64,000 nucleotides of DNA from Bacteroidota bacterium (GTDB taxonomy: Bacteria > Bacteroidota > Bacteroidia > B-17B0 > Aurantibacillaceae). Each line of letters starts with the position of its first letter. The first letter of the stretch is position 1. The stretch covers positions 1 to 64,000 of the forward strand of contig JAJONO010000007.1 in assembly GCA_021323535.1 (NCBI GenBank). Direction: 5' to 3'. A program made the position numbers and the translations under genes. The notes beneath the pieces are model-generated. The model was not told the origin of the DNA. It made no database searches and saw nothing but the letters and a program-made list of their open reading frames with translations. Below, piece after piece: positions 1 through 64,000 of this stretch.

Positions 1-719
1 AAAATCTTTTAGCCCTCCTGCACCTTGTTTCCAATATCCATAATCGTGCCTTTGAGTACTTGCGTCAATTGCATCTTTTGGTCTCAATATTTTACCATTC
101 GGATCTTTTAATGTATATGGATTTTGATTGGGACCACCGCTTTCGCCAACGAAATTTGTACCAAATTCAGCTTTACCATCATATACAACTTTCCCAGGAT
201 CACCCAAAGGAAAACTACCATCGGTAATAGCGCCTGATACAAATGACATACTTGTTCCTGCTAATTTGGCGTCTAACACTGCCGCATATCCCGCCGACCT
301 AAACGCCATACTTTCCAAATTCCCATTGTTATCATAAACACAAGTATTTCACTTCCGTCAGGATTATACTGTGTTACATCAACACCTTTCTGTACACTTG
401 TTCCATCAGAAATCTTATTCATTATTGCACTAACGCTTTTAAAAGAAACTCTTGATCCAAGATGCACTTGCCTGCTTGTACCAACTTTATTAATACTTAC
501 AGGCGAATTATCTGTTGCAAGCATCGATTCCTTTAAACTACTGTTTGCAGATAGTCCTTTAGCCTGATCCGTTGTTTCACCAAACGTATTTGAGTTCAAT
601 ACCATTTCATTCGAAGTTAATTCATCTATACCACTTTGGTAAGAAAGATATACATCACTTCCAAATGCTTTTGTTAAACCGGAATAATTAGCAGGCTTAA
701 GTTTTAATCCATAAACCAT
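1..719 (-). pseudogene. Orphan Rhs C-terminal toxin cassette A (frameshifted, cut by window edge)
   Basis: The first open stretch (273-719) matches the pre-toxin region of the big Rhs protein at 5906-10564 and of cassette B, including the shared words SGLTKAFGSDVYLSYQSGID and TQYNPDGSE. Near 343-352 the frame is lost. A one-base insertion would restore it, giving YDNNGNLESMAFRSAGYA, which again parallels cassette B (SLSFRSAEYA), and the new frame stays open to base 1. That tail contains GPNQNPY and then PKDAIDASTQRHDYGY. This resembles the HD-x-x-Y active-site region of secreted or parvoviral phospholipase A2-like domains; the match is an inference. The apparent ATG at 719 lies inside the last codons of the upstream gene, so the cassette has no proper start of its own. 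The frameshift may be real decay or an assembly error. The 3' end and any immunity gene lie outside the window. Confidence 0.7.
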
Positions 720-1054
720 TCAATCGGCCCAATTGGATATTTGAGAGAAATAACAAGAAAAATCACATTGCATATAAATAGATAATGAGAGTGATTAAGT
801 TCTACTTTTTTAAACTTGAAATATGAATATAATAAATGCACAAGATTTGCTAAAAAAATAACTGAAACAACATGTGTAACATAGATAAAAGAAAAAAACA
901 ATAATTCATACGAGTTTAAAAAAACTGATTTTGGATCTGGATTACTATATTCTGGCCAAACATCGTATTTTAAATAAGTATAACCTGCTGCTACAAAAAC
1001 CAGAATCAGCCAATAGACGCTGAAATAATTTAAAAGAATTATTACTTTTTTCAT
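704..1054 (-). CDS. Small integral membrane protein, candidate immunity protein of cassette B
   Basis: This 116-aa protein has about three hydrophobic segments (roughly residues 4-28, 48-78 and 90-106) and no recognised domain. It starts 13 bp after the stop of toxin cassette B and ends 16 bp inside the start of cassette A. A small gene directly after an Rhs C-terminal module is the usual place for the cognate immunity gene. A membrane-embedded product would fit a toxin that acts on or across the inner membrane. The assignment rests on position and topology only. The overlap with cassette A suggests that recombination fused the end of this gene to the next cassette. Confidence 0.6.
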   Translation of the reverse strand: MKKVIILLNYFSVYWLILVFVAAGYTYLKYDVWPEYSNPDPKSVFLNSYELLFFSFIYVTHVVSVIFLANLVHLLYSYFKFKKVELNHSHYLFICNVIFLVISLKYPIGPIEWFMD

Positions 1055-1067
1055 GACATTACTTTTG

Positions 1068-2279
1068 TTATTTTCTTAAATCAGGTATTTGATTTTGGGG
1101 ATTGAATATATTCCACCATTGAGTATTTAAGTAATAATTTCCACTACCTAAAGGATACTCAACTTTTTTCCATCTTCCATCATCCTCAAACATTTCTGAA
1201 AGCATAAAACCCCTGTCTTTTTCTGATACCGTAAACCACGTATTATATCTTCTTACACTTATCTTGTTATTTATATCAACGTTAGCGGACTTATAATTAT
1301 TGTTAAGCTTATACACTTTATTTTGCACGTTGAGCGCGTCGGCAGCAATATCGGAAGTTTGACCCGGGAGTAACGGATAAGCGCCCCAATCAGAATGGGT
1401 AGATGTCTTAACGTCAGGCTTCCAATAAATCGTATTTTCAGAGTTATTTGTTAGAAGTTTACCATTATAAAAAGTTGTCCCTTCAAGTTTGCTCCTTAAT
1501 CCTTCAGCGTACTCGGCAGATCTAAATGATAAACTGACTATTGGTATATTCAAAACGCCATCCCCACCAGTTACAGCACCATTGATGTCAAACGTTGTAC
1601 GAACTTCACTACCATCAGGGTTATATTGTGTAACCTCCCTCAAACCAGTATCTTCTCCATTTTGCATTATTTTATTTATCGTTTGCAAAGTAGTTCTCGC
1701 CTGAAACTGTTTTTTACTCTCGACAAACTTCGCTAATGAACTTGATCCGTTACCTGAATTATCCGTTGCAAGCATCGATTCCTTTAAACTACTGTTTGCA
1801 GATAGTCCTTTAGCCTGATCCGTTGTTTCACCAAACGTATTCGAGTTCAATACCATTTCATTCGAAGTTAAATAATCTATTCCACTCTGATATGATAAAA
1901 ACAATCCGCTTCCAAAAGATTTTGTTAAACCTGCGTAATGAGAGTTCACAGCTTGTATGGCTTCAAGATATCCTTTTATATCTCCGCGTCGTCCATATTC
2001 ATTTCCAAGGAAGTGTATTCTAAGGTTTTCATATTCTTCATTGTATCGCTTTTGTACGGCATCATTGGAATAATCGCCGTTTCCTGACTGTCTGTCTCTA
2101 TCCATAGCAGCCTTATGAGCAAACTGCTGCCCCTTCAAATCCCTTGAAGCACTTACCCAACCCCCATCAGGGTCTGTTCCACTTACAGGGTTATTGGCCA
2201 TAGCTATATAAGGGCTTTCAAATTGTCCATAAGGGTCGGGTGCAAACCATCTGCCAATATCCTGGTTATATTGCCTCAA
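1068..2279 (-). CDS. Orphan Rhs C-terminal toxin cassette B
   Basis: The reading frame starts inside the end of the Rhs core: QYNQDIGRWFAPDPYGQFES, then MANNPVSGTDPDGG. Homology to the full Rhs protein runs in frame back to about 2327, where it meets a GC-rich hairpin element. The formal first codon at 2279 is a TTG that encodes Leu in the full-length Rhs, so it is not a convincing start. The first in-frame ATG is the one in the MANNPVSG motif. A pre-toxin region shared with cassettes A and D follows (YSNDAVQKRY...LSYQSGID). After that comes a unique tail of about 200 residues ending in WWNIFNPQNQIPDLRK. I recognise no catalytic motif in the tail. The cassette is probably silent unless recombined behind the full Rhs gene. 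Confidence 0.75.
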   Translation of the reverse strand: MRQYNQDIGRWFAPDPYGQFESPYIAMANNPVSGTDPDGGWVSASRDLKGQQFAHKAAMDRDRQSGNGDYSNDAVQKRYNEEYENLRIHFLGNEYGRRGDIKGYLEAIQAVNSHYAGLTKSFGSGLFLSYQSGIDYLTSNEMVLNSNTFGETTDQAKGLSANSSLKESMLATDNSGNGSSSLAKFVESKKQFQARTTLQTINKIMQNGEDTGLREVTQYNPDGSEVRTTFDINGAVTGGDGVLNIPIVSLSFRSAEYAEGLRSKLEGTTFYNGKLLTNNSENTIYWKPDVKTSTHSDWGAYPLLPGQTSDIAADALNVQNKVYKLNNNYKSANVDINNKISVRRYNTWFTVSEKDRGFMLSEMFEDDGRWKKVEYPLGSGNYYLNTQWWNIFNPQNQIPDLRK

Positions 2280-2337
2280 CTCAAACTGGCACCAGGGGTT
2301 GCTGCCGTCTTCTATTTTTTCCTGGCTATTGTTCTTT

Positions 2338-2432
2338 TGGGCGCCCGGGCGGGCTGTCGCTACTCGCTCTTTTTATTTACCTGCGGATAAATAAAAAGGA
2401 GCTCAAACATGCCCGCTCCATCCCTGGCGCAC
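2338..2432. repeat. GC-rich interspersed hairpin element, copy 1
   Basis: A long imperfect inverted repeat. The inner arms are 2367-2379 and 2388-2401 (CTCTTTTTATTTA against TAAATAAAAAGGAG) around an 8-nt loop. The outer arms begin GCGCCCGGGCGGGCT and end CCATCCCTGGCGC. It replaces Rhs coding sequence immediately upstream of the QEKIEDG codons, so Rhs homology stops exactly at its edge. The same element is at 4390-4483. Elements of this wording look like dispersed Bacteroidota REP-type repeats, which is recollection rather than a search result. Confidence 0.75.
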
Positions 2433-2584
2433 AGTTCGAATTTTTACCAGTTTTTGAAAACTTCTATTTTAAAATTCCCAGGTGATAATCTGATACGTAA
2501 CCTGAATTTTGACCTTGATACGAGCCGTTTAACAGACTTTGTTACTGACTTATGGATACTTACTCGTTAATTTTAAAAGTAGTG

Positions 2585-2615
2585 AAAATAAAAAATCGTT
2601 GAAGCTCAACGATTT
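2585..2615 (-). terminator. Rho-independent terminator after cassette C lipoprotein gene
   Basis: A 10-bp perfect stem (2593-2602 with 2606-2615) has a 3-nt loop. On the minus strand it is followed by a T-rich run. It lies about 80 bp downstream of the gene ending at 2697 and is duplicated at 4634-4664. Confidence 0.75.
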
Positions 2616-2661
2616 AGTTTGAAAAATGAGCCAAGTGATAATTTGATACGTGACCTCCTTT

Positions 2662-2688
2662 AAGGAAGTATATTCTCAGGTTTTCGTA
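2662..2688 (-). pseudogene. Vestigial Rhs pre-toxin fragment
   Basis: On the minus strand these bases read YENLRIYFL, matching the cassette B pre-toxin words YENLRIHFL (encoded near 2010-2040). The scrap sits between the stop of the cassette C lipoprotein gene and the duplicated spacer and has no reading context. It looks like a recombination scar from an earlier cassette. Confidence 0.6.
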
Positions 2689-2696
2689 CGCGTCTA

Positions 2697-3113
2697 CTAT
2701 TCATAAACAATTCTCCAATTCATACTGTCGAGTTGTGCTTCAGAGTATTTAAAGATAGTATCATGAAGACCCTGTTTCACTATCTCGTTGATTGTTAAGA
2801 TGCCGCGGTATTTTTCTAACGTATCCATCGAGAATATATATACATGTAACATTTTATCTTTCATAGAGCGAACTTCTTTAATCCATCCATCCCTTTTTAT
2901 TCCCGATGGTATTCCAAAAGTAGTGTCTCTTTGGGGGTCAACAAGATTACCTCTGACATAAAAATAAACTGAATTTAGTAGCGTGTCTGAATAATCAGTT
3001 AAGAATCCTACGGAAATCAATTTATCCGTATTGTTAAAGACCCGTAATCTGTTATCAGAAAAATCACATCTAGAGAAGCAAATTATCAAAAATATATATA
3101 TTATTTTTTTCAT
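2697..3113 (-). CDS. Lipoprotein, candidate immunity protein of cassette C
   Basis: A 138-aa protein with an N-terminal hydrophobic segment ending in a lipobox (FSRC, Cys at about residue 16), so it is expected to be an envelope lipoprotein. The mature part is small and soluble-looking, with LRVFNNTDKLISVGF near its start and a C-terminal EIVKQGLHDTIFKYSEAQLD segment. It starts 9 bp after the stop of the metallopeptidase-type toxin cassette C and is followed by a terminator. That is the position expected of the cognate immunity gene, and a lipid-anchored protein would neutralise the toxin in the periplasm. I do not recognise a named family. Confidence 0.65.
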   Translation of the reverse strand: MKKIIYIFLIICFSRCDFSDNRLRVFNNTDKLISVGFLTDYSDTLLNSVYFYVRGNLVDPQRDTTFGIPSGIKRDGWIKEVRSMKDKMLHVYIFSMDTLEKYRGILTINEIVKQGLHDTIFKYSEAQLDSMNWRIVYE

Positions 3114-3121
3114 TGTATCTA

Positions 3122-4252
3122 TTATTTAGGAAAATACCATCCTACATTTCCGGGATATAAGGCTTGAGGATTACTCATGTTAGTAGGCCCTAAAGGAAAT
3201 CTATCTCTGTCCCAATCAGAAGGTTTACCGAAATAAATATAGGAAAGATAATTTGCCTGCCATTCAGTCCAAGATGTTTTGTGTTTAAAATCTGACATAG
3301 TACTGTAAATACTCTCCTGTGCCATTATCCACCAATTTATATTTCCCTTGGCTTGTGCATATAAATAGTGCCCGAATTCATGTCTTAATAAATCTTTATC
3401 GCCTCTATCATATTGGCTAATAAAGATAGAGTTAGTAAGAGTAAATGCTTCATCGTTCCCTAAGCCTGGCAAAACAAACACAGGTACACCATTAAAACTA
3501 CCATCCGTCGCATCATCATATGGATTCTGAACATTTGAATTATAATGATTTTCAATTAAAGGTCCTCCGTTACTACCTAGTGTACCACTATTCATATTAT
3601 CATTCACCACATTCCAAGAATCTCTAACCACATTTCCATTTCCATAATCTGTCTCCTTTGTATAACCAACAATCCAATCATCGTGCTCACCGTTTTGTGC
3701 GTTATCTCTTTGTCCTACCTGCATGTAATCCGTATAATAAGAGGTTGTTCTTCCATTATCATGATCGGCAACATCATAACCGTTAGTGGTCCACTGCATT
3801 TCCTGCAAAGTATTTCCCGAAGGACGAGGATCCATGTTGTTTACACCTCCCCCTATTTTAGAATACGAATCAACGTTATAAGAAGAAACGTTTGCATTAG
3901 AAGTAACAACCAAATCATGATGCTTACTCACTTCATTTTGAGGCATTTCATTCCAACCGCTAGTTAATCCAAATTTAGTATTTGTTGTTGATATTCCCAT
4001 AAAATAAGAATTCAAACCCATTAGTCCTGCCATGAAGGCTTCGGGATCAAACTTTCCTTTACTTGAGTTTAAATAGTGATCTTTGAGATTTTGGAGTGCG
4101 TCTCTATATCTCTTATGCTGACTAACCGCATCAAATCCATCAGATCCCAATCTCCTTGAACGTTCAATATCCGTTTCTCGATAGGCTTGCCTCATGCCAA
4201 CATTCACCCATCCCCCGTCAGGATCTGTTCCACTTACAGGGTTATTGGCCAT
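3122..4252 (-). CDS. Orphan Rhs C-terminal cassette C with zinc-metallopeptidase-like tail
   Basis: The ORF opens at the Rhs-core motif MANNPVSGTDPDGG. In-frame core homology continues upstream to about 4375, where the GC-rich hairpin begins. Its pre-toxin region differs from that of A, B and D. The C-terminal ~110 residues contain LLRHEFGHYLYAQ, an HExxH zinc-binding motif, and further on SWTEWQANYLSYIYFG, whose Glu could be the third ligand as in gluzincin-type folds. The family usually ends in a WTE(x)nAN-type motif, and this tail is therefore called a putative metallopeptidase toxin. No start or promoter is apparent, consistent with an orphan cassette awaiting recombination. The lipoprotein gene 9 bp downstream is the likely immunity partner. 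Confidence 0.75.
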   Translation of the reverse strand: MANNPVSGTDPDGGWVNVGMRQAYRETDIERSRRLGSDGFDAVSQHKRYRDALQNLKDHYLNSSKGKFDPEAFMAGLMGLNSYFMGISTTNTKFGLTSGWNEMPQNEVSKHHDLVVTSNANVSSYNVDSYSKIGGGVNNMDPRPSGNTLQEMQWTTNGYDVADHDNGRTTSYYTDYMQVGQRDNAQNGEHDDWIVGYTKETDYGNGNVVRDSWNVVNDNMNSGTLGSNGGPLIENHYNSNVQNPYDDATDGSFNGVPVFVLPGLGNDEAFTLTNSIFISQYDRGDKDLLRHEFGHYLYAQAKGNINWWIMAQESIYSTMSDFKHKTSWTEWQANYLSYIYFGKPSDWDRDRFPLGPTNMSNPQALYPGNVGWYFPK

Positions 4253-4389
4253 CGCTATATAAGGGCTTTCAAACTGTCCGTAAGGATCCGGTGCAAACCA
4301 CCTGCCAATATCCTGGTTATATTGTCTTAACTCAAACTGGTACCAGGGGTTGCTGCCGTCTTCTATTTTTTCCTGGCTATTGTTCTTTT

Positions 4390-4483
4390 GGGCGCCCGGG
4401 CGGGCTGTCGCTACTCGCTCTTTTTATTTACCTGCGGTTAAATAAAAAGGAGCTCAAACATGCCGCTCCATCCCTGGCGCACA
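4390..4483. repeat. GC-rich interspersed hairpin element, copy 2
   Basis: Same imperfect inverted repeat as at 2338-2432, with the inner AT-rich stem and outer GCGCC...GGCGC arms. It directly abuts the truncated Rhs core of cassette C. Confidence 0.75.
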
Positions 4484-4633
4484 GTTCGAACTTTTACCAG
4501 TTTGGAAAATTTTTATTTTTAAATCTCCCAGGTGATAATCTGATACGTAACCTGAATTTTGACCTTGATACGAGCCGTTTAACAGACTTTGTTGCTGACC
4601 TATGTATACTTACTCGTTAATTTTAAAAGGAGT

Positions 4634-4664
4634 GAATAAAAAAATCGTTGAAGCTCAACGATTT
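4634..4664 (-). terminator. Rho-independent terminator after the 378-aa secreted protein gene
   Basis: A 10-bp perfect stem (4642-4651 with 4655-4664) and 3-nt loop, followed on the minus strand by a T-rich run. It is the copy of the terminator at 2585-2615 and lies about 56 bp past the stop at 4720. Confidence 0.75.
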
Positions 4665-4719
4665 AGTTTGAAAAATGAGCCAGGTGATAATTTGATACGC
4701 GACCTAATACGTAACCCCG

Positions 4720-5856
4720 CTAATTAATTAACTCTCCTGTTTTTATATCAATTTTCACTATTTTTATGTTCTTAGTGTTTTTAGTGAATTTTAAATAAAA
4801 CATGCTCTTACTGTCTTCAAAAAATATTTGCTCCTCATTGTCCTTTCGAATCCCATAGTAATGGTCTTTTTCAAAGATAATCTTTTTGGTTACTCCGTCT
4901 ACTTTATAATACCTTCTATTCCCTCTTAGAAAAATATTTCCATCAATTAAACTAAACGACTGAAGTCGGCTAATTCTAAAGTTATTTAACACATTAACAA
5001 TTGTATGTGTTTTAAAATCATAATAATTTATTGAACAAACTCTATTCGAATCTTCATCTTCATGGTGGTATATAGAATAGTACAGTTTCTTTCCATCCAA
5101 AAACACATTAGTTATATTATCGAGGTAGCATGGAAGTGCTTTATGCATTGTTATTTTTCCAAGTTGATTTAATTTAAGTATACCTAATCCATGTGTTTTA
5201 CCGGATCTTGAATCGTAATGACATTTATTTGAATTAGCAAAGTAGTCATTTCCAAATAAAATTAATAAATCATTCATGAAAAACAGATATTTTTCTAAAT
5301 ATAGTTCGAGATCGAATTCACAACTTGTCCTCTCTGTTTTTTTTGTAATTAAATTAAAGTTTAATACACAAAAATCCTCGGATGTTTTTTTTTCTTTAAT
5401 TAAGTTCCTCTTTTTTATAACGAGCAAAAGCTTATTTGATTTATAAGCTATATTTTCCAATTCACCATGAAACTTTCCTAATATCTCTTCCTGACCAAGA
5501 GAGTCGATTAAACTTATAATAATTTCGCTTCCTAAATTTCCTTTTAATAAATGAATTTGACTTAGCTCAGTCACGAGTAAAATTTTCTCATTATATTGAG
5601 ATATGAATTTTAACGAAGAATTTCTTTGTTTTTCATATGTAGCCTCTTTAATAAAATTACCATTAAAATCATACGTTCTCAGACACACAATTTTATTGTT
5701 TGAGAATGAATCAACTGAATAAATATTATTCTTAGAACTTTTGTACACAATCCCTGCAATAGATATTTCTTTTCCTAACAAAGATTTATATGGCACAAAC
5801 TCTTGTGCGAAAAACTTCAAGCTGATAAAAAGAAATATTAAAGTAAGCTTATTCAA
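4720..5856 (-). CDS. Secreted protein of unknown function, candidate immunity for the full-length Rhs toxin
   Basis: A 378-aa AT-rich gene. The product starts with a signal peptide (LTLIFLFISLKFFAQ, cleavage probably after AQ). The rest is made of short beta-strand-like stretches with repeated D/G turns such as YDFNGNF and YYDFKTHTI, suggesting a propeller-like fold, but no motif is decisive. It begins 49 bp after the stop of the Rhs gene and ends before a terminator, so it occupies the immunity-gene slot. At 378 aa it is much larger than usual immunity proteins, so it could instead be an unrelated cargo gene. The base composition is lower in GC than the housekeeping regions. Confidence 0.5.
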   Translation of the reverse strand: MNKLTLIFLFISLKFFAQEFVPYKSLLGKEISIAGIVYKSSKNNIYSVDSFSNNKIVCLRTYDFNGNFIKEATYEKQRNSSLKFISQYNEKILLVTELSQIHLLKGNLGSEIIISLIDSLGQEEILGKFHGELENIAYKSNKLLLVIKKRNLIKEKKTSEDFCVLNFNLITKKTERTSCEFDLELYLEKYLFFMNDLLILFGNDYFANSNKCHYDSRSGKTHGLGILKLNQLGKITMHKALPCYLDNITNVFLDGKKLYYSIYHHEDEDSNRVCSINYYDFKTHTIVNVLNNFRISRLQSFSLIDGNIFLRGNRRYYKVDGVTKKIIFEKDHYYGIRKDNEEQIFFEDSKSMFYLKFTKNTKNIKIVKIDIKTGELIN

Positions 5857-5905
5857 AATATTATTTCTACGAAGGTATTAATAGAAACCGTAATACTAAT
5901 CTAAT

Positions 5906-8900
5906 TTATCGAAAAAAATTTGGGGTGGCCAATGTTCCAGTAAATCCAGGTCCAGTATAAGATCTTACAGCCCCCATTATTGCTTTCAAAGAATAATATG
6001 TTCGATTATTAAAGCTATTCGCACTATTAAAAGTTTGGAAAGACGTCATTGTTATATTCCCGGTAGAAAATGGAGTCGCGCTATCATTATATGTCAAAAT
6101 ACCAGTTGCACTAGCGAATGTTAATGTCCGGCCTCCTGAGTTAATATTTATTGGACCTGTAGTTAATTCCTGTTGACCATCTGGCGAAATATCTATTACT
6201 GAATTTCGGTTTAATCCACTTATTGTAATATTATCTACTTTCACTTTAGTACCACCGTTGATTTCTGTTTCAATATTATAAAAGCTAACAAAACCTTCTG
6301 GCGTATTTGTAAAATAATTTCCCCATATAAACGAACCACTATTATTTTCGGCTACATATTTTGACACCATATCAAAATGAGTTAAAAATTGATCACCTCT
6401 CGCTGTACTTAAATCTAGTTGACCTGGTTCCGCAACAATCGCGAGAGCCTCATTTTTTTTAATTTCAGCCATCTCTTTCTGTGTTCCTGCAATTGCATTA
6501 GCAATATCAACTACCATCGCCAACCCATCCACAACCATCCCATTCGGATCTAAAATCGTACTCCCTCCATCATCATTCTTTGCCATAATAGACACTGCAG
6601 CGTGGAAAGCCTTTCGCGAAGACGATTCTCTTATACCCACAGCAAAAGAACCCAATGAATTTCCCATGCTGGCTACATCAGTAGAAAGCATTGATTCTTT
6701 AAAGCTACTGTTACCCGAAAGTCCCTGTACCTGGTCGTTATTTGTTCCCAATGCATTTGAATTCAATATCATTTCAGTCGACGTTAGTTCATCTATTCCA
6801 CTTTGATAAGAAAGATATACATCACTCCCAAAAGCTTTTGTTAAACCCGAATAACTAGCGTTAAGCGTCTGCACAGCCTTAAGATAACCATTTATATCGT
6901 TTCTCCTGTCATAATCGTTACTTAAAAAGTGTTTGGTAATATTTTCATACTCTTCCGTATACCTTTTCTGAATAGCATCATTGGAGTATGCACCATATCC
7001 TCCCTGCCTGGCTCTTTCCATTTCAGCCTTATTTCTAAACTGCTGCCCCTTCAAATCCCGCGAAGCGTTCACCCATCCCCCATCAGGATCAACTCCGCTA
7101 ACCGGGTTATTGGCCATAGCTATATAAGGGCTTTCAAATTGTCCGTAAGGATCCGGTGCAAACCATCTGCCAATATCCTGGTTGTATTGCCTTAACTCAA
7201 ACTGGTACCAGGGGTTGCTGCCGTCTTCTATTTTTTCCTGGCCCTGATAGGCGTTGCGGCAGGCTTCTGCTTCCCAAATACGGCCCGGTAGTTTTCCTCC
7301 CCAGGCATAATAATCGGCTGTGCTTAATATTTCAATCGAGTTGTCACTTTCGGTAGCGGAGCCAGGTTTATAAGTAGCACGTACATTGCCGAGGTGGTCG
7401 GTTACATAAAATACTTTGTAGTAAGGCGATGTAAAGCCATCTTCGGCCAATTCATCTATTCGTATAACGCCTCCTGGTATTTTTACCTCCTTTACATTGG
7501 GCTTTCCGGTTGCACCCTCGTTTAATTCATATACAAAAGGCCCTACAAACCAGTTATATTTAAAATAGTTGCCGCCGCTATTATAATATGTACTTTTTAA
7601 TTTGGCCCCATCGGCGCCGTAGTCATATAAAGTGTAGTCGCCATTCGTAAATATAATTCGTTTAACCTTTCCATCTGCAAAATAACAAACACTGTCAATA
7701 CCCTCGGCAGAACTTACCGTTAACTGTCCAATAGCATTATAACTGAATGAACTCGATGCGCTGGTACTTGGAGTTTTAAAATTAAATCCGGCCGGATAGC
7801 TGTTAGAGGCGGCATCCAGAATGTTACCTACCTGGTTGCCCGTAGAGTTAACCGTATAGGTTAAATTATCAAGCACAACGCTGTTAAAGGCCTGTCTTAC
7901 CATACGAGTAATGTTACCGTTTCGGTCATAGGCAATATTGCCACTACTGGCACCGGTTTCAGCATATTCCGTACGCGAAGAGTATGTACTTGTATTATTA
8001 TTATAAGTATAAAAATTTGTTTTTGCCAGGCGGTTTAAGTCATCATACCAAAACTTAAAGGCGAGTTCCTGTTCACCATAATTAGTACTGCTGGTAATTT
8101 GTGTTTGGGCACCTCCTCCATAGTCAATATAATCCATACCGGTAGGTGTACCGTTTACATTGGCTCTTGTTTTAAACCTTACGGCATGAATAAGACCATT
8201 GTAGATGCTGCTTCCTGAAGCTATGGAACTAGTTGTGGTTGTTCCGCTACGAATATAATCGTTATAATGGTAGTCGAGAACTTCTCCAAAAAGATCGATA
8301 GGTGGCGAACCCGGTTCAGATCCGTCATCCTTTGCGCCATCTGCTCCCGGGTCACTGGTAATATCAAGAGCGGGATGATTGATTGCTTTAAGTAATCCAC
8401 CTATTGTGAACACATAATCGGTACCTTGGTAGTGGTTGCCGGTAACCACCCTGTTAAGGCGGCCAAGTTTATCATACGAATTGGTCAGAATATTAACAGC
8501 AGAGCCGCTTTCACAAGCAAGTGTAGTTACAGTTGGTCTCAGGTTATTATCATAACTATAATCATAAACCATTTTTTCATAGGAAGTGTTTTCCTGGTAA
8601 ATAGAAGAGTTATGTAGCCCGTTAAAAAAATTAATATGTGTTTCCGAGGTTTTAATCTTGTCATCAACACCTCCTGAACTCATTAGGTTTGCATAATCCA
8701 CATCGGTTACATAAGTAATTGTACTTCTCTGACGCCCTAGGCTATCGTAATTAAACCAAATTGTGCTGTTGGCATTTTTAATAAAGTTTACCTGACCGTT
8801 TCTGAACTTCTGGTAATTATTGTAATATGTCCAACTGTTAGGAATATCGTACCCAGAACCTGTTGGTATAAAATACCCTGTAACTGTAGTAAATGATTTA

Positions 8901-10564
8901 CCGGAAGTAGTGAGTCCATCTTGTGAATCCAATATAGTATGCGAATGTATACCAGTGGTACCGCTTCCCGGGCCAAGTAAGTAATAATTGGTAAACCATG
9001 CGTTTCCTGCGCCATTTACGCTATAGTACTCTCCTGTTTCAACCGCGCGGCCATGCACATCATAATTTACATAACTAAACCGGCCCCCCTGCTTCTGAAC
9101 AGCATTTTGTGTAAAACGTAATTTTCCCTGAACATCGTAAGTCATTTCTACTAGTCCTTCATCAGGAGTTTTCTTTGCGATCAACTGTCCGTAATGGCTG
9201 TAATCATAAGTGGTTGCCATTGTAATCGTGGTTGGTGTGGTACAGGCAAAACCCTTAGGACTTACACTTTTACGGAGTGCGCCACCAACATCGTAATAGT
9301 TTTTACTGAACATGCCATAATCTACACTGTATCCAATTTTAAGATCGGCCGGTGTTACGCTCAGGGCAATCAATCCTGCTTCGTATGTAGGGTCGTAAGA
9401 TACACTGATGCGCAGCACATAACTGCGACCTGTATAAAGACTTGAAAAGGGTGTAAGAAATGAAATAGCGCCGGTACTCGTGTTAAGAGAATAATCCGTG
9501 CCGTTTACCAGAACCACATCCCTGTAAAGATCGGTGATGGTGTAAGACAAATCACTGTAGGAAGTAGACGTGGTTGGCGTGGTAGCTTGTGTTGGTTTGT
9601 GAAATACCAGGCTCGATTTATAGGTATCGCATATATGAATATCTGTGCTCAAGGTCCCCTTGTAATATAAAGTATTTAGTACGGCGTAATTACAGGCATC
9701 GGTACTTAAGCCGCTAAGCGAACTTGCCAGCATTTTACCACCAATGCTGTAAGTAATCTGTTCCTTATTATCGGGTGTAATAACTATCTGCTTGCTGGCA
9801 ACAATATCAGAACCTGTTGTAAGAGGCCCGCTGTTATTTTTATCGCTTGAGTCGCGTTTGCTTTTATAATAAAAGTTGCTCCCATAAATATATTTTAATT
9901 CGTCTCCTGAAGGCATAGTAAAACTGTAACTTTCTTTTCCACTCCCCATTTTAAACGCGTTGCCCGGTTTACTTACCCTCCGTTCTGCTCCTCCCGGATC
10001 GCCGGTATACTCAATTCTTGTGTAAGGATTGGTTGCCGTTGCCTGGCGTGTGTCATAAGTATTATTATTGCTGTAATAGTAACCCAATGTATTGGTAATA
10101 TTATTTTCAATGGCATTATTGTTATTTAACGTTCCGGGTGTATCAAAATCGGTGTAACTATAAGGTTGCGCGGTTTGATTACGCATAAAACCTGTTTGGT
10201 AAATAAGCTGGTTACCTGTAAACGCAGGCATAGTTTTTACAGCTCCTCTTCCATAAGCATCATAAACGGTTTGTGTACGAAACACTTCATTACTGGCATT
10301 CTTACCAAGTTTTTGTGTAGTTCTTCCGAGAGCGTCGAGATAAATTTTTTCTACAGCAATTACATTTCCACTTTCATCATAGGTTTCTTCCTGGTTCCAG
10401 TTTCTGAGCATATCCGTGTTAAACGGCACCAATACTGTTACTATTAATTTTGGTTTTGGCCCGCCTGTTTGATTCGGACCTAGAAAAGATACCGCTGGCC
10501 CCGGATTAACCTCGTGTTTCAATTTTATGATCCAGCCATAAGAAGAGTTAACTTCAGTCACCAT
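5906..10564 (-). CDS. Rhs/YD-repeat protein with polymorphic toxin C-terminus (cassette D)
   Basis: A 1552-aa protein. Residues ~50-170 (MLRNWNQEETYDESGNVIA, YLDALGRTTQ) look like the DUF6443-type N-terminal module of Bacteroidota Rhs proteins. Residues ~420-1080 carry YD repeats. The Rhs-associated core runs from VTDHLGNVRATYKPG to IGRWFAPDPYGQFES and DPDGG (about residue 1162). A pre-toxin region (LKGQQF, EEYEN, LSYQSGID) and an unrecognised tail of about 250 residues follow. The Rhs shell normally encapsulates and delivers the tail to a neighbouring cell. No signal peptide is visible at the annotated start, and no coding sequence is seen further upstream. The gene may therefore be truncated at its 5' end or exported by another route. 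The C-terminal region serves as the recombination target for orphan cassettes A-C. Confidence 0.9.
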   Translation of the reverse strand: MVTEVNSSYGWIIKLKHEVNPGPAVSFLGPNQTGGPKPKLIVTVLVPFNTDMLRNWNQEETYDESGNVIAVEKIYLDALGRTTQKLGKNASNEVFRTQTVYDAYGRGAVKTMPAFTGNQLIYQTGFMRNQTAQPYSYTDFDTPGTLNNNNAIENNITNTLGYYYSNNNTYDTRQATATNPYTRIEYTGDPGGAERRVSKPGNAFKMGSGKESYSFTMPSGDELKYIYGSNFYYKSKRDSSDKNNSGPLTTGSDIVASKQIVITPDNKEQITYSIGGKMLASSLSGLSTDACNYAVLNTLYYKGTLSTDIHICDTYKSSLVFHKPTQATTPTTSTSYSDLSYTITDLYRDVVLVNGTDYSLNTSTGAISFLTPFSSLYTGRSYVLRISVSYDPTYEAGLIALSVTPADLKIGYSVDYGMFSKNYYDVGGALRKSVSPKGFACTTPTTITMATTYDYSHYGQLIAKKTPDEGLVEMTYDVQGKLRFTQNAVQKQGGRFSYVNYDVHGRAVETGEYYSVNGAGNAWFTNYYLLGPGSGTTGIHSHTILDSQDGLTTSGKSFTTVTGYFIPTGSGYDIPNSWTYYNNYQKFRNGQVNFIKNANSTIWFNYDSLGRQRSTITYVTDVDYANLMSSGGVDDKIKTSETHINFFNGLHNSSIYQENTSYEKMVYDYSYDNNLRPTVTTLACESGSAVNILTNSYDKLGRLNRVVTGNHYQGTDYVFTIGGLLKAINHPALDITSDPGADGAKDDGSEPGSPPIDLFGEVLDYHYNDYIRSGTTTTSSIASGSSIYNGLIHAVRFKTRANVNGTPTGMDYIDYGGGAQTQITSSTNYGEQELAFKFWYDDLNRLAKTNFYTYNNNTSTYSSRTEYAETGASSGNIAYDRNGNITRMVRQAFNSVVLDNLTYTVNSTGNQVGNILDAASNSYPAGFNFKTPSTSASSSFSYNAIGQLTVSSAEGIDSVCYFADGKVKRIIFTNGDYTLYDYGADGAKLKSTYYNSGGNYFKYNWFVGPFVYELNEGATGKPNVKEVKIPGGVIRIDELAEDGFTSPYYKVFYVTDHLGNVRATYKPGSATESDNSIEILSTADYYAWGGKLPGRIWEAEACRNAYQGQEKIEDGSNPWYQFELRQYNQDIGRWFAPDPYGQFESPYIAMANNPVSGVDPDGGWVNASRDLKGQQFRNKAEMERARQGGYGAYSNDAIQKRYTEEYENITKHFLSNDYDRRNDINGYLKAVQTLNASYSGLTKAFGSDVYLSYQSGIDELTSTEMILNSNALGTNNDQVQGLSGNSSFKESMLSTDVASMGNSLGSFAVGIRESSSRKAFHAAVSIMAKNDDGGSTILDPNGMVVDGLAMVVDIANAIAGTQKEMAEIKKNEALAIVAEPGQLDLSTARGDQFLTHFDMVSKYVAENNSGSFIWGNYFTNTPEGFVSFYNIETEINGGTKVKVDNITISGLNRNSVIDISPDGQQELTTGPININSGGRTLTFASATGILTYNDSATPFSTGNITMTSFQTFNSANSFNNRTYYSLKAIMGAVRSYTGPGFTGTLATPNFFR

Positions 10565-11102
10565 CCTTGCCTAATTCAGTTTCAACAATTCATGTTTGTT
10601 TAAAACAAAAAACTGAAAATAATTTTGCAGCAAGAGAGTTGTTAGAAAATGAAAGTGGATGTCAAAAAGATCGATATCTTACTTGAAATCAAAGGTTAAG
10701 ATTATTTCTGTTGTTTTTCTAAAACATTCTAGTAGAAACTAATCGCGCGCGCGAATACAAAATATATTTTGCATTGTCATCAGTAAATCTACGTGGTGAA
10801 TAACTATTTTATTTTTTTAGCTAAAATTTTTAGTGTTCATAAGTCGCATTTACATTTCGTGAACCAAAAAATATTCATCCAAAAAATTATAGCTTTTGTC
10901 TAAGTTCGCAAAATCGTAACGTTTCTTTTACATGCGATTTCAACATCAACAACGCTCTAAAAGATCTTTTTTTACCGGTACTTGGAAAAGGAATTGATCT
11001 GAATAAGTGCTTGAAGAACCTGGAGAAATGATTTAGGATTAATGACAAAAGACCAATGATAAAAGATTGCTGAATATCATTCATCCCCCTTCGAGTATTT
11101 AT
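10565..11102. other. 538-bp intergenic region upstream of the Rhs gene
   Basis: No convincing gene. It contains a run of alternating CG (10744-10753) and a perfect 14-bp palindrome CAAAATATATTTTG (10758-10771), followed by AT-rich sequence. A 65-codon minus-strand frame near 10887-11084 has no domain, no start context and composition like non-coding DNA. No signal peptide or Rhs N-terminal remnant was found here. Confidence 0.6.
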
Positions 11103-11834
11103 TTACTCGTACATCACCTGACAATTCTCACAATAACACGTGAGCCGTTTTCCCTTACCAAGATATTTACGTTTAGTTTTTAATTTGCAACGAGGACATT
11201 CACTCTTTTTATAGATCAGAAAATTTTTCTTGAGCACGTACGCTTTTTTCCAATGATAAAACTCGTGACTGTAATTATGTCCTTCCTTCACCAGTTCCTT
11301 TATTTTTTTGAGTGGAAGAGATTCTACCAGGCATTCGGGATGGACCTTAATTCTGAAGAGAACTTCGTTCTTGATTATATTTCCCACTCCCGAAAAAATT
11401 TCCTGGTTCATGAGCACATCACAAACTTCAGTATCTTTCAGTTTCTTCACTGTTTTTAATGCTTTTGATTCGTTCCAGTCGGGCGACATCACATCGGTTT
11501 CCCAATCGTAATCTGTATCAGGATCGCCTTCAATTAATTTTATACTACAGGAATAGAGATTAAGCTCCCCGTTCGAAAATTTAAATCCCAAACGCACCGG
11601 CTTATCTTTTTTTTCGTTGATGCGATAAGTGCCCCACATGAGCATGTGTATCTTCAGATAAAAATCCTTGAACACGATTAAAAAATGTTTTCCCCAGCTT
11701 TTAAAATCAATAATTTTCTTTCCGTCCAGGCGTTCAATCCCAATCTTTGAATTTCCATAAACCTGCAGAATCTTTTTTCCTTTAAAAGCGGAAACCTCTT
11801 CGCGTAAAATAACTATAGATGGTCCTTCAGGCAT
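11103..11834 (-). CDS. nei: Fpg/Nei-family DNA glycosylase (endonuclease VIII-like)
   Basis: A 243-aa base-excision repair enzyme that removes oxidised bases and cuts the abasic site. The initiator Met is followed by PEGP, giving the catalytic Pro2 and Glu3. SWGKHFL (Lys49) fits the conserved beta-hairpin lysine. The H2TH segment is around residues 143-166 (QEIFSGVGNIIKNEVLF). A C-terminal zinc finger has CPRC (213-216) and CENC (235-238). Length is slightly short for the family. The start overlaps the end of the DUF72 gene by 8 bp, so the two are translationally coupled. Whether the substrate range is Fpg-like or Nei-like cannot be decided by eye. Confidence 0.9.
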   Translation of the reverse strand: MPEGPSIVILREEVSAFKGKKILQVYGNSKIGIERLDGKKIIDFKSWGKHFLIVFKDFYLKIHMLMWGTYRINEKKDKPVRLGFKFSNGELNLYSCSIKLIEGDPDTDYDWETDVMSPDWNESKALKTVKKLKDTEVCDVLMNQEIFSGVGNIIKNEVLFRIKVHPECLVESLPLKKIKELVKEGHNYSHEFYHWKKAYVLKKNFLIYKKSECPRCKLKTKRKYLGKGKRLTCYCENCQVMYE

Positions 11835-12552
11835 GTTGAATAATTTCTTTTAATTGCAAAGCATTGGTGTAACCGGCTTCGTAATAGGTGTTATTAAAAT
11901 AGATGAAATGCTCCTTTGTTTTTTCCGGAAATTCAAAATAGAACTCTTTTAGTTTTTCTTCGCTATACAACGATTTAAATAGTTCGGGGTTTCCATGAAA
12001 CCGAAAATAAAACAAAGGTGTTGTTTGAATAATAGATGAGTTTAGTCCGGGAAAGTCCACATTACAAAATGTGATCTTCGCTTTTTTAAATTCTTTTTTT
12101 ACAGTATCGTTCCACCACGAAATATGACGGAGTTCCACCACATTTTCTTTTTTGTGCGGAACATTTTCAAGAATACGTTCAAGATTTTCATCTGTGAAAT
12201 GGAACGACGGCGGTAGCTGAAAAAGGAAACAGGCTAATTTATTTTCGAGTCCGTTCAGAATCAAATCCTGGAATTCATTGACCATGTCTTTGTTCCCGTT
12301 CAGCTTCTGAATGTGGGTAATATACCTGCTCATTTTAACCGAAAAACGAAAATCTTCGCCGGTTACAGATACATATTTTTTGAGGTCGGAAAGTTTGGGT
12401 GTTCGGTAGAAAGTTCCGTTCAGCTCAACTGTATTAAAAACCGAACTGTAATATTCGAGCCAGTTTTTCGGTTGAATTCCTTTTGGATAAAATCTGTTCT
12501 TCCAGTAGGAATAATAGTATCCCGAGCAACCTATACTGTATGCTTTTTTCAT
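11827..12552 (-). CDS. DUF72 (YecE-like) family protein
   Basis: A 241-aa protein with the hallmarks of the DUF72/YecE TIM-barrel family: the N-terminal IGCSGYYYSYWKNRFYP, then EYYSSVFNTVELNGTFYR, a QLPPSFHF segment, the VELRHISWW motif and the C-terminal YFNNTYYEAGYTNALQL. The biochemical role of the family is not established; the fold is an eight-stranded barrel. It ends 8 bp inside the glycosylase gene and lies about 100 bp downstream of the DUF763 gene on the same strand. This context hints at nucleic-acid metabolism. Confidence 0.88.
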   Translation of the reverse strand: MKKAYSIGCSGYYYSYWKNRFYPKGIQPKNWLEYYSSVFNTVELNGTFYRTPKLSDLKKYVSVTGEDFRFSVKMSRYITHIQKLNGNKDMVNEFQDLILNGLENKLACFLFQLPPSFHFTDENLERILENVPHKKENVVELRHISWWNDTVKKEFKKAKITFCNVDFPGLNSSIIQTTPLFYFRFHGNPELFKSLYSEEKLKEFYFEFPEKTKEHFIYFNNTYYEAGYTNALQLKEIIQHA

Positions 12553-12604
12553 TTACAGGAGAAGAGCAAAGATTTATGCCAGAAAACTCAATACCATACA
12601 AACC

Positions 12605-12632
12605 GTCATCCTGAGGCACGAAGGATCTGCAC
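12605..12632. repeat. Dispersed repeat of the GTCATCCTGAGG...GAAGGATCT type
   Basis: The 28-bp sequence GTCATCCTGAGGCACGAAGG followed by ATCTGCAC matches the wording of a repeat seen in many Bacteroidota intergenic regions (from memory). It lies between the DUF763 and DUF72 genes. Confidence 0.45.
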
Positions 12633-12649
12633 TTGATTATTATCGAAGG

Positions 12650-13870
12650 TCAAAAAAGGCTCAGCTGCCCCACATTCTTCGGCGGTTTCGTTTTCCCGAA
12701 AACAGTTCGTCCGCCATATTTATAAGAATCTCTTCTCTCCTGCTCTATCACTTTATAAAAATTGGCATTGGGCATAAAATTCTTTTCAATGGCCTGAGCA
12801 GCCAGCGTAAGATTTTTGATGGCTTCGTTTTTATCAGTAATTCCTAGTTTTGCTTTTTCAAGTGCGTTACGAAGTACATCTATGGTTTGATCATAGGTTT
12901 TGGTTGGAACCGGAAACGGGTGTCCGTCCTTTCCTCCATGAGCAAATGAAAAACGCGCCGGATCGGTAAATCGTGAAGGCGTTCCGTGAATGATCTCACT
13001 CACCAGTGTAAGCGATTGAATAGCACGCGGACCAACACCTTCCAGTAATAATAACGATTCAAAATCGCTCACCTGTCTTTCATGAGCCAGTGCGAGAACA
13101 CTTCCCAGCCTCTTCAGATCAACATCTTTTTCCTTTACATCGTGATGTGAAGGCATTACAATTTTTCTGATCTCAGGAAGAATAACTGAGGGCGATTCCT
13201 TTACCAGTTCAAGAAGGCCGGTCTTTGTGTGCACAGCATTTTTATCAGTGAGATTAAGAATCTCTCCCTGGTTGGCACCATAAATGAACGAATGTGGTTC
13301 TTCCACAAAAGAAGTCAGTTGCTTTGAGTGCCAGTGGTAACGTCTCGCCATACCGCTTTCATCATTCATTCCCTGCTGTATCACCGCCCACTCGCCTTCA
13401 TTACTCACCATGAACGTATGAAGATAGATCTGGAAACCATCCTGAATCGCGTTATTATCCACTTTAGCGCTGAGCCGACTATTTTTTACCAGCTCTGTTC
13501 CGTTCAGGCCCGTACGTTCTGCAAGAGATAATAATTCCGAAGGAGTTTGCCTTGAGTGATTTCCTTTTCCTCCGCAAATGTAAATTCCTATTTCGCTGAA
13601 TTTGGGATTCAATGCTTTTTTCAGGGCACCCATCACAGATGTGGTAATCCCGGAAGAATGCCAGTCCATACCCAAAACACAGCCAAGCGCCTGGAACCAC
13701 ATGGGATCGCTCATTCTTGAAAGCACTTCGCTTTTTCCATACTCCATCGCTACCGATTCAATAATGGCCCCTCCGAGTTTGCTCATGCGTTCTGCCAGCC
13801 ATGGCGGCACTTTTCCATAATGAAGGGGAAGATCGGCGTAACGCTGGTTATCGAAATAAAGTTTAGGCAT
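12650..13870 (-). CDS. DUF763 family protein with C-terminal beta-clamp-binding motif
   Basis: A 406-aa protein recognised as DUF763 from its N-terminal ADLPLHYGKVPPWLAERM, the ICGGKGNHSRQTP motif, and the GFQIYLHTFMV...EWAVIQQGM and RRYHWHS segments. Around residues 270-298 LLLLEGVGPRAIQSLTLVSE resembles a helix-hairpin-helix DNA-binding element. The last five residues, QLSLF, match the bacterial sliding-clamp-binding consensus QL(S/D)LF; I checked this on the nucleotide sequence. The family is of unknown function. These features and the neighbouring glycosylase suggest a DNA-repair or replication-associated role, which is an inference. The upstream sequence carries TAACTTTG close to the ATG, of uncertain meaning. 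Confidence 0.85.
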   Translation of the reverse strand: MPKLYFDNQRYADLPLHYGKVPPWLAERMSKLGGAIIESVAMEYGKSEVLSRMSDPMWFQALGCVLGMDWHSSGITTSVMGALKKALNPKFSEIGIYICGGKGNHSRQTPSELLSLAERTGLNGTELVKNSRLSAKVDNNAIQDGFQIYLHTFMVSNEGEWAVIQQGMNDESGMARRYHWHSKQLTSFVEEPHSFIYGANQGEILNLTDKNAVHTKTGLLELVKESPSVILPEIRKIVMPSHHDVKEKDVDLKRLGSVLALAHERQVSDFESLLLLEGVGPRAIQSLTLVSEIIHGTPSRFTDPARFSFAHGGKDGHPFPVPTKTYDQTIDVLRNALEKAKLGITDKNEAIKNLTLAAQAIEKNFMPNANFYKVIEQERRDSYKYGGRTVFGKTKPPKNVGQLSLF

Positions 13871-13966
13871 TTTACAAAGTTACAACGCTTTGAACCTAAG
13901 GCTGGCTACGGATTGTAGCATTTTTTGAAGTTGATAGCTTATAGTCAATAGACCATCGGCTATAGT

Positions 13967-14488
13967 CTATTTCCAATAGTTCTGCACTCCAAACTTCGCT
14001 CCAAATACCGGATCTGTTTTTGGGAGTGATACATTCATGATATTATTGTCTGCCGAAGGACGCTCGCCTTCTTTTCCATATTTAATGTCATAATCATGTC
14101 CTGTTGGATAGGCCCCGATACAGCACACATCATTTTCATTGCCTTCATTTTTATGAGCCACTCCCGCAGGAATAACAATCACATCTCCGGCTTCGATCTC
14201 AATACTAACCCCGTTTTCTCCTCCCAGTAGCAACGTTGTTTTTCCTTCACAAACACCAAGCACTTCGTGCGTGATACTGTGATAGTGATGATATTCGTAG
14301 ATACCGCTTTTCCAGGAGTTGCCCCATTTATTACTGATGAACAGCCTGCGGACATAAAAACACTTGAAGAAGCGCGGTAAGGCCAGTACTTTTTTGTAAA
14401 CGATCACTGGTAAAACGCTGTTCGGAAATTTTCCGGTATCATTCAATCTGAATTCCTGAATTTGTATTTCACTTTGCTGGTGTTTCAT
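13967..14488 (-). CDS. Cupin-domain protein (YjlB-like)
   Basis: A 173-aa single-domain cupin. The metal-binding motif 1 appears as YHHYHSITHEVLGVCEG, and motif 2 as IEAGDVIVIPAGVAHKNEG. The N-terminal wording (FRLNDTGKFPNSVLPVIVYK) resembles Bacillus YjlB-type cupins. The substrate is unknown. It is the last gene of a four-gene unit and its start lies inside the end of the DUF421 gene (20-bp overlap). Confidence 0.85.
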   Translation of the reverse strand: MKHQQSEIQIQEFRLNDTGKFPNSVLPVIVYKKVLALPRFFKCFYVRRLFISNKWGNSWKSGIYEYHHYHSITHEVLGVCEGKTTLLLGGENGVSIEIEAGDVIVIPAGVAHKNEGNENDVCCIGAYPTGHDYDIKYGKEGERPSADNNIMNVSLPKTDPVFGAKFGVQNYWK

Positions 14489-14978
14489 ATTCTTCTTTTT
14501 TAATAATACTTATATGTCCGTCGCGCTCTATATAAATTGTTTTTATTTTTTCGAACGAATCTAAACCACTGTTCGACCTTATCCCTTCTATGAGATCGTT
14601 TTCGGAAATCCTGCAGTAAGACATGTTTTCGCGTACCAGTTTTCCGTTCTCATAAATAACTTTTGCTTCTCCTTTGATAAGTTTCCCGAAAAATCTGCTT
14701 TTCATTCCCCACCAACCAAAAAAACGATGCAGGAACGCTATAATTCCTGACGCGGCTACAACGGGCCAGAATGGCGATGCGCCTGTAACAGCCCGGCTGA
14801 GAATGGCCCCTAGAAGAATTGCCATCACATTATCAAACGGCATACGCATTCCAAAAGCCCTTCGGCCTGATAATCTCAGAAGAATAAGTCCGATACAAAA
14901 AATAACAACCGCCCTGCTCGACATCTGTAGTACCGAGAGTTGTTCGCCTTCACCAAAAATATATTTTACTGTATTCAT
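14469..14978 (-). CDS. DUF421 (YetF-like) membrane protein
   Basis: A 169-aa protein with two to three N-terminal membrane segments (about residues 20-40, 50-65 and 70-85), including the family words LLRLSGRRAFGMRMPFDNV. A C-terminal soluble DUF421 domain has KGEAKVIYENGKLVRENM and NDLIEGIRSNSGLDSFEKI. YetF-like proteins are linked to sporulation or stress in other phyla; the function here is unknown. It overlaps the pyrophosphatase stop as ATGA and the cupin gene downstream. Confidence 0.85.
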   Translation of the reverse strand: MNTVKYIFGEGEQLSVLQMSSRAVVIFCIGLILLRLSGRRAFGMRMPFDNVMAILLGAILSRAVTGASPFWPVVAASGIIAFLHRFFGWWGMKSRFFGKLIKGEAKVIYENGKLVRENMSYCRISENDLIEGIRSNSGLDSFEKIKTIYIERDGHISIIKKEEYETPAK

Positions 14979-15487
14979 AGTCTTTGCTTTCTAATGAGGC
15001 TATATGCCGCGTTTCTCCCCGAAATGCCAGTAACATTTATTTCCTTTTCAGACATGGAATTATAAAATTTCAGAAAATTGGAAATACCCTTGAGTAGATT
15101 TTTATTAATATCTTTTATCTCCTTCAGATTATCAAGCTCCTGCATAACATCCGGTACCAATACAAACCGATCGTTCCTGATCTCCTTTTTATGTTTTTCT
15201 TTCTGAATAATTTTTATGACGCCCAACAACCTGCACTCTATGAGACAACCCGGAAAAGTGAATTCGTTCATCAGAACAAGCGCGTCGAGAGGATCTCCAT
15301 CTTCGCCTTTTGTGTTGGGAATAAAACCAAAATCGCAGGGAAAGATCATTCCAGCCGGAAGAACTTTTTTTAGCCTGAACAGTCCAGTCATTTTTTCGTA
15401 GTTATATTTACTTCTGCTACCCTGGGGCGATTCAATAATGACATTTATTATGTTTTCATTTTCCGAAAAAGTTGCCGGCAAATTCAT
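14975..15487 (-). CDS. ppa: Inorganic pyrophosphatase (family I)
   Basis: A 170-aa soluble pyrophosphatase that hydrolyses PPi to phosphate. Family signatures are IESPQGSRSKYNYEK near the N-terminus, PCDFGFIPNT, and the metal-binding GEDGDPLDALVLM (the DGDPLD core). The residues IIQKEKHKKEIRNDRFVLVP complete the barrel. Both ends overlap neighbours by 4 bp (ATGA), indicating a translationally coupled operon. This looks like an operon-borne accessory copy rather than a stand-alone housekeeping gene, which is an inference. Confidence 0.9.
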   Translation of the reverse strand: MNLPATFSENENIINVIIESPQGSRSKYNYEKMTGLFRLKKVLPAGMIFPCDFGFIPNTKGEDGDPLDALVLMNEFTFPGCLIECRLLGVIKIIQKEKHKKEIRNDRFVLVPDVMQELDNLKEIKDINKNLLKGISNFLKFYNSMSEKEINVTGISGRNAAYSLIRKQRL

Positions 15488-15966
15488 AGTTTTAATCTTT
15501 TAAGGATCATGTCATATAAGTAGAAACAGGCTTTCTCCCTTATCTGAAGAGGTGAACCTTTAAAGACCTTCCTTTCTTTATAAAAAGTAGTTCCCTTCTT
15601 CAAACAAAAAAACACGGTGCCAACAGGTTTGTCCCTTGTTTCGGATCCACCAGAGGAGGCAAGTCCGGTAATAGCTGCATGAATGTCGGCGTCAATCAAC
15701 CCGGAAAGATTTTTTACAAGGCGCCCCGTGACTTCCATAGATTCACACGAGTATTTTTTTATCATCGGAGCGGGGATCTTTAACAGAGTTTTTTTTACAT
15801 CTTCATTATAACACACAATCGATCCTTTTAAGACATCGGATGTTCCTTTTACAGTTGATAGTTTATGGGCGGCAAGTCCGCATGTCATACTTTCAGCAAG
15901 AGCAAGTGTCAGTTTTTTTTTCAGAAGTGTTTTAATAAAATGGTTTATCCTCGAGTTAGCGTTCAT
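15484..15966 (-). CDS. CinA C-terminal domain protein (nicotinamide-nucleotide amidase-like)
   Basis: A stand-alone CinA-C domain, about 160 aa from the ATG at 15966. The frame can be extended to a TTG at 15987, but the ATG is preferred. Motifs are LALAESMTCGLAAHKLS, SDVLKGSIVCYNEDVKKTLL, and GLASSGGSETRDKPVGTVFF. The family deamidates nicotinamide mononucleotide in pyridine-nucleotide salvage. It leads the four-gene unit with pyrophosphatase, DUF421 and cupin, and ends with an ATGA overlap. A poor sigma-54-like match (AGGTAC, 5 nt, TTGAA) lies at 15977-15992, so near the start that a transcript would be almost leaderless. I give it little weight. Confidence 0.85.
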   Translation of the reverse strand: MNANSRINHFIKTLLKKKLTLALAESMTCGLAAHKLSTVKGTSDVLKGSIVCYNEDVKKTLLKIPAPMIKKYSCESMEVTGRLVKNLSGLIDADIHAAITGLASSGGSETRDKPVGTVFFCLKKGTTFYKERKVFKGSPLQIREKACFYLYDMILKRLKL

Positions 15967-16201
15967 ATGGGATGTGTGATTCAACAATGGTACCTTGTGT
16001 TTCCCTGAGGAGCTTTTGTAGCACTGATTATTTTTTTTCTCATAGGTGGGATTAGTTTCCGGTTTCGGTTTTATAACTTTTATTTCCCTGTCACTTAATT
16101 CCCACCACTTTAAACTCCAGACTTCTCCCTTTTAACTATTGAAACATCCTGTTAGGCATATATTTTTTGTTCGTAGGATTAAACTTTAAAATTTTCAGAA
16201 T

Positions 16202-17008
16202 ATGATAACAAGAACAAGAAGCAGAGGTTCGAACATGAACGAACGTAATTATGGTGGTGGCAACTATAACCGCCAGGACAACAACTCGGGATACGATCAG
16301 GATTACGATCAGGATTACGACAAGGAATATGATCATGATTTTGAAGACGAGTACGATGACTTTGAAGATGAAGATGACCGCGATTCGGAATATTCGATGC
16401 GTGGGGATTATGATTACGGATATGATAATAACTATAACGAGGACGATAGCTACGATTACAATCAATACGAAAATGAGAACAATGATAATTACCGCGTTGG
16501 AGGAATGCGCTCCGGCAGTAACCGTTCAAACAGTTCGGGAAGAAATGAAGGATACAATGGTTCGGGCAATGGCATGAGAAGAAGAAGCACCTCGTCTAGC
16601 TGGGGAGGTAACAGTTCTCACGGTTCACGTTACGGATCATATGGTTCTGACAACGATTATTCTTCACGCGGCGGAAATTACAGTAATAATGAAAACCGTT
16701 CCGGAAATGGAAGCGATTACTACTCACGTGGCAATGGTAATTCGCGCAATAACAATAACCAGAGGAGCCGTGGCGGAAGTAATTATAATTCCGGAAATGG
16801 TAATGGCGGAAACTATAACAGGAATAACCAGCGCAGTTCATCGCTCCGGGGAGGAAACTCCAATAATAATTCAGGTTACAACAGAGGCAATGGAAACTCG
16901 GGTGGGAACTCAAACCGCAGCGGAAACAATAGTGGTTCACGTTCCGGAAATAACAACGATTCGCGTTACGGAAACAATTCGCGTAACAATTCCAGAAGAA
17001 GATATTAA
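16202..17008 (+). CDS. Asn/Gly/Ser/Arg-rich intrinsically disordered protein
   Basis: A 268-aa protein of extreme composition. Residues ~20-95 are rich in Asp, Glu and Tyr (YDQDYDQDYDKEYDHDFEDE). From ~100 to the end it is almost entirely Asn, Gly, Ser, Arg and Tyr (GNGNSGGNSNRSGNNSGS). There are no Cys residues, almost no large hydrophobics, and no signal peptide or membrane segment. This makes an acidic-Tyr block followed by a basic RGG/SYN-like prion-like tail. The gene is followed by a strong terminator. Another start is the ATG 11 codons in. No family is recognised. Composition suggests phase separation, nucleic-acid binding or desiccation protection, all inferred. Confidence 0.7.
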   Translation: MITRTRSRGSNMNERNYGGGNYNRQDNNSGYDQDYDQDYDKEYDHDFEDEYDDFEDEDDRDSEYSMRGDYDYGYDNNYNEDDSYDYNQYENENNDNYRVGGMRSGSNRSNSSGRNEGYNGSGNGMRRRSTSSSWGGNSSHGSRYGSYGSDNDYSSRGGNYSNNENRSGNGSDYYSRGNGNSRNNNNQRSRGGSNYNSGNGNGGNYNRNNQRSSSLRGGNSNNNSGYNRGNGNSGGNSNRSGNNSGSRSGNNNDSRYGNNSRNNSRRRY

Positions 17009-17012
17009 CTAT

Positions 17013-17047
17013 AAAGGGCAGTTTAAAAGCTGCCCTTTTTTATTTTT
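17013..17047 (+). terminator. Rho-independent terminator after the disordered-protein gene
   Basis: Stem AAAGGGCAG (17013-17021) with CTGCCCTTT (17030-17038), 8-nt loop, then a T-rich tail. Confidence 0.85.
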
Positions 17048-17052
17048 TTATA

Positions 17053-17445
17053 ATGAAAATAATTAACACACGTTTACACGGCATCTTTGATTATATTATT
17101 TCATTTGTGCTATTATTACCATTTATTGTTGATTACAGATCAACAAGCAGCGATACGGTAGCGCTTGCTTCGTTAGGCGGACTGATTTTTCTTTTCAGCA
17201 TTATGACAGATTATGACTTCGGGCTTATAAAACTTATCCCAATGAAGGTCCATTTTGTTTTTGATATTATTGCTGCTCTTCTTCTCGCAACAAGCCCATG
17301 GTTATTCCGGCTTGAAAATTATCTGAACTGGCCAGCTATAGTTGGCGGGATCTACCTGGTCATTATTTTTCTCTCCTCCGCCGAACCATATAAGATCACA
17401 AGGAAAGATCTGGATATTACGAGTCATCCACAAGAGCGAACCTGA
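17053..17445 (+). CDS. SPW-repeat-like small integral membrane protein
   Basis: A 130-aa protein with four hydrophobic segments. It has HGIFDYIISFVLLLPF near the N-terminus and a second HFVFDIIAALLLATSPWLF segment. The repeated HxxFD-x(n)-P pattern and SPW triplet resemble the SPW-repeat membrane family. The function is unknown. The gene starts 6 bp after the terminator tail of the disordered-protein gene. It sits within a cluster of stress-type genes. Confidence 0.7.
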   Translation: MKIINTRLHGIFDYIISFVLLLPFIVDYRSTSSDTVALASLGGLIFLFSIMTDYDFGLIKLIPMKVHFVFDIIAALLLATSPWLFRLENYLNWPAIVGGIYLVIIFLSSAEPYKITRKDLDITSHPQERT

Positions 17446-17544
17446 GGAAATTAGTGCCCAATGTGAGAACACACATTAAAAGCGTGTTTTTTGAAAACCC
17501 GCGCCGATTCTAAGATGCAGGGCAATTTTGAAAGAAATATGAAC

Positions 17545-17560
17545 TGGCATATTTTTTGCG
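17545..17560 (+). promoter_or_regulatory. Sigma-54 (-24/-12) promoter for the secreted protein at 17581
   Basis: TGGCAT, 5 nt, TTGCG matches the RpoN consensus TGGCAC-N5-TTGCW with exactly 10 nt between GG and GC. The predicted transcription start is near 17571, about 10 nt before the ATG at 17581. This supports that ATG over the longer frame. Confidence 0.7.
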
Positions 17561-17580
17561 TGTTCGGTTTGAAACCCACT

Positions 17581-18417
17581 ATGAAACAACCCAACCTCCT
17601 TGTTTTTATTGCTTACGTTTTCTTCTTTTCTTTAAAAGTCAAAGGCGATTCTTTAAGTATTTCTAAAATACTTCCTCACAAAACATCTTCGTATTTTCTT
17701 TTTACCGCAGGCTACCGTTTACCATTGAGTACAGGTAAGATCATAAATTCCGGGCAAGGTTTTTACTTTGAAACAGGTTTTAATCCCGGAAAATTCATTT
17801 CAAAAAAAATAATTCTTGGTTTGTATGCCGGATGGGCCTGGCGTGGAACCGCATGGTCCACTTCTTTTCATGAGAATTTTACGCATGACTACAAACAGGC
17901 GTCCATTGATTATCCCAACGATAATCTGTCTTCATTCGACAGAGAAGTTATTACAGCCAGTCATGACCTTTTTACCAATAAAAAGGGAAGTTCTGTAACA
18001 ATGCCTGGTTGCGAGACCAGTTCATTTCATAATTATGCAATGTATTATGGGATCGTTTTTAAATTTCCGATGCGTTGGAGTCCCGTATTCAAAGTTTATA
18101 CCGGAAGCACCAGATCGTATTACATGGGAAATAAAATTGTAACATCAGATAAGGACTACAATATTTTTCAATTACGGAGAAAACTATACGGAGCCGAAAT
18201 CATGGCCTTCCGAGGATTGCAGCTGGGAGAACATCTTAATGCCGGAGCCTTGAGCTTTTACTTTGAGAACAATAATCTTTCTGAAGGAGAACTCTATTTT
18301 TCTGATGGAACAACAGAGCGTAAGCTTCCACTAAAGACATTCACATCATCTTCGTTTCTCAACAAATACAAAAACGATCCGTGTTTCGGAATACGTTTAT
18401 CTTTTTGTATTCTTTGA
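17581..18417 (+). CDS. Secreted outer-membrane barrel-like protein, unknown function
   Basis: About 278 aa. The frame opens at 17491, but the ATG at 17581 is preferred because it begins a proper signal peptide (MKQPNLLVFIAYVFFFSLKV) and lies just downstream of a sigma-54-type promoter. The mature part alternates aromatic and glycine-rich strands (FLFTAGYRLPLSTG, ILGLYAGWAWRG, YYGIVFKFPMRW) and ends in aromatic/hydrophobic residues (GIRLSFCIL). This is typical of small outer-membrane beta-barrels. No family was recognised. Confidence 0.7.
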   Translation: MKQPNLLVFIAYVFFFSLKVKGDSLSISKILPHKTSSYFLFTAGYRLPLSTGKIINSGQGFYFETGFNPGKFISKKIILGLYAGWAWRGTAWSTSFHENFTHDYKQASIDYPNDNLSSFDREVITASHDLFTNKKGSSVTMPGCETSSFHNYAMYYGIVFKFPMRWSPVFKVYTGSTRSYYMGNKIVTSDKDYNIFQLRRKLYGAEIMAFRGLQLGEHLNAGALSFYFENNNLSEGELYFSDGTTERKLPLKTFTSSSFLNKYKNDPCFGIRLSFCIL

Positions 18418-18469
18418 TCTTGCCAGATGTGGCAAAACAATGGCTATGGCAATGGCTGTGATAAACATT

Positions 18470-18664
18470 CTAATGATGATTTCCTTTATTCTCCGCTGTA
18501 TCTCCATGCAACGAATCATATAATTTACTTCCGGGATACTCACTGTCTGGTTCCTGGGGAGGATGGTACGAACTATTTTCAGGATTATTTTCTCTACAGG
18601 AAAAAAGTCCTGCGAGAACCGCAAGCCCGGCAACAAGAAATAAATTAAAGAATTTTGTTTTCAT
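18470..18664 (-). CDS. Small lipoprotein (64 aa)
   Basis: A short gene starting at the ATG at 18664 (MKTKFFNLFLVAGLAVLAGLFSC). The hydrophobic leader ends in a lipobox Cys at residue 22, and the mature part is short, polar and Pro/Asp/His-rich. It resembles the lipoprotein at 19405-19605 in size and layout. A sigma-54-type promoter lies about 24 bp upstream of its start. It is divergent from the gene at 18736. Confidence 0.65.
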   Translation of the reverse strand: MKTKFFNLFLVAGLAVLAGLFSCRENNPENSSYHPPQEPDSEYPGSKLYDSLHGDTAENKGNHH

Positions 18665-18687
18665 GGATTTATTTTTGTTATTCTTCC

Positions 18688-18703
18688 AACAATAAAAATG
18701 CCA
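18688..18703 (-). promoter_or_regulatory. Sigma-54-like (-24/-12) promoter for the 64-aa lipoprotein
   Basis: Minus-strand TGGCAT, 5 nt, TTGTT. GG and the -12 G are at standard spacing, but C is replaced by T after the -12 G. The predicted start is near 18677, about 13 nt upstream of the ATG. The 14-bp TGGCATTTTTATTG is identical to the element upstream of the second small lipoprotein. Confidence 0.6.
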
Positions 18704-18735
18704 GCGTATGGCATATGCTTTTCCAACATGGAAAC

Positions 18736-19404
18736 ATGAAGAAAAAAACAAAACAAAGTAGTTCTCAACGAAGCTTAAAAAAATTTCTTCGCGCGTTTAA
18801 AAAAGGATTTTATGATCAGAAATATCTTGACTGGGAAAGGGATTACAAATTAAACGCGCATCTTTTGTGGAAAGAACAACTCAATAAAAAGGAATTTGAA
18901 CGATTACTGGATGAAGGTTCCTGGCAGCTAATTGCTAAAAGAGCAGTAAATATTGAAGCAAAAACCAATCTTCTTTTTTCATTCGAAAAAATGGCGCTTC
19001 GCGATGCTGTTAAGTCCGACAAAGGCGCCGAAATTTTTGCCATAGGTCTTTATGATTATGTTTACGGAAAAAACGCCCCCCAGGAACGGTTCGAAAAATT
19101 TACCCGGGTATTGGCTGCATTGCCGCGAAAACAAACCAGGGTGCTTACATGGCCGCTTCAAACTGTGTTTGGCTTTATTGCTAATCCCGAAAAGCACATC
19201 TTTCTTAAACCGCAGGTCACTAAACATGCGGCCGGATTTTATGATTTTCCCTTTCAATACCGGTCCAAACCAAACTGGGAAACATATCAGAGCCTGATCT
19301 CTTTCGCGCGGCAAATAGAAAAAGATTTTCCCGAATTAAAACCCAGAGATTTTATCGATCTTCAATCTTTTATCTGGGTCCTGGGCTCACCTGAATATGC
19401 CTGA
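18736..19404 (+). CDS. Conserved-looking cytoplasmic protein of unknown function
   Basis: 222 aa from the ATG at 18736. The longer frame from 18655 runs through the divergent promoter region and is rejected. The N-terminus is very basic (MKKKTKQSSSQRSLKKFLRAFKKGF) and the rest is helical and soluble, with no signal peptide (ALPRKQTRVLTWPLQTVFGF, KHIFLKPQVTKHAAGFYDFP). I do not recognise the family. A weak sigma-54-like match (TGGCATATGCTTTTCC at 18708-18723) precedes it but lacks the -12 GC. It lies between two divergent or convergent small lipoprotein genes. Confidence 0.65.
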   Translation: MKKKTKQSSSQRSLKKFLRAFKKGFYDQKYLDWERDYKLNAHLLWKEQLNKKEFERLLDEGSWQLIAKRAVNIEAKTNLLFSFEKMALRDAVKSDKGAEIFAIGLYDYVYGKNAPQERFEKFTRVLAALPRKQTRVLTWPLQTVFGFIANPEKHIFLKPQVTKHAAGFYDFPFQYRSKPNWETYQSLISFARQIEKDFPELKPRDFIDLQSFIWVLGSPEYA

Positions 19405-19605
19405 TCAATCTATTCTTTTTTCTGCATTACCAGGATCCGATTTATTAGTAGAGTCTTGAAACGGGTCATGTTTCTTTTCTATTTTGTTTGTATCAGTTGT
19501 AGCATAGGGCTGTACTTCGTTCTTATCGTCCTTGGCTCCATGCTCACAATTCGTTAATACAATACCAGCGGCGAAGGATGCAATCATTAAAATTAGTTTT
19601 TTCAT
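19405..19605 (-). CDS. Small lipoprotein (66 aa)
   Basis: Leader MKKLILMIASFAAGIVLTNC with a lipobox Cys at residue 20, followed by a short, highly charged, Asp/Lys-rich mature part. It is similar in size and style to the lipoprotein at 18470-18664. It is convergent with the gene ending at 19404 and has a sigma-54-like promoter just upstream. Confidence 0.65.
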   Translation of the reverse strand: MKKLILMIASFAAGIVLTNCEHGAKDDKNEVQPYATTDTNKIEKKHDPFQDSTNKSDPGNAEKRID

Positions 19606-19629
19606 GGATATATTTTTTTTGAAGAAGGT

Positions 19630-19645
19630 CTCAATAAAAATGCCA
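19630..19645 (-). promoter_or_regulatory. Sigma-54-like (-24/-12) promoter for the 66-aa lipoprotein
   Basis: Minus-strand TGGCAT, 5 nt, TTGAG. The predicted transcription start is near 19619, about 14 nt before the ATG at 19605. This is almost the same geometry as the promoter at 18688-18703. Confidence 0.6.
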
Positions 19646-19728
19646 ATAGCTTATAACCTTTAAGAACTCAAAATGTTGGTTATTTTGTGTGTTTGTCTTG
19701 ACTTTTTTTCTTTATTTTAGTCATCCTG

Positions 19729-22700
19729 ATGATGAGTGTTTTCAGAAGATATTTCCTGCAGCGCAACCTTGTGCCTCGGTTAAAACCCGGGCGACACGCG
19801 GTTGGCGGCCTATGGTTTATTCTTTTACTGGTTGGCGGAACTGTGTTTTCACAATCGGGGGAATTCTTCATTAATAACTATTCACCTAAAGATTATAAAT
19901 CGGGCAACACCAATTATGGCGTGGTTCAGAATAAGGAGGGCCTCATCTTTGTTGCTAACTCTTCCGGTGTAATGATCTACGATGGTTACAACTGGAAACT
20001 TACCAAAGTTCCCGAAGAGCCAAACGTTACCGGGATTTGTATATCAGACAATAATGAAGTTTACATTGGCTGCAAGAATGGTGATTTCGGTATTTTCAGC
20101 AGGAATAAAAAAGGTATTTATCAGTATTACTCATTGCGGAACAATCTCCCCGGAAAATTCAGAACCACTGAAACTATTAAGTTTGTACAGGCCATTGGCG
20201 ATAAGGTTTACTTTCTTTCTGAGGAAGTTCTTGTGCAATATCACAATGGGGATTTAAAAACATTCTTTCCGGTAAATAAGTTCCACATCCGTCCCATGGT
20301 AATGGACAAGAATATTTTTGTGGAGGATGTTGACAATAATCTTCTTGTTTTAAGCAACGGAGCTTTAAAACCTGTTCTTAAAAGCGAAGAGCTTTCTACG
20401 AGTAAATATTATTTCAGCTACAAGGTAAAAGATAATGAATTCATGATCGGTTTTCGCGGGCTTGGCATGTTCAGGGCAAAACATAATACGGCGCGTCCTG
20501 AACTTACAGAATTTGAACAGGTGCCCAACGCTCCATGCAACGAAGAATTTCTGAAAGCCGAGATCGTGAATGGTTTTCCATTGCGAAACGGTAATTTCGT
20601 TGTTACTTCCAACAAGGCAGGCGCATTCATCATTGATAAACAATTAAAGATCGTAAACCGTCTTAACAGCCGCACCGGTGTTTACGACGAAAATATTAAA
20701 TCCGGTTTCGAAGATGTGAATGGCAACATCTGGCTCGCGCTCAACTATGGAATTTCTTTTGTAGAACTACAATCGCCCATCAGGAAATTTACAAGGAGGA
20801 ACGGGATCAACGGACTCGTAGAATCTTCGGCCATTTATAACAACGTGGTTTACATCGCCACTGATAAAGGTGTTTTTTATTTTGACTCACTCGCCTACTC
20901 TTTTAAACAGCTAAATAACTTCAGCGACCAGACCTGGGAGATCTGGCAGGGACAGGACAAACTTTTTATCTCTACCAGCAAAGGACTTTACATCTTTGAC
21001 GGAAAACAGATCAAACCTTTTTTTCAGAGTGAATACGGAAGTATTTATTGCATGATGAGCGATCCTCTGAAGCCGGAAGTCATGTATTGCGGACATGATC
21101 TGGGCGTTGACATTATCAATACAAAAGATGCCTCCCTTGTTAAAAGTTATTTTCTGAATTCCGCTGTAAGAAGCATTGCCCATGATGGTTACGGCAACAT
21201 TTATTTTGGCTGCGAAACAAATGGTATTTACTTTCTCAATTCACAAAAAGGGCTAACGCTCGATTCACTACAGGTAAAAGACGGTTTGCCGGAGATGGAC
21301 GAAAATTATGTGTTTACGCACAAACAAAAACTACTGATTGCCGCCGATGATGGAATTTACGCGCTCGAAAAAACAGGTAACGGCAACTTCAAATGCATTC
21401 ACCATCCGCAACTATGGCCACTTACCAACACAGGGCAAATCTTCAGGGCCTCTGAATACAACGGCGATATTATTTTTAACCAGACGCAGAAAAACGAACT
21501 GAACAATGCCTACGTTCAGAAAACTATTTACATTAAACAACATGGAAATTCATTTATAAAGATCAACAGCAGTTTAAGTCATCTCGAAAACGTAAAAGCA
21601 AACCGTATCAAGTACGACAGTTTAAGCAAAATCGTATGTATTTCCTGCGATGAAGGCCTGTTTATTCTCAGTGGTGATCCTGAAACCAAAAAAGTATACA
21701 ACCTGTTCATAGGTAGTGTATATGCTAAAAAAGACACTGTTATTGAAAATCTTTTCGACTCAAAAACAGCCGGAAATATTGAAATAAAATATTCAAGGAA
21801 CGACATTCGCATACAACCTGGCTTCAGTAGCTTTGAGGACAATAACCTTACCGAATTCAGTTATTACCTCGAAGGGAAAGAAGACGACTTTAGTGAATGG
21901 CGCAAGGATAAAGAATTTATTTTTAGTAGTCTCCACGAAGGCGATTATACTTTTCATTTAAAAGCAAGAAATGCTTTTTCGAACGACATCAAAGAAATCA
22001 GCTTCTCCTTTACTGTTCTTCCTCCATGGTACCGCACCTGGTGGGCCTACACGATCTATATCATTATTTTTATTCTCTTTGTTTATATCATTGTAAGATT
22101 GAATACAAGACGTCTTAAGGCCCAGAACATAAAACTGGAAGGCGTTATTAAACAACGGACAGCCACCATCGAAGAGCAGGTGCATCTTCTCGCAGATCAG
22201 AAAAAAGAGATCACCGATAGTATCAATTACGCGCAGCGAATCCAGGAATCGGTTCTGCCATCGTTCAAGGAAATTAATTCGGTTTATACCAACGGATTTA
22301 TTTTCTTCCAGCCGAAAGATATTGTAAGTGGCGACTTTTACTGGTTTTATAAAGTAAGCGACGATGAATTTCTGATTGCCTGCGCCGATTGTACGGGACA
22401 TGGTGTTCCGGGAGCTTTCATGAGCATGATCTGTTCTAACAAACTCACAGAAGCCTGTCTTCAAACCAACGAACCTTCACGCATCCTCTTCCTTGCCAAT
22501 AATTCTATTAAAAATGTTCTTAAACAAACTTCCGATTCTGATGGAAAATCGAAAGACGGAATGGAAATTTCGCTGGTGAGATATGATGTAAAAACCAGGA
22601 AAATAAAATATTCCGGAGCCAACCGTCCTCTCTGGATCATTAAAAACGGAACCAAAGAATTTGTAGAGATCAAGCCAACCAAAGCCAGCGTGGCCAGTTT

Positions 22701-22968
22701 CACCGATATGGATTTTGAATATGCGCAACACGAAATGCAACTCGATATCAACGATGTGGTGTACATGACCAGCGACGGTTTCCCTGATCAATTCGGCGGC
22801 CCCGAAGGAAAAAAATTCATGGCTAAGAACATGAAACAGTTCTTACAGGATATTGTGGAACTGCCGGTAGATAAACAGAAACATCTTGTTGCCGATAAGA
22901 TCAATTCATGGAAAGGTTCCTTTGAGCAGGTAGATGATCTGTTAGTAATAGGAATTAAAGCAAGTTAA
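19729..22968 (+). CDS. Two-component-propeller / Y_Y_Y / SpoIIE-type phosphatase sensor
   Basis: A 1079-aa membrane signalling protein. The order is: signal peptide (GGLWFILLLVGGTVFSQ); periplasmic beta-propeller of two-component-regulator type (about 45-665, e.g. GLIFVANSSGVMIYDG, GNIWLALNYGI); Y_Y_Y domain (about 690-765); transmembrane helix (about 771-792); short coiled coil; and a cytoplasmic SpoIIE/PP2C phosphatase (about 840-1078). Phosphatase motifs are QPKDIVSGDFYWF, ADCTGHGVPGAFMSM and YMTSDGFPDQFGG, with the metal-binding Asp residues present. Such proteins dephosphorylate anti-anti-sigma-type partners or related targets. No partner gene is adjacent. The start may be either of two adjacent ATGs. 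Confidence 0.9.
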   Translation: MMSVFRRYFLQRNLVPRLKPGRHAVGGLWFILLLVGGTVFSQSGEFFINNYSPKDYKSGNTNYGVVQNKEGLIFVANSSGVMIYDGYNWKLTKVPEEPNVTGICISDNNEVYIGCKNGDFGIFSRNKKGIYQYYSLRNNLPGKFRTTETIKFVQAIGDKVYFLSEEVLVQYHNGDLKTFFPVNKFHIRPMVMDKNIFVEDVDNNLLVLSNGALKPVLKSEELSTSKYYFSYKVKDNEFMIGFRGLGMFRAKHNTARPELTEFEQVPNAPCNEEFLKAEIVNGFPLRNGNFVVTSNKAGAFIIDKQLKIVNRLNSRTGVYDENIKSGFEDVNGNIWLALNYGISFVELQSPIRKFTRRNGINGLVESSAIYNNVVYIATDKGVFYFDSLAYSFKQLNNFSDQTWEIWQGQDKLFISTSKGLYIFDGKQIKPFFQSEYGSIYCMMSDPLKPEVMYCGHDLGVDIINTKDASLVKSYFLNSAVRSIAHDGYGNIYFGCETNGIYFLNSQKGLTLDSLQVKDGLPEMDENYVFTHKQKLLIAADDGIYALEKTGNGNFKCIHHPQLWPLTNTGQIFRASEYNGDIIFNQTQKNELNNAYVQKTIYIKQHGNSFIKINSSLSHLENVKANRIKYDSLSKIVCISCDEGLFILSGDPETKKVYNLFIGSVYAKKDTVIENLFDSKTAGNIEIKYSRNDIRIQPGFSSFEDNNLTEFSYYLEGKEDDFSEWRKDKEFIFSSLHEGDYTFHLKARNAFSNDIKEISFSFTVLPPWYRTWWAYTIYIIIFILFVYIIVRLNTRRLKAQNIKLEGVIKQRTATIEEQVHLLADQKKEITDSINYAQRIQESVLPSFKEINSVYTNGFIFFQPKDIVSGDFYWFYKVSDDEFLIACADCTGHGVPGAFMSMICSNKLTEACLQTNEPSRILFLANNSIKNVLKQTSDSDGKSKDGMEISLVRYDVKTRKIKYSGANRPLWIIKNGTKEFVEIKPTKASVASFTDMDFEYAQHEMQLDINDVVYMTSDGFPDQFGGPEGKKFMAKNMKQFLQDIVELPVDKQKHLVADKINSWKGSFEQVDDLLVIGIKAS

Positions 22969-22987
22969 AAAATCAAACTCTTCACAT

Positions 22988-24694
22988 ATGAAAAAAATTT
23001 CCACTTTTATTCTCACAATAATTTTTGCAGGAACAGTTTTTTCTCAGGTCCCGAATTACACGTTCGCTCACGGGTTTGGAAGTCCTAACCAGGACCAATC
23101 CACAGCGGTTGCAGCCGACGCTTCCGGAAATAATTATGTAACCGGAAATTTTTCGGATGTGGTCGACTTCAATCTTTCAGCGGCTACCAATACACTCGCG
23201 GCGAATGGCTTCGCTGATATTTTTGTCGCGAAATATAACAGCGCCGGCCAATATCAATGGGCCTTTGGTTTTGGAGGCTCAGGAAATTATGATTCGGGAC
23301 AAGGCATTGCGATTGACGCTGCCGGAAACGTTTATGTAACGGGATATTTCGGGGATGATGTGGATTTTGATCCGGGTGCAGGACTTGCTTCTTATACTGC
23401 GCAACCAGGAAATAACGACGCTTTCATTGCAAAATATAACAACAACGGGCAATTTCAGTGGGTGCACCACATCAGCGGCGCAGGCATTGAGCAAGGTGTT
23501 TCCGTAACAATAGATCCTACAAATAATGATGTTGTAGTAACAGGAAAATATGAACTCACTATTGATGTTGACGGAACAGCAGCTACAACCACGTTAACTT
23601 CTGAGGGTGGGCTCGACATTTTTGTGAGCAGGTATTCTTCAGCGGGAATTTTTATTTCCGCATTCAGTGTCGGAGGTCCGGGAACCGATCTCTGCAATGA
23701 TATCAGTACAGATGGCGCAGGAAATGTCTACATCACTGGTGGATTTGATCAAACTGCTGATTTCGATCCTTCCGCGGTTGTTTTTCCACTTACTCCATTC
23801 ATTGGCGCCAACGCTATGGATGCTTTTGTAGCTAAATACAATAACGCCGATGTGTTTCAGTGGGCCTTCAACTTTGGAGAAACCACCCACGATGCCGGGT
23901 ATTCTGTTGTAAATGATGCAACGGATAACAGCGTTTATGTAACAGGTTATTATTCCAATAAAGTGGATTTTGATCCTTCGGCGTCCACAAACAGTATGAC
24001 AGCTGTTGGTAACAACGATATCTTTATAGCCAAATATAATTCGGCTGGAGGCTTTATGTGGGTTCAGTCCGTTGGCGGAAACAATAACGATTATGGTTCT
24101 GCACTTAGTATTGACGGCGGTGGTGGAATATTTGTGACAGGAAGCTTTGAAGACATTGTTGATTTTGATCCTTCTGCATCCACGTCTACTCTGGCATCAC
24201 AGGGACTGCAGGATGTTTTTATTGCTAAATATACTGGCTCGGGAGCTTTGGTATGGGCTTTTCCGGTAGGCGGCGCCGGAGCTGATTTTGGTTTTGGGAT
24301 CGCGAACAGTACCACAGGCACCAATATTTATTGCGCGGGCTTGCTCCAGGGAACAGTTGATTTTGATCCTTCCGCATCTACTGCAAACGTGCTTTGCGCA
24401 GGAGTTGAAGATGCTTTCATTGCAGGATACGTGGATCCTACGGTGGGGATTACAAAAAAAGAAACAACAGCCAATAACCAGTTATATCCAAATCCCTTCA
24501 TTAACGAATTAACGTTTGATCTTAATAACGTTTCAACGGTAACTGTAACCGATGTATTAGGAAAAACTGTTTTCGAACAAAAACTCAGCGAAGGTATCCA
24601 TTCAATTGATCTTAATGATCAACCTAAGGGGATTTATTTCGTAACTATCAATGCTAACTCTTCCAGGCAGGTTTTAAAAGCGGTGAAAGAATAA
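22988..24694 (+). CDS. SBBP-repeat secreted protein with T9SS type A sorting domain
   Basis: A 568-aa protein with a signal peptide (TFILTIIFAGTVFSQ). Tandem beta-propeller-type SBBP repeats follow, each with DAAGNVYVTGYF, VDFDPSA and FIAKYN-like words. A C-terminal Por secretion/type IX sorting domain (about 490-568) has LYPNPFINELTF, VTDVLGKTVFEQ and GIYFVTINAN. Expected to be exported and attached to or released from the cell surface. It begins 19 bp after the phosphatase gene and is a paralogue of the next gene. Confidence 0.9.
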   Translation: MKKISTFILTIIFAGTVFSQVPNYTFAHGFGSPNQDQSTAVAADASGNNYVTGNFSDVVDFNLSAATNTLAANGFADIFVAKYNSAGQYQWAFGFGGSGNYDSGQGIAIDAAGNVYVTGYFGDDVDFDPGAGLASYTAQPGNNDAFIAKYNNNGQFQWVHHISGAGIEQGVSVTIDPTNNDVVVTGKYELTIDVDGTAATTTLTSEGGLDIFVSRYSSAGIFISAFSVGGPGTDLCNDISTDGAGNVYITGGFDQTADFDPSAVVFPLTPFIGANAMDAFVAKYNNADVFQWAFNFGETTHDAGYSVVNDATDNSVYVTGYYSNKVDFDPSASTNSMTAVGNNDIFIAKYNSAGGFMWVQSVGGNNNDYGSALSIDGGGGIFVTGSFEDIVDFDPSASTSTLASQGLQDVFIAKYTGSGALVWAFPVGGAGADFGFGIANSTTGTNIYCAGLLQGTVDFDPSASTANVLCAGVEDAFIAGYVDPTVGITKKETTANNQLYPNPFINELTFDLNNVSTVTVTDVLGKTVFEQKLSEGIHSIDLNDQPKGIYFVTINANSSRQVLKAVKE

Positions 24695-24754
24695 CGGTAT
24701 TCAGTGACTTTACGGTTAAAGATTTTTTCTTATTTTTAGTACTTTATAAAACTC

Positions 24755-27076
24755 ATGAAAAAATTTTTACTCCTCCTTTTTATCTTCATTAATATCCTTG
24801 TAAACGCACAGGCACATCTCGATTGGTTAGATAAGCTTGGAACAACTGTTACTAGAAAAATCGAGATCGATAAAACCGGTAATGTTTACATTGTTGGCGA
24901 ATTAACAGGAAATGCTGATGTTGATCCTTCAGCTACTACGGCATCCCTTTCATCATTAGGCTCGCGCGATGTATTCGTTGCAAAATATACCAATAGCGGA
25001 CAATACCTCTGGGCGTTTCGCGTCGGAGCCGTTGGAGATGATGTTGCAATGTCACTGGTAATTGATGCGAATTCCAATTTATACGTCGGTGGTTATTTTG
25101 ATGCTACTGTGGATTTTGATCCTTCGGCAGGCACTGCTTCTGCAACAGCATCCGGAGTGGGAGGCGATGCTTTTATCGCGAAATATAACAGTAACGGCCA
25201 GTACCAATGGCACACACAAATTACCGGATCCAACTTCGAACAGATTTGGGGAATTGATCTCGACAACAACAATAATATTGTGATAACGGGTATTTTTAAC
25301 AGCCCCGACGCCGATTTCGATCCTGTTTCTTCTTCTAATACGCTACTTGTGGCACCAAATACCAATAACGAAATATTTGTCGCGAAATACGATCCTAGTG
25401 GAAATCACCTGTGGTCGTTTAGTGTTGGCGATCTTACACATGATGACGGAAAAGGAATTAAATGCGACGCCACAGGAAATATTTATGTAACAGGTTATAT
25501 TACCGGCGCCCCTGATTTTGATCCTTCAGCCGCAACCACAACATTAACAGGAACTGGAATTTACGCCGATGCCTTTATCGCCAAATACGATCCTGCAGGA
25601 AATTTAATCTGGTGTAACAATATTACAAGTAGTCCCGAAGACGATGTGAGTTTTTGTATTGACCTTGATGCTTCATCAAACATTTATGTTGGGGGTTATT
25701 TTAAAAATGTTGCCGATTTTGATCCGGGAGCGGGCACTTACACTATTACCGGAACAAACACTGAAGGATTCGTTGCAAAATATGATGCAAACGGAGCTCT
25801 TCAATGGGCCAACGCGCTTATGGGCTCTCCCCAAACTATTGTATTGGATTTAGATATTCAGAAGAATGGTGAACTATTGATCACAGGAAATTTTAACGGA
25901 GGTACTCTTTTTGATCAGCAAACATCTTCGGGTCTTGTCGGCACTAATGGTAATCTGGACATTTTTTTCGCCAAATATAATGGCGTGAACGGAGCTTATA
26001 AATGGGCTTATGGTGTTGGAGGAAATAACAACGATGAAGGTTACACCATAGAATCAGACATGTATGGAAATATTTATGCCGGCGGTTATGTGATTACAGG
26101 ATCGGTACCGGCCGAGTTCGACGTTATATTGGGGATAGCGGGCGGATATTCTGTTTCAGCCGCACAGTACTACGGAAACTACCTCGTGAAATACAATCCT
26201 GTTTTAAAACCGAATATCTGTCTTGTTACTGTTGACAGTATTGGCGTGAACAATGAAATTTTCTGGGAGAAAACAAATTACATGGATGCAGACAGCTTTA
26301 TTGTGTTCCGCGAAACAAGTATCAATAACTACAGGAGAATTGCTTCTATTCATAAAAGCGCTTTCAGTAGTTATGTTGATACGTCAAGGATCATAGGTCC
26401 GTTTAACGGCGACCCAAACACAACTTCCTATAAATACAAATTACAATACCGCGATACCAATCAGAATTATAGTGGAATGAGTGCATGGCACCAGAGTATT
26501 TTTATACAGGATCAGCAGAATGGAAATTTTAACTGGAACGCTTATGCGATTGAAACAGGAACGCCACCTCTTACGGGCTACGATCTTTACAGGATCAATA
26601 TTGCAAACGGAACATATTCGCTTGTTACTTCTACAGGCGCGCTGCTTGCTTCCGATCCTCAATACACGCCTTGGCAAACTACAGCTAAATGGCGGTGCAT
26701 TGCTACCGGCTTCAATTGTAATCCCACACTGAAAACAACGAATGCTTTCAGTCAGAAAGTAAAAACAAGAAGTAATATTAAGAACGATCGTTTAATTGGA
26801 ATTTCCGAGCACGATATTATCAGTAACGCTATCAACGTTCATCCTGTTCCGGCCAAAGATGTGGTTACCATAGAAGCGTCTGTTTTAGATAACATGGCTT
26901 TCACATTGGAGGTTCACAATACACTCGGACAATTGGTTTACTCTAAGAAATATTCAGCTTCCTATTCAAACAATCTTTCGGTAGATGTGCGTGAGTTAAA
27001 AAGCGGTGTATACTTTATAAATTTTAAGGAAGAATTAAAAACTATAGCTACTAAGAAGATTGTGGTGGTGAAGTAA
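24755..27076 (+). CDS. SBBP-repeat secreted protein with T9SS type A sorting domain (paralogue)
   Basis: A 773-aa protein with a signal peptide (LLLLFIFINILVNAQ). At least eight SBBP repeats (GNVYIVGEL, DVDPSATT, FVAKYTNSGQYLWAF) extend to about residue 480. A fibronectin-like stretch (YKYKLQYRDTNQNYSG) and a C-terminal type IX sorting domain follow (VHPVPAKDVVTIEA, LGQLVYSKKY, KSGVYFINF). It is 60 bp after its paralogue and in the same orientation, so the pair probably arose by duplication and is co-transcribed. Confidence 0.9.
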   Translation: MKKFLLLLFIFINILVNAQAHLDWLDKLGTTVTRKIEIDKTGNVYIVGELTGNADVDPSATTASLSSLGSRDVFVAKYTNSGQYLWAFRVGAVGDDVAMSLVIDANSNLYVGGYFDATVDFDPSAGTASATASGVGGDAFIAKYNSNGQYQWHTQITGSNFEQIWGIDLDNNNNIVITGIFNSPDADFDPVSSSNTLLVAPNTNNEIFVAKYDPSGNHLWSFSVGDLTHDDGKGIKCDATGNIYVTGYITGAPDFDPSAATTTLTGTGIYADAFIAKYDPAGNLIWCNNITSSPEDDVSFCIDLDASSNIYVGGYFKNVADFDPGAGTYTITGTNTEGFVAKYDANGALQWANALMGSPQTIVLDLDIQKNGELLITGNFNGGTLFDQQTSSGLVGTNGNLDIFFAKYNGVNGAYKWAYGVGGNNNDEGYTIESDMYGNIYAGGYVITGSVPAEFDVILGIAGGYSVSAAQYYGNYLVKYNPVLKPNICLVTVDSIGVNNEIFWEKTNYMDADSFIVFRETSINNYRRIASIHKSAFSSYVDTSRIIGPFNGDPNTTSYKYKLQYRDTNQNYSGMSAWHQSIFIQDQQNGNFNWNAYAIETGTPPLTGYDLYRINIANGTYSLVTSTGALLASDPQYTPWQTTAKWRCIATGFNCNPTLKTTNAFSQKVKTRSNIKNDRLIGISEHDIISNAINVHPVPAKDVVTIEASVLDNMAFTLEVHNTLGQLVYSKKYSASYSNNLSVDVRELKSGVYFINFKEELKTIATKKIVVVK

Positions 27077-27078
27077 TT

Positions 27079-28707
27079 TTACTTTTGTTTTTTCTTAGTT
27101 TTCTTTTTAGACTCCGGTTTCTTCACTGGAGTCTTTTCTTTTTCGGGTTCATCTGTCTTAGATTTTGGTGCTGCTACGTGTAAATCATCTCTGGACTTAG
27201 GACGTTTGTTATACTGCCAGTTAAAGCCTTTTAAACGTGAATTCTCAATATCTACGTCCTTTATAGGATCAATGGCTCCCTCAGTCTTAGGCTTGATAGT
27301 AACGCGTTCAATATCGTCGTTTTTAAACCAAAGAAAGATCTCGTTGCTTTTTGTTTTATTTAAACCAATAGTTTTCTCTTTGCTTTTAGGATAATAATAC
27401 GCCTCGGCATTTCCCGAAACAATAACGCGTCGAATGGTGTCGGCAACAATAAATCCTTCTATACTTTTACCAATAAGTTGATTATATTTATTCAACGAAT
27501 CCGCTTCCTGGATCAGAAATGAATTTCCTTCGAGCCTGAACCCATGAATTGCCTTTTTCCCAACATTTACTTTTATGAAGCGGGCCGTTGCCTGCGATTT
27601 ATTCGACCATAAAACCGGTGTGCGGTACAATTGCAACAATGAATCTTTTGTATTGAGCACGGCCGAGTCACATAAAGCCTGGAGATCTTTTTTGTAAATT
27701 CTGACATGATGGTACGCGTTCAGGAAATTATCCACCGAGTCAATATCCCTATGATACAAAGTATCGGCAGCAATAAAAAGAGTATCGGTTTCTGTTATCC
27801 TTGCGTAAATGGGTTTTTGCGTGATCAATGCCTCCGATCTTTTTTCGTGGTACTCGGCAAAATCTCCGTAAATAATAGATTTCTGCGCCGTATCAATCAG
27901 TTTAATGTTCCTGAACGCCCTACCCATTTTAAGATTACGGTCGTAATACAAACTATCTCCGGTAAGTTTTTGCTCTTTAGTCATTAACAAGGCATTCTTG
28001 CTGAACTGCGCCTGTTCCTTGTTCGTATCGTACCAGCCATTTTCGCAATAGATGTAATCGTCTTTGCTAATGATAATACTCGGACCAAAAAAATAAGATG
28101 TTTTAGTAGTAGTGTTATAACGAAGCGTATCCGACTTCATTTTATAGTTGGGGTTGGTAAGTACTACATCCTGGTGAAAAGCCAGTTCTTTTGTAGCTGA
28201 ATAATAATATCCGTCTTTACTATCAAGTGTGTTTTCTTTATTCACCACATTTCCTCCGTTATGATAACTGGCAATAGAGTTTCCAACATCAAACGTAAGA
28301 AGATTGGTTGTTAGTGTCATGTCTTTCTCAATACACTTTACATTGTTTTCGAGCGTAGCCATTTTTGTTTTACCATCGTAGAACAACTTATCTCCTGTAA
28401 CACGAATACTATCGCCTTTGGTGATGAGAATGTGCCCACCCGCTCTCATAGTGTTCGTTTTATCGTAAATGTAGGCCGTATCGCAATACAATATGGCACC
28501 TTCATGTTCGCAAACCACATCGCCGCGAAGGATTTTAGCATCGCTCCTTTCACCGTCGTACGAAAGACTCGCAGCATGTTTAATATTGATGGCGGAAGAT
28601 TTTTTTGGATCATCCTTTTTTGGGACAGGCGTAACGGTTTTAGTTTGAGAAAAAACAAATCCTCCAAACAAGACAAAAATGAATATGCAAACAATTCTAT
28701 TAAACAT
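27079..28707 (-). CDS. OstA-like protein (LptA/LptD N-domain-like)
   Basis: About 542 aa from the ATG at 28707, which begins the signal peptide (MFNRIVCIFIFVLFGGFVFSQ); the longer frame from 28758 is rejected. Repeated OstA beta-jellyroll words occur throughout: LRGDVVCEHEGAILYCDTAY, GGHILITKGDSIRVTGDKL, LENNVKCIEKDMTLTTNLL. Such proteins form part of the periplasmic lipopolysaccharide bridge. The C-terminus is a Lys/Pro/Glu-rich tail. The start overlaps the upstream GT2 gene by 8 bp, linking it to an LptF/G-type permease and two glycosyltransferases. Confidence 0.85.
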   Translation of the reverse strand: MFNRIVCIFIFVLFGGFVFSQTKTVTPVPKKDDPKKSSAINIKHAASLSYDGERSDAKILRGDVVCEHEGAILYCDTAYIYDKTNTMRAGGHILITKGDSIRVTGDKLFYDGKTKMATLENNVKCIEKDMTLTTNLLTFDVGNSIASYHNGGNVVNKENTLDSKDGYYYSATKELAFHQDVVLTNPNYKMKSDTLRYNTTTKTSYFFGPSIIISKDDYIYCENGWYDTNKEQAQFSKNALLMTKEQKLTGDSLYYDRNLKMGRAFRNIKLIDTAQKSIIYGDFAEYHEKRSEALITQKPIYARITETDTLFIAADTLYHRDIDSVDNFLNAYHHVRIYKKDLQALCDSAVLNTKDSLLQLYRTPVLWSNKSQATARFIKVNVGKKAIHGFRLEGNSFLIQEADSLNKYNQLIGKSIEGFIVADTIRRVIVSGNAEAYYYPKSKEKTIGLNKTKSNEIFLWFKNDDIERVTIKPKTEGAIDPIKDVDIENSRLKGFNWQYNKRPKSRDDLHVAAPKSKTDEPEKEKTPVKKPESKKKTKKKQK

Positions 28708-29872
28708 TTCTTTTCGTTGGTTGCCAGATATTGGATTCCACTCCTCCCATGAAAACAAAAAAGCCTTTCAATAAAGCGATGTTCATTAAATAAAAATGCG
28801 AGATGAGCTTAAAATATTTTGAATTGATAGAAACAAGCGGAGTTGTAAAACCTATTACCTGTAATCCGGTTATTAAAATAAACCAATCATTGTAAAATGA
28901 AAGTACAGCGGATGATATCAGACATGTGATCAGCAAAAAAGGTGTGATCCATCTTAGTACTTTGTGCGACCAGAAAGCAAATGAGCTTCCTTTCCAGAAA
29001 GGCAGTAGTAATTTTTTATAGCGCGAAAGATTCTGAAAGTTACCCATGGAGATTCTCACTTTTCTTGCAAATTCTACCGATGATAATGACGGCGCGTCCT
29101 CATAACAGATCGCATGTTCATCAAACACTATTTCCTTACCTTGTTCAATAACGTTCATACTCACATAAAAATCATCAACACAGAAATTATAAGGTACTTC
29201 GGCATAGTTTTGTTTACGGATAGCGTTACATCCTCCCTCCGCACCCATCACAATTCTCCAGTTCACGCTTTCATACAATTTTATTTTATTTTCAAGCTGC
29301 ATGTACGTCTTCTCCTGCCCCGAGATTCCCGAATTGTCAGACACTTTTATAATATTGGCACAAACCTGCGCCACTTTTGTATTTTTAAAATGACGTACCA
29401 GGTTAAACAGGGTATCTTTTTTGAAGATCACATTCGCGTCGGTAAGCACAAGAATTTCTGTTTCGCTTTTCGTTACCAGCTTATTAATAATTCCGGCTTT
29501 GCCCGTTCTTCCCGCGAATTCAATCAGTTGAATGAATGGATGAGAGCTGCTCCATTTTCCAATGATAGAATTTGTTCCATCGGTAGACGCGTCGGAACCA
29601 ATAAGAAATTTCATTTTATTTAAAGGATAACCGCTTTCAACTACAGATCTTATTTTTTCATCCAGCACTTTTTCTTCATTGTAAGCCGCCATCAGAATGG
29701 TTACCTCAGGAAGATTATCCTGACTGGAATAAACATCGTTTTTGATTTCTTTCTTTTTTGAGAACAGAATTAATCCTGCAGGATAAAAAATATAAGTATG
29801 CAGTATGGCCAACACACTTACAACAAAAATTATGAGAAACAGGTTAAACATTAATTGTTTTGTAAAACTCAA
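28700..29872 (-). CDS. Membrane glycosyltransferase family 2
   Basis: A 390-aa inner-membrane glycosyltransferase. An N-terminal membrane anchor precedes the GT2 A-type domain (about 45-280): VTILMAAYNEEKVL, IGSDASTDGT, LVLTDANVIF (the DxN metal-binding site), and the acceptor region CVDDFYVSMNV with EDAPS. C-terminal membrane helices lie at about 305-375. Processive or single-transfer activity is not decided. The first codons overlap the upstream GT4 gene by 29 bp; an internal ATG at 29851 is an alternative start. Confidence 0.88.
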   Translation of the reverse strand: MSFTKQLMFNLFLIIFVVSVLAILHTYIFYPAGLILFSKKKEIKNDVYSSQDNLPEVTILMAAYNEEKVLDEKIRSVVESGYPLNKMKFLIGSDASTDGTNSIIGKWSSSHPFIQLIEFAGRTGKAGIINKLVTKSETEILVLTDANVIFKKDTLFNLVRHFKNTKVAQVCANIIKVSDNSGISGQEKTYMQLENKIKLYESVNWRIVMGAEGGCNAIRKQNYAEVPYNFCVDDFYVSMNVIEQGKEIVFDEHAICYEDAPSLSSVEFARKVRISMGNFQNLSRYKKLLLPFWKGSSFAFWSHKVLRWITPFLLITCLISSAVLSFYNDWFILITGLQVIGFTTPLVSINSKYFKLISHFYLMNIALLKGFFVFMGGVESNIWQPTKRNV

Positions 29873-31049
29873 TTAACGAGGCCGCCACCTTTTTATTATC
29901 AAATTCTTTCTCTGCAAATTGCTGAGCTTGCATTTCAAGAGCATGGCGTTTTTCTTCGTTATTCAGTAATTCTACTACTGCTTTTGTAAAATCTCCAGGG
30001 GTATCGGCAATAAGAATGTTCTTATTATGTGTTACATTAATTCCTTCGGCTCCAATACTTGTTGAAACAATGGCTTTACCATACGACATGCCTTCAATGA
30101 TCTTGATCCTTAAACCACTTCCTGAAAGCAACGGCACAAGCATGATATCGTGCTGGGTATAAAAATCTTTACTGTTAGTCACATTTTCAATCGCCATCAC
30201 ATTCGGCAGATTGGTTTTAAGAAAACGTGGCGGCATATTTTTTCCTGCAATCACAAACTTACAGTCCGGAACTGCTTTATGAACCTGTTTCCAGCAATTC
30301 TCAAGAAACCATTCTACAGCCTCCTGATTCGGCATCCAGTCCATAGAAGCAAAATAAAATATGGTTTTTGCTTTCAGGTTTTTATCAGCGGGCTTTTTAT
30401 AATATTCAACGTTTACACCGGTAATACAGGAAAACACTGGCTTCCCGGGAACAAGGCTTTCAAATACTTTTTTATCTACCTCAGTAATGCTTACGATTGC
30501 ATCTACTTTTTTTATGATATCCAACTCAAATTTTTTGAGTCGTTCGGCTTGCAAAGAGATGTATTTGCTTTTCAGTGAAGAGAAATCATTTTTCAGGTGC
30601 CTGTCCCAGATCATAAATTCTACATTGTGCGCACGCAGAATAATTTTAGCATCCGAATACTTTCTTAACACATCTATGTAGCCTGCAACAAACAAACCTT
30701 CCAGTTGAATAATATCAAACTTATGCGCTTTTAATTTCTCAATAAGCACCCGTTCCATTTTCCGAAAATGAAAACGGCTCTCAAAATATGAACTGTCAGA
30801 AAATAAATTAAAGAAAGCGCCGAACGGACCGGTGTTGGTGTTCTTATAAACGGAACAAAAGTGTGATTCCTTTTTAAATTCTGCAGGAACATCGCTGTCG
30901 GGCTTGTAATGTTTTTTTGTGTTGATACAAACAAGATGAAGTTCAACGCCATTGGCAATCAGTCCTTTTGCCATGTTGTATACGGCAATACTGCTTCCAT
31001 CGTTAGGGGGAAAAGGAGCCTTATTGGATATTTGTAGTATTCTGAGCAA
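29844..31049 (-). CDS. Glycosyltransferase family 4-type protein
   Basis: A 401-aa GT-B glycosyltransferase. N-terminal acceptor domain: ILQISNKAPFPPNDGSSIAV, LRAHNVEFMIW. C-terminal nucleotide-sugar domain: FASMDWMPNQEAVEWFL, then LVPLLSGSGLRIKIIEGMSY with the conserved Glu and GAEGINV. Sugar specificity is unknown. It overlaps the LptF/G-type gene upstream and GT2 downstream by 29 bp each, a sign of a tightly coupled operon. Confidence 0.88.
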   Translation of the reverse strand: MLRILQISNKAPFPPNDGSSIAVYNMAKGLIANGVELHLVCINTKKHYKPDSDVPAEFKKESHFCSVYKNTNTGPFGAFFNLFSDSSYFESRFHFRKMERVLIEKLKAHKFDIIQLEGLFVAGYIDVLRKYSDAKIILRAHNVEFMIWDRHLKNDFSSLKSKYISLQAERLKKFELDIIKKVDAIVSITEVDKKVFESLVPGKPVFSCITGVNVEYYKKPADKNLKAKTIFYFASMDWMPNQEAVEWFLENCWKQVHKAVPDCKFVIAGKNMPPRFLKTNLPNVMAIENVTNSKDFYTQHDIMLVPLLSGSGLRIKIIEGMSYGKAIVSTSIGAEGINVTHNKNILIADTPGDFTKAVVELLNNEEKRHALEMQAQQFAEKEFDNKKVAASLIEFYKTINV

Positions 31050-32475
31050 GTTTTTTCTTTTTAGTAAATAGTTTCACCAGCCACATATAATAGCTGGTCA
31101 CATCAAAGATGGCCGAATCGTTGGCGGCTTTGTAAGTTAAAAAAATACTGATCGGCAAAAATATTACAAGCGGCGCCCATATTGCCTGCCAGGCCGGAAG
31201 AACGCCGTCCAGCGCGAGACTGGTGAATCCTTCCGAAAGAATAAAGTAGGCCAGAAAGAAAAATACTGCAACTACAACAGGAAGTCCAAGCCCGCCTTTC
31301 TTAATAATGGCCCCTAACGGCGCTCCTACAAAAAACAAAATGATGCAGGCAAAACACACTACAATTTTTTTGTGCCATTCGGTTTCAAATTGTATGAGCT
31401 CATATCGGTCGTTCATAATGTTACTTCCCGACACCTCAACAATTCCCTTATTACTTCTGACTGTGCTGATAGCGTTTTCGATGCAACGGACGAATTCATC
31501 GTTTTTAAGACTGTCGTAAAATAATTTTATGCTCTGTAGCTTCTGGTCCTTTTTCAGTTTTTGTGTTGCCGCAATTCTCGCGAAAAAATACGTGGTACTT
31601 TGTTTTCGCAATTCATTGATACGGCGGTCCACTTTTCGGCTTATGGAATCGTGTACAGAATCTATCTGCCAGATGTTGAGCATTTCTCCGTGATTCTTAA
31701 ACGCGTTTTCATCGGTGCGTCGTAGTTTAAAATCTTCAAGTGGAATGTTTACCTGGAGCTGTTTAAAATTTAACTGCGACATGGATTTCTTTTTAGGATG
31801 AAGATTGTCGATCATTTCTTCATACCTGTTACCATTTCTCAGGATCAGAACAAGGGCGCTTGTATCAGCGGTATGCGTCATTTTTCCGGATTGGGCGTAC
31901 ATCTGAATAATATTACCCTGGTGTGTGCTGTGATCGTAAATAAAAAGTTCTCTCAGTGTGTCTTTATTTTTCGATTTACCACCAACTCTCAGAGCGTAAT
32001 TTTCAATCTTATTATAAAATATTCCTTCTTTAATGGCAACGGTTGGTTTCTTCTGGCGGATGTCCCACAATAGCGATTGTGACTTAAGTTCCATGACAGG
32101 AAGAATAAAATTATTGAAAAGGAAAACCAGTCCGGCCAGTATAATAATAAATATAAACGCCGGTTTTATGATTTTAAAAAGCGATAAGCCCGATGATTTC
32201 ATTGCGGCCAGTTCATAATTTTCGGCAAGATTACCAAAGCTCATAATGGAACCGAGCAAAACCGCCAAAGGAATACATTGTGGAACGATAGCGATCCACG
32301 CGTAAACGAAGAGCTGCACTAAATCAATTGTTCTCAATCCTTTACCTAAAAAATCATCAAGATAAGTGATGACAACCTTAACAAGAAAAAACAAAAAAAC
32401 ACTCACAAAAAGGGTCACAATGAACGGAGGAAGGAACGATTTGAGAGTGAGTGTATGGAGTTTTTTAAAAAACAC
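31021..32475 (-). CDS. LptF/LptG family permease (YjgP/YjgQ)
   Basis: A 484-aa inner-membrane protein of the lipopolysaccharide export ABC transporter. Three N-terminal membrane helices (about 14-35, 58-80, 102-122) include the family words PQCIPLAVLLGSIMSFGNLAENYELAAMK (conserved helix-loop), a large periplasmic jellyroll domain lies in the middle, and three C-terminal helices (about 365-460) include FFVGAPLGAIIKKGG. It leads an overlapping operon with two glycosyltransferases and an OstA-like protein. Confidence 0.9.
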   Translation of the reverse strand: MFFKKLHTLTLKSFLPPFIVTLFVSVFLFFLVKVVITYLDDFLGKGLRTIDLVQLFVYAWIAIVPQCIPLAVLLGSIMSFGNLAENYELAAMKSSGLSLFKIIKPAFIFIIILAGLVFLFNNFILPVMELKSQSLLWDIRQKKPTVAIKEGIFYNKIENYALRVGGKSKNKDTLRELFIYDHSTHQGNIIQMYAQSGKMTHTADTSALVLILRNGNRYEEMIDNLHPKKKSMSQLNFKQLQVNIPLEDFKLRRTDENAFKNHGEMLNIWQIDSVHDSISRKVDRRINELRKQSTTYFFARIAATQKLKKDQKLQSIKLFYDSLKNDEFVRCIENAISTVRSNKGIVEVSGSNIMNDRYELIQFETEWHKKIVVCFACIILFFVGAPLGAIIKKGGLGLPVVVAVFFFLAYFILSEGFTSLALDGVLPAWQAIWAPLVIFLPISIFLTYKAANDSAIFDVTSYYMWLVKLFTKKKKLAQNTTNIQ

Positions 32476-32553
32476 AATTTTGCTTTAAAAATACGTTTAT
32501 TTACCTAATTTTAGGGTTATAAATTCACTAAACTTTGTTATTTTTGTTCACTT

Positions 32554-33303
32554 ATGATTAATGGGAAAAAGATAGTTGCCGTTCTTCCAGCATACAATGC
32601 GGCGCTTACACTAAAAAAAACTTACGACGAAATTCCTTTCGACATTGTTGACGATGTTGTACTGGTTGACGATCATAGCAAAGACAACACTTCTGCTGTG
32701 GCCCGCGAAATTGGTATTAAACATGTAATTCGTCACGAAAAAAATAAAGGTTACGGTGGAAACCAGAAAACATGTTACGATACAGCCATGCAACTCGGAG
32801 CTGATATTGTGATTATGCTTCATCCCGATTACCAGTATACTCCTAAGCTTATTCACAGCTTAAGTTACCTCATCGCCAATGATCTTTATCCTGTGGCGTT
32901 CGGTTCACGTATCCTTGGAAAAGGCGCTCTTAAAGGCGGAATGCCATTGTATAAATATATTTTTAACCGCATGCTTACCTTTACACAAAACGTATTGGTA
33001 AATCAGAAATTATCGGAATATCATACCGGTTACCGCGCGTTCTCGAAAGAAGTTATCCAGAAAATAAATTATCACGCTAACTCCGATGATTTTGTTTTCG
33101 ATAACCAGATGATCTCTCAGATCTTTTACGCCGGTTTCGATATTGCCGAAGTTACCTGTCCTACAAAATATTTCCCCGAAGCAAGTTCAATTAATTTCAG
33201 AAGAAGTATGAAATACGGCCTGGGTGTACTCGGAGTTTCTTTCACACATTTCTTCAATAGAATTGGTCTGGCTAAATCAGAGATTTATAAAACCAAAAAC
33301 TAA
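32554..33303 (+). CDS. Glycosyltransferase family 2 (DPM/polyprenyl-phosphate type)
   Basis: A 249-aa soluble GT2: KKIVAVLPAYNAALTLKKTY, VVLVDDHSKDNTSAVA, VIMLHPDYQYTPKL and GGMPLYKYIFNRMLTF. The acceptor-side motif SEYHTGYRAFSKEV fits dolichyl/polyprenyl-phosphate sugar synthases and related small GT2 enzymes. It has no C-terminal membrane helices. It precedes the pRiA4b-like gene by 6 bp. Confidence 0.88.
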   Translation: MINGKKIVAVLPAYNAALTLKKTYDEIPFDIVDDVVLVDDHSKDNTSAVAREIGIKHVIRHEKNKGYGGNQKTCYDTAMQLGADIVIMLHPDYQYTPKLIHSLSYLIANDLYPVAFGSRILGKGALKGGMPLYKYIFNRMLTFTQNVLVNQKLSEYHTGYRAFSKEVIQKINYHANSDDFVFDNQMISQIFYAGFDIAEVTCPTKYFPEASSINFRRSMKYGLGVLGVSFTHFFNRIGLAKSEIYKTKN

Positions 33304-33309
33304 AGTTAA

Positions 33310-33993
33310 ATGGCCGTTTACCGTTTCAGAGTCAGCTTAGAAGAAAACGAAGATATTTTCAGGGATATCGATATTAAATCCGCACAAACGTTTGAGCAGT
33401 TTCATATCGCGATCCAGGAAGCCTACAAGTTCGATAATAAACATTCCGCCTCCTTTTTTGTGAGTGATGATTACTGGAGAAAGAACCAGGAAATTACTCT
33501 GAAAAAAGAAGATCTTCCGCTCGAGGAAGAAGAGATCCGGAAAAAAGTGGATCCTAAAAAATTAATGGCTGAGACAAAGATCGCCAAATTCATTGAGCAG
33601 CCTCACCAGCGTTTTATTTATGTGTTCGACATGCACGTGCAGTGGGGTTTCCTTATTGAAATGGTGAAGATCGCCGAAGAAAATCCAAAATTAAATTACC
33701 CTGTTTGTACCCGCACCGTGGGAACAGCTCCCAAGCAATACAAACAGGTACCCATTGTTAAAGAAGAGTTAAGTCCTGATATGGCAATGGCTGCGCTTCT
33801 TAACGACCTCGATACACCAGACGAAGAAGCCTACAAAACTGTTGAAAAACAAGAAGAAGGAGTTGAAGAAGAGGACCTCACTACACTTGAAGGAGAAGAA
33901 GGTGAGGAAAGTGAAGAAGAACAGGAAGGTGACGATTTTAACGAAGATGGCGGCGGAGATGCTGCTTTCGACGAAGAAGGTCATGATGATTAG
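33310..33993 (+). CDS. Plasmid pRiA4b ORF-3-like domain protein with acidic tail
   Basis: A 227-aa protein. The first ~170 residues match the PRiA4_ORF3-type fold: VYRFRVSLEENEDIFRDIDI, TFEQFHIAIQEAYKFDNKHS and ASFFVSDDYW. The last ~50 residues are almost entirely Glu and Asp (EEEDLTTLEGEEGEESEEE). Function is unknown; the acidic tail suggests chaperone-like or DNA-mimic behaviour, an inference. It is separated by only 6 bp from the upstream GT2 gene, so they are probably co-transcribed. Confidence 0.8.
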   Translation: MAVYRFRVSLEENEDIFRDIDIKSAQTFEQFHIAIQEAYKFDNKHSASFFVSDDYWRKNQEITLKKEDLPLEEEEIRKKVDPKKLMAETKIAKFIEQPHQRFIYVFDMHVQWGFLIEMVKIAEENPKLNYPVCTRTVGTAPKQYKQVPIVKEELSPDMAMAALLNDLDTPDEEAYKTVEKQEEGVEEEDLTTLEGEEGEESEEEQEGDDFNEDGGGDAAFDEEGHDD

Positions 33994-34000
33994 CCTTTGC

Positions 34001-34039
34001 TTCCTGACTCTTGGCTCTTGGTTCCTGACTCTTGGCTCT
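34001..34039. repeat. Short tandem direct repeat
   Basis: The 18-bp TTCCTGACTCTTGGCTCT occurs twice at a 21-bp offset, the second copy overlapping the stop of the next gene. Confidence 0.7.
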
Positions 34040-34556
34040 ACTTGTGGTTAAGGTCAGCGTAGTTTATTTCCACCACTTTAAACACCGTATTCTTTTTAAT
34101 TCGTATCCGTTTTGCGGAAAAATATTTCATGATCATTCCGGTTCCGAATAATGCGGCAGAAATACCCGCAGCCTTTGAATCAACAACAGGAGAGCGATCG
34201 TTGATGGCATTATTGATGGTATTTAATCCGAAGAACATGACGCCGGCTGTTTTGAATGCGCCTCCGAATAAGGTTAGCAAATGTCTGTGATCTTTAATAC
34301 GTATTACTTTTAGTTTATTTAAAGGCACAATGGAATCATTATCAAAAACAATAGCAGTATCATTGAGCGCAACAATTTTATTCTTCTTATACCAGAAATC
34401 TTTTTTCAGTTTGTATTCAAAAGGTTCATTCACAAAGAACTCCATCTTTTTTACTTTTCCAAAACGTTCATTAATGATTTTAAGGGAAGTCTGCGAAAAC
34501 AAAAAACTATTTAGTGCAGAAATTAAAAAGATGATTATAACAGCGATGGATTTCAC
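34038..34556 (-). CDS. Secreted/membrane protein of unknown function
   Basis: A 172-aa protein with a signal peptide (IIIFLISALNSFLFSQ). A small beta-rich part (VNEPFEYKLKKDFWYKKNK, LNDTAIVFDNDSIVPL) is followed by a Gly/Ala-rich hydrophobic segment (LFGGAFKTAGVMFFGLNTI, KAAGISAALFGTGMIM) that may enter the membrane. A similar architecture ends the protein at 47472-48500 (GGTFMSLGMTYALIG), so the two may be distant relatives. No function is assigned. Confidence 0.7.
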   Translation of the reverse strand: MKSIAVIIIFLISALNSFLFSQTSLKIINERFGKVKKMEFFVNEPFEYKLKKDFWYKKNKIVALNDTAIVFDNDSIVPLNKLKVIRIKDHRHLLTLFGGAFKTAGVMFFGLNTINNAINDRSPVVDSKAAGISAALFGTGMIMKYFSAKRIRIKKNTVFKVVEINYADLNHK

Positions 34557-34592
34557 GAAAATGACTTATATCTTGTTTCTTACTTTAACAAT

Positions 34593-34663
34593 GTCAGCCT
34601 GAGCGCAGTCGAAGGCCTTTTCGCTTTTATCTGCATGTCCACTTCGACTCCGCTCAGTGTGAC
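34593..34663. repeat. Inverted repeat of GAGCG-CAGTCGAAG type (dispersed Bacteroidota repeat)
   Basis: Left arm 34593-34615 (GTCAGCCTGAGCGCAGTCGA...) and right arm 34639-34663 (..TTCGACTCCGCTCAGTGTGA) pair imperfectly over ~23 bp around a 23-nt loop. It lies between the divergently placed 34038-34556 gene and the GT4 ending at 34721 and may act as a terminator for the GT4 operon. Confidence 0.6.
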
Positions 34664-34720
34664 GTTTTTCAGGTTATTTATTTCCGGTTCTAAAGTACCG
34701 GAAAAGCACATGCAGTTAAA

Positions 34721-35947
34721 TTACAGATGCGAGATTAATTCGTAAAAATTGTTATAATTTTTTTCGGCCGAAGCTTTTAAAAGAAATTGTTCCCTCGCGT
34801 TTTTACGTTTAACGGCACGCTCTTCGTCACTAAGTTGAAAAAACTGTGCCAGAGCTAAGGAAAGCTGATCAGGACCAACACCCGGATCGAGTATGGTTCC
34901 TACGTTATCGTTTACCAGTTCAGGGGTTCCGCCCACGCCAGTTGCAATAACCGGTATTCCGAAAGACAGAGCTTCCATAATCGAAACCGGTAACCCTTCA
35001 GAAGAACTTACATTCACAAAAACATCAACGCTGTTGGTTTTGTAAAACGTGATAAGATCCTTATTCAAAACATGACCGTGCAAAACAATTTTAAGTCCTT
35101 GCCTGCCCTGTTCAGAAAGCACTTTTAATTCGTGAAACAACGGTCCGTCTCCAAAATGCTGCCAGGTTACTTTAAGATCGCTTTTCTTAAGCGCTTCAAG
35201 AAGCAGTTTTACCCGTTTTACCGGTACAACATTTGACGCGCTTACTATTATAAATTCATCTTCTTTATGAGGATTTAAACCGTTATCAAAAACACCAAGC
35301 GGAGCCACACTGATCTTGTGAGCCTGATCGGGATAACGTTGTTTTAAATAATCGGCTCCGTTCTTTGCAACGGTAAAAATAGCATCCACACATGTAAAAG
35401 TTTTTTGGCGCAAAGGTGCGTAACCTGATTTCATGTGTTCATACAAGTCGGAGCCATGAAGCCGCAACACAATCTTTACATTCTTATTTCTTATTTTCTT
35501 TTTCAGGTACGGTATCGTCCAGCACAGATTGTCTCCCCAATAAAAATAAAGCACCGCTTTTTCAGTGTTGTTCAATTTTTGAAGAAGTTCTTTGTAAGCG
35601 TGCGATGAAAGTGCTGTTCGTGTGATGAACAAACTTATAAAAAACCAATAGAGTTGCTTAGGTTTAAAGAGTAATCCTTTTGAAAAAAACTCAGCCAGAT
35701 GAAGTCCGAATGGAGCCAGGTTGAAAATACCGTTTATCCAGATGGCCCTTTTATTGGACGCATTTTCGAATACAGGGCGAAGAAGCCTGATTTTTTTATC
35801 TTCGGTAAGAATTGAATCTGAAGGATTTCCGTATAGCGTGATGATTGTTACAGAATCAGATTTTGACTTCGCAAATTCAAATTCATTTACTAAAAAAGGT
35901 TCTGCTCTTTTGTAAGGAAAAAAATTGGCGAACAAAAAAAGATTCAT
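34721..35947 (-). CDS. Glycosyltransferase family 4
   Basis: A 408-aa GT-B glycosyltransferase. C-terminal motifs VSASNVVPVKRVKLLLEAL, WQHFGDGPLFHEL and NVSSSEGLPVSIMEALSFG match the GT4 donor site with the conserved ExxxxxxE element. The N-terminal domain contains LRLHGSDLYEHM. It starts 11 bp after the methyltransferase gene and probably shares its transcript; both are minus-strand and divergent from the flippase gene. Confidence 0.9.
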   Translation of the reverse strand: MNLFLFANFFPYKRAEPFLVNEFEFAKSKSDSVTIITLYGNPSDSILTEDKKIRLLRPVFENASNKRAIWINGIFNLAPFGLHLAEFFSKGLLFKPKQLYWFFISLFITRTALSSHAYKELLQKLNNTEKAVLYFYWGDNLCWTIPYLKKKIRNKNVKIVLRLHGSDLYEHMKSGYAPLRQKTFTCVDAIFTVAKNGADYLKQRYPDQAHKISVAPLGVFDNGLNPHKEDEFIIVSASNVVPVKRVKLLLEALKKSDLKVTWQHFGDGPLFHELKVLSEQGRQGLKIVLHGHVLNKDLITFYKTNSVDVFVNVSSSEGLPVSIMEALSFGIPVIATGVGGTPELVNDNVGTILDPGVGPDQLSLALAQFFQLSDEERAVKRKNAREQFLLKASAEKNYNNFYELISHL

Positions 35948-35957
35948 TCAGATTCCT

Positions 35958-36668
35958 TTAAATTTTACTAAGAAAATTTTCCATTCCTAACGCGAGTTTA
36001 TCTTTTCTCTCGTAATTTTCGAAAACCATATTCTTTTTAAGAACAATACAGGTATAATCGGGTTGCTTGTATTGCAGCGAATACGAGTACATTTTAAAAA
36101 GTTTAAAACCGTGAGGATAAGTATTGTTAAGAAGGTCCTGCATGCTCAACGCCTGATCAATGATCTGAAGTTTTTCGGGATGGTGTTTTCTGATCCAGTT
36201 CAAGCAATTAGGTTCGGGAATATTAATGAGTACAACCGCGTCTTTTGTTGTGATTTCACTTAAAACCCTGAAAAGATTGTTATGCTGTTCAACAGGAATA
36301 TGCTCAAGCACATCAGGCAACACTACAAAATCAAATTTAATTGAATGTGTAAAATTGCTCATATCGCTCACAAGAAATTCGGCATTTGACGAAGGATTTA
36401 AACGCTTTGCCATATCAATGCTTTCGGGACTAATATCCACACCTGTAAATTTTCCGGAAGGAATGCTCTTAATGATGAGTCCGCTTACAGTTCCAATCCC
36501 ACATCCTATCTCAATCACCTTTGAATCTGGTTTCAGACCCGCGGCCTTAAGGTTTTTAAGAATGGTACGGTGACGAATATTTACGCCTATTTTTTGTTGT
36601 TTCTCCTTATATGTGTCGTAGAATTCTTCTACCTGTTGTTTAGAAGCGTGTTTGTCGGAGTTACTCAT
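35958..36668 (-). CDS. Class I SAM-dependent methyltransferase
   Basis: A 236-aa methyltransferase with the SAM-binding motif I KVIEIGCGIGTVSGLI, motif II FTGVDISPESIDMA, FDFVVLPDVLEHIP (post-II) and VLINIPEPNCLNW. The acceptor is unknown; context suggests sugar or polysaccharide modification. It begins ~90 bp from the divergent flippase gene. Confidence 0.88.
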   Translation of the reverse strand: MSNSDKHASKQQVEEFYDTYKEKQQKIGVNIRHRTILKNLKAAGLKPDSKVIEIGCGIGTVSGLIIKSIPSGKFTGVDISPESIDMAKRLNPSSNAEFLVSDMSNFTHSIKFDFVVLPDVLEHIPVEQHNNLFRVLSEITTKDAVVLINIPEPNCLNWIRKHHPEKLQIIDQALSMQDLLNNTYPHGFKLFKMYSYSLQYKQPDYTCIVLKKNMVFENYERKDKLALGMENFLSKI

Positions 36669-36756
36669 TTTTCAATACTATGCATTTAATAAATATTGGC
36701 TATACAATGTTAAAACTAAGCCTTTAATTAGCAAATTTATATAAATATTGCGAGTA

Positions 36757-38214
36757 ATGATCAGCAAATCATTCCTTAAATCTTCTTTGATCTTTACAAT
36801 TGGCGGGGCGCTCCCTATGGTGGCCAGCATCATCCTTTTGCCTTTCTATGCCAATCGCCTCAGTGATTTGCAGTACACACAGGTTTCTTTTTTTATCAGT
36901 ATCTCGTTATTGTTCCAGATCCTCTTTTCCTATTCCATCGAATCTTATTTCGGGATCGAGTTCACACGCCTTAATGAAGATCCTGTAAAACAAAAACGGT
37001 TCATTGGTACGGTTTCTATTTTATTGTTGATAATAGGCGCCGCGCTGCTCCTGCTGTCGGCCGCTATAGGAAATACTCTGTTTCCTCATATATTCCCAAA
37101 CCTGAACATGGATTTCTGGCCATATGGATTCTACTCTATTCTAACAGCCTTTTTTAATTCGTATTTTAAAGCCTCATCCATTTGTCTTATTTACCAGAAG
37201 CGACCGGGATTTTTTCTCACTGCCAACATCATCAACTTTTTTGTAACGATCATTATTTCCGTTGGTGGATTGATGATCTTTCCTGATACCATCATTGGAC
37301 CTATTTATGGGAGACTTCTTTCCGGTGTGGTTATCTTTTTACTTGGCCAGATGATCTTCTCAGGCAGTGGGACCTATTCTTTCGATAAGAGTTTTTTGAA
37401 GGATCTCTGGAAGTTTTGTACACCTTATCTTGTCTATGTTATCTGTGGCTGGACGCTTGGCCAGATTGACCGTTATTTCCTTGTTAAGTATATTGATAAA
37501 GTGGACCTTAATGCCTACGACCTGGTATTAAAATGTTTTTTCGGTATAGAGTTCCTTCAGAACAGCCTTTCCGCTGTTATTTTTCCGAAACTCTACGAGA
37601 TATGGACAAAAAACAAAGAAAACTCAACCACAAAGGAATCAAACAGGTATTTTAATGTGTTTACTGCCATAAACATTCTTCAGATCATATTGTTTTGCTT
37701 ATGCATCCCACTTATGTATCATTGGTTGCTGGACAAACCAGGATTTTACCGGGCCGAGATGTATATTGGTTTACTGGCTTCGGGTTATGCATTGAGGAGC
37801 ATCCTTAACTTTTACATCTCCACTATTCTGTTCTCTAAAAAGATCAATGTATTGCTTAAAATTTCGGTTGTAAGCGCGGTTTTTCAGATCGTAGTGGTTT
37901 TTATTGCTTCAAAGTATTATGGATTAATGGGGGCCATTTACGCGGGATTAGCTACTAAGGTTGTTCAGGTGATCTTTTCCATAGTCTTCTCCAAAGGCAC
38001 CTTCAATTACCAGTTCAATTATTTTAAGATCATTGTGGTGCCGTTCATTTTAATTGCTGTTAACCTGGTCCAGTTTTTATTCTTCCCGGTTTATAACTGG
38101 TTATTTTACGCGGGACAGTTTGCCCTGTTTTCGCTCATTTTCTTCTTCCTGTTCAGGAATGAAATTACGGCCGTTTATCTTCAGTTCCTCGGTAAAAAGA
38201 GCGGCAAGGTTTAA
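36757..38214 (+). CDS. Oligosaccharide flippase (Wzx/MATE-like)
   Basis: About 485 aa from the ATG at 36757; the longer frame begins with TTG at 36748. It has around 12-14 membrane helices and the Wzx/MVF-like wording (SLIFTIGGALPMVASIILLP, LWKFCTPYLVYVICGW, ISTILFSKKINVLLKISVV). Predicted to flip lipid-linked saccharides across the inner membrane. It sits with a GT4 and a methyltransferase, which supports surface-polysaccharide export. Confidence 0.85.
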   Translation: MISKSFLKSSLIFTIGGALPMVASIILLPFYANRLSDLQYTQVSFFISISLLFQILFSYSIESYFGIEFTRLNEDPVKQKRFIGTVSILLLIIGAALLLLSAAIGNTLFPHIFPNLNMDFWPYGFYSILTAFFNSYFKASSICLIYQKRPGFFLTANIINFFVTIIISVGGLMIFPDTIIGPIYGRLLSGVVIFLLGQMIFSGSGTYSFDKSFLKDLWKFCTPYLVYVICGWTLGQIDRYFLVKYIDKVDLNAYDLVLKCFFGIEFLQNSLSAVIFPKLYEIWTKNKENSTTKESNRYFNVFTAINILQIILFCLCIPLMYHWLLDKPGFYRAEMYIGLLASGYALRSILNFYISTILFSKKINVLLKISVVSAVFQIVVVFIASKYYGLMGAIYAGLATKVVQVIFSIVFSKGTFNYQFNYFKIIVVPFILIAVNLVQFLFFPVYNWLFYAGQFALFSLIFFFLFRNEITAVYLQFLGKKSGKV

Positions 38215-38227
38215 AGGCGTGAATTAA

Positions 38228-38343
38228 AAGGCTCTGAAGTGATCTTGATCTGCTTTCTGGGTTTTGTTTTAAGAATATCTGTTCAGGGATTAAAATAATC
38301 GCATTAAAAAACCCCGAAGCGATTTTAATCTGCTTCGGGGTTT
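38228..38343. terminator. Duplicated rho-independent terminator
   Basis: The intact copy has stem 38309-38320 and 38332-38343 (AAACCCCGAAGC with GCTTCGGGGTTT) with an 11-nt loop. It works in both directions between the flippase gene and the convergent lipoprotein gene. A decayed tandem copy (GAAGTGATCTTGATCTGC...) begins near 38228. Confidence 0.85.
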
Positions 38344-38363
38344 CTTTTCAGAATATCTGTTAT

Positions 38364-39404
38364 TTATTTTTTGAAATCGATGCTATAGGTAACGCCTTTA
38401 ATAGTAACTGTTCCGGCATTATCACATGATCCGGTTGACTCACCACTGGCGTAATCAATTACCCTCGGCTCAGTTGTACCTGGCCCTTTGGTTGTGAAAG
38501 AAGCAACACCGCTGATAAATGGATGCCATTCTGAGTAAATAGGAATAATACCGGTGCTTGTTGATGTAGCAGCAGTGATTTTATCAGGAGCGCATAATAA
38601 GTTTCTTAAAAGAGCTTTTTCAGGCTTAGAACCGTCAACTACATAATTATAACTGATAAGTCTTGAAGTTACACCTGATACAGTTCCGGTATACGCCAAC
38701 TGAGCTGCATTAGTAGGTGTTCCTGCAACATAAACTACCCAGTTAATAGGGTTTAATTTGCTAGGGTTCATGATCGAAGCCACTTCCGTGTTAAGAAGCG
38801 TTTTGGTCATTTCACCTTGCCATAGGATTTTATAGTTGCTGTCTGCAGGTTGCATTTGCATGAAACCTTTCATAGTCCAGCTTAAATCAACCGTTTTAGG
38901 ATCGTATCCGAAAGGATTATTGTTGGTGATAGTGAATGTATTCACATCTTCCATAGTCCATCCGTCAACCCAGTAGTTGTTTAAAGAAACTTTTGCAACA
39001 TAACCTGCGTCTCTGTAATATTTAGCACCATTAGTTGCATTTGAAGCAGAGAAATCAATAACGATTTGCCCATCACGCTTTTTACCATCGCGGCAGGTAA
39101 CGCTGTTTGTATAATTTACTGTGATTTTTTTGTTTAATGTATCACTCACGTCAACAAAAATGGTTCCTGGTGAACCAGCTTGTGCTAAAAACAACGGTGA
39201 GTTGCTGTGGGTGTAACGTTCTGCCGCGTAACTTACGATAAGTTCAAGCTCTGTAACGAGCGAGTTACCAAACGACACGTCCTTTGAGCTTTGAAATTCC
39301 TGGTCCTGCTCTGGGGGAGTATTTGTTCCTTTATTACAGCTTGTAAAGGATACAGCAGCTGCTACTAAAAGTGAAAAACCCAATGTAATTTTTTTCATTT
39401 TCAT
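38364..39404 (-). CDS. Putative lipoprotein, unknown function
   Basis: About 346 aa from the ATG at 39404 or 39398. A leader MKKITLGFSLLVAAAVSFTSC ends in a lipobox Cys. The mature protein has Gln/Ser-rich stretches, NDxD-like beta-strand regions (TVDLSWTMKGFMQMQPAD, INWVVYVAGTPTNAA) and a C-terminal CDNAGTVTIKGVTYSIDF. A TAGTTTTG -7-like box lies at 39455-39462 on the minus strand. No family was recognised with confidence. Confidence 0.7.
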   Translation of the reverse strand: MKMKKITLGFSLLVAAAVSFTSCNKGTNTPPEQDQEFQSSKDVSFGNSLVTELELIVSYAAERYTHSNSPLFLAQAGSPGTIFVDVSDTLNKKITVNYTNSVTCRDGKKRDGQIVIDFSASNATNGAKYYRDAGYVAKVSLNNYWVDGWTMEDVNTFTITNNNPFGYDPKTVDLSWTMKGFMQMQPADSNYKILWQGEMTKTLLNTEVASIMNPSKLNPINWVVYVAGTPTNAAQLAYTGTVSGVTSRLISYNYVVDGSKPEKALLRNLLCAPDKITAATSTSTGIIPIYSEWHPFISGVASFTTKGPGTTEPRVIDYASGESTGSCDNAGTVTIKGVTYSIDFKK

Positions 39405-39483
39405 ATAAAGTTTTGAAATAATTTTCTGCAATTTAGCAAAAAGTTTTTAATATGCAAAACTATGTTAAAAACCCTGTTTTCAG

Positions 39484-40305
39484 ATGTTGATTTTCCCGAA
39501 TTGTAAGATAAATCTGGGCCTTAATGTGACCTCTAAAAGGCCCGATGGATTTCATAATATTGAAACGGTTTTTTACCCCGTTACATGGCTCGATGGCCTT
39601 GAACTGCTTGAGTCTGGCTCCGGTAAACCATTCGAGCTTTCTTTAAGCGGTTATATTGTTGAAGGTAGGCCCGAGGACAATCTTATTTATAAATGCTGGA
39701 AACTGATCTCAGCCGATTACTCCGTTCCGGATATTAAGGTTCACCTTCATAAGAACATTCCCATGGGGGCCGGAATCGGGGGAGGAAGCTCAGATGCAGC
39801 ATTTTTTATCAATCTTCTAAATAAGAAATTTGAACTGAAATTATCCGAAACTGAAAAACACAGGATAGCCTCTGAACTGGGCAGCGATTGCGGTTTTTTT
39901 CTCGAAAACATTCCAAAGTTCGCTACCGGCAGAGGAAATGAATTTTCGGATGTTAAAATAGACTTGTCGTCTTTTTACATTCTGCTGGTTCACCCCAATA
40001 TTCATAGCAACACAAAGGACGCGTTCGGGGGTCTGATTCCTGCCATCCCAATCCGTAACCTGAAAGATGACATAGAAAACAGTCCCATAGAAATTTGGAA
40101 GGACAGGGTTTTTAACGATTTTGACGCCACCATCTTTAAAAAATATCCGCTCATAAAAGAACTAAAGGAACAACTTTACGCCTCCGGGGCGGTTTATACC
40201 TCCATGAGCGGAAGCGGAAGCTGCGTTTACGGGATCTTTAAAAACAGGCCCGCTCTTAATTTCGATCCTTCGTTTAAATACTATTTACAAATCCCCACTC
40301 ATTAA
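39484..40305 (+). CDS. ispE: 4-diphosphocytidyl-2-C-methyl-D-erythritol kinase
   Basis: A 273-aa GHMP kinase of the MEP isoprenoid pathway. It phosphorylates CDP-ME at the 2-hydroxyl. Motifs are NCKINLGLNVTSKRPDGFHN at the N-terminus, the ATP-binding PMGAGIGGGSSDAA, and the C-terminal SMSGSGSCVYG. The length fits the family. The upstream 50 bp contain no promoter I can call. Confidence 0.92.
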   Translation: MLIFPNCKINLGLNVTSKRPDGFHNIETVFYPVTWLDGLELLESGSGKPFELSLSGYIVEGRPEDNLIYKCWKLISADYSVPDIKVHLHKNIPMGAGIGGGSSDAAFFINLLNKKFELKLSETEKHRIASELGSDCGFFLENIPKFATGRGNEFSDVKIDLSSFYILLVHPNIHSNTKDAFGGLIPAIPIRNLKDDIENSPIEIWKDRVFNDFDATIFKKYPLIKELKEQLYASGAVYTSMSGSGSCVYGIFKNRPALNFDPSFKYYLQIPTH

Positions 40306-40489
40306 TTTTGGATTTCGGTAAAAACTTTTTTTCTTTGCAGCGTCTTAATGATCATCAAGGCTGAAATAAAGAAAAAGTATAAATGGCTCTAAGCCATATT
40401 TCAACCTTATGCCCGGCTACGGTCCGCGCTCTTTTTAGTCACAATTTTCAAAATTTATTTAATCAAACAAACTCAAGAATAAACCTGTT

Positions 40490-41815
40490 ATGTTATTGGT
40501 ATTAAAATTCGGCGGAACAAGCGTAGGATCCGCACAAAGAATAAAGGACCTTGTAAAACTTACTGTGAGTCCTACACCTAAAATTGTGGTGTTAAGTGCC
40601 ATGAGTGGCACCACCAACGCTTTGGTTGAAATAAGCAATGCTTTATATTCAAAAGATGTTGAGAAAGCTAATTCGCTTATCTCCGCTTTAAAACAAAAGT
40701 ATCTGAAAGAGATCTCAGAACTATATTCAAAAAAAGAAAGTCTCGAAAAAGCGACACAACTGGTGAATAATCACTTTAACTATATCACCGCTTTCACGCT
40801 TGATATGTTTACAGTGAATGAGGAAAAAGCTATTCTCGCTCAGGGAGAATTGCTAAGCACTGCCATGTTTCATTATTACCTGGAAGAAACCGGCGTTAAA
40901 TCTGTTCTTCTGCCCGCTCTTAATTTCATGCGCATTGATCCTAACGACGAGCCCGATCTTACCTACATTGAAAAAAACTGTAAGGAAGAATTGAAAAAAT
41001 ATCCTGGCGATAATTTATTTATCACCCAGGGATACATTTGCAGAAACGCCTTCGGTGAAATTGACAATCTCAAAAGAGGAGGAAGTGATTATACAGCATC
41101 GCTCATTGGCGCCGCGATTCAGAGTCCCGAAGTGCAGATATGGACCGACATTGACGGGATGCATAATAACGATCCCCGTGTAGTAAGTAAAACACATCCT
41201 ATAAATCAGTTAAGTTTTGACGAAGCCGCCGAGCTGGCTTATTTCGGCGCTAAGATCCTTCACCCAACCTGTATTCTTCCGGCACAAAAAAGAAATGTTC
41301 CGGTGCGTTTAAAAAACACCATGCAACCCGAAGCCGAAGGAACCATTATTGCTAATATTTCAACTAATGAAGGAATTAAAGCGGTTGCAGCAAAAGACGG
41401 AATTATCGCCCTAAACATTAAGAGCGAACGCATGTTACTTGCTCACGGTTTTCTGCGTGCCGTTTTCGAGGTTTTTGAAAGACATAAAACTTCCATTGAT
41501 ATGATCACAACTTCCGAAGTTGCTGTTTCAGTAACGATCGATAACACAAAATACCTTAATGAGATCACGAAGGAACTCAGGGAAATTGCCATTGTGGAAG
41601 TGGACACCGATCAGACCATCATTTGCGTGGTGGGACAAATTCCTAAAGATCGTGCGGGTTACGGACATAAAGTAATGGAGGCCCTGAAAGACATTCCGCT
41701 TCGAATGGTATCTTACGGGGGTAGTTCCAATAATATTTCTGTACTCGTGAAAAGCTCGTTTAAAAAAGAAGCTTTGCAGGCGTTAAATAAAGGATTGTTC
41801 AACTATAATAATTAA
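40490..41815 (+). CDS. lysC: Aspartate kinase
   Basis: A 441-aa enzyme for the first step of aspartate-family amino-acid synthesis. It starts LKFGGTSVGSAQRIKDL (phosphate-binding Lys and GGTS). KRGGSDYTASLIGAAI and EVQIWTDIDGMHNNDPRVV belong to the kinase core. Two C-terminal ACT domains are at about 300-440 (AAKDGIIALNIKSERM, IICVVGQIPKDRAGYGHKVM). It precedes lysA by 7 bp, so the two form a lysine-directed operon. The 180-bp upstream region holds GCCCGGCTACGGTCCGCGCT and a short ATGGCT-x3-AGCCAT hairpin, but no riboswitch that I can call. Confidence 0.9.
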   Translation: MLLVLKFGGTSVGSAQRIKDLVKLTVSPTPKIVVLSAMSGTTNALVEISNALYSKDVEKANSLISALKQKYLKEISELYSKKESLEKATQLVNNHFNYITAFTLDMFTVNEEKAILAQGELLSTAMFHYYLEETGVKSVLLPALNFMRIDPNDEPDLTYIEKNCKEELKKYPGDNLFITQGYICRNAFGEIDNLKRGGSDYTASLIGAAIQSPEVQIWTDIDGMHNNDPRVVSKTHPINQLSFDEAAELAYFGAKILHPTCILPAQKRNVPVRLKNTMQPEAEGTIIANISTNEGIKAVAAKDGIIALNIKSERMLLAHGFLRAVFEVFERHKTSIDMITTSEVAVSVTIDNTKYLNEITKELREIAIVEVDTDQTIICVVGQIPKDRAGYGHKVMEALKDIPLRMVSYGGSSNNISVLVKSSFKKEALQALNKGLFNYNN

Positions 41816-41822
41816 GAAGATT

Positions 41823-42968
41823 ATGTTTTCAAAAGAACAACTCAACGCATTTAGTAAAACCGAAACTCCGTTTTATTTTTATGACCTTTCATTATTGAAT
41901 AAAACACTCGACGCAATTAAGAAAGCTGCGCCTGAAGAATATCACATTCATTATGCGCTTAAAGCAAATGCCCACCCTACTCTTCTTGAACTTATCCGGA
42001 AAGCCGGTCTGGGAGCCGACTGCGTGAGTGGTAACGAAGTAAAACGCTCGGTTGAATGTAATTTCTCAAACGATAAAATTGTATTTGCAGGTGTTGGTAA
42101 AAGTGATAAGGAAATAAACTACGCGCTCGATCAAGATATTTTTTGCTTCAACGTTGAAAGCACTCACGAATTGCAGGTACTCGATCAATTAGCAAAAAAC
42201 AAAAACAAAAAAGCAAATATCGCGCTTCGTATTAACCCTAATGTAGATGCGTATACGCACAAATACATAACAACGGGCCTCGAAGAAAATAAATTTGGCA
42301 TTAATCCTTACGAATTTGATATTGTTGTGGAAGAGTTAAAGAAGTTACCTGATCTTAATTTCATTGGGCTTCATTTTCACATTGGTTCACAGATCGGTGA
42401 CTTAACGCCATTCAAAAATTTGTGTCTTCGTGTAAACGAGATCAATAAATGGTTCATTCAGAAAGGGTACCTCCTTCCGCACATCAATGTTGGCGGAGGA
42501 TTTGGGATTAATTATAAAGAACCTGACAACCATTCGATCGTAGACTTCGAAAGTTATTTCAATGTATTCAAGCAGTTTCTTGAGTTACAACCTCAGCAGC
42601 AGGTGCATTTTGAATTGGGAAGAGCCATTACCGGTCAGTGTGGAAGCCTGATCAGTCGCGTTCTTTACATCAAACATGGCATTAACACCAATTTCGCTAT
42701 TCTCGATGCAGGTATGACTGAACTCATTCGTCCCGCTTTATACCAGGCATATCATAAAATTGAAAACATAAGTTCCTCTTCTGCAAAACAAGTAAAGTAT
42801 GATATTGTTGGCCCCATCTGTGAGAGCAGCGATTGTTTCGGAAAAGCGGTTGAATTACCGGAAACAAAACGAGGCGATCTTATTGCCATTCGCAGCGCGG
42901 GTGCTTACGGAGAAGTAATGAGCAGCAGATACAATTTAAGAGAACCTTTACCTTCGGTATTTATTTAA
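41823..42968 (+). CDS. lysA: Diaminopimelate decarboxylase
   Basis: A 381-aa PLP enzyme that makes lysine from meso-DAP. Motifs are HYALKANAHPTLL (PLP Lys), INVGGGFGINY, ELGRAITGQCGSLISR and the C-terminal GPICESSDCFGK and AGAYGEVMSSRYN. It is on the short side of the family. Directly behind lysC and followed by a strong terminator. Confidence 0.92.
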   Translation: MFSKEQLNAFSKTETPFYFYDLSLLNKTLDAIKKAAPEEYHIHYALKANAHPTLLELIRKAGLGADCVSGNEVKRSVECNFSNDKIVFAGVGKSDKEINYALDQDIFCFNVESTHELQVLDQLAKNKNKKANIALRINPNVDAYTHKYITTGLEENKFGINPYEFDIVVEELKKLPDLNFIGLHFHIGSQIGDLTPFKNLCLRVNEINKWFIQKGYLLPHINVGGGFGINYKEPDNHSIVDFESYFNVFKQFLELQPQQQVHFELGRAITGQCGSLISRVLYIKHGINTNFAILDAGMTELIRPALYQAYHKIENISSSSAKQVKYDIVGPICESSDCFGKAVELPETKRGDLIAIRSAGAYGEVMSSRYNLREPLPSVFI

Positions 42969-42972
42969 ACAA

Positions 42973-43008
42973 AAAGAGCGGCTACATTTTCTGAGCCGCT
43001 CTTTTTGT
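42973..43008. terminator. Rho-independent terminator between lysA and serC
   Basis: A 13-bp perfect stem (42973-42985 with 42996-43008) with a 10-nt loop and T-tracts on both sides. It can end both convergent transcripts. Confidence 0.9.
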
Positions 43009-43075
43009 TAAATGATTATTGGTTGAGATCCTTTCTTAGTCCTTCGGTCGCCGCAGGTGAAACAGGATCACAACT

Positions 43076-44164
43076 CTACGCAAATTTCTTTTCGAATTCT
43101 TTCATCACGTCCACAAGAACATTTACACTTTCGAGTGGTAATGCGTTGTAAAGTGAAGCACGGTATCCACCAACATCACGGTGACCACGGATTCCGCTGA
43201 TCTCAGCCGATTTCCAGAGTTTGTCGAACTCAGGTTCCAGTTCAGGTTTTTTAAGAAGGAAACAAACGTTCATGTTACTTCTGTCTTCTTTTTCAACGGT
43301 ACCATAAAATAAACTATTACGATCAATTTCGTTATAAATAGCGTCGGCTTTTTGCTGATTCACTTTTTCGATCCACGCAATTCCACCGTTCTTTTTGAGC
43401 CATTGCATCGTGAGTAATGTAACATAAATAGGGAACACAGGAGGTGTGTTGTACATACTTTCCCCTTTGATGTGAACCTGATAATCCAGCATCGATAACA
43501 TTTTACGGCCTGTTTTTCCAAGAACATCTTTTTTCACCATTACCATGGTGCTTCCCGCGGGTCCCATATTTTTCTGAGCGCCCGCATAGATCAATGAAAA
43601 ATCTTTCGCATTTACTTTTCTGCTGAAAATATCTGAACTCATATCACACACCAATGGAATATCGCATTTAGGGAATGATTTCATTTGAGTTCCATAAATG
43701 GTATTGTTGCTGGTAATATGTAAATAATCAGCGTCCTTGGGAATAACATATCCTTTAGGGATGTATGTAAATTTTTTGTCTTCGCTCGACGCGATCACGT
43801 TTGTGTTGCCAATGATCTTTGCTTCTTTAATGGCTTTACTTGCCCAAACACCGGTGTTCACGTAAGCTGCCGATCCGCCTTCTCTCATCAGGTTGTAAGG
43901 GATCATGGCAAACTGGAGACTTGCTCCTCCGCCCAGATACATTACCTCATAATCATTTCCAACTTCAAACAATTCTTTCACAGTAGCGCGTGCTTCTTCC
44001 ATTACTTTTTCGTAGTTCTTGCTTCGGTGCGAGATCTCAAGTAAAGAAAGATTAAGGTTATCAAAATTAATGCAGGCTTCTGCAGATTTCTGTAAAACTT
44101 CGGCTGGTAAGATACCTGGGCCGGCGCTAAAATTGTGGACTTTTGTAAGAGTGGTTGTTGCCAT
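43076..44164 (-). CDS. serC: 3-phosphoserine / phosphohydroxythreonine aminotransferase
   Basis: A 362-aa PLP aminotransferase of serine synthesis. SerC wording: NFSAGPGILPAEVLQKSAEA, EISHRSKNYEKVMEEA, and YAGAQKNMGPAGSTMVM with the PLP lysine. The C-terminal GIRGHRDVGGYRASLYNALP carries the substrate-binding Arg/His residues. The length is normal for the family. Confidence 0.93.
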   Translation of the reverse strand: MATTTLTKVHNFSAGPGILPAEVLQKSAEACINFDNLNLSLLEISHRSKNYEKVMEEARATVKELFEVGNDYEVMYLGGGASLQFAMIPYNLMREGGSAAYVNTGVWASKAIKEAKIIGNTNVIASSEDKKFTYIPKGYVIPKDADYLHITSNNTIYGTQMKSFPKCDIPLVCDMSSDIFSRKVNAKDFSLIYAGAQKNMGPAGSTMVMVKKDVLGKTGRKMLSMLDYQVHIKGESMYNTPPVFPIYVTLLTMQWLKKNGGIAWIEKVNQQKADAIYNEIDRNSLFYGTVEKEDRSNMNVCFLLKKPELEPEFDKLWKSAEISGIRGHRDVGGYRASLYNALPLESVNVLVDVMKEFEKKFA

Positions 44165-44199
44165 GATATATGGATTTGAGTTTAAAATTACTAAAATGT

Positions 44200-46311
44200 T
44201 CAGTCTCGCAGAAATTTTATTTCATTACTGTTTAAAGTAACGATGAACAGCTTTTTATTGACTTCCTGTATCGACTTTATGTTGATGAAAACACTTTCTC
44301 CTTTGTTATTAATGATCTCGGTACCATCACCATCAATGGTATAATAATGCGCTGAAAGCTTTTCTATTGATGACTCTGTTGTGAAAATTTCTTTTCCGGA
44401 TGTATTGATCAGGCTGAATTTATCCTTCAGCTTAACAACAGCGAGGCTATCCGAAAAATCACGCGCCTCCTGGAACCTGAAAGGAATTGCCGTGTTTAAC
44501 TTCCGGTCGAGATAACCGTATTTATTTTTCTTTTTTGCCCGGATAAGATTATTGTGTGCAAAATTAATTTCGTCGTACGCGCCGAAATCAACATGAGGTT
44601 TCCCGTTAATATCAACGATGGCCTGCTCATTTTTACGAATGAGTTTAAACACACTGCCGTTTGTGTAAAATTCGTCAGGTTTTTCTTTCATGAAATCGTA
44701 AGCAATATTGGCTACAAAACATCCCGTTCCGGTATAAAACCCATAAAGCGAATTTTTCACCACTACAAAGTTATTGTTCGCGGCTTTGAGAATGAGATCA
44801 TATTGTGGTTCTAGAATAATATTCCCAGAAGAATTGATCAGACCGAATGATCCGTTTTGTTTTATGATAGCAATATTACTTTCGTTAAAGTCCGAGATCC
44901 AGTCCAGATCTGCTTTGTAGACATAGCCCGACTTTGAGATAAAACCATATTTACCATCTTCTATATAATAAGCAAATTCGTTTTTAAAATCTCCTAATTT
45001 CTGATAACGTGGTTCTATGAATGGCTGACCGAGATGATTCAAAGCGCCGTACTTATTATTTACTTTTACCACGTAAACCTGGTTTGATAATTCACTGACC
45101 TCGTCATAACTGTCGCTGATCACTTGCCCCTGCCTGTTAATAAAGGCCCACTTGTTTCCCTTTTTCACCGCGGCAATTCCGTTTTTGAAAATATGAGCTT
45201 CGGAAAAAACTAGGTTAAATACGTTCTGGTTCTCTTTATTGATAAAATACACCGAATCGTTTTTATTCACTACTGAAAGTCCTTCATAAAAATCGCTTAC
45301 AGCATCGTATTCCGCTTTAACAACAAGCTTTCCGGTAGTATCAATAAATCCGAATAGATCATCTTTTTCGTATGGGAAAAGTTTCACTTTGTTCAATTCA
45401 AGTTCTTTAAGAATAGAATTTCTGAAAGGAAATGCCGGAAATTCTACAAGGAACTTTTCAAGTTCTTCGTTGGAAAAAGATTTTACTGTAAGTGAGAACA
45501 GTAACTTCCAGGCTTCTGTATTCTGAGGGGCTTTCGGATAATTAAGTACAAAAGTCTTTAATCCCTGTACATTCTTTTCATCGCGATAGATCTTATAAAG
45601 ATTTTCATAGGCAGAATTCAACATGATGTTGGCCGGATATTTTGAAATGAATGCGATATAATTCTCCTTTTTTCCTGCAGCCGTATGCTCATCGTAAATC
45701 TGCCGTTGTCTTAAAGTTAAGGCTTCGGTGAGGAAATAACTTTGTGGATGTGTGTTAATAAACTCTGTGGTAGAATCGCTTTTGTTTTTAAGTATAATAC
45801 GGTTGTATTCGAGTTGATCTCTCAGATAAAGTACCTGCTCTTTTAAATCGACATTCACCAGATAATTCTTCAGCAGAAAATTGTTGTATGCGTCAATTCC
45901 TGGTTTGCTTTTTGTTTTCAGAAAATAATGTGTTCCGATTGAATTACACAACAAAAGAATGTTAACGCTATCAATGTCAAAACCCGAAAGTTTTTGTTTC
46001 ACTGGTTTAACAATAAAGGCAGCATAGCTGAGATGAACGTATTTAGCAGCACTGTCGATGTTGGTAAAAGGATTGTCGGCACGGCTGTAGATCACCGCGA
46101 GTCCATAACACGCGTAGGGGTTATTTTTTTTCTTATTGAGTTTGTAGAAGGTTTTTTTTGCAAGAAAATAATCGTAGATGCTCAGGGCTTTGAATCCTTT
46201 CTCAACAGAGGTGGCAACGCCTGCATAGGAGGCAAACAATAACACCGTTACAAAGGCGGCCCTATGAAATATGTTATTATACCTGTTCAGAAAATAAAAC
46301 ACTAAGTTCAA
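44200..46311 (-). CDS. WG-repeat-containing secreted protein
   Basis: A 703-aa protein starting with TTG (or GTG at 46302); no upstream ATG is in frame. An N-terminal hydrophobic segment (AAFVTVLLFASYAGVAT) is followed by a tetratricopeptide-like alpha-helical part (about 40-330). Repeats of WG/beta type then follow: FGFIDTTGKLVVKAEYDAVS, KWAFINRQGQVISDSYDEVS, YGFISKSGYVYKADLDWIS. WG proteins are thought to act at the envelope; the function here is unknown. The unusual start codon makes the N-terminus uncertain. Confidence 0.82.
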   Translation of the reverse strand: MNLVFYFLNRYNNIFHRAAFVTVLLFASYAGVATSVEKGFKALSIYDYFLAKKTFYKLNKKKNNPYACYGLAVIYSRADNPFTNIDSAAKYVHLSYAAFIVKPVKQKLSGFDIDSVNILLLCNSIGTHYFLKTKSKPGIDAYNNFLLKNYLVNVDLKEQVLYLRDQLEYNRIILKNKSDSTTEFINTHPQSYFLTEALTLRQRQIYDEHTAAGKKENYIAFISKYPANIMLNSAYENLYKIYRDEKNVQGLKTFVLNYPKAPQNTEAWKLLFSLTVKSFSNEELEKFLVEFPAFPFRNSILKELELNKVKLFPYEKDDLFGFIDTTGKLVVKAEYDAVSDFYEGLSVVNKNDSVYFINKENQNVFNLVFSEAHIFKNGIAAVKKGNKWAFINRQGQVISDSYDEVSELSNQVYVVKVNNKYGALNHLGQPFIEPRYQKLGDFKNEFAYYIEDGKYGFISKSGYVYKADLDWISDFNESNIAIIKQNGSFGLINSSGNIILEPQYDLILKAANNNFVVVKNSLYGFYTGTGCFVANIAYDFMKEKPDEFYTNGSVFKLIRKNEQAIVDINGKPHVDFGAYDEINFAHNNLIRAKKKNKYGYLDRKLNTAIPFRFQEARDFSDSLAVVKLKDKFSLINTSGKEIFTTESSIEKLSAHYYTIDGDGTEIINNKGESVFINIKSIQEVNKKLFIVTLNSNEIKFLRD

Positions 46312-46371
46312 AATTTTTTAAATCTAATAAAATAAAATGCCTGCATTACTGAGTATATTTGCAAACAATAT

Positions 46372-46563
46372 ATGTTTACTACAGGTAGAATCATTTTCGT
46401 CATTTTTTTTGTTCTCATTTTTGTTGGCGGCCTTATATGGTCTTACAAAAAAGACTCTAAAACAACTAAAATACATTTCAACAAATCATACCTGATTTTA
46501 CTGGGCCTGATATTTTTTTTAACAATCCTCTTTATAATTGTTAAAATGCGGAAATTTCTCTGA
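46372..46563 (+). CDS. Small two-helix membrane protein (63 aa)
   Basis: MFTTGRIIFVIFFVLIFVGG, a charged loop (SYKKDSKTTKIHFNK), and a second hydrophobic helix (YLILLGLIFFLTILFIIV). I recall this short MFTTGRI-starting family as widely conserved in Bacteroidota but without function. A TATATTTG -7 box lies at 46354-46361, 10 bp upstream. Confidence 0.75.
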   Translation: MFTTGRIIFVIFFVLIFVGGLIWSYKKDSKTTKIHFNKSYLILLGLIFFLTILFIIVKMRKFL

Positions 46564-46616
46564 TTCGTCGATATATTTCATATATTTGTGCCTTAAAACC
46601 AAGAAGAATTACTCCC

Positions 46617-47399
46617 ATGAAAAAGCTATTGACTTTAGCGATTTTAGCAACATTTACAGGGTCCCTCACCTCTGCTACACTTGTTGTTGAAGGAAAGTAC
46701 CAAAACAAAAATGTTTTTGTACAAAATGCTTTCAACAGTAACGGAGTTGGTTTTTGTGCCCAGGAGATCAAAGTGAACGGAAAAATTACAACTGACGAAA
46801 CCAATTCAAGCGCTTTCGAAATCGATTTAGCTTCTTTACAGCTAAAATATGGAGAGAGTGTAACCATTGAAATTGTTCATAAAGATGGCTGTACTCCAAA
46901 AGTTCTTAATATGGAGGACCTTAAGCCAAAACCAACATTTGAAGTTCTTACCATGAATGTTTCTCCCGCCGGTCTTATGAAATGGACCTCCAAAGGCGAA
47001 ACAGGTGCCCTTCCTTACATTATCGAACAATTCAAATGGAACAAATGGATCCCAATCGGAGAAGTTGACGGAATTGGTTCACCTGACAATCACGATTATT
47101 CTTTCCAGGTTGCATTACATAGCGGAGAAAATAAATACCGTATAAAACAAAAAGGATTAAACTCTTATTCAAAATATTCACAGGATATCTCGGTAAAATC
47201 TACAGTTGATAAACCATCATTCGCCATTGCTAAAGGAAACTCCGGTATTGATTTCAGCGCCGAAACGGGTTATGAAGTTTACGACGCCTATGGTGTTGTT
47301 GTGAAAAAAGGATTCGGAAAACAAATCAAAACCGATAATCTTCCTAAAGGACAATATTACCTGTGTTACGATAACACAATGACTGAGTTTAAAAAATAA
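46617..47399 (+). CDS. Secreted protein with truncated type IX sorting-like C-terminus
   Basis: A 260-aa protein with a signal peptide (LLTLAILATFTGSLTSAT). A beta-rich body has VEGKYQNKNVFVQNAF, then a WTSKGETGALPYIIEQ segment. The C-terminal ~60 residues (YEVYDAYGVVVKKG, NLPKGQYYLCYDN) resemble a shortened sorting domain. A TATATTTG box at 46581-46588 may drive it. A terminator hairpin follows. Function unknown. Confidence 0.7.
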   Translation: MKKLLTLAILATFTGSLTSATLVVEGKYQNKNVFVQNAFNSNGVGFCAQEIKVNGKITTDETNSSAFEIDLASLQLKYGESVTIEIVHKDGCTPKVLNMEDLKPKPTFEVLTMNVSPAGLMKWTSKGETGALPYIIEQFKWNKWIPIGEVDGIGSPDNHDYSFQVALHSGENKYRIKQKGLNSYSKYSQDISVKSTVDKPSFAIAKGNSGIDFSAETGYEVYDAYGVVVKKGFGKQIKTDNLPKGQYYLCYDNTMTEFKK

Positions 47400-47422
47400 A
47401 CACTCTTTCAATTATATCTCTG

Positions 47423-47458
47423 AAACCCTTTTCCATGTGAAAAGGGTTTTTTATTTTT
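47423..47458. terminator. Rho-independent terminator
   Basis: Stem AAACCCTTTTC (47423-47433) with GAAAAGGGTTT (47439-47449), 5-nt loop and a T-rich tail, directly after the gene ending at 47399. Confidence 0.85.
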
Positions 47459-47471
47459 GGTAAAATCCCTC

Positions 47472-48500
47472 ATGAGAGCTTTCGCCCTATTCCTTTTACT
47501 ATTTTCAGCCACAAGCCTGTTATCACAAAAGATCCATCGTTCAAAATTATATGGTGAATGGAAGCTTGCGTCAACTCAGTTGGAAGGTAAGGAACCCGTT
47601 ACTGTTAAGGTTTCAAAGACAATCACCTTTTTCACAAATGATTATCTCGAATCATCTATCCGCTCGTTTAACGACTCTCTATATCTTTTGCCGGAAGATT
47701 CAATAAAGGAAATCTATAAAATATCCTTTATTCATGGTAATAGGTCAATGGGCATGCGCAATTTCAGGAGTAAACGAAAACATGTGAGCATACAGTATGT
47801 TAACGATTCTGCCCTACAGATCAGGGCATATTTCAATTATCGTGAGCAGGAACCTTTTTACGTATCACATACTTTTAAAAGAACAGAAACATCAGCGGTT
47901 TCAAAATACACCAAGGGTATTTTTGTTAATACTCCTTTTCTGGTAAATACTTTCGATAGTACAAAAGTAGTAATGATCGAAAACGATAATTGTGAGATTA
48001 AGTTTAAAAGGATCAATAACGATACCACCGTTGACTACGTTATTTCGGGCACTTTCCATAGCGTCAAAGATTCGATACTTCGGATTGCTGTTCAAAGGGA
48101 AGATATAACCGTTAATACTTCTAATTTTAATTATAATTCAACCCAAGGCATTTCTTATCAGAACGACACCGTTTTCAAAGAGTACAATCTTAATAAAATA
48201 TATTTTTCTATAGATAAACCGCGTAATATGATCATTAAAGGCATTGGCGGCACTTTTATGTCATTGGGAATGACATATGCGCTTATTGGAGCCCCGCTAG
48301 TATCGGCAGACTTCTCGAAAGGGAAAATAGATTCGCAAAAATATTTCACAAATGCAGGAGCAGGACTTGGAGCTTTTGTATTCGGCTGCCTTCTAGGAAT
48401 TTTTCCTGGCAACAGGACATATAAGATTGGCGCCTCTAAAAATGTGAACGACAAAAACTATTGGTATATTAAAAACCAGCTTGTGAACCGGATAGAGTAA
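47472..48500 (+). CDS. Secreted/membrane protein of unknown function
   Basis: About 342 aa from the ATG at 47472; the longer frame opens with TTG at 47457 inside the terminator tail. The signal peptide is MRAFALFLLLFSATSLLSQ. A lipocalin-like N-terminal half begins LYGEWKLASTQLEGKEPVTV. The C-terminus has a Gly-rich hydrophobic hairpin (GIGGTFMSLGMTYALIGAP, GAGLGAFVFGCLLGIFPG). Not recognised as a family. Confidence 0.7.
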   Translation: MRAFALFLLLFSATSLLSQKIHRSKLYGEWKLASTQLEGKEPVTVKVSKTITFFTNDYLESSIRSFNDSLYLLPEDSIKEIYKISFIHGNRSMGMRNFRSKRKHVSIQYVNDSALQIRAYFNYREQEPFYVSHTFKRTETSAVSKYTKGIFVNTPFLVNTFDSTKVVMIENDNCEIKFKRINNDTTVDYVISGTFHSVKDSILRIAVQREDITVNTSNFNYNSTQGISYQNDTVFKEYNLNKIYFSIDKPRNMIIKGIGGTFMSLGMTYALIGAPLVSADFSKGKIDSQKYFTNAGAGLGAFVFGCLLGIFPGNRTYKIGASKNVNDKNYWYIKNQLVNRIE

Positions 48501-48502
48501 AA

Positions 48503-49135
48503 TCAAACGATCTCCTTCAGCACCGCTTTAAATTCACTCAGCATCATTGCCGTAGCACCCCACACTTTTAAGCCCTCTATGTCAAAATAGGGGGCTTTTA
48601 ATTTGCTTCCGTTTTGCAATGGAATTGATCCTGTTTTTACAATGCGCTCGTCCAGCAGATCGTTTAGTTTTAATTTTACAATATGTTTCACTTCCCGCAC
48701 ATGTTTTGTCATGAACACATTCTTTATGCTGCAATAACCCACAACGGGCTGAACCATAAAATTACTGACAGGAATATACAATCTGCTTAACTTACCCAGT
48801 ATCTGAACGCCTTCCTTTACTCCTATTTCCTCTTCACATTCGCGAATGGCGGTAGTCACCAGATCTACATCAGAAGCATCGAATTTTCCACCGGGGAAAC
48901 TTACCTGGCCCGAATGCACCCCATCATAAGCAAAACGCTCGGTAAGTGGAATGAACCAGTCATTATTTTCATCCCTGCATAAGAGTATCATAACAGCGCT
49001 TAGTTTAAAGCTGGTTTCATCAAGTGCTTTCTGCTCGTACTTTGCCCGTGTTACAGGCGCCATCAGGTATTGTGCCTCTTCGCCGGGTAAACCTTCTTTT
49101 AACTTTTGTTCCAGCTTATTTATGATATGTTCCAC
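48503..49135 (-). CDS. NUDIX hydrolase, probable CoA pyrophosphatase
   Basis: A 210-aa protein that starts at a GTG. The Nudix box is SFPGGKFDASD with AIRECEEEIGV (the first Glu replaced by Asp, as in NudL-type enzymes). The NudL-type extension VILLCRDENNDWFIPLTER is present. NudL-type enzymes cleave CoA and its derivatives. It is convergent with the gene ending at 48500 and divergent from ribBA. Confidence 0.85.
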   Translation of the reverse strand: MEHIINKLEQKLKEGLPGEEAQYLMAPVTRAKYEQKALDETSFKLSAVMILLCRDENNDWFIPLTERFAYDGVHSGQVSFPGGKFDASDVDLVTTAIRECEEEIGVKEGVQILGKLSRLYIPVSNFMVQPVVGYCSIKNVFMTKHVREVKHIVKLKLNDLLDERIVKTGSIPLQNGSKLKAPYFDIEGLKVWGATAMMLSEFKAVLKEIV

Positions 49136-49187
49136 CTTTATTTAGAGCTATAAACCGCTTAAATTAACTAAATTTGCACGATAAATT

Positions 49188-50393
49188 ATGAGCGAATTCA
49201 AATTAAATACCATTGAGGAGGCCCTCGAAGACATCCGCAAAGGTAAAGTGATAATTGTGGTAGATGATGAGGACCGTGAGAATGAAGGCGACTTTATTAC
49301 AGCGGCACGCAATGCCACACCTGAAGTTATTAATTTTATGGCTACTCACGGCCGTGGACTCATCTGCGCCCCTCTTACCGAAGAACGCGCACATGAACTG
49401 AAACTGGATATGATGGTTCCATCAAACACATCCCTACACGAAACTCCTTTTACTGTTTCTGTTGATCTTTTAGGATTTGGTTGTACCACCGGCATATCTG
49501 CTTCCGATCGTTCTTCTACGGTTAAAGCGTTGATCGATCCTTCAAAAAAACCTTCCGATTTTGGAAGACCAGGACATATCTTTCCTTTAAAATCGAAACC
49601 GGGCGGCGTGTTACGCAGAACCGGGCACACCGAAGCAACAGTTGATATTGCTGTTCTCGCAGGATTTGAACCATGTGGTGTCCTGGTTGAAATTCTCAAC
49701 GAAGATGGTACCATGGCGCGCCTTCCGGAACTTATGAAGATCGCGAAGAAATTTGATCTCAAAATTATTTCTATTGAGGACCTGATCTCTTATCGCCTTT
49801 CAAAAGAAAGTATTGTATCAAGGCAAGTGGAAGTAGACATGCCAACGCAATGGGGAAATTTTAAACTCATCGATTATCATGTTGAAACGGCAGGACAGGA
49901 ACATCTTGCACTCATAAAAGGAGAGTGGCAGAAAGACGAACCTGTTCTTGTAAGAATGCATTCTTCCTGTGTTACAGGCGACATTTTCGGAAGCTGTCGT
50001 TGCGATTGCGGTTCACAGCTTCATAAATCCATGGAGATGATCGAAAAAGCCGGTAAGGGTGTTATTGTTTATCTTAACCAGGAGGGCCGTGGAATCGGAC
50101 TTCTCAATAAATTAAAAGCATACAAATTACAGGAAGAAGGACTAGATACTGTTGAAGCCAACGTAGAACTTGGTTTCAAAGTAGATGAACGGGATTATGG
50201 AATTGGCGCACAGATCCTTCGCGATCTTGGTGTAAGAAAAATAAAGCTCATGACCAACAATCCTAAGAAACGCGCGGGGCTTATTGGTTACGGACTTGAG
50301 ATCGTAGATAACGTTCCTATTATTATCCAGTCTAACCCGCACAATGAAAAATACCTGAAAACAAAAAAAGACAAAATGGGGCATTCCATTTAA
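49188..50393 (+). CDS. ribBA: Bifunctional DHBP synthase / GTP cyclohydrolase II
   Basis: A 401-aa riboflavin-pathway enzyme. The N-terminal DHBP synthase (about 1-200) has [13 protein letters not shown] and [11 protein letters not shown]. The C-terminal GTP cyclohydrolase II (about 205-400) has [20 protein letters not shown] (zinc Cys residues) and [22 protein letters not shown] -7 box is at 49169-49176. A terminator follows at 50419. Confidence 0.93.
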
Positions 50394-50418
50394 TTCTATT
50401 TCATAACTCATATTAAAC

Positions 50419-50445
50419 AGCCTCCGTTACAGGGGGCTTTTTTTA
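50419..50445 (+). terminator. Rho-independent terminator after ribBA
   Basis: Stem 50419-50425 with 50432-50438 (one G-T pair), 6-nt loop, then a run of T. Confidence 0.75.
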
Positions 50446-50457
50446 TAATTTTCGTAC

Positions 50458-51888
50458 ATGCAAAAACGCCTCACCTCTTCCGAATTCGGATTGGTTGTAA
50501 AAGGGAATCTTCCGTTTCAACCTAACAGCGACCAGGAAGAAGCCATAAAACAAATCAGCGATTTTATTTTTGATCCTGACGAGCGAGGTGTCTTTATTCT
50601 TAAAGGTTATGCCGGAACAGGAAAAACAAATCTTATTTCGGCATTCACTAATTCATTACAAAATATTCGTTGGAGAAGTGTACTGCTGGCGCCAACAGGA
50701 CGCGCTGCAAAAGTAATTGGTAATTACGCAAGAAGAGACGCTCAGACCATTCACAAAAAAATATTCAGAAAACAGGTTGGTGATGGCGGATCGGTTTATT
50801 TTTCATTGGCCGAAAATCTTCACAGGAACACATTGTTCATTGTAGACGAAGCTTCTATGATTGGCGCCGACAGTGGTAATGAAAGCGCCGGCGTATTCAT
50901 GAATCTTTTAGAAAATTTATTCGAATACGTTTATAGCGGCGACAACTGTAAGTTGATTCTTATTGGTGACACAGCGCAGTTGCCGCCTGTTGGAAGTAAT
51001 GAAAGTCCGGCACTGGATTTAAACTATCTCAAAAACGCTTTTCATCTCAACATAAGATCTTTCGAATTAAAAGAAGTGGCGCGCCAGCAAAGTGAAAGCG
51101 GAATTTTACTCAACGCCACCAATTTACGGCAATTACTTTCACAAGAGGAAAAAACAATTCCAAAACTCGTTTGCACACCAGATGTAGTAAGGTTACAAGG
51201 TGATGAACTGGAAGATGTTCTTAATTCCTGCATTTCCAAATACGGAGAAGATGATGTAATAATCATTACAAGAAGTAACAAGCGTGCCAATCTTTTTAAC
51301 CAAAGTTACAGGAACAGGATCAAACTTTACGAAGAGAATGTGTGCACGGGGGATAAGATCATGATCGTGAAGAACAATTATTTCTGGACCGGAGAAAAAA
51401 ATCCTGAGATCAGTTTTATCGCGAATGGTGACATAGCAGAAATAACAAGGATCACGGGAAGAGAAACACTTTACGATTTTAATTTTGTGAACTGTCATAT
51501 CAAGCTGATAGATTATCCCAACCTCGCCGAGCAGGAAGTCAAATTGATCATCGATTGTCTCCATTCCGATAACCCAGCACTGAGCCAGGAAGAACAAAAA
51601 CGTTTATACGCAAACGTATTGGAAGATGTTTCGAATGAACCTGTAAAGGGAGTAAAGAGCCAGTATATGAGAAACAGTCCATATTACAACGCGCTACAGG
51701 TAAAATTCAGTTATGCCATTACCTGTCATAAATCACAAGGTGGTCAGTGGCCGGTGGTTTTTATCGATCAGGGATATATCAAAGAAGAGGATATTGATGA
51801 TAATTACATCCGTTGGCTTTACACTGCTTTCACGCGTGCCTCACATAACCTTTATTTAATAAACTTCAACGACTTGTTTTTCAGTTAA
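50458..51888 (+). CDS. SF1 ATP-dependent DNA helicase (RecD/UvrD_C_2 type)
   Basis: A 476-aa helicase. Walker A GYAGTGKTNLISAF (about residue 48), motif Ia LLAPTGRAAKVIGNYA, Walker B LFIVDEASMIG, LIGDTAQLPPVG (motif III), ELKEVARQQ (motif IV), and a C-terminal UvrD_C_2-type AITCHKSQGGQWPVVFIDQG with WLYTAFTRAS (motif VI). It resembles the short RecD-like helicases found alone in Bacteroidota. Substrate and partner are unknown. Confidence 0.9.
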   Translation: MQKRLTSSEFGLVVKGNLPFQPNSDQEEAIKQISDFIFDPDERGVFILKGYAGTGKTNLISAFTNSLQNIRWRSVLLAPTGRAAKVIGNYARRDAQTIHKKIFRKQVGDGGSVYFSLAENLHRNTLFIVDEASMIGADSGNESAGVFMNLLENLFEYVYSGDNCKLILIGDTAQLPPVGSNESPALDLNYLKNAFHLNIRSFELKEVARQQSESGILLNATNLRQLLSQEEKTIPKLVCTPDVVRLQGDELEDVLNSCISKYGEDDVIIITRSNKRANLFNQSYRNRIKLYEENVCTGDKIMIVKNNYFWTGEKNPEISFIANGDIAEITRITGRETLYDFNFVNCHIKLIDYPNLAEQEVKLIIDCLHSDNPALSQEEQKRLYANVLEDVSNEPVKGVKSQYMRNSPYYNALQVKFSYAITCHKSQGGQWPVVFIDQGYIKEEDIDDNYIRWLYTAFTRASHNLYLINFNDLFFS

Positions 51889-51981
51889 TTAGACATACAT
51901 TTCGTTAAAATAGGTAGTTTATGGTATTGCAAAGTTTTAGTGTCTCGAATTAATATTGTATTTTTAAACCACTAAAATTCG

Positions 51982-52923
51982 ATGAGAAGAAGCTTTACTT
52001 TACTCATAATATTCTTTTTTATTGTACTATCCTCCCACTCTCAGAACTTTTCGCGTCCGGGTGACTGGAAAAAGTACCGCAAAGAAGTTTTTATTTCCAT
52101 GGGAACCGCCAACTTTTTAGGTGATCTGGGGGGGCGTGACCGTGTTGGTACTGACTTTAGTCCTGTTGATATTGAACTTTCCCAAACACGAACAGCTTTC
52201 GGTGTTGGATACAGATACAAGCTTGCAAGACTTTTTAACGTTGTTACAAAATTTAATTATCTCATCGTTAGAGGTAATGATGCATTAACTGCTGAGCCTT
52301 TCCGTCATAATCGCAATCTTAATTTCAAATCCAACATTTTCGAACTTTCGGGAAGATTTGAGATTGGATGGTCGAGTAACAAAACTGGTAACCGTTATGG
52401 GATCAAGCGTACATTAACACGCCGGATGAAAAATAATAACCATTCTGTTTATCTTTTTGCGGGTGTTGGAGGATTTTATTTTAATCCTAAAGGTTTGGGT
52501 CCTGGAGGATGGGTAAAACTAAAACCATTACATACAGAAGGACAAGGTTTACCGGGTGGCCCAAAACAATATCAGAATTACAGCATTTCTATTCCATTAG
52601 GAATTTATTATAAAGCTACGATCAACAAACAATGGACCGTTGGCCTTGAGTTAGGATACAGAAAAACATTTACCGATTATATCGACGATGTTTCAACCAC
52701 GTACTACGATAATGCCGCAATTGCTGCTTCTTATGGGCCATTGGCCGCTCAAATGGCTGATCCTAATCTTGGTCAGATCGCCGGCGCCAGCTTACCAGAC
52801 GGTGCAGGTAATCGTGCCCAGCGCGGTGACAACGAAAAAGACGCTTTCGTTAGCCTTGAGTTAACTGTGGGATACTGTTTCAAACAGAAACGCAAACGTG
52901 CGAGACTGAGAAGTAAGTTCTAA
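51982..52923 (+). CDS. Outer-membrane beta-barrel protein
   Basis: A 313-aa protein with a signal peptide (MRRSFTLLIIFFFIVLSSHS). Alternating strands contain GTANFLGDLGG near the N-terminus, FGVGYRYKLARLFNVVTKF and the C-terminal AFVSLELTVGYCFKQK. The GTANFLGDLGG start and YRYK region resemble DUF6089/PorG-type barrels, but this is not certain. The C-terminus is very basic (KQKRKRARLRSKF). Confidence 0.75.
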   Translation: MRRSFTLLIIFFFIVLSSHSQNFSRPGDWKKYRKEVFISMGTANFLGDLGGRDRVGTDFSPVDIELSQTRTAFGVGYRYKLARLFNVVTKFNYLIVRGNDALTAEPFRHNRNLNFKSNIFELSGRFEIGWSSNKTGNRYGIKRTLTRRMKNNNHSVYLFAGVGGFYFNPKGLGPGGWVKLKPLHTEGQGLPGGPKQYQNYSISIPLGIYYKATINKQWTVGLELGYRKTFTDYIDDVSTTYYDNAAIAASYGPLAAQMADPNLGQIAGASLPDGAGNRAQRGDNEKDAFVSLELTVGYCFKQKRKRARLRSKF

Positions 52924-53006
52924 ACCAATCTATTAACGGATTCCTTATTTTTTTTATTCTACTGACATAGGGCTGTCACACTATCTATTTAGTTTTGTAT
53001 CAGACT

Positions 53007-53987
53007 ATGATAATTGACTCTATAAAACCTTTTGAAGGGCAACATTGCGAAACCACAACTACCGGAACAATACTGCACCAGCTAAACATTAACTTATCCG
53101 AACCAATGCTTTTTGGAATTGGAGAGGGTCTTAGCTTCATTTATTGGAAAATGCGTACTATGGATTTTCCATTTGTGGGTGGCCGTGTAAAACCTGACGA
53201 GCTAACCGCTAACATTGCCAGAAACCTTAAACTTAAACTAACAGTAAAGCAAACATCGTCACGCGTAAAAGCCTGGAAAGAAGTAGCCGAACTATTAAAT
53301 ACGGGCAAGGTTGTTGGATTAAAAATGGATTGCTACCACCTTGAGTATTTCAAGAAAGCTTTTCATTTTGCAGGGCATTATGCAGCAATTTATGGCTACA
53401 ATGAAAAGGACGCTTTTCTTGTAGATACCATTTCCCAGGGAGGAAAAGTGAGAACTTCACTTAAAAGCCTTGAGTTAGCCAGAGCTGAGAAAGGTCCTAT
53501 GTCGTCTAAAAATCTTTATTATACTTTGGAAAAAGGAATTACGGATCTTGACCTTAAGAAAGCAATACTTGAAGCCATCAGAAACAATTGTAGAACATAT
53601 CTGAACCCTCCTATTAATAATGTTGCGTATAAAGGCATCTTAAAAATGAGTTCCGAAATTCTTAAGTGGTTCGAACAAAGCAAGAATATGGAAGAAGAAT
53701 TTTCTACCTGTGCTTTACTGATGGAAAAAGCTGGTACAGGCGGGGCGCTGTTTCGAAATCTTTACCGCGATTTTTTAAAAGAAAGTTACGATATACTTTT
53801 AATACCTGAATTAAAAAAAGCTAATCAGCATTTTATTGTTATTGCGAAACTCTGGGAAAGAATTTCTGAGCTTTTCAATATGATAAAAAGCAAAAAAGAT
53901 CTGCGCCATCTTCAGGAGGCCTCAGATCTTTTAAAAACAATCTCTGATAAAGAGAAGATGGTAATGACATTACTTTCTTCTCTGTAA
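53007..53987 (+). CDS. BtrH N-terminal domain / DUF4872-type protein
   Basis: About 326 aa from the ATG at 53007. A longer frame opens with TTG at 52995, inside a TAGTTTTG -7-like box at 52990-52997. The N-terminal GQHCETTTTGTILHQLNINL and LFGIGEGLSFIYW are BtrH-N-like, an acyltransferase/peptidase-related fold with Cys at the expected nucleophile position. GHYAAIYGYNEKDAFLVDT follows with a possible catalytic His, and the C-terminal helices match DUF4872. BtrH acts in butirosin biosynthesis, but no antibiotic genes are nearby, so the substrate is unknown. Confidence 0.75.
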   Translation: MIIDSIKPFEGQHCETTTTGTILHQLNINLSEPMLFGIGEGLSFIYWKMRTMDFPFVGGRVKPDELTANIARNLKLKLTVKQTSSRVKAWKEVAELLNTGKVVGLKMDCYHLEYFKKAFHFAGHYAAIYGYNEKDAFLVDTISQGGKVRTSLKSLELARAEKGPMSSKNLYYTLEKGITDLDLKKAILEAIRNNCRTYLNPPINNVAYKGILKMSSEILKWFEQSKNMEEEFSTCALLMEKAGTGGALFRNLYRDFLKESYDILLIPELKKANQHFIVIAKLWERISELFNMIKSKKDLRHLQEASDLLKTISDKEKMVMTLLSSL

Positions 53988-54054
53988 TTGTTTGGCACCT
54001 TCTTTAAGTCAGAGATAAGATTCATTCAGAAACTTATTATTGAGCATCGCTCAA

Positions 54055-56265
54055 CTACTTCCCCTTCTTCTTAGCCACCGGTTTCTTATCCGCCGGTTTT
54101 GCCTTCTCAACAATGAAGCCGGTAACTTTTATCTCGGCCCTTCTGTTTTGGGCGTGCTGTTCTTCCGAACAGGTTGAAGGCTTTTTACCCTCACACTTAC
54201 AATCGTTCACCAATTTGGATTCGCCATATCCTTTTCCTTTAATACGGTTTTTGGCAATTCCCTTACTAATAATGTAGGCAGCGCTGGACTTAGCGCGTTT
54301 GTCGGAAAGCGACATATTTGCAGCCGCAGCTCCGTTACAATCGGTATGCGAGCTTAATTCGATAATGATCTCAGGATTGTCTTTCATTAAAGCAACGAGT
54401 TTATCGAGTTCAAGCGCCGCATCGGGACGAACATTAAACTTACCCACGTCGAAATAAATATTATCTACTTTTATAGCTTTTCCTACCACGATCTTCATGG
54501 CGAAAATATCTTTTAAAAGATCCTGATTTTTTTTAATGAAAAATTTATCTGTGTTAGAGAAATAATCCGGCTTCTTTTGCGAACCAATATACAGGGCCTT
54601 ATCCAATGGCAAATTACAAATACTATAATTTCCTGTTGAATCGGTTATGTAGTCAAGATATTTATTTCCGTCTTCATCATAAATGGCCACTTTCACACCG
54701 GCCAGCGGCTTGTTATTGTCTTTATCAATGATTTTTCCTTCAATACATTTGCGCGACTTTGGTCTCATCTGAACAACGACCATAGTATCACTTTTTTCTA
54801 CCGGGTTCTTGAAGAAATTTTTTGTCACATAATTCTCTGAAACGGCAGAAATATTTAAGGCCTTACCAGGGCGAATCCTCGCATTGTATATTTTACCACT
54901 ATCCAGCTTTTCGTCGTATGTTCCTGAAGGAATATTAAGCGTAAAGCTTACAGACATACTTTTGTTTTCGAGTGAATCGTAAAACATGATTTTAGCCGGG
55001 AAAGATCTTGGCTTGTTATTCACGAAGTAATATATATCATAATCGCGGGTTCCGGCTTTTCTGTTAGAGCTTAGATAACCTTTGTTTGGTTTTCCTTTCA
55101 TGAGCGACAATCCGAAATCGTCGAACTGTGTGTTCATAGTCGCGCCCAGGTTTTCGGCCTCTGTGAAACCTCCCTCTTTTGTTGGATCGGCATAGAATAA
55201 ATCAAGTCCGCCCATACCTGGCCAGCCGTCGCTCACAAAATATAATAATCCTTCTTCTGAAATATGAGGATAACTTTCGTTTCCGGCCGAATTAATATTT
55301 GTCCCGAGGTTTTTTGGTTTATCCCAGTTTCCGTCTTTCCATTCACATACAAAAATATCGGTACCTCCAAGGGTGCCTGGCATGTCACTGGCAAAATAAA
55401 GTTTTTTACCGTCGGCACTTATGCTTGGGTGCATGCAATGGTAATCAAATGAATTGTAAATGAAGGGATGAATTTCCTGGTGAGCCAATCCGTAACTATT
55501 CATGGCTGTAGAGAAAAGCTGCATCATGGACGTAGCATTCGGATTTTTGGTTTTTTTCTTCGTCTCTTTTTTCGTGATGGTTCTTGTGAAATACAGAGTT
55601 GAATCATCGGGAGTAAAACAGAACGCACCGTTAATATTATTTTTTTTCTGAATATGAGAATTGAACTTTATACCTTTCTCAACATCAACTGTATCATATC
55701 GCTCGGAAGAGAATATAGAAGAAGCGCTCGGCTTTTTAAGTTCGGTCACATAAATAAGATGATCTTTGTAATACACCGGTGAATACTCTGGTTTAGGTGT
55801 ACTGGCAACAGGAACGAGATGAACCCTTGAAAGAATTGAATCTTCGTTAAAGTTATATCCGTCGGCATAAGCTCTGCCCCACTTTCCAGCAACTGCATCT
55901 GAGCTTGAACGCAAATTAACGATCACACGCTTTGCATCTTCGGTTCTGTAATTAGCCAGTAAACTCTTTGCATAATCAAGACGGTCACGGTCGGTAGCCT
56001 GACTGCTTTCCATCGCGTTTGTCCAATGATCGATAGCTTTGTTCTGATCGCCCAGTTTTCCGTAACAGATGGCGGCCTGTCTTGACGCATAAAAATCCTT
56101 GGGGTGTTTCTTAAGGTATTTTTCATAAGAAGCGGCAGCCTCCTTATATGACATTTTTATAAACTGTTTATCAGCGCCCACAAGTCCTTTGTCGGTTGCC
56201 TGAGCCATTAACAGACTGGCAGAAAAAATTAAAATAACGGCTAATACGGATCTCCTTTTACTCAT
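54055..56265 (-). CDS. PorE-like OmpA-family protein (TPR, PD40, CarboxypepD-reg, OmpA)
   Basis: A 736-aa envelope protein. The order is signal peptide, TPR (about 30-130, YEKYLKKHPKDFYASRQAAI), WD40/PD40 propeller (about 160-430, PSISADGKKLYFASDMPG, GGLDLFY), carboxypeptidase-regulatory-like domain (about 510-590, GKIIDKDNNKPLAGVKVAI) and a C-terminal OmpA peptidoglycan-binding domain (about 600-720, VGKFNVRPDAALELDKLVAL, SSHTDCNGAAAANMSLSDKR). This is the layout of PorE, which anchors the type IX secretion machinery to peptidoglycan. Other PorE-like paralogues are common, so the T9SS role is inferred. No other T9SS genes are adjacent. Confidence 0.85.
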   Translation of the reverse strand: MSKRRSVLAVILIFSASLLMAQATDKGLVGADKQFIKMSYKEAAASYEKYLKKHPKDFYASRQAAICYGKLGDQNKAIDHWTNAMESSQATDRDRLDYAKSLLANYRTEDAKRVIVNLRSSSDAVAGKWGRAYADGYNFNEDSILSRVHLVPVASTPKPEYSPVYYKDHLIYVTELKKPSASSIFSSERYDTVDVEKGIKFNSHIQKKNNINGAFCFTPDDSTLYFTRTITKKETKKKTKNPNATSMMQLFSTAMNSYGLAHQEIHPFIYNSFDYHCMHPSISADGKKLYFASDMPGTLGGTDIFVCEWKDGNWDKPKNLGTNINSAGNESYPHISEEGLLYFVSDGWPGMGGLDLFYADPTKEGGFTEAENLGATMNTQFDDFGLSLMKGKPNKGYLSSNRKAGTRDYDIYYFVNNKPRSFPAKIMFYDSLENKSMSVSFTLNIPSGTYDEKLDSGKIYNARIRPGKALNISAVSENYVTKNFFKNPVEKSDTMVVVQMRPKSRKCIEGKIIDKDNNKPLAGVKVAIYDEDGNKYLDYITDSTGNYSICNLPLDKALYIGSQKKPDYFSNTDKFFIKKNQDLLKDIFAMKIVVGKAIKVDNIYFDVGKFNVRPDAALELDKLVALMKDNPEIIIELSSHTDCNGAAAANMSLSDKRAKSSAAYIISKGIAKNRIKGKGYGESKLVNDCKCEGKKPSTCSEEQHAQNRRAEIKVTGFIVEKAKPADKKPVAKKKGK

Positions 56266-56469
56266 ATATATTTTTATGTTGTCGAGGGGCCGGCAAATTT
56301 CATGTTTTTATCTCTAAAAACATAATAATTCATTAATTAAGAAGCCCAAAAACTTAAGTCCTAATAAATTTACAAAAAATTACAATAAAGCAAGTTTTGA
56401 CATGCGCTGTTATCTAATCCTCGCTTAAAATTAGAAATATTTTAAAGGCATTCTTATATTTACCGATTA

Positions 56470-57093
56470 ATGATCACGTACGTTTTTTTAGGCATTATTG
56501 CAATCTTTTCCATTTATGCGTTAACAGACCGGAATATAATGTATAAATACATGTTTTATCCGTATGGTATAAAACATAACCGAGAGCATTATAGGTTTCT
56601 TACACACGCTTTCGTTCATGGAGACTATATGCACCTGGCCTTTAATTTTATAACACTGTTTAGCCTTGGACACGACCTTGAAGAACGCGTTTTTCCGTAT
56701 TTTTTTGGTGATAAGTTGGGGAAACTGTATTATATCCTGCTTTTTACCGGCGGAATTTACGCTGCTTCCATTACTGAATATTTAAGGCAAAGAAATAATC
56801 CGGCCTATTCTTCCCTCGGTGCCAGCGGAGCCCTCACATCTATTATGTTTTGCTGGATAATGTTAATTCCAAAGGAAAACCTGAATCTCTTCATTATTTC
56901 AATGCCGGGGTGGGTCTTCGGAATTCTGGTGCTTGTAATAAGTTACGCTCTTATCGTTCGTAAAAAGAAAACCGATTATACCGATAACATCAGTCATGAA
57001 TCACATTTCTGGGGCGCCATGTTCGGCATTTTGTTTATTCTTATAGTGAAACCGGATGCAGTGACTCATTTTTTTAAACAATTTTTTCCTTAA
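56470..57093 (+). CDS. Rhomboid family intramembrane serine protease
   Basis: A 207-aa membrane protein with about six helices. RFLTHAFVHGDYMHLAFNFI in TM2, SLGASGALTSIMF carrying the catalytic Ser, and HESHFWGAMFGILF carrying the catalytic His give a complete dyad. It lies upstream of two secreted paralogues. Confidence 0.9.
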   Translation: MITYVFLGIIAIFSIYALTDRNIMYKYMFYPYGIKHNREHYRFLTHAFVHGDYMHLAFNFITLFSLGHDLEERVFPYFFGDKLGKLYYILLFTGGIYAASITEYLRQRNNPAYSSLGASGALTSIMFCWIMLIPKENLNLFIISMPGWVFGILVLVISYALIVRKKKTDYTDNISHESHFWGAMFGILFILIVKPDAVTHFFKQFFP

Positions 57094-57102
57094 ATTTAAT
57101 CT

Positions 57103-57465
57103 ATGAAAAAGTTAGCTTTCTTGTTGGTTACATTCTTTTGTTCCGAAATTATCAATGCGCAGGCCATTCGTATTTCTGTAAACGAAAAAACCAAAGAAGG
57201 TATTAAACCAATAGCCGAAACTAAGTTTGAAATAACCATGAACGATACCATTAAAACCGAAATGACGTCGGGTTCGGATGGTACATTAGGAAAGTTTCCG
57301 CTCGGAAAAGGCAAATACAATGTGGTCCTTTTTAATCCGGATTTTATTAACGCCGAATCTAAAGATGTAATTGTAGAAGAAAGGCGCACCAACAGTATTA
57401 CTATCACTTGTACAAGGATCAGTTCTCTTAGTCCTGAAGAAAAAAAGAAAGCCGGAATTAAATAA
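57103..57465 (+). CDS. Small secreted protein, first of a tandem paralogous pair
   Basis: 120 aa: signal peptide (LAFLLVTFFCSEIINAQ), then a carboxypeptidase-regulatory-like beta-sandwich (EITMNDTIKTEMTSGSDGTL, KFPLGKGKYNVVLF) and a charged C-terminal tail (SPEEKKKAGIK). It begins 9 bp after the rhomboid gene. Its neighbour downstream has the same length and layout (KFPLGKGKY against RISLEKGKY). Confidence 0.75.
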   Translation: MKKLAFLLVTFFCSEIINAQAIRISVNEKTKEGIKPIAETKFEITMNDTIKTEMTSGSDGTLGKFPLGKGKYNVVLFNPDFINAESKDVIVEERRTNSITITCTRISSLSPEEKKKAGIK

Positions 57466-57473
57466 ATTATATT

Positions 57474-57836
57474 ATGAGAACATTGATTTTATCTGTCCTT
57501 TTTATTTCGCTTTGCGGAGTCGCTAAATCGCAATGTATTTTTATTTATGCCGCCGAAAAGATCAAAGGCGCGGAGATACCGATTGAACGTACTGAATTTC
57601 ATGTTGTGATTAACGACACCATGAAGCGTACCATCAGTTCGCACAACGATGGCTCTCTTGGAAGGATTTCGCTTGAAAAAGGAAAATACAAGGTGAAGAT
57701 CTCCAGTGAAGAATTTGCAGATGGCATTAGTGAAGAGGTAATTGTAAAAGAATCGCGCAGCACCGATGTGATCATTCCCTTGGTAAGACTTACACCTGCG
57801 CAGATTGAGGAGAAGAAAAAAGCTTCTAAAAAATAA
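57474..57836 (+). CDS. Small secreted protein, second of a tandem paralogous pair
   Basis: 120 aa, paralogous to the preceding gene: signal peptide (LILSVLFISLCGVAKS), HVVINDTMKRTISSHNDGSL, RISLEKGKYKVKI and a C-terminal TPAQIEEKKKASKK. Only 8 bp separate it from the first copy. The two differ throughout, so the duplication is old. Function unknown. Confidence 0.75.
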   Translation: MRTLILSVLFISLCGVAKSQCIFIYAAEKIKGAEIPIERTEFHVVINDTMKRTISSHNDGSLGRISLEKGKYKVKISSEEFADGISEEVIVKESRSTDVIIPLVRLTPAQIEEKKKASKK

Positions 57837-57905
57837 TATGAAACGTAAAATGTATGATGGAAAATGGACGAGTTCTGTTCTCCGTCTTCTTTCTCTTTCT
57901 ACGCT

Positions 57906-58313
57906 TTAAACCCCACCTTCAGCAGTTCCCAGAACTTTCTTAATATCCGGTTTAAAGTACAGATTTGATTTGAGGATCTTTCCGTCTTCACGGAAAATTG
58001 GTTCGCCTTGTTCATCGAGTTTACTCATGTTACTGCGATGAATTTCGTCGTAAACTTCTTCTATCTTGTGCTGCAGTCCGTGTTTTAAAATGGTGCCGAA
58101 TAAAATATAAAGCTGGTCGCCCAAGGCATCGGCAATTTCAACGATATCGCCATTTTTGCAGGCTTCGAGGTATTCCTCATTTTCTTCTTTAATGAGGTTG
58201 TAACGAAGGGTATAATCTCTTTCGCTGATCAGTTTTACTTCAGAAGCATTTCCAATCTTGAACACATTATGAAAATCTTCAACCGATTTTATTTTTTCGT
58301 ACAACTTGCTCAT
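57906..58313 (-). CDS. MazG-like nucleoside triphosphate pyrophosphohydrolase
   Basis: A 135-aa all-alpha NTP-pyrophosphatase. EENEEYLEACKNGDIVEIADALGDQLYI carries the ExxE...ExxD metal-binding pattern of the MazG/HisE superfamily. A C-terminal extension (PIFREDGKILKSNLYFKPDI) fits the phosphoribosyl-ATP-pyrophosphohydrolase-like subgroup. It follows ompH by 5 bp on the same strand and is probably co-transcribed. Confidence 0.85.
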   Translation of the reverse strand: MSKLYEKIKSVEDFHNVFKIGNASEVKLISERDYTLRYNLIKEENEEYLEACKNGDIVEIADALGDQLYILFGTILKHGLQHKIEEVYDEIHRSNMSKLDEQGEPIFREDGKILKSNLYFKPDIKKVLGTAEGGV

Positions 58314-58318
58314 GAAAA

Positions 58319-58987
58319 TTATTTTTTTACCGTTGCTTTTTTCGCGTTGTATTCTTCGTTTACTTTCTCAACTACTTCTTTAGTTACATCAAGGGACGCG
58401 TTTCCCAGTAACATGGTAGGAATGGCTTCGCTGTATGTTAAAATATAATCGTAGCGACCATTGTTCCATTTCAGCAAAAAGTCTTTAAGGTTACTCTGGA
58501 AGTCGATATTTCTTTCGTTGTATTTTATTGTCAGATTATCCATCTGCTCCTGTTTTTTCTTCCCTTGCATCTGAATATCCATGATTGATTTTTCCAGGGC
58601 CTCCATTTCCGCTTTGGGACGGATCTGGGCGCGGGCCGACTGCTCATATTCTTCCATTTTTTTCTGGTAATCCCTGCTCAGACTTTCAACAGCCGCTTCA
58701 ATGTTTTCTTTTGATCTTTTGGCTTCAGCGGTCATGTCCTTAACTTCCTGACATTCCTCATTAAGGATATCGATGTTCACAAATGCAATTTTGCCTGTTG
58801 GGGTTGTAGCAATAGTGTTAAGCGAGGTCACTTTTTTAGCCGAATCAGGGGCCTTATCCGCCACTTTAGCATTCTCATCCTTGCCCTTCTCTTCTGCCGG
58901 TGACCCTCCCAGGTTGCTTACCTTATAAAAAAGGAAACCTACCGCGAGAACCAATACGGCATTAACACCAATTAAAACTTTGTTCAT
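58319..58987 (-). CDS. OmpH/Skp-family periplasmic chaperone-like protein
   Basis: A 222-aa protein with an N-terminal uncleaved-looking membrane anchor (VLIGVNAVLVLAVGFLFYKV) and a low-complexity linker (about 28-60). The OmpH body begins GKIAFVNIDILNEECQEVKD, with a long coiled-coil (RSKENIEAAVESLSRDYQKK) and the C-terminal YDYILTYSEA typical of the family. A well-formed promoter lies 17-47 bp upstream. Confidence 0.85.
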   Translation of the reverse strand: MNKVLIGVNAVLVLAVGFLFYKVSNLGGSPAEEKGKDENAKVADKAPDSAKKVTSLNTIATTPTGKIAFVNIDILNEECQEVKDMTAEAKRSKENIEAAVESLSRDYQKKMEEYEQSARAQIRPKAEMEALEKSIMDIQMQGKKKQEQMDNLTIKYNERNIDFQSNLKDFLLKWNNGRYDYILTYSEAIPTMLLGNASLDVTKEVVEKVNEEYNAKKATVKK

Positions 58988-59003
58988 TCTTAAAAAATTT
59001 ATG

Positions 59004-59034
59004 CAAATATAAAATTACAGCTTAGTTTACACAA
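59004..59034 (-). promoter_or_regulatory. Bacteroidota-type promoter of ompH/Skp
   Basis: On the minus strand a TTG (59032-59034) is followed after 20 nt by TATATTTG (59004-59011), matching -33 TTTG and -7 TAnnTTTG spacing. The start ATG is at 58987. Confidence 0.6.
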
Positions 59035-59073
59035 TTAATCTTTTAAAAAGACAAATTGTGCTAAAATCAATCT

Positions 59074-59180
59074 TAAAGTAGTTTAAAAATTATTCAAAGC
59101 ATGGTTTAAAAATCGTTTAAAGTAGTTCAAAAGGGTGTTTAACCACTTTAACCAAATTTGAACTAAATTAAACAATTTCA
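59074..59180. repeat. TTTAAA-rich repeat cluster upstream of the ompH promoter
   Basis: TAAAGTAGTTTAAAA (59074-59088) recurs as TAAAGTAGTTCAAAA (59118-59132). Further GTTTAAA/TTTAAC motifs lie at 59104-59110, 59114-59120, 59138-59157 and 59175-59181. The stretch has no open frame and sits between the 374-aa membrane-protein gene and the ompH promoter. Confidence 0.55.
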
Positions 59181-59183
59181 GGA

Positions 59184-60308
59184 CTATTTTAAACTCAGTT
59201 CATCTGCCGCAACCTCTGTAACACGTGTGATCTGAAGCACATCTTCGGGTTTTACAGAAACAATCGGAGCATGATTAAAGTATTCCGATTTTAACTCATG
59301 GCTGCACCAACTTCGTAAACGGAGTACATACTCACCGCTCTTCTTTGTACAGAATCCACGGATATAAAATGGAAGACGTTCAAAATCATTTTCGGAAATA
59401 AGGAGGTTCTCATTGGGGCTTGGTCCGCTTTTGAAATTAAAGGACAAAGAACCTGGCCATTTTTCTTTGAAATTAAAGGCGGGCATTATCCAGAATGCAA
59501 CAATGATCATATAAAACAAAGGCTTCTGAAACAGTACCGCTACGCTAAAATACCTCTGTTGTGTTTTTCCTGAATATAAAAACAGGACCATAAAAGTAAA
59601 CACCATGTTCATGAACCAGAGCGCGTAGTTATGATTATTTGCCGAAGGAAATAAAAAGATAAAAAGCAGTACATGAAGTGCGACACCAAAACTAATGGCG
59701 AGATATTTCACAGGCCGCACCAGTAATCCCAAACCAATAAAGATCATTATATACGGAACGAATTTCCCGGCCTTTAGAAAAAATAAGAACTGACGTTCAC
59801 TCATGATTTTTTTCAGAGGAAGAATGGCATCATAAAAATCAGTGATCACAAAAAACGGATTCATTAACTGACTGATCCCGTTAAATACATACACCGAAGC
59901 AACTATCAGCTGTATGAAAATAAAAATGGAAGTAAATTTATTGGAGTTATCTACCCTTCCATCATAAAACATAAATATGAAAAGGATAGCGTTGTAAACA
60001 TAGAACCAAGGCTGCAGGCGATTGACATCAAACAACACAAGAAAACAATTAGCAAGTAAAGCAAGAAAAATGAATGTTCTTGTGGTGTGAAAAAACAATG
60101 AACACAGCAGGCAAATCAGACTGAAAACAACCAGGATATAATCATATGGAGGTTTAAGAAAAAAATGCTCAAATACGGGAATGCTAGGAAAATATCTTTG
60201 GCCTCCCCATAAATTGAGACTGAGTAAAAATGAAATGAATAAACCAAGTGTGACAATTGTCCGTAAATAAAATAGACGCTGTGGTATCGAGATCTTTAGT
60301 CCTTCCAT
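59184..60308 (-). CDS. Polytopic membrane protein (HTTM/DoxX-like)
   Basis: A 374-aa protein with about ten hydrophobic helices. MFYDGRV and VFNGISQLMNPFF lie in loops, and ALHVLLFIFLFPSANNHNYALW resembles HTTM/vitamin-K-carboxylase-like membrane proteins. The C-terminal ~90 residues are soluble (YIRGFCTKKSGEYVLRLRSW). Function is unknown. The first 13 bp overlap the end of the NlpC/P60 gene. Confidence 0.6.
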   Translation of the reverse strand: MEGLKISIPQRLFYLRTIVTLGLFISFLLSLNLWGGQRYFPSIPVFEHFFLKPPYDYILVVFSLICLLCSLFFHTTRTFIFLALLANCFLVLFDVNRLQPWFYVYNAILFIFMFYDGRVDNSNKFTSIFIFIQLIVASVYVFNGISQLMNPFFVITDFYDAILPLKKIMSERQFLFFLKAGKFVPYIMIFIGLGLLVRPVKYLAISFGVALHVLLFIFLFPSANNHNYALWFMNMVFTFMVLFLYSGKTQQRYFSVAVLFQKPLFYMIIVAFWIMPAFNFKEKWPGSLSFNFKSGPSPNENLLISENDFERLPFYIRGFCTKKSGEYVLRLRSWCSHELKSEYFNHAPIVSVKPEDVLQITRVTEVAADELSLK

Positions 60309-60829
60309 GATAGTGATTGCCTGAGGCGGCCCGCCGAATGAAAATTCTTTTTGTAATAGGTTTCGTTAAGATCGCTCACAATAACTCCTTTACTGGTGCT
60401 GGCGTGCGCGAATTTATTATCCTTGAGGTAAACCCCTACATGTGAAATACTTTTTCCATTCGTAATAAAAAACACAAAATCTCCTTGTCGCAGATGTTCA
60501 GTTTTTACTTTGTCGCAGGATTTATAAATTTCTCCACAGGTTCTTCCTATTTTAACATCATAAACTTTACTGTATAAATTATCAGCGAAGCAGCTGCAAT
60601 CCACACCTGTCTTCTGACACCCTCCATATTTGTAAGGTACACCGTACCAATCGTCAACAAAAGAATATAATTTGTTATGGTTGATTTCCTTTTTTGAAAC
60701 TCCTAGTTTTTCCTGGAGCTGGTGAGAAGAAGGAGTTGTATGCTTAGGATCATCGGATTTGGCGAGATCTTTTTTGTGGCGACAAGACGTGGAGAACAAA
60801 GCGAGAAACAGAAAGAGAGCGTAAATCAT
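60296..60829 (-). CDS. NlpC/P60 cell-wall hydrolase lipoprotein
   Basis: About 177 aa from the ATG at 60829, which begins a lipoprotein leader (MIYALFLFLALFSTSC). A longer frame from 60901 is less likely. The NlpC/P60 domain has YKYGGCQKTGVDCSCFADNL (catalytic Cys), the His in ISHVGVYL and a third polar residue in KFAHAS. It is expected to cut gamma-D-Glu-DAP bonds in peptidoglycan. It is divergent from the E1 gene. Confidence 0.85.
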   Translation of the reverse strand: MIYALFLFLALFSTSCRHKKDLAKSDDPKHTTPSSHQLQEKLGVSKKEINHNKLYSFVDDWYGVPYKYGGCQKTGVDCSCFADNLYSKVYDVKIGRTCGEIYKSCDKVKTEHLRQGDFVFFITNGKSISHVGVYLKDNKFAHASTSKGVIVSDLNETYYKKNFHSAGRLRQSLSWKD

Positions 60830-61141
60830 ACGGCTATTTTTAGCCGAGGATTCCCCAGATTTATAGGATTTAAAATTCGTTATGTCCGAAAAGGATTTCA
60901 AAAGATTAGCAGGATCGAATTATCGGTCCAATCCCATAAAGTTACTTTACAGGCCCCCGGGTTTTCTATCTTTAACAGCCGTGTTATCCTCCCGCCATTG
61001 TTAATAACCTCGTTTTTTGTTAAAAACTCAGGTTTTGGATTTCATCGTGTCAAAATTCGACGAGTTGGTCCTGCCTGATAACATTCCCAGAACATTGCAT
61101 TAGGGAATTTGACTATATTTAGCCTTGTTTAAATCGTATTA

Positions 61142-63232
61142 ATGGAAACTTCTTCTGAAACATTCAATGTGAAAACCAAAATACCATTAGATATTCTAAA
61201 ACAGGCCTTCGAACTTATGTGCACCGCTAAAAGCCTGGCCGACCTGTATGAGGCAAATAAGGAAATTACTGCCAAATACGTTCACGCCACCAGCCGCGGA
61301 CACGAAGCCGTTCAGCTCGCACTTGGTCTCCAGTTATTACCACAGGATTTTGTGAGTCCGTATTACCGCGACGACAGTATCCTTCTTGGTATTGGCATGC
61401 AGCCATTCGAGCTCATGTTACAGTTATTAGCTAAACGTAACGACCCGTTTTCGGGAGGAAGAACATATTATGCGCATCCTTCTCTGAAGAGAGATGAAAT
61501 GCCCAAGATCCCGCACCAGTCAAGCGCTACAGGTATGCAGGCCATTCCCACTACAGGAATTGCTATGGGTATGAAGTACATGGAAGATGCTGGCATCGCT
61601 AAAAACTTCAATGGGAAAAATCCGGTTGCGGTTTGTTCTCTGGGAGATGCGAGTTGTACGGAAGGTGAAGTTTCGGAGGCTTTCCAGATGGCCGTATTGC
61701 GTAAACTCCCGATCCTGTATTTTGTTCAGGACAATGAATGGGACATCAGCGCAAATGCGAAAGAAATCCGCAACCAGGATATTACTGAATTTGCAAAAGG
61801 TTTTAAAGGGCTGGAAACAAGGACTATTGACGGAACCGATTTTATTCATAGCTACAATACTGTAAAGGATTGCCTCGACATCATTCGTAAAGAAAGACGT
61901 CCGATGCTCATTCACGCGAAAGTCCCTTTATTAAATCACCATACCAGCGGCGTTCGTAAAGAATGGTACCGCGACGATCTTGAAGAAGCAGCCAAACGCG
62001 ATCCGCTTCCAAGATTAAGAAACCAGCTGATCATTTCAGGAATGGAGGCGAGCGAGATCAAAGCCATTGAGGAAAAAGCAAAACAACTGGTTGAAACAGA
62101 TTACAAAAAAGCATTAGCGGAAGAAGATCCTCGCCCTGAAGATCTGATGCTGCACGAATTTGCTGAAACACCTGTTACCGAAGAAAAAGGAACACGTGCG
62201 CCAAGCGGAAAACAACCAACCGTGATGGTGGATAGCGCGCTCTTCGCCATACGTGAACTCATGAGTAAACATCCTGAATGTTTGTTATATGGACAAGATG
62301 TTGGAGCAAGACTTGGCGGAGTTTTCCGTGAAGCAGCAACACTGGCGCAGCAATTCGGAGATCACAGAGTATTCAATACACCTATCCAGGAAGCATTCAT
62401 TGTTGGATCAACGGTAGGAATGAGCGCAGTAGGATTAAAACCAATTGTAGAAGTACAGTTTGCAGATTATATCTGGCCAGGCTTAAACCAGTTATTTACT
62501 GAAGTGAGCCGCAGTTGTTATCTAACCAACGGAAAATGGCCGGTGAGTATGATCCTTCGAGTTCCAATCGGAGCGTATGGAAGTGGTGGACCTTACCACT
62601 CAAGCAGCGTGGAAAGTGTTTTGGTGAACATCCGCGGTATCAAGATCGCTTACCCAAGTACAGGCGCAGATTTAAAAGGATTAATGAAAGCGGCATATTA
62701 CGATCCTAACCCGGTGGTAATGCTCGAACATAAAGGTTTATACTGGAGCAAGATCAAAGGTACCGAAGAAGCCAAGACCATTGAGCCAGACGAGGATTAT
62801 ATTATTCCTTTTGGTAAAGCAAGAATTGTTATTGAAGCCGAAGGAGAAAAAATACAAAGTGGCAATACGCTAACCGTTATTACATACGGAATGGGAGTTT
62901 ACTGGGCAAAAGCAGCCGCGAAGAAATTTGAGGGACAAGTGGAGATTGTAGATTTACGTACCCTCGCCCCTATCGATGAAGAAACCATTTTCGCCAGCGC
63001 TAAAAAACACAGTAAAGTTTTAGTGTTAACTGAAGAACCTGTTCATAACGGATTTGCTCAAAGCATTGCAGCGCGTATCAGCGAAAATTGTTTTAAATAT
63101 CTGGATGCACCGGTAAAAGTAATTGGCGCCGAGAATCTACCTGCCATACCATTAAACTCAACATTAGAGAAAGCCATGCTTCCGAATGCGGAGAAGGTGG
63201 AGAGGGCGATTGGAGAGTTGTTGAATTATTAA
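61142..63232 (+). CDS. Fused 2-oxoacid dehydrogenase E1 (alpha-beta)
   Basis: A 696-aa thiamine-diphosphate enzyme. The alpha part is about 1-340 (HEAVQLALGLQLLPQDFVSP, PKIPHQSSATGMQAIP, GDASCTEGEVSEAFQMAVL). The beta part is about 360-696 (LLYGQDVGARLGGVFREA, EAFIVGSTVGMSAVGLKPI, GSGGPYHSSSVE, LRTLAPIDEETIFASA). This fused form is common in Bacteroidota for branched-chain or pyruvate-like substrates; substrate choice cannot be read here. No E2 or E3 gene is adjacent. Confidence 0.9.
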   Translation: METSSETFNVKTKIPLDILKQAFELMCTAKSLADLYEANKEITAKYVHATSRGHEAVQLALGLQLLPQDFVSPYYRDDSILLGIGMQPFELMLQLLAKRNDPFSGGRTYYAHPSLKRDEMPKIPHQSSATGMQAIPTTGIAMGMKYMEDAGIAKNFNGKNPVAVCSLGDASCTEGEVSEAFQMAVLRKLPILYFVQDNEWDISANAKEIRNQDITEFAKGFKGLETRTIDGTDFIHSYNTVKDCLDIIRKERRPMLIHAKVPLLNHHTSGVRKEWYRDDLEEAAKRDPLPRLRNQLIISGMEASEIKAIEEKAKQLVETDYKKALAEEDPRPEDLMLHEFAETPVTEEKGTRAPSGKQPTVMVDSALFAIRELMSKHPECLLYGQDVGARLGGVFREAATLAQQFGDHRVFNTPIQEAFIVGSTVGMSAVGLKPIVEVQFADYIWPGLNQLFTEVSRSCYLTNGKWPVSMILRVPIGAYGSGGPYHSSSVESVLVNIRGIKIAYPSTGADLKGLMKAAYYDPNPVVMLEHKGLYWSKIKGTEEAKTIEPDEDYIIPFGKARIVIEAEGEKIQSGNTLTVITYGMGVYWAKAAAKKFEGQVEIVDLRTLAPIDEETIFASAKKHSKVLVLTEEPVHNGFAQSIAARISENCFKYLDAPVKVIGAENLPAIPLNSTLEKAMLPNAEKVERAIGELLNY

Positions 63233-63264
63233 TTTAAAATAATAATCCATTTAATTTTAAATTC

Positions 63265-63675
63265 ATGATACCGAAAACAGTAAAAAAATATCTGTTATTT
63301 TCTGTAATCATAACTTTTTTCTTTGAATTTTCTGGCTGCAAGAAAAAAACTCAGGTAGCCAGCTCCCCTGATTTTTTCAGTGAGTGGAAATATGTTAGCA
63401 GCAGTGGCGGATTAACCGGATCGGGTGACCCTAAAGTAAGTAATGAACAATCGATAGAGTTTAAAGACAATGGCCGTTATTACTTTTATAACAAGGATAA
63501 AAGGGTCGGATCAGGTAAATTCAAACTGGAAACAAGTTCTGATGCAGCTGGTAATACGGTTGATAAGATCTTTTATGAAAATGAGAGTCCGCAGACGTAT
63601 TCTATTTCCGGCCAAACATTGTATCTCAATGCTGTTAGTGCAGATGGCTTCAGTTATGTTCTTGAAAAAAAGTGA
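63265..63675 (+). CDS. Small lipoprotein, lipocalin-like
   Basis: A 136-aa protein whose leader (YLLFSVIITFFFEFSGC) ends in a lipobox Cys. The mature part has WKYVSSSGGLTGSG, IEFKDNGRYYFYNKDKRVGS and a C-terminal GQTLYLNAVSADGFSYVLEK. The layout is that of small Bacteroidota lipocalin-like lipoproteins. Function unknown. Confidence 0.75.
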   Translation: MIPKTVKKYLLFSVIITFFFEFSGCKKKTQVASSPDFFSEWKYVSSSGGLTGSGDPKVSNEQSIEFKDNGRYYFYNKDKRVGSGKFKLETSSDAAGNTVDKIFYENESPQTYSISGQTLYLNAVSADGFSYVLEKK

Positions 63676-63691
63676 ATGGTTAAGCTTGTAA

Positions 63692-63874
63692 ATTTGTTGT
63701 GATAGAGAGTTTAGTCAGGAAATTGGTGCTGACATAACTTTACCCATGCCAATCATTGGCGGTTTATATGGTTTCAAAAGCGAAGACTTAAATAAATGTA
63801 AAAAAGATTTTGAGTATTCGACACCTGATATTTTTTTTGAATACTATACAGAGAAAAAAGTAATTTCTAAATGA
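63692..63874 (+). pseudogene. Gene fragment (3' part only)
   Basis: An open frame with no usable start, preceded by a stop at 63689. It encodes ICCDREFSQEIGADITLPMP, then IIGGLYGFKSEDLNKCKKDF and a C-terminal IFFEYYTEKKVISK. The amino-acid usage looks coding and the TGA overlaps the ATG of the next gene (ATGA), so it is probably the tail of a decayed or 5'-deleted gene. The protein family is not recognised. Confidence 0.5.
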
Positions 63875-64000
63875 AATGGGTGCTTGTCATAAAATTCATG
63901 TTTACTTTAAGTTTTTTGTTTTCCCAAACCGACACTTCCCATTTCATCAAAGTCAACTTTCTTTACGGATCAAAACCAAAGCGTAAATATAGATCTACCG
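63871..64000 (+). CDS. Secreted protein, N-terminal part (truncated by window edge)
   Basis: Starts at the ATG at 63871, overlapping the stop of the preceding fragment. The signal peptide is WVLVIKFMFTLSFLFSQ, followed by HFIKVNFLYGSKPKRKYRST. The VNFLYGSKPK wording recalls a conserved Bacteroidota family of unknown function. The rest lies beyond the window. Confidence 0.55.
   Translation, partial: MKWVLVIKFMFTLSFLFSQTDTSHFIKVNFLYGSKPKRKYRST

Follow-up and report, generated by a model that had tools for sequence, protein, structure and literature searches.

A clamp-type-tailed DUF763 protein, a short DUF72 protein and a NEIL3-like Nei glycosylase as candidate accessory partners of Ku/LigD end joining in Bacteroidota

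Introduction

The core of bacterial end joining (NHEJ) is usually described as a system for which Ku and LigD suffice. A bridge between NHEJ and base excision repair (BER) has been described, LigD having 5'-dRP lyase activity (PMC4770248) and Ku processing AP sites (PMC4245934). Nei-type enzymes are known in other gene associations, as in the damage-induced lhr-nei2 operon of Mycobacterium smegmatis (PMC11323726). Concerning the DUF72 family, an endonuclease IV-like activity was predicted for Tm1631 on computational grounds (PMC3828134), and in archaea and bacteria alike DUF72 genes were found close to PolB2 genes and enriched beside damage-response genes (PMC11791011). The pentapeptide QLxLF is a consensus clamp-binding motif that mostly lies at the C-terminus, and the beta clamps of three species were bound by a QLSLF-bearing transposase (PMC4549789). 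DUF763 was reported in archaea (PMC554113); in the open-access literature searched, its name or Pfam accession appeared only in a 2005 domain survey, and COG1415 in no paper.

Organization of the locus

In the window (the whole 64,000-nucleotide stretch of DNA that was analysed), three ORFs are found on the minus strand at the coordinates given by the sequence-only reading, which had proposed a possible DNA-repair module: DUF763 (12650..13870), DUF72 (11827..12552) and Nei (11103..11834). The common strand and the 8-bp overlap of DUF72 and Nei were confirmed from the ORFs and their coordinates, the overlap being exactly 8 bp (11827–11834) and the gap between DUF763 and DUF72 97 bp. Upstream, on the same strand, lie genes for a cupin-like protein (13967..14488), a recurrent upstream neighbour in five of ten family loci, a DUF421/YetF-like membrane protein (14469..14978), an inorganic pyrophosphatase (14975..15487) and a CinA-type protein (15484..15987); the last three form the same array in locus L178, where the array continues into Nei, LigD and Ku. 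Counts of promoter and terminator signals at the locus were similar to those of shuffled sequence and made no case for either element. A repeat-like string in the DUF763–DUF72 gap (12605–12624) was discarded, being present as a single copy in the window and matched elsewhere only in three loci that represent one and the same place.

The Nei protein (243 aa) was matched by PF01149/PF06831 (Fapy_DNA_glyco, E 2e-8; H2TH, E 5e-12) and carries the marks of Fpg/Nei enzymes, namely the N-terminal Pro-Glu (P2, E3), the H2TH domain and a probable four-cysteine zinc finger (C213/C216/C235/C238), as well as K49. It scores below the NCBIfam equivalog cut-offs for both Fpg and Nei, and its top PDB match is NEIL3 (8b9n, E 7.8e-24). 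Eukaryotic NEIL3 has Val at position 2, whereas the window protein has Pro and consists of the glycosylase part only, with one probable zinc finger.

The DUF72 protein (241 aa) is of a short type and belongs to the TIM-barrel family of Tm1631 (PF01904, E 9.5e-57; 193 bits vs a cut-off of 25.3; PDB 1vpq, Tm1631, E 7.6e-28). In the own-family sample of 87 genomes, 16 gave a DUF72 match at E 1e-20, of which the ten at ≤4e-59 were counted as window type and the six weaker ones set aside. The pairing of Nei with DUF72 is conserved, the two genes adjoining in nine of the ten family genomes with a window-type DUF72. The window DUF72 differs from Tm1631, and from the PolB2-linked proteins with which it shares damage-response neighbours, in having Nei as partner; likewise, the partner of Nei is the helicase Lhr in M. 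smegmatis, and DUF72 and DUF763 here.

The DUF763 protein (406 aa) was assigned with high score (PF05559, E 2e-137; 458 bits vs a cut-off of 35.5, residues 11–321 matched), and its AlphaFold model has a pLDDT of 80. A putative helix-hairpin-helix (HhH)-like stretch, LLLLEGVGPRAIQSL, spans residues 273–287 (13010..13054, minus strand). In the model, helices 270–274 and 281–295 flank a GVGPR turn; Pfam HHH (PF00633) matched 11 out of 50 homologues, at E 0.0025 at best, and did not match the window protein. Single and profile searches against PDB sequences gave no match up to E 10. Fold searches with the full model returned a best Foldseek E of 0.095 and a best VIA Z of 4.8 (rmsd 3.7, 65 aligned), and those with the core (residues 12–210) a best E of 0.15 and a best Z of 3.9 (rmsd 4.9, 117 aligned); matches this weak, obtained with predicted models built on alignments of Bacteroidota sequences only, are evidence neither for a relative nor for a novel fold. 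For the core, assignment to PD-(D/E)XK or HhH-GPD was weighed by eye and dropped as unsupported. DUF763 had no NCBIfam match and was absent from the phage and viral collections searched, and PADLOC anti-phage profiles gave no family for DUF763, DUF72 or Nei at E up to 1. The range of DUF763 includes archaea, rhizobia and Bacteroidota, among the last Pedobacter zeae (L064) and Flavobacterium defluvii (L105).

Co-occurrence with Ku and LigD

Ten of the 87 family genomes carry DUF763, two further loci (L011 and L012, genomes G085 and G081) having been dropped because their below-cut-off matches were to a 535-aa protein. In this sample the expected co-occurrence of the three genes was borne out: Nei is present in 9/10 genomes with DUF763 and 4/77 without, DUF72 in 6/10 vs 4/77, and, when genomes are split by Nei instead, DUF72 in 9/13 with Nei vs 1/74 without. 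In the phylum, DUF763 is carried by 28 of 395 genomes, and Ku is found in 24/28 of these and in 27/367 of the others (Fisher 2e-20, odds ratio about 76), or in 23/27 when the own genome is left out. The association was retained when counted by genus (9/12 vs 18/159, 3e-6) and within the own family (8/10 vs 7/77, 4e-6), where the carriers without Ku are G009 and G018. Of the 335 phylum genomes searched for Nei, 22 carry it, and of these 21 have Ku and 19 DUF763; no Fisher value is given for this search because its negatives are only partly listed.

The inheritance of DUF763 and of Nei is linked to that of Ku/LigD end joining. Our preferred reading, to which we assign a probability of 0.55, is that DUF763, the short DUF72 protein and the NEIL3-like Nei are accessory repair proteins which, in Bacteroidota, are inherited along with the Ku/LigD pathway and probably work for it. 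One internal TGA in the Nei gene of genome G012 counts against it.

Gene neighbourhoods

Nei comes after DUF763 in seven of the ten family loci, and DUF72 sits between the two in just four; the module originally proposed is supported as a repair gene set with a conserved QLxLF ending, and is not supported in its stated arrangement. LigD and Ku adjoin the DUF763 set in three of the ten family loci (L178, L180 and L183), as judged from blast clusters and Ku positions and, for L178, also from Pfam. Elsewhere, Ku was found 5–7 kb off in L062, L064, L068 and L069 (blastp) and in G224, a LigD polymerase domain lies at the edge of locus L048, and in another phylum a Bosea plasmid encodes DUF763, a 3-methyladenine glycosylase, two Ku proteins and LigD, in this order, within 6.6 kb. 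Overall, Ku or LigD occurs within about 8 kb in only 5 of 80 named loci, and neither was seen at 10 of the 11 non-Bacteroidota DUF763 loci read (stretches of up to 6–10 kb per side). No Ku-LigD is encoded in the window, and in the same genome it is on contig C3. The DUF763 set is related to Ku/LigD NHEJ by co-inheritance and occasional adjacency, and differs from it in that its genes are accessory and, in the window genome, placed elsewhere. The Ku/LigD link was not part of the sequence-only reading, and the module is larger than that reading held.

Further repair neighbours of DUF763 are AlkB, RecA, endonuclease V, an AlkD-like protein, a DnaE-type protein and a PolB-type exonuclease. Repair-type genes account for 9 of 72 co-directional direct-neighbour ORFs, a raw count, in which ten of the 72 ORFs were picked by eye and the family breakdown covers 25 of 104 families. 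Diverse neighbours of this kind, Nei and DUF72 included, would also suit a clamp-docked general repair factor, acting in base excision or replication-coupled repair and travelling with Ku through a shared large repair repertoire. Such a role is in line with the lack of Ku in four of the 28 Bacteroidota carriers (G163, G361, G421 and G433), with the archaeal control Sulfolobus acidocaldarius, which has DUF763 and no Ku match (among the 14 controls, Ku was matched only in Bacillus subtilis), and with a logistic fit on the 87 genomes, where Nei was the better predictor of DUF763 and Ku contributed little once Nei was entered. The much higher frequency of Ku in DUF763 genomes across the phylum and the direct adjacency to Ku/LigD in two phyla argue against it, and we regard it as rather unlikely, though the best placed of the alternatives.

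A lifestyle or genome-size effect, by which large genomes with repair islands would gather all these genes with no functional link, could draw on the published correlation of NHEJ with genome size (PMC7719229) and on the weak enrichment of a non-repair control, Mn catalase, in DUF763 genomes (4/28 vs 8/367, p 0.007). The odds ratio of the latter is about 7.5, far below that of Ku, and the Ku signal persists in family genomes of at least 4 Mb (6/8 vs 4/24, 0.005) and inside the own genus (4/6 vs 2/34). Confounding by size is thus reduced, the size control having been run on family genomes only, and this explanation appears very unlikely.

The C-terminal tail of DUF763

QLSLF (12653..12667, minus strand) makes up the last five residues of DUF763, directly before the stop codon; residues 398–406 have a pLDDT below 50 in the AlphaFold model and are presumably unstructured. 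A clamp-type tail was found in 106 of 109 distinct Bacteroidota DUF763 C-termini, with Q, L, L and F/W nearly fixed, a variable residue between the two leucine positions (K, S, E, R, N, D, Q, P or M) and a preceding linker of 9–31 aa. Tails were counted as distinct strings since L046 and L185/L009 seem to be one contig (306952 each). The three exceptions are QGSLF, QLNIRF and QLRMF (L120); those of another tail set are QGSLF (L077), QLNIRF (L086) and QLNLW followed by ten further residues (L097). A loose C-terminal clamp pattern was present in 78/81 DUF763 copies vs 5/1122 other ORFs of the same loci; one of these five (L059_8) is, by sequence, an incomplete duplicate of the 3' end of DUF763, and two are repair-type, a DUF72-like protein (L080) and an endonuclease V (L122). 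Fifty DUF72 tails were taken by script, in each stretch from the longest frame crossing its midpoint, and a few of them may therefore belong to other ORFs.

The clamp-type tail was absent from all 11 DUF763 copies read outside Bacteroidota (of 230 plasmid records matching DUF763), and for this reason we consider it a lineage add-on. The proposed conservation of the ending therefore stands for Bacteroidota and falls as a family-wide feature. A different function for this inherited ending, for instance as a folding or degradation element, might be argued from its confinement to one phylum among the copies read, and is the least probable of the alternatives, since the near-fixed positions and the varying middle residue and linker match the published consensus (PMC4549789). 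DUF763 resembles the QLxLF transposases of that report in the motif and its C-terminal position, and differs from them in a core without a solved-structure match in the searches run. DnaN is encoded in the window's genome, whose DinB (IMS_C match) carries an internal QFDLF.

Proposed role of the gene set

Within the preferred reading, accessory to Ku/LigD end joining, the gene set is most likely a lesion- and end-processing kit for NHEJ/BER, of which DUF763, judged from its sequence motifs, is probably the HhH-bearing, clamp-docked member. As expected from its family, Nei would take out oxidised bases and open the abasic site, giving rise to blocked ends, and DUF72, an endonuclease IV/UVDE-like barrel according to computational work, may nick or clean abasic or bulky lesions. 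DUF763 would bind DNA through its HhH and dock on the beta clamp through QLxLF, being thus held at replication or gap-filling sites, and its conserved core might, speculatively, act on or mark the damaged end. The join could then be completed on these products by LigD, in which Pfam domains for 3'-phosphoesterase, polymerase and ligase were found.

A wider version, in which DUF763 would found a class of end-processing enzymes with an unsolved fold and the Bacteroidota tail would link NHEJ to the clamp, making Nei, DUF72, DUF763, Ku and LigD one pathway for dirty double-strand breaks, seems doubtful to us. In any case, the Ku-linked profile and the clamp-type tail make DUF763 a testable candidate for an end-joining or lesion-repair factor; the set would add partners to bacterial NHEJ, and DUF72 would gain a concrete context beside a glycosylase. 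A further relative of the window Nei in the PDB sequence search is 8th9, which is probably the Nei2 of M. smegmatis.

Gene Arrangement and the Nei-DUF72 Pair

The genes for DUF763 (12650–13870), DUF72 (11827–12552) and the Fpg/Nei glycosylase (11103–11834) form a head-to-tail array in the window, all on the minus strand, with CinA-type, pyrophosphatase, DUF421 and cupin genes lying upstream of DUF763 on the same strand. The ORF coordinates bear out the 8 bp overlap of DUF72 and Nei, with DUF763 upstream on the same strand, that the sequence-only reading had noted in proposing a DNA-repair module; the gap from the end of DUF763 to DUF72 is 97 bp. Downstream of the module, on the same strand, a 1552-aa ORF (5906–10564) was named by eye as RHS/YD-repeat-like. 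Elsewhere in the window, a 268-aa ORF of extreme Asn, Gly, Asp, Tyr, Ser and Arg content is found at 16202–17008.

The glycosylase, whose best PDB match is NEIL3, retains P2, E3 and K49 as well as cysteines 213, 216, 235 and 238 (residue roles assigned from the family). DUF72 was grouped with Tm1631, for which structural analysis and simulation have predicted a repair function like that of endonuclease IV (PMC3828134); DUF72 has also been reported near PolB2, in a study that compared it to UV-damage endonuclease (PMC11791011). The DUF72 type of the window (match at E ≤ 4e-59) was present in 10 of the 87 genomes of its own family and directly adjoined Nei in nine of these, with the order reversed once; in one of them, G012, Nei has an internal TGA. 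The two genes are also paired, apart from DUF763, in two genomes of another family (G107 and G111). Nei and DUF72 thus form a true pair of genes.

DUF763 Neighbourhood and Co-Inheritance with Ku

DUF763 is sporadic, being found above cut-off in 10/87 own-family and 28/395 phylum genomes, and among 593 relatives the best 80 were all Bacteroidota by name, so that the window's genome probably belongs to this phylum. Co-occurrence of the module genes, a check named with the proposal, was confirmed in the own family, where Nei accompanies DUF763 in 9/10 carriers versus 4/77 non-carriers; Nei lies behind DUF763 in the same orientation in seven of the 10 loci, with DUF72 between them in four. LigD and Ku come next after Nei, on the opposite strand, in loci L178 (backed by Pfam), L180 and L183. 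The order in L178 is CinA, pyrophosphatase, DUF421, cupin, DUF763 and Nei, then LigD and Ku, its array being that of the window plus one extra small ORF. The Ku and LigD genes of the window's genome are located on contig C3. They are preceded by one gene for an AraC-type regulator and one for a small, cysteine-rich protein, both of which resemble, by eye, genes near DUF763 in L180, L183 and L185. RecA precedes DUF763 in L179. Over the 80 named loci, repair-type genes were 9 of the 72 co-directional near neighbours of DUF763 (three Nei, two DUF72 and one each of endonuclease V, DnaE-type polymerase, AlkD-like protein and PolB-type exonuclease), and Ku or LigD lay within about 8 kb in 5/80, both values being raw shares.

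The DnaE-type polymerase (~1000 aa) is found in L077 (region 4853–9206), where 155 bp separate it from DUF763 downstream; it may represent a copy of the translesion type. Four alike ORFs, probably DUF4268 (PF14088), lie directly upstream of DUF763 on the same strand in L067, L072, L073 and L100.

In the phylum sample, Ku was found in 24/28 DUF763 genomes versus 27/367 others (Fisher 2e-20), and in the own family in 8/10 carriers versus 7/77 (4e-6). Fisher values ignore shared ancestry, and the genus-level count, 9/12 genera with DUF763 versus 18/159 without (3e-6), is the safer one; within the own genus, the figures were 4/6 and 2/34. NHEJ presence is known to increase with genome size (PMC7719229), and among own-family genomes of at least 4 Mb Ku was present in 6/8 DUF763 carriers versus 4/24 (p 0.005). 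A control gene, Mn catalase, was also enriched with DUF763, less than Ku (4/28 versus 8/367, p 0.007). Nei was borne by 22 of the 335 phylum genomes searched, 21 of them with Ku and 19 with DUF763, and in a joint fit of size, Ku and Nei most of the signal was carried by Nei. For DUF72, compared in the own family only, Ku was found in 8/10 carriers versus 7/77.

The DUF763 C-Terminal Tail and Core

The DUF763 of the window ends in QLSLF, of the type QLxLF, a published clamp-binding consensus that is typically C-terminal; binding to beta of three species has been described for a QLSLF-bearing transposase (PMC4549789). In the window's genome, DinB has an internal QFDLF. Conservation of this ending among DUF763 homologues holds within Bacteroidota and fails in the copies read from outside the phylum. 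Q[LIMV]x[LFI][FW] occurs within the last 20 residues in 106 of the 109 distinct C-termini fetched from the phylum, the remaining three being close variants, whereas the tail was found in 0/11 copies read from outside Bacteroidota (nine Alphaproteobacteria, one Legionella and one haloarchaeon), all plasmid-borne and drawn from 230 plasmid records with a match. The tail thus looks like an addition within one phylum and is not a defining feature of the DUF763 family. A loose C-terminal clamp pattern was present in 78 of 81 DUF763 proteins, one from the window and the others from 80 named genome contigs, versus 5/1122 other ORFs of these loci. Across the 109 C-termini, the third residue is free and a linker of 9 to 31 residues separates the tail from the conserved GGRTV block before it, so that the pentapeptide has been preserved amid changing surroundings. 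In Bacteroidota, the tail may be a sign of DUF763 working near replicating or gap-filled DNA.

Other clamp-like ends were observed. In L059 (9539–9919), the full DUF763 gene is followed by an incomplete duplicate of its 3' end that keeps the QLKLF tail, and in L122 (10903–11619) the endonuclease V encoded near DUF763 has the C-terminus QMGLFDF, which may likewise be a clamp tail. The longer DUF72 type (~300 residues) carries C-terminal peptides such as QLGLF, QLRLF and QMELL in several genomes; such ends occurred in 7/50 frames at DUF72 matches, all seven of the long type (L158, on contig C13 of the window's genome, L149, L151, L152, L153, L156 and L165), and the short DUF72 of the window is without one.

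Within DUF763, Pfam and the predicted model weakly support a helix-hairpin-helix at residues 273–287: the Pfam match was obtained in 11/50 homologues (best E 0.0025), the window protein not among them, and in the model helices flank a GVGPR turn. Outside this stretch the protein is strongly conserved, with 90 invariant columns over 11 bacterial and archaeal sequences, which suggests that DUF763 is an enzyme. Neither sequence nor fold search retrieved a solved structure resembling it, the alignments behind the fold-search models being narrow. Within the open-access library searched, a single paper names DUF763 or PF05559, and COG1415 is mentioned nowhere.

Proposed Role and Occurrence outside Bacteroidota

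The module is best accounted for as an accessory lesion- and end-processing kit riding with Ku/LigD. Damaged sites would be opened by the glycosylase and, as we infer, by the DUF72 barrel, and LigD, with its phosphoesterase, polymerase and ligase domains, could heal the ends left there. One LigD has been reported to have 5'-dRP lyase activity and to share a spore-resistance phenotype with an AP endonuclease (PMC4770248), and bacterial Ku to act on AP sites (PMC4245934). DUF763 would supply DNA binding and, in Bacteroidota, a putative docking to the clamp.

DUF763 meets NHEJ a second time on a Bosea plasmid (L209, 3244–9846), where genes for 3-methyladenine glycosylase, LigD and two Ku proteins share a stretch of 6.6 kb with it. 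No Ku or LigD was found in the other 10 of the 11 plasmid loci, read up to 6–10 kb on each side. Since DUF763 is reported in many archaea (PMC554113), and the Sulfolobus control has DUF763 and no Ku match, its original job can hardly have depended on Ku. On a Rhodopseudomonas plasmid, alkB overlaps DUF763. On a plasmid of Rhizobium sp. WYJ-E13 (L211, 5007–11146), ASCH-domain and AAA ATPase genes are directly followed by DUF763, and an N-6 DNA methylase cluster comes after it on the opposite strand.
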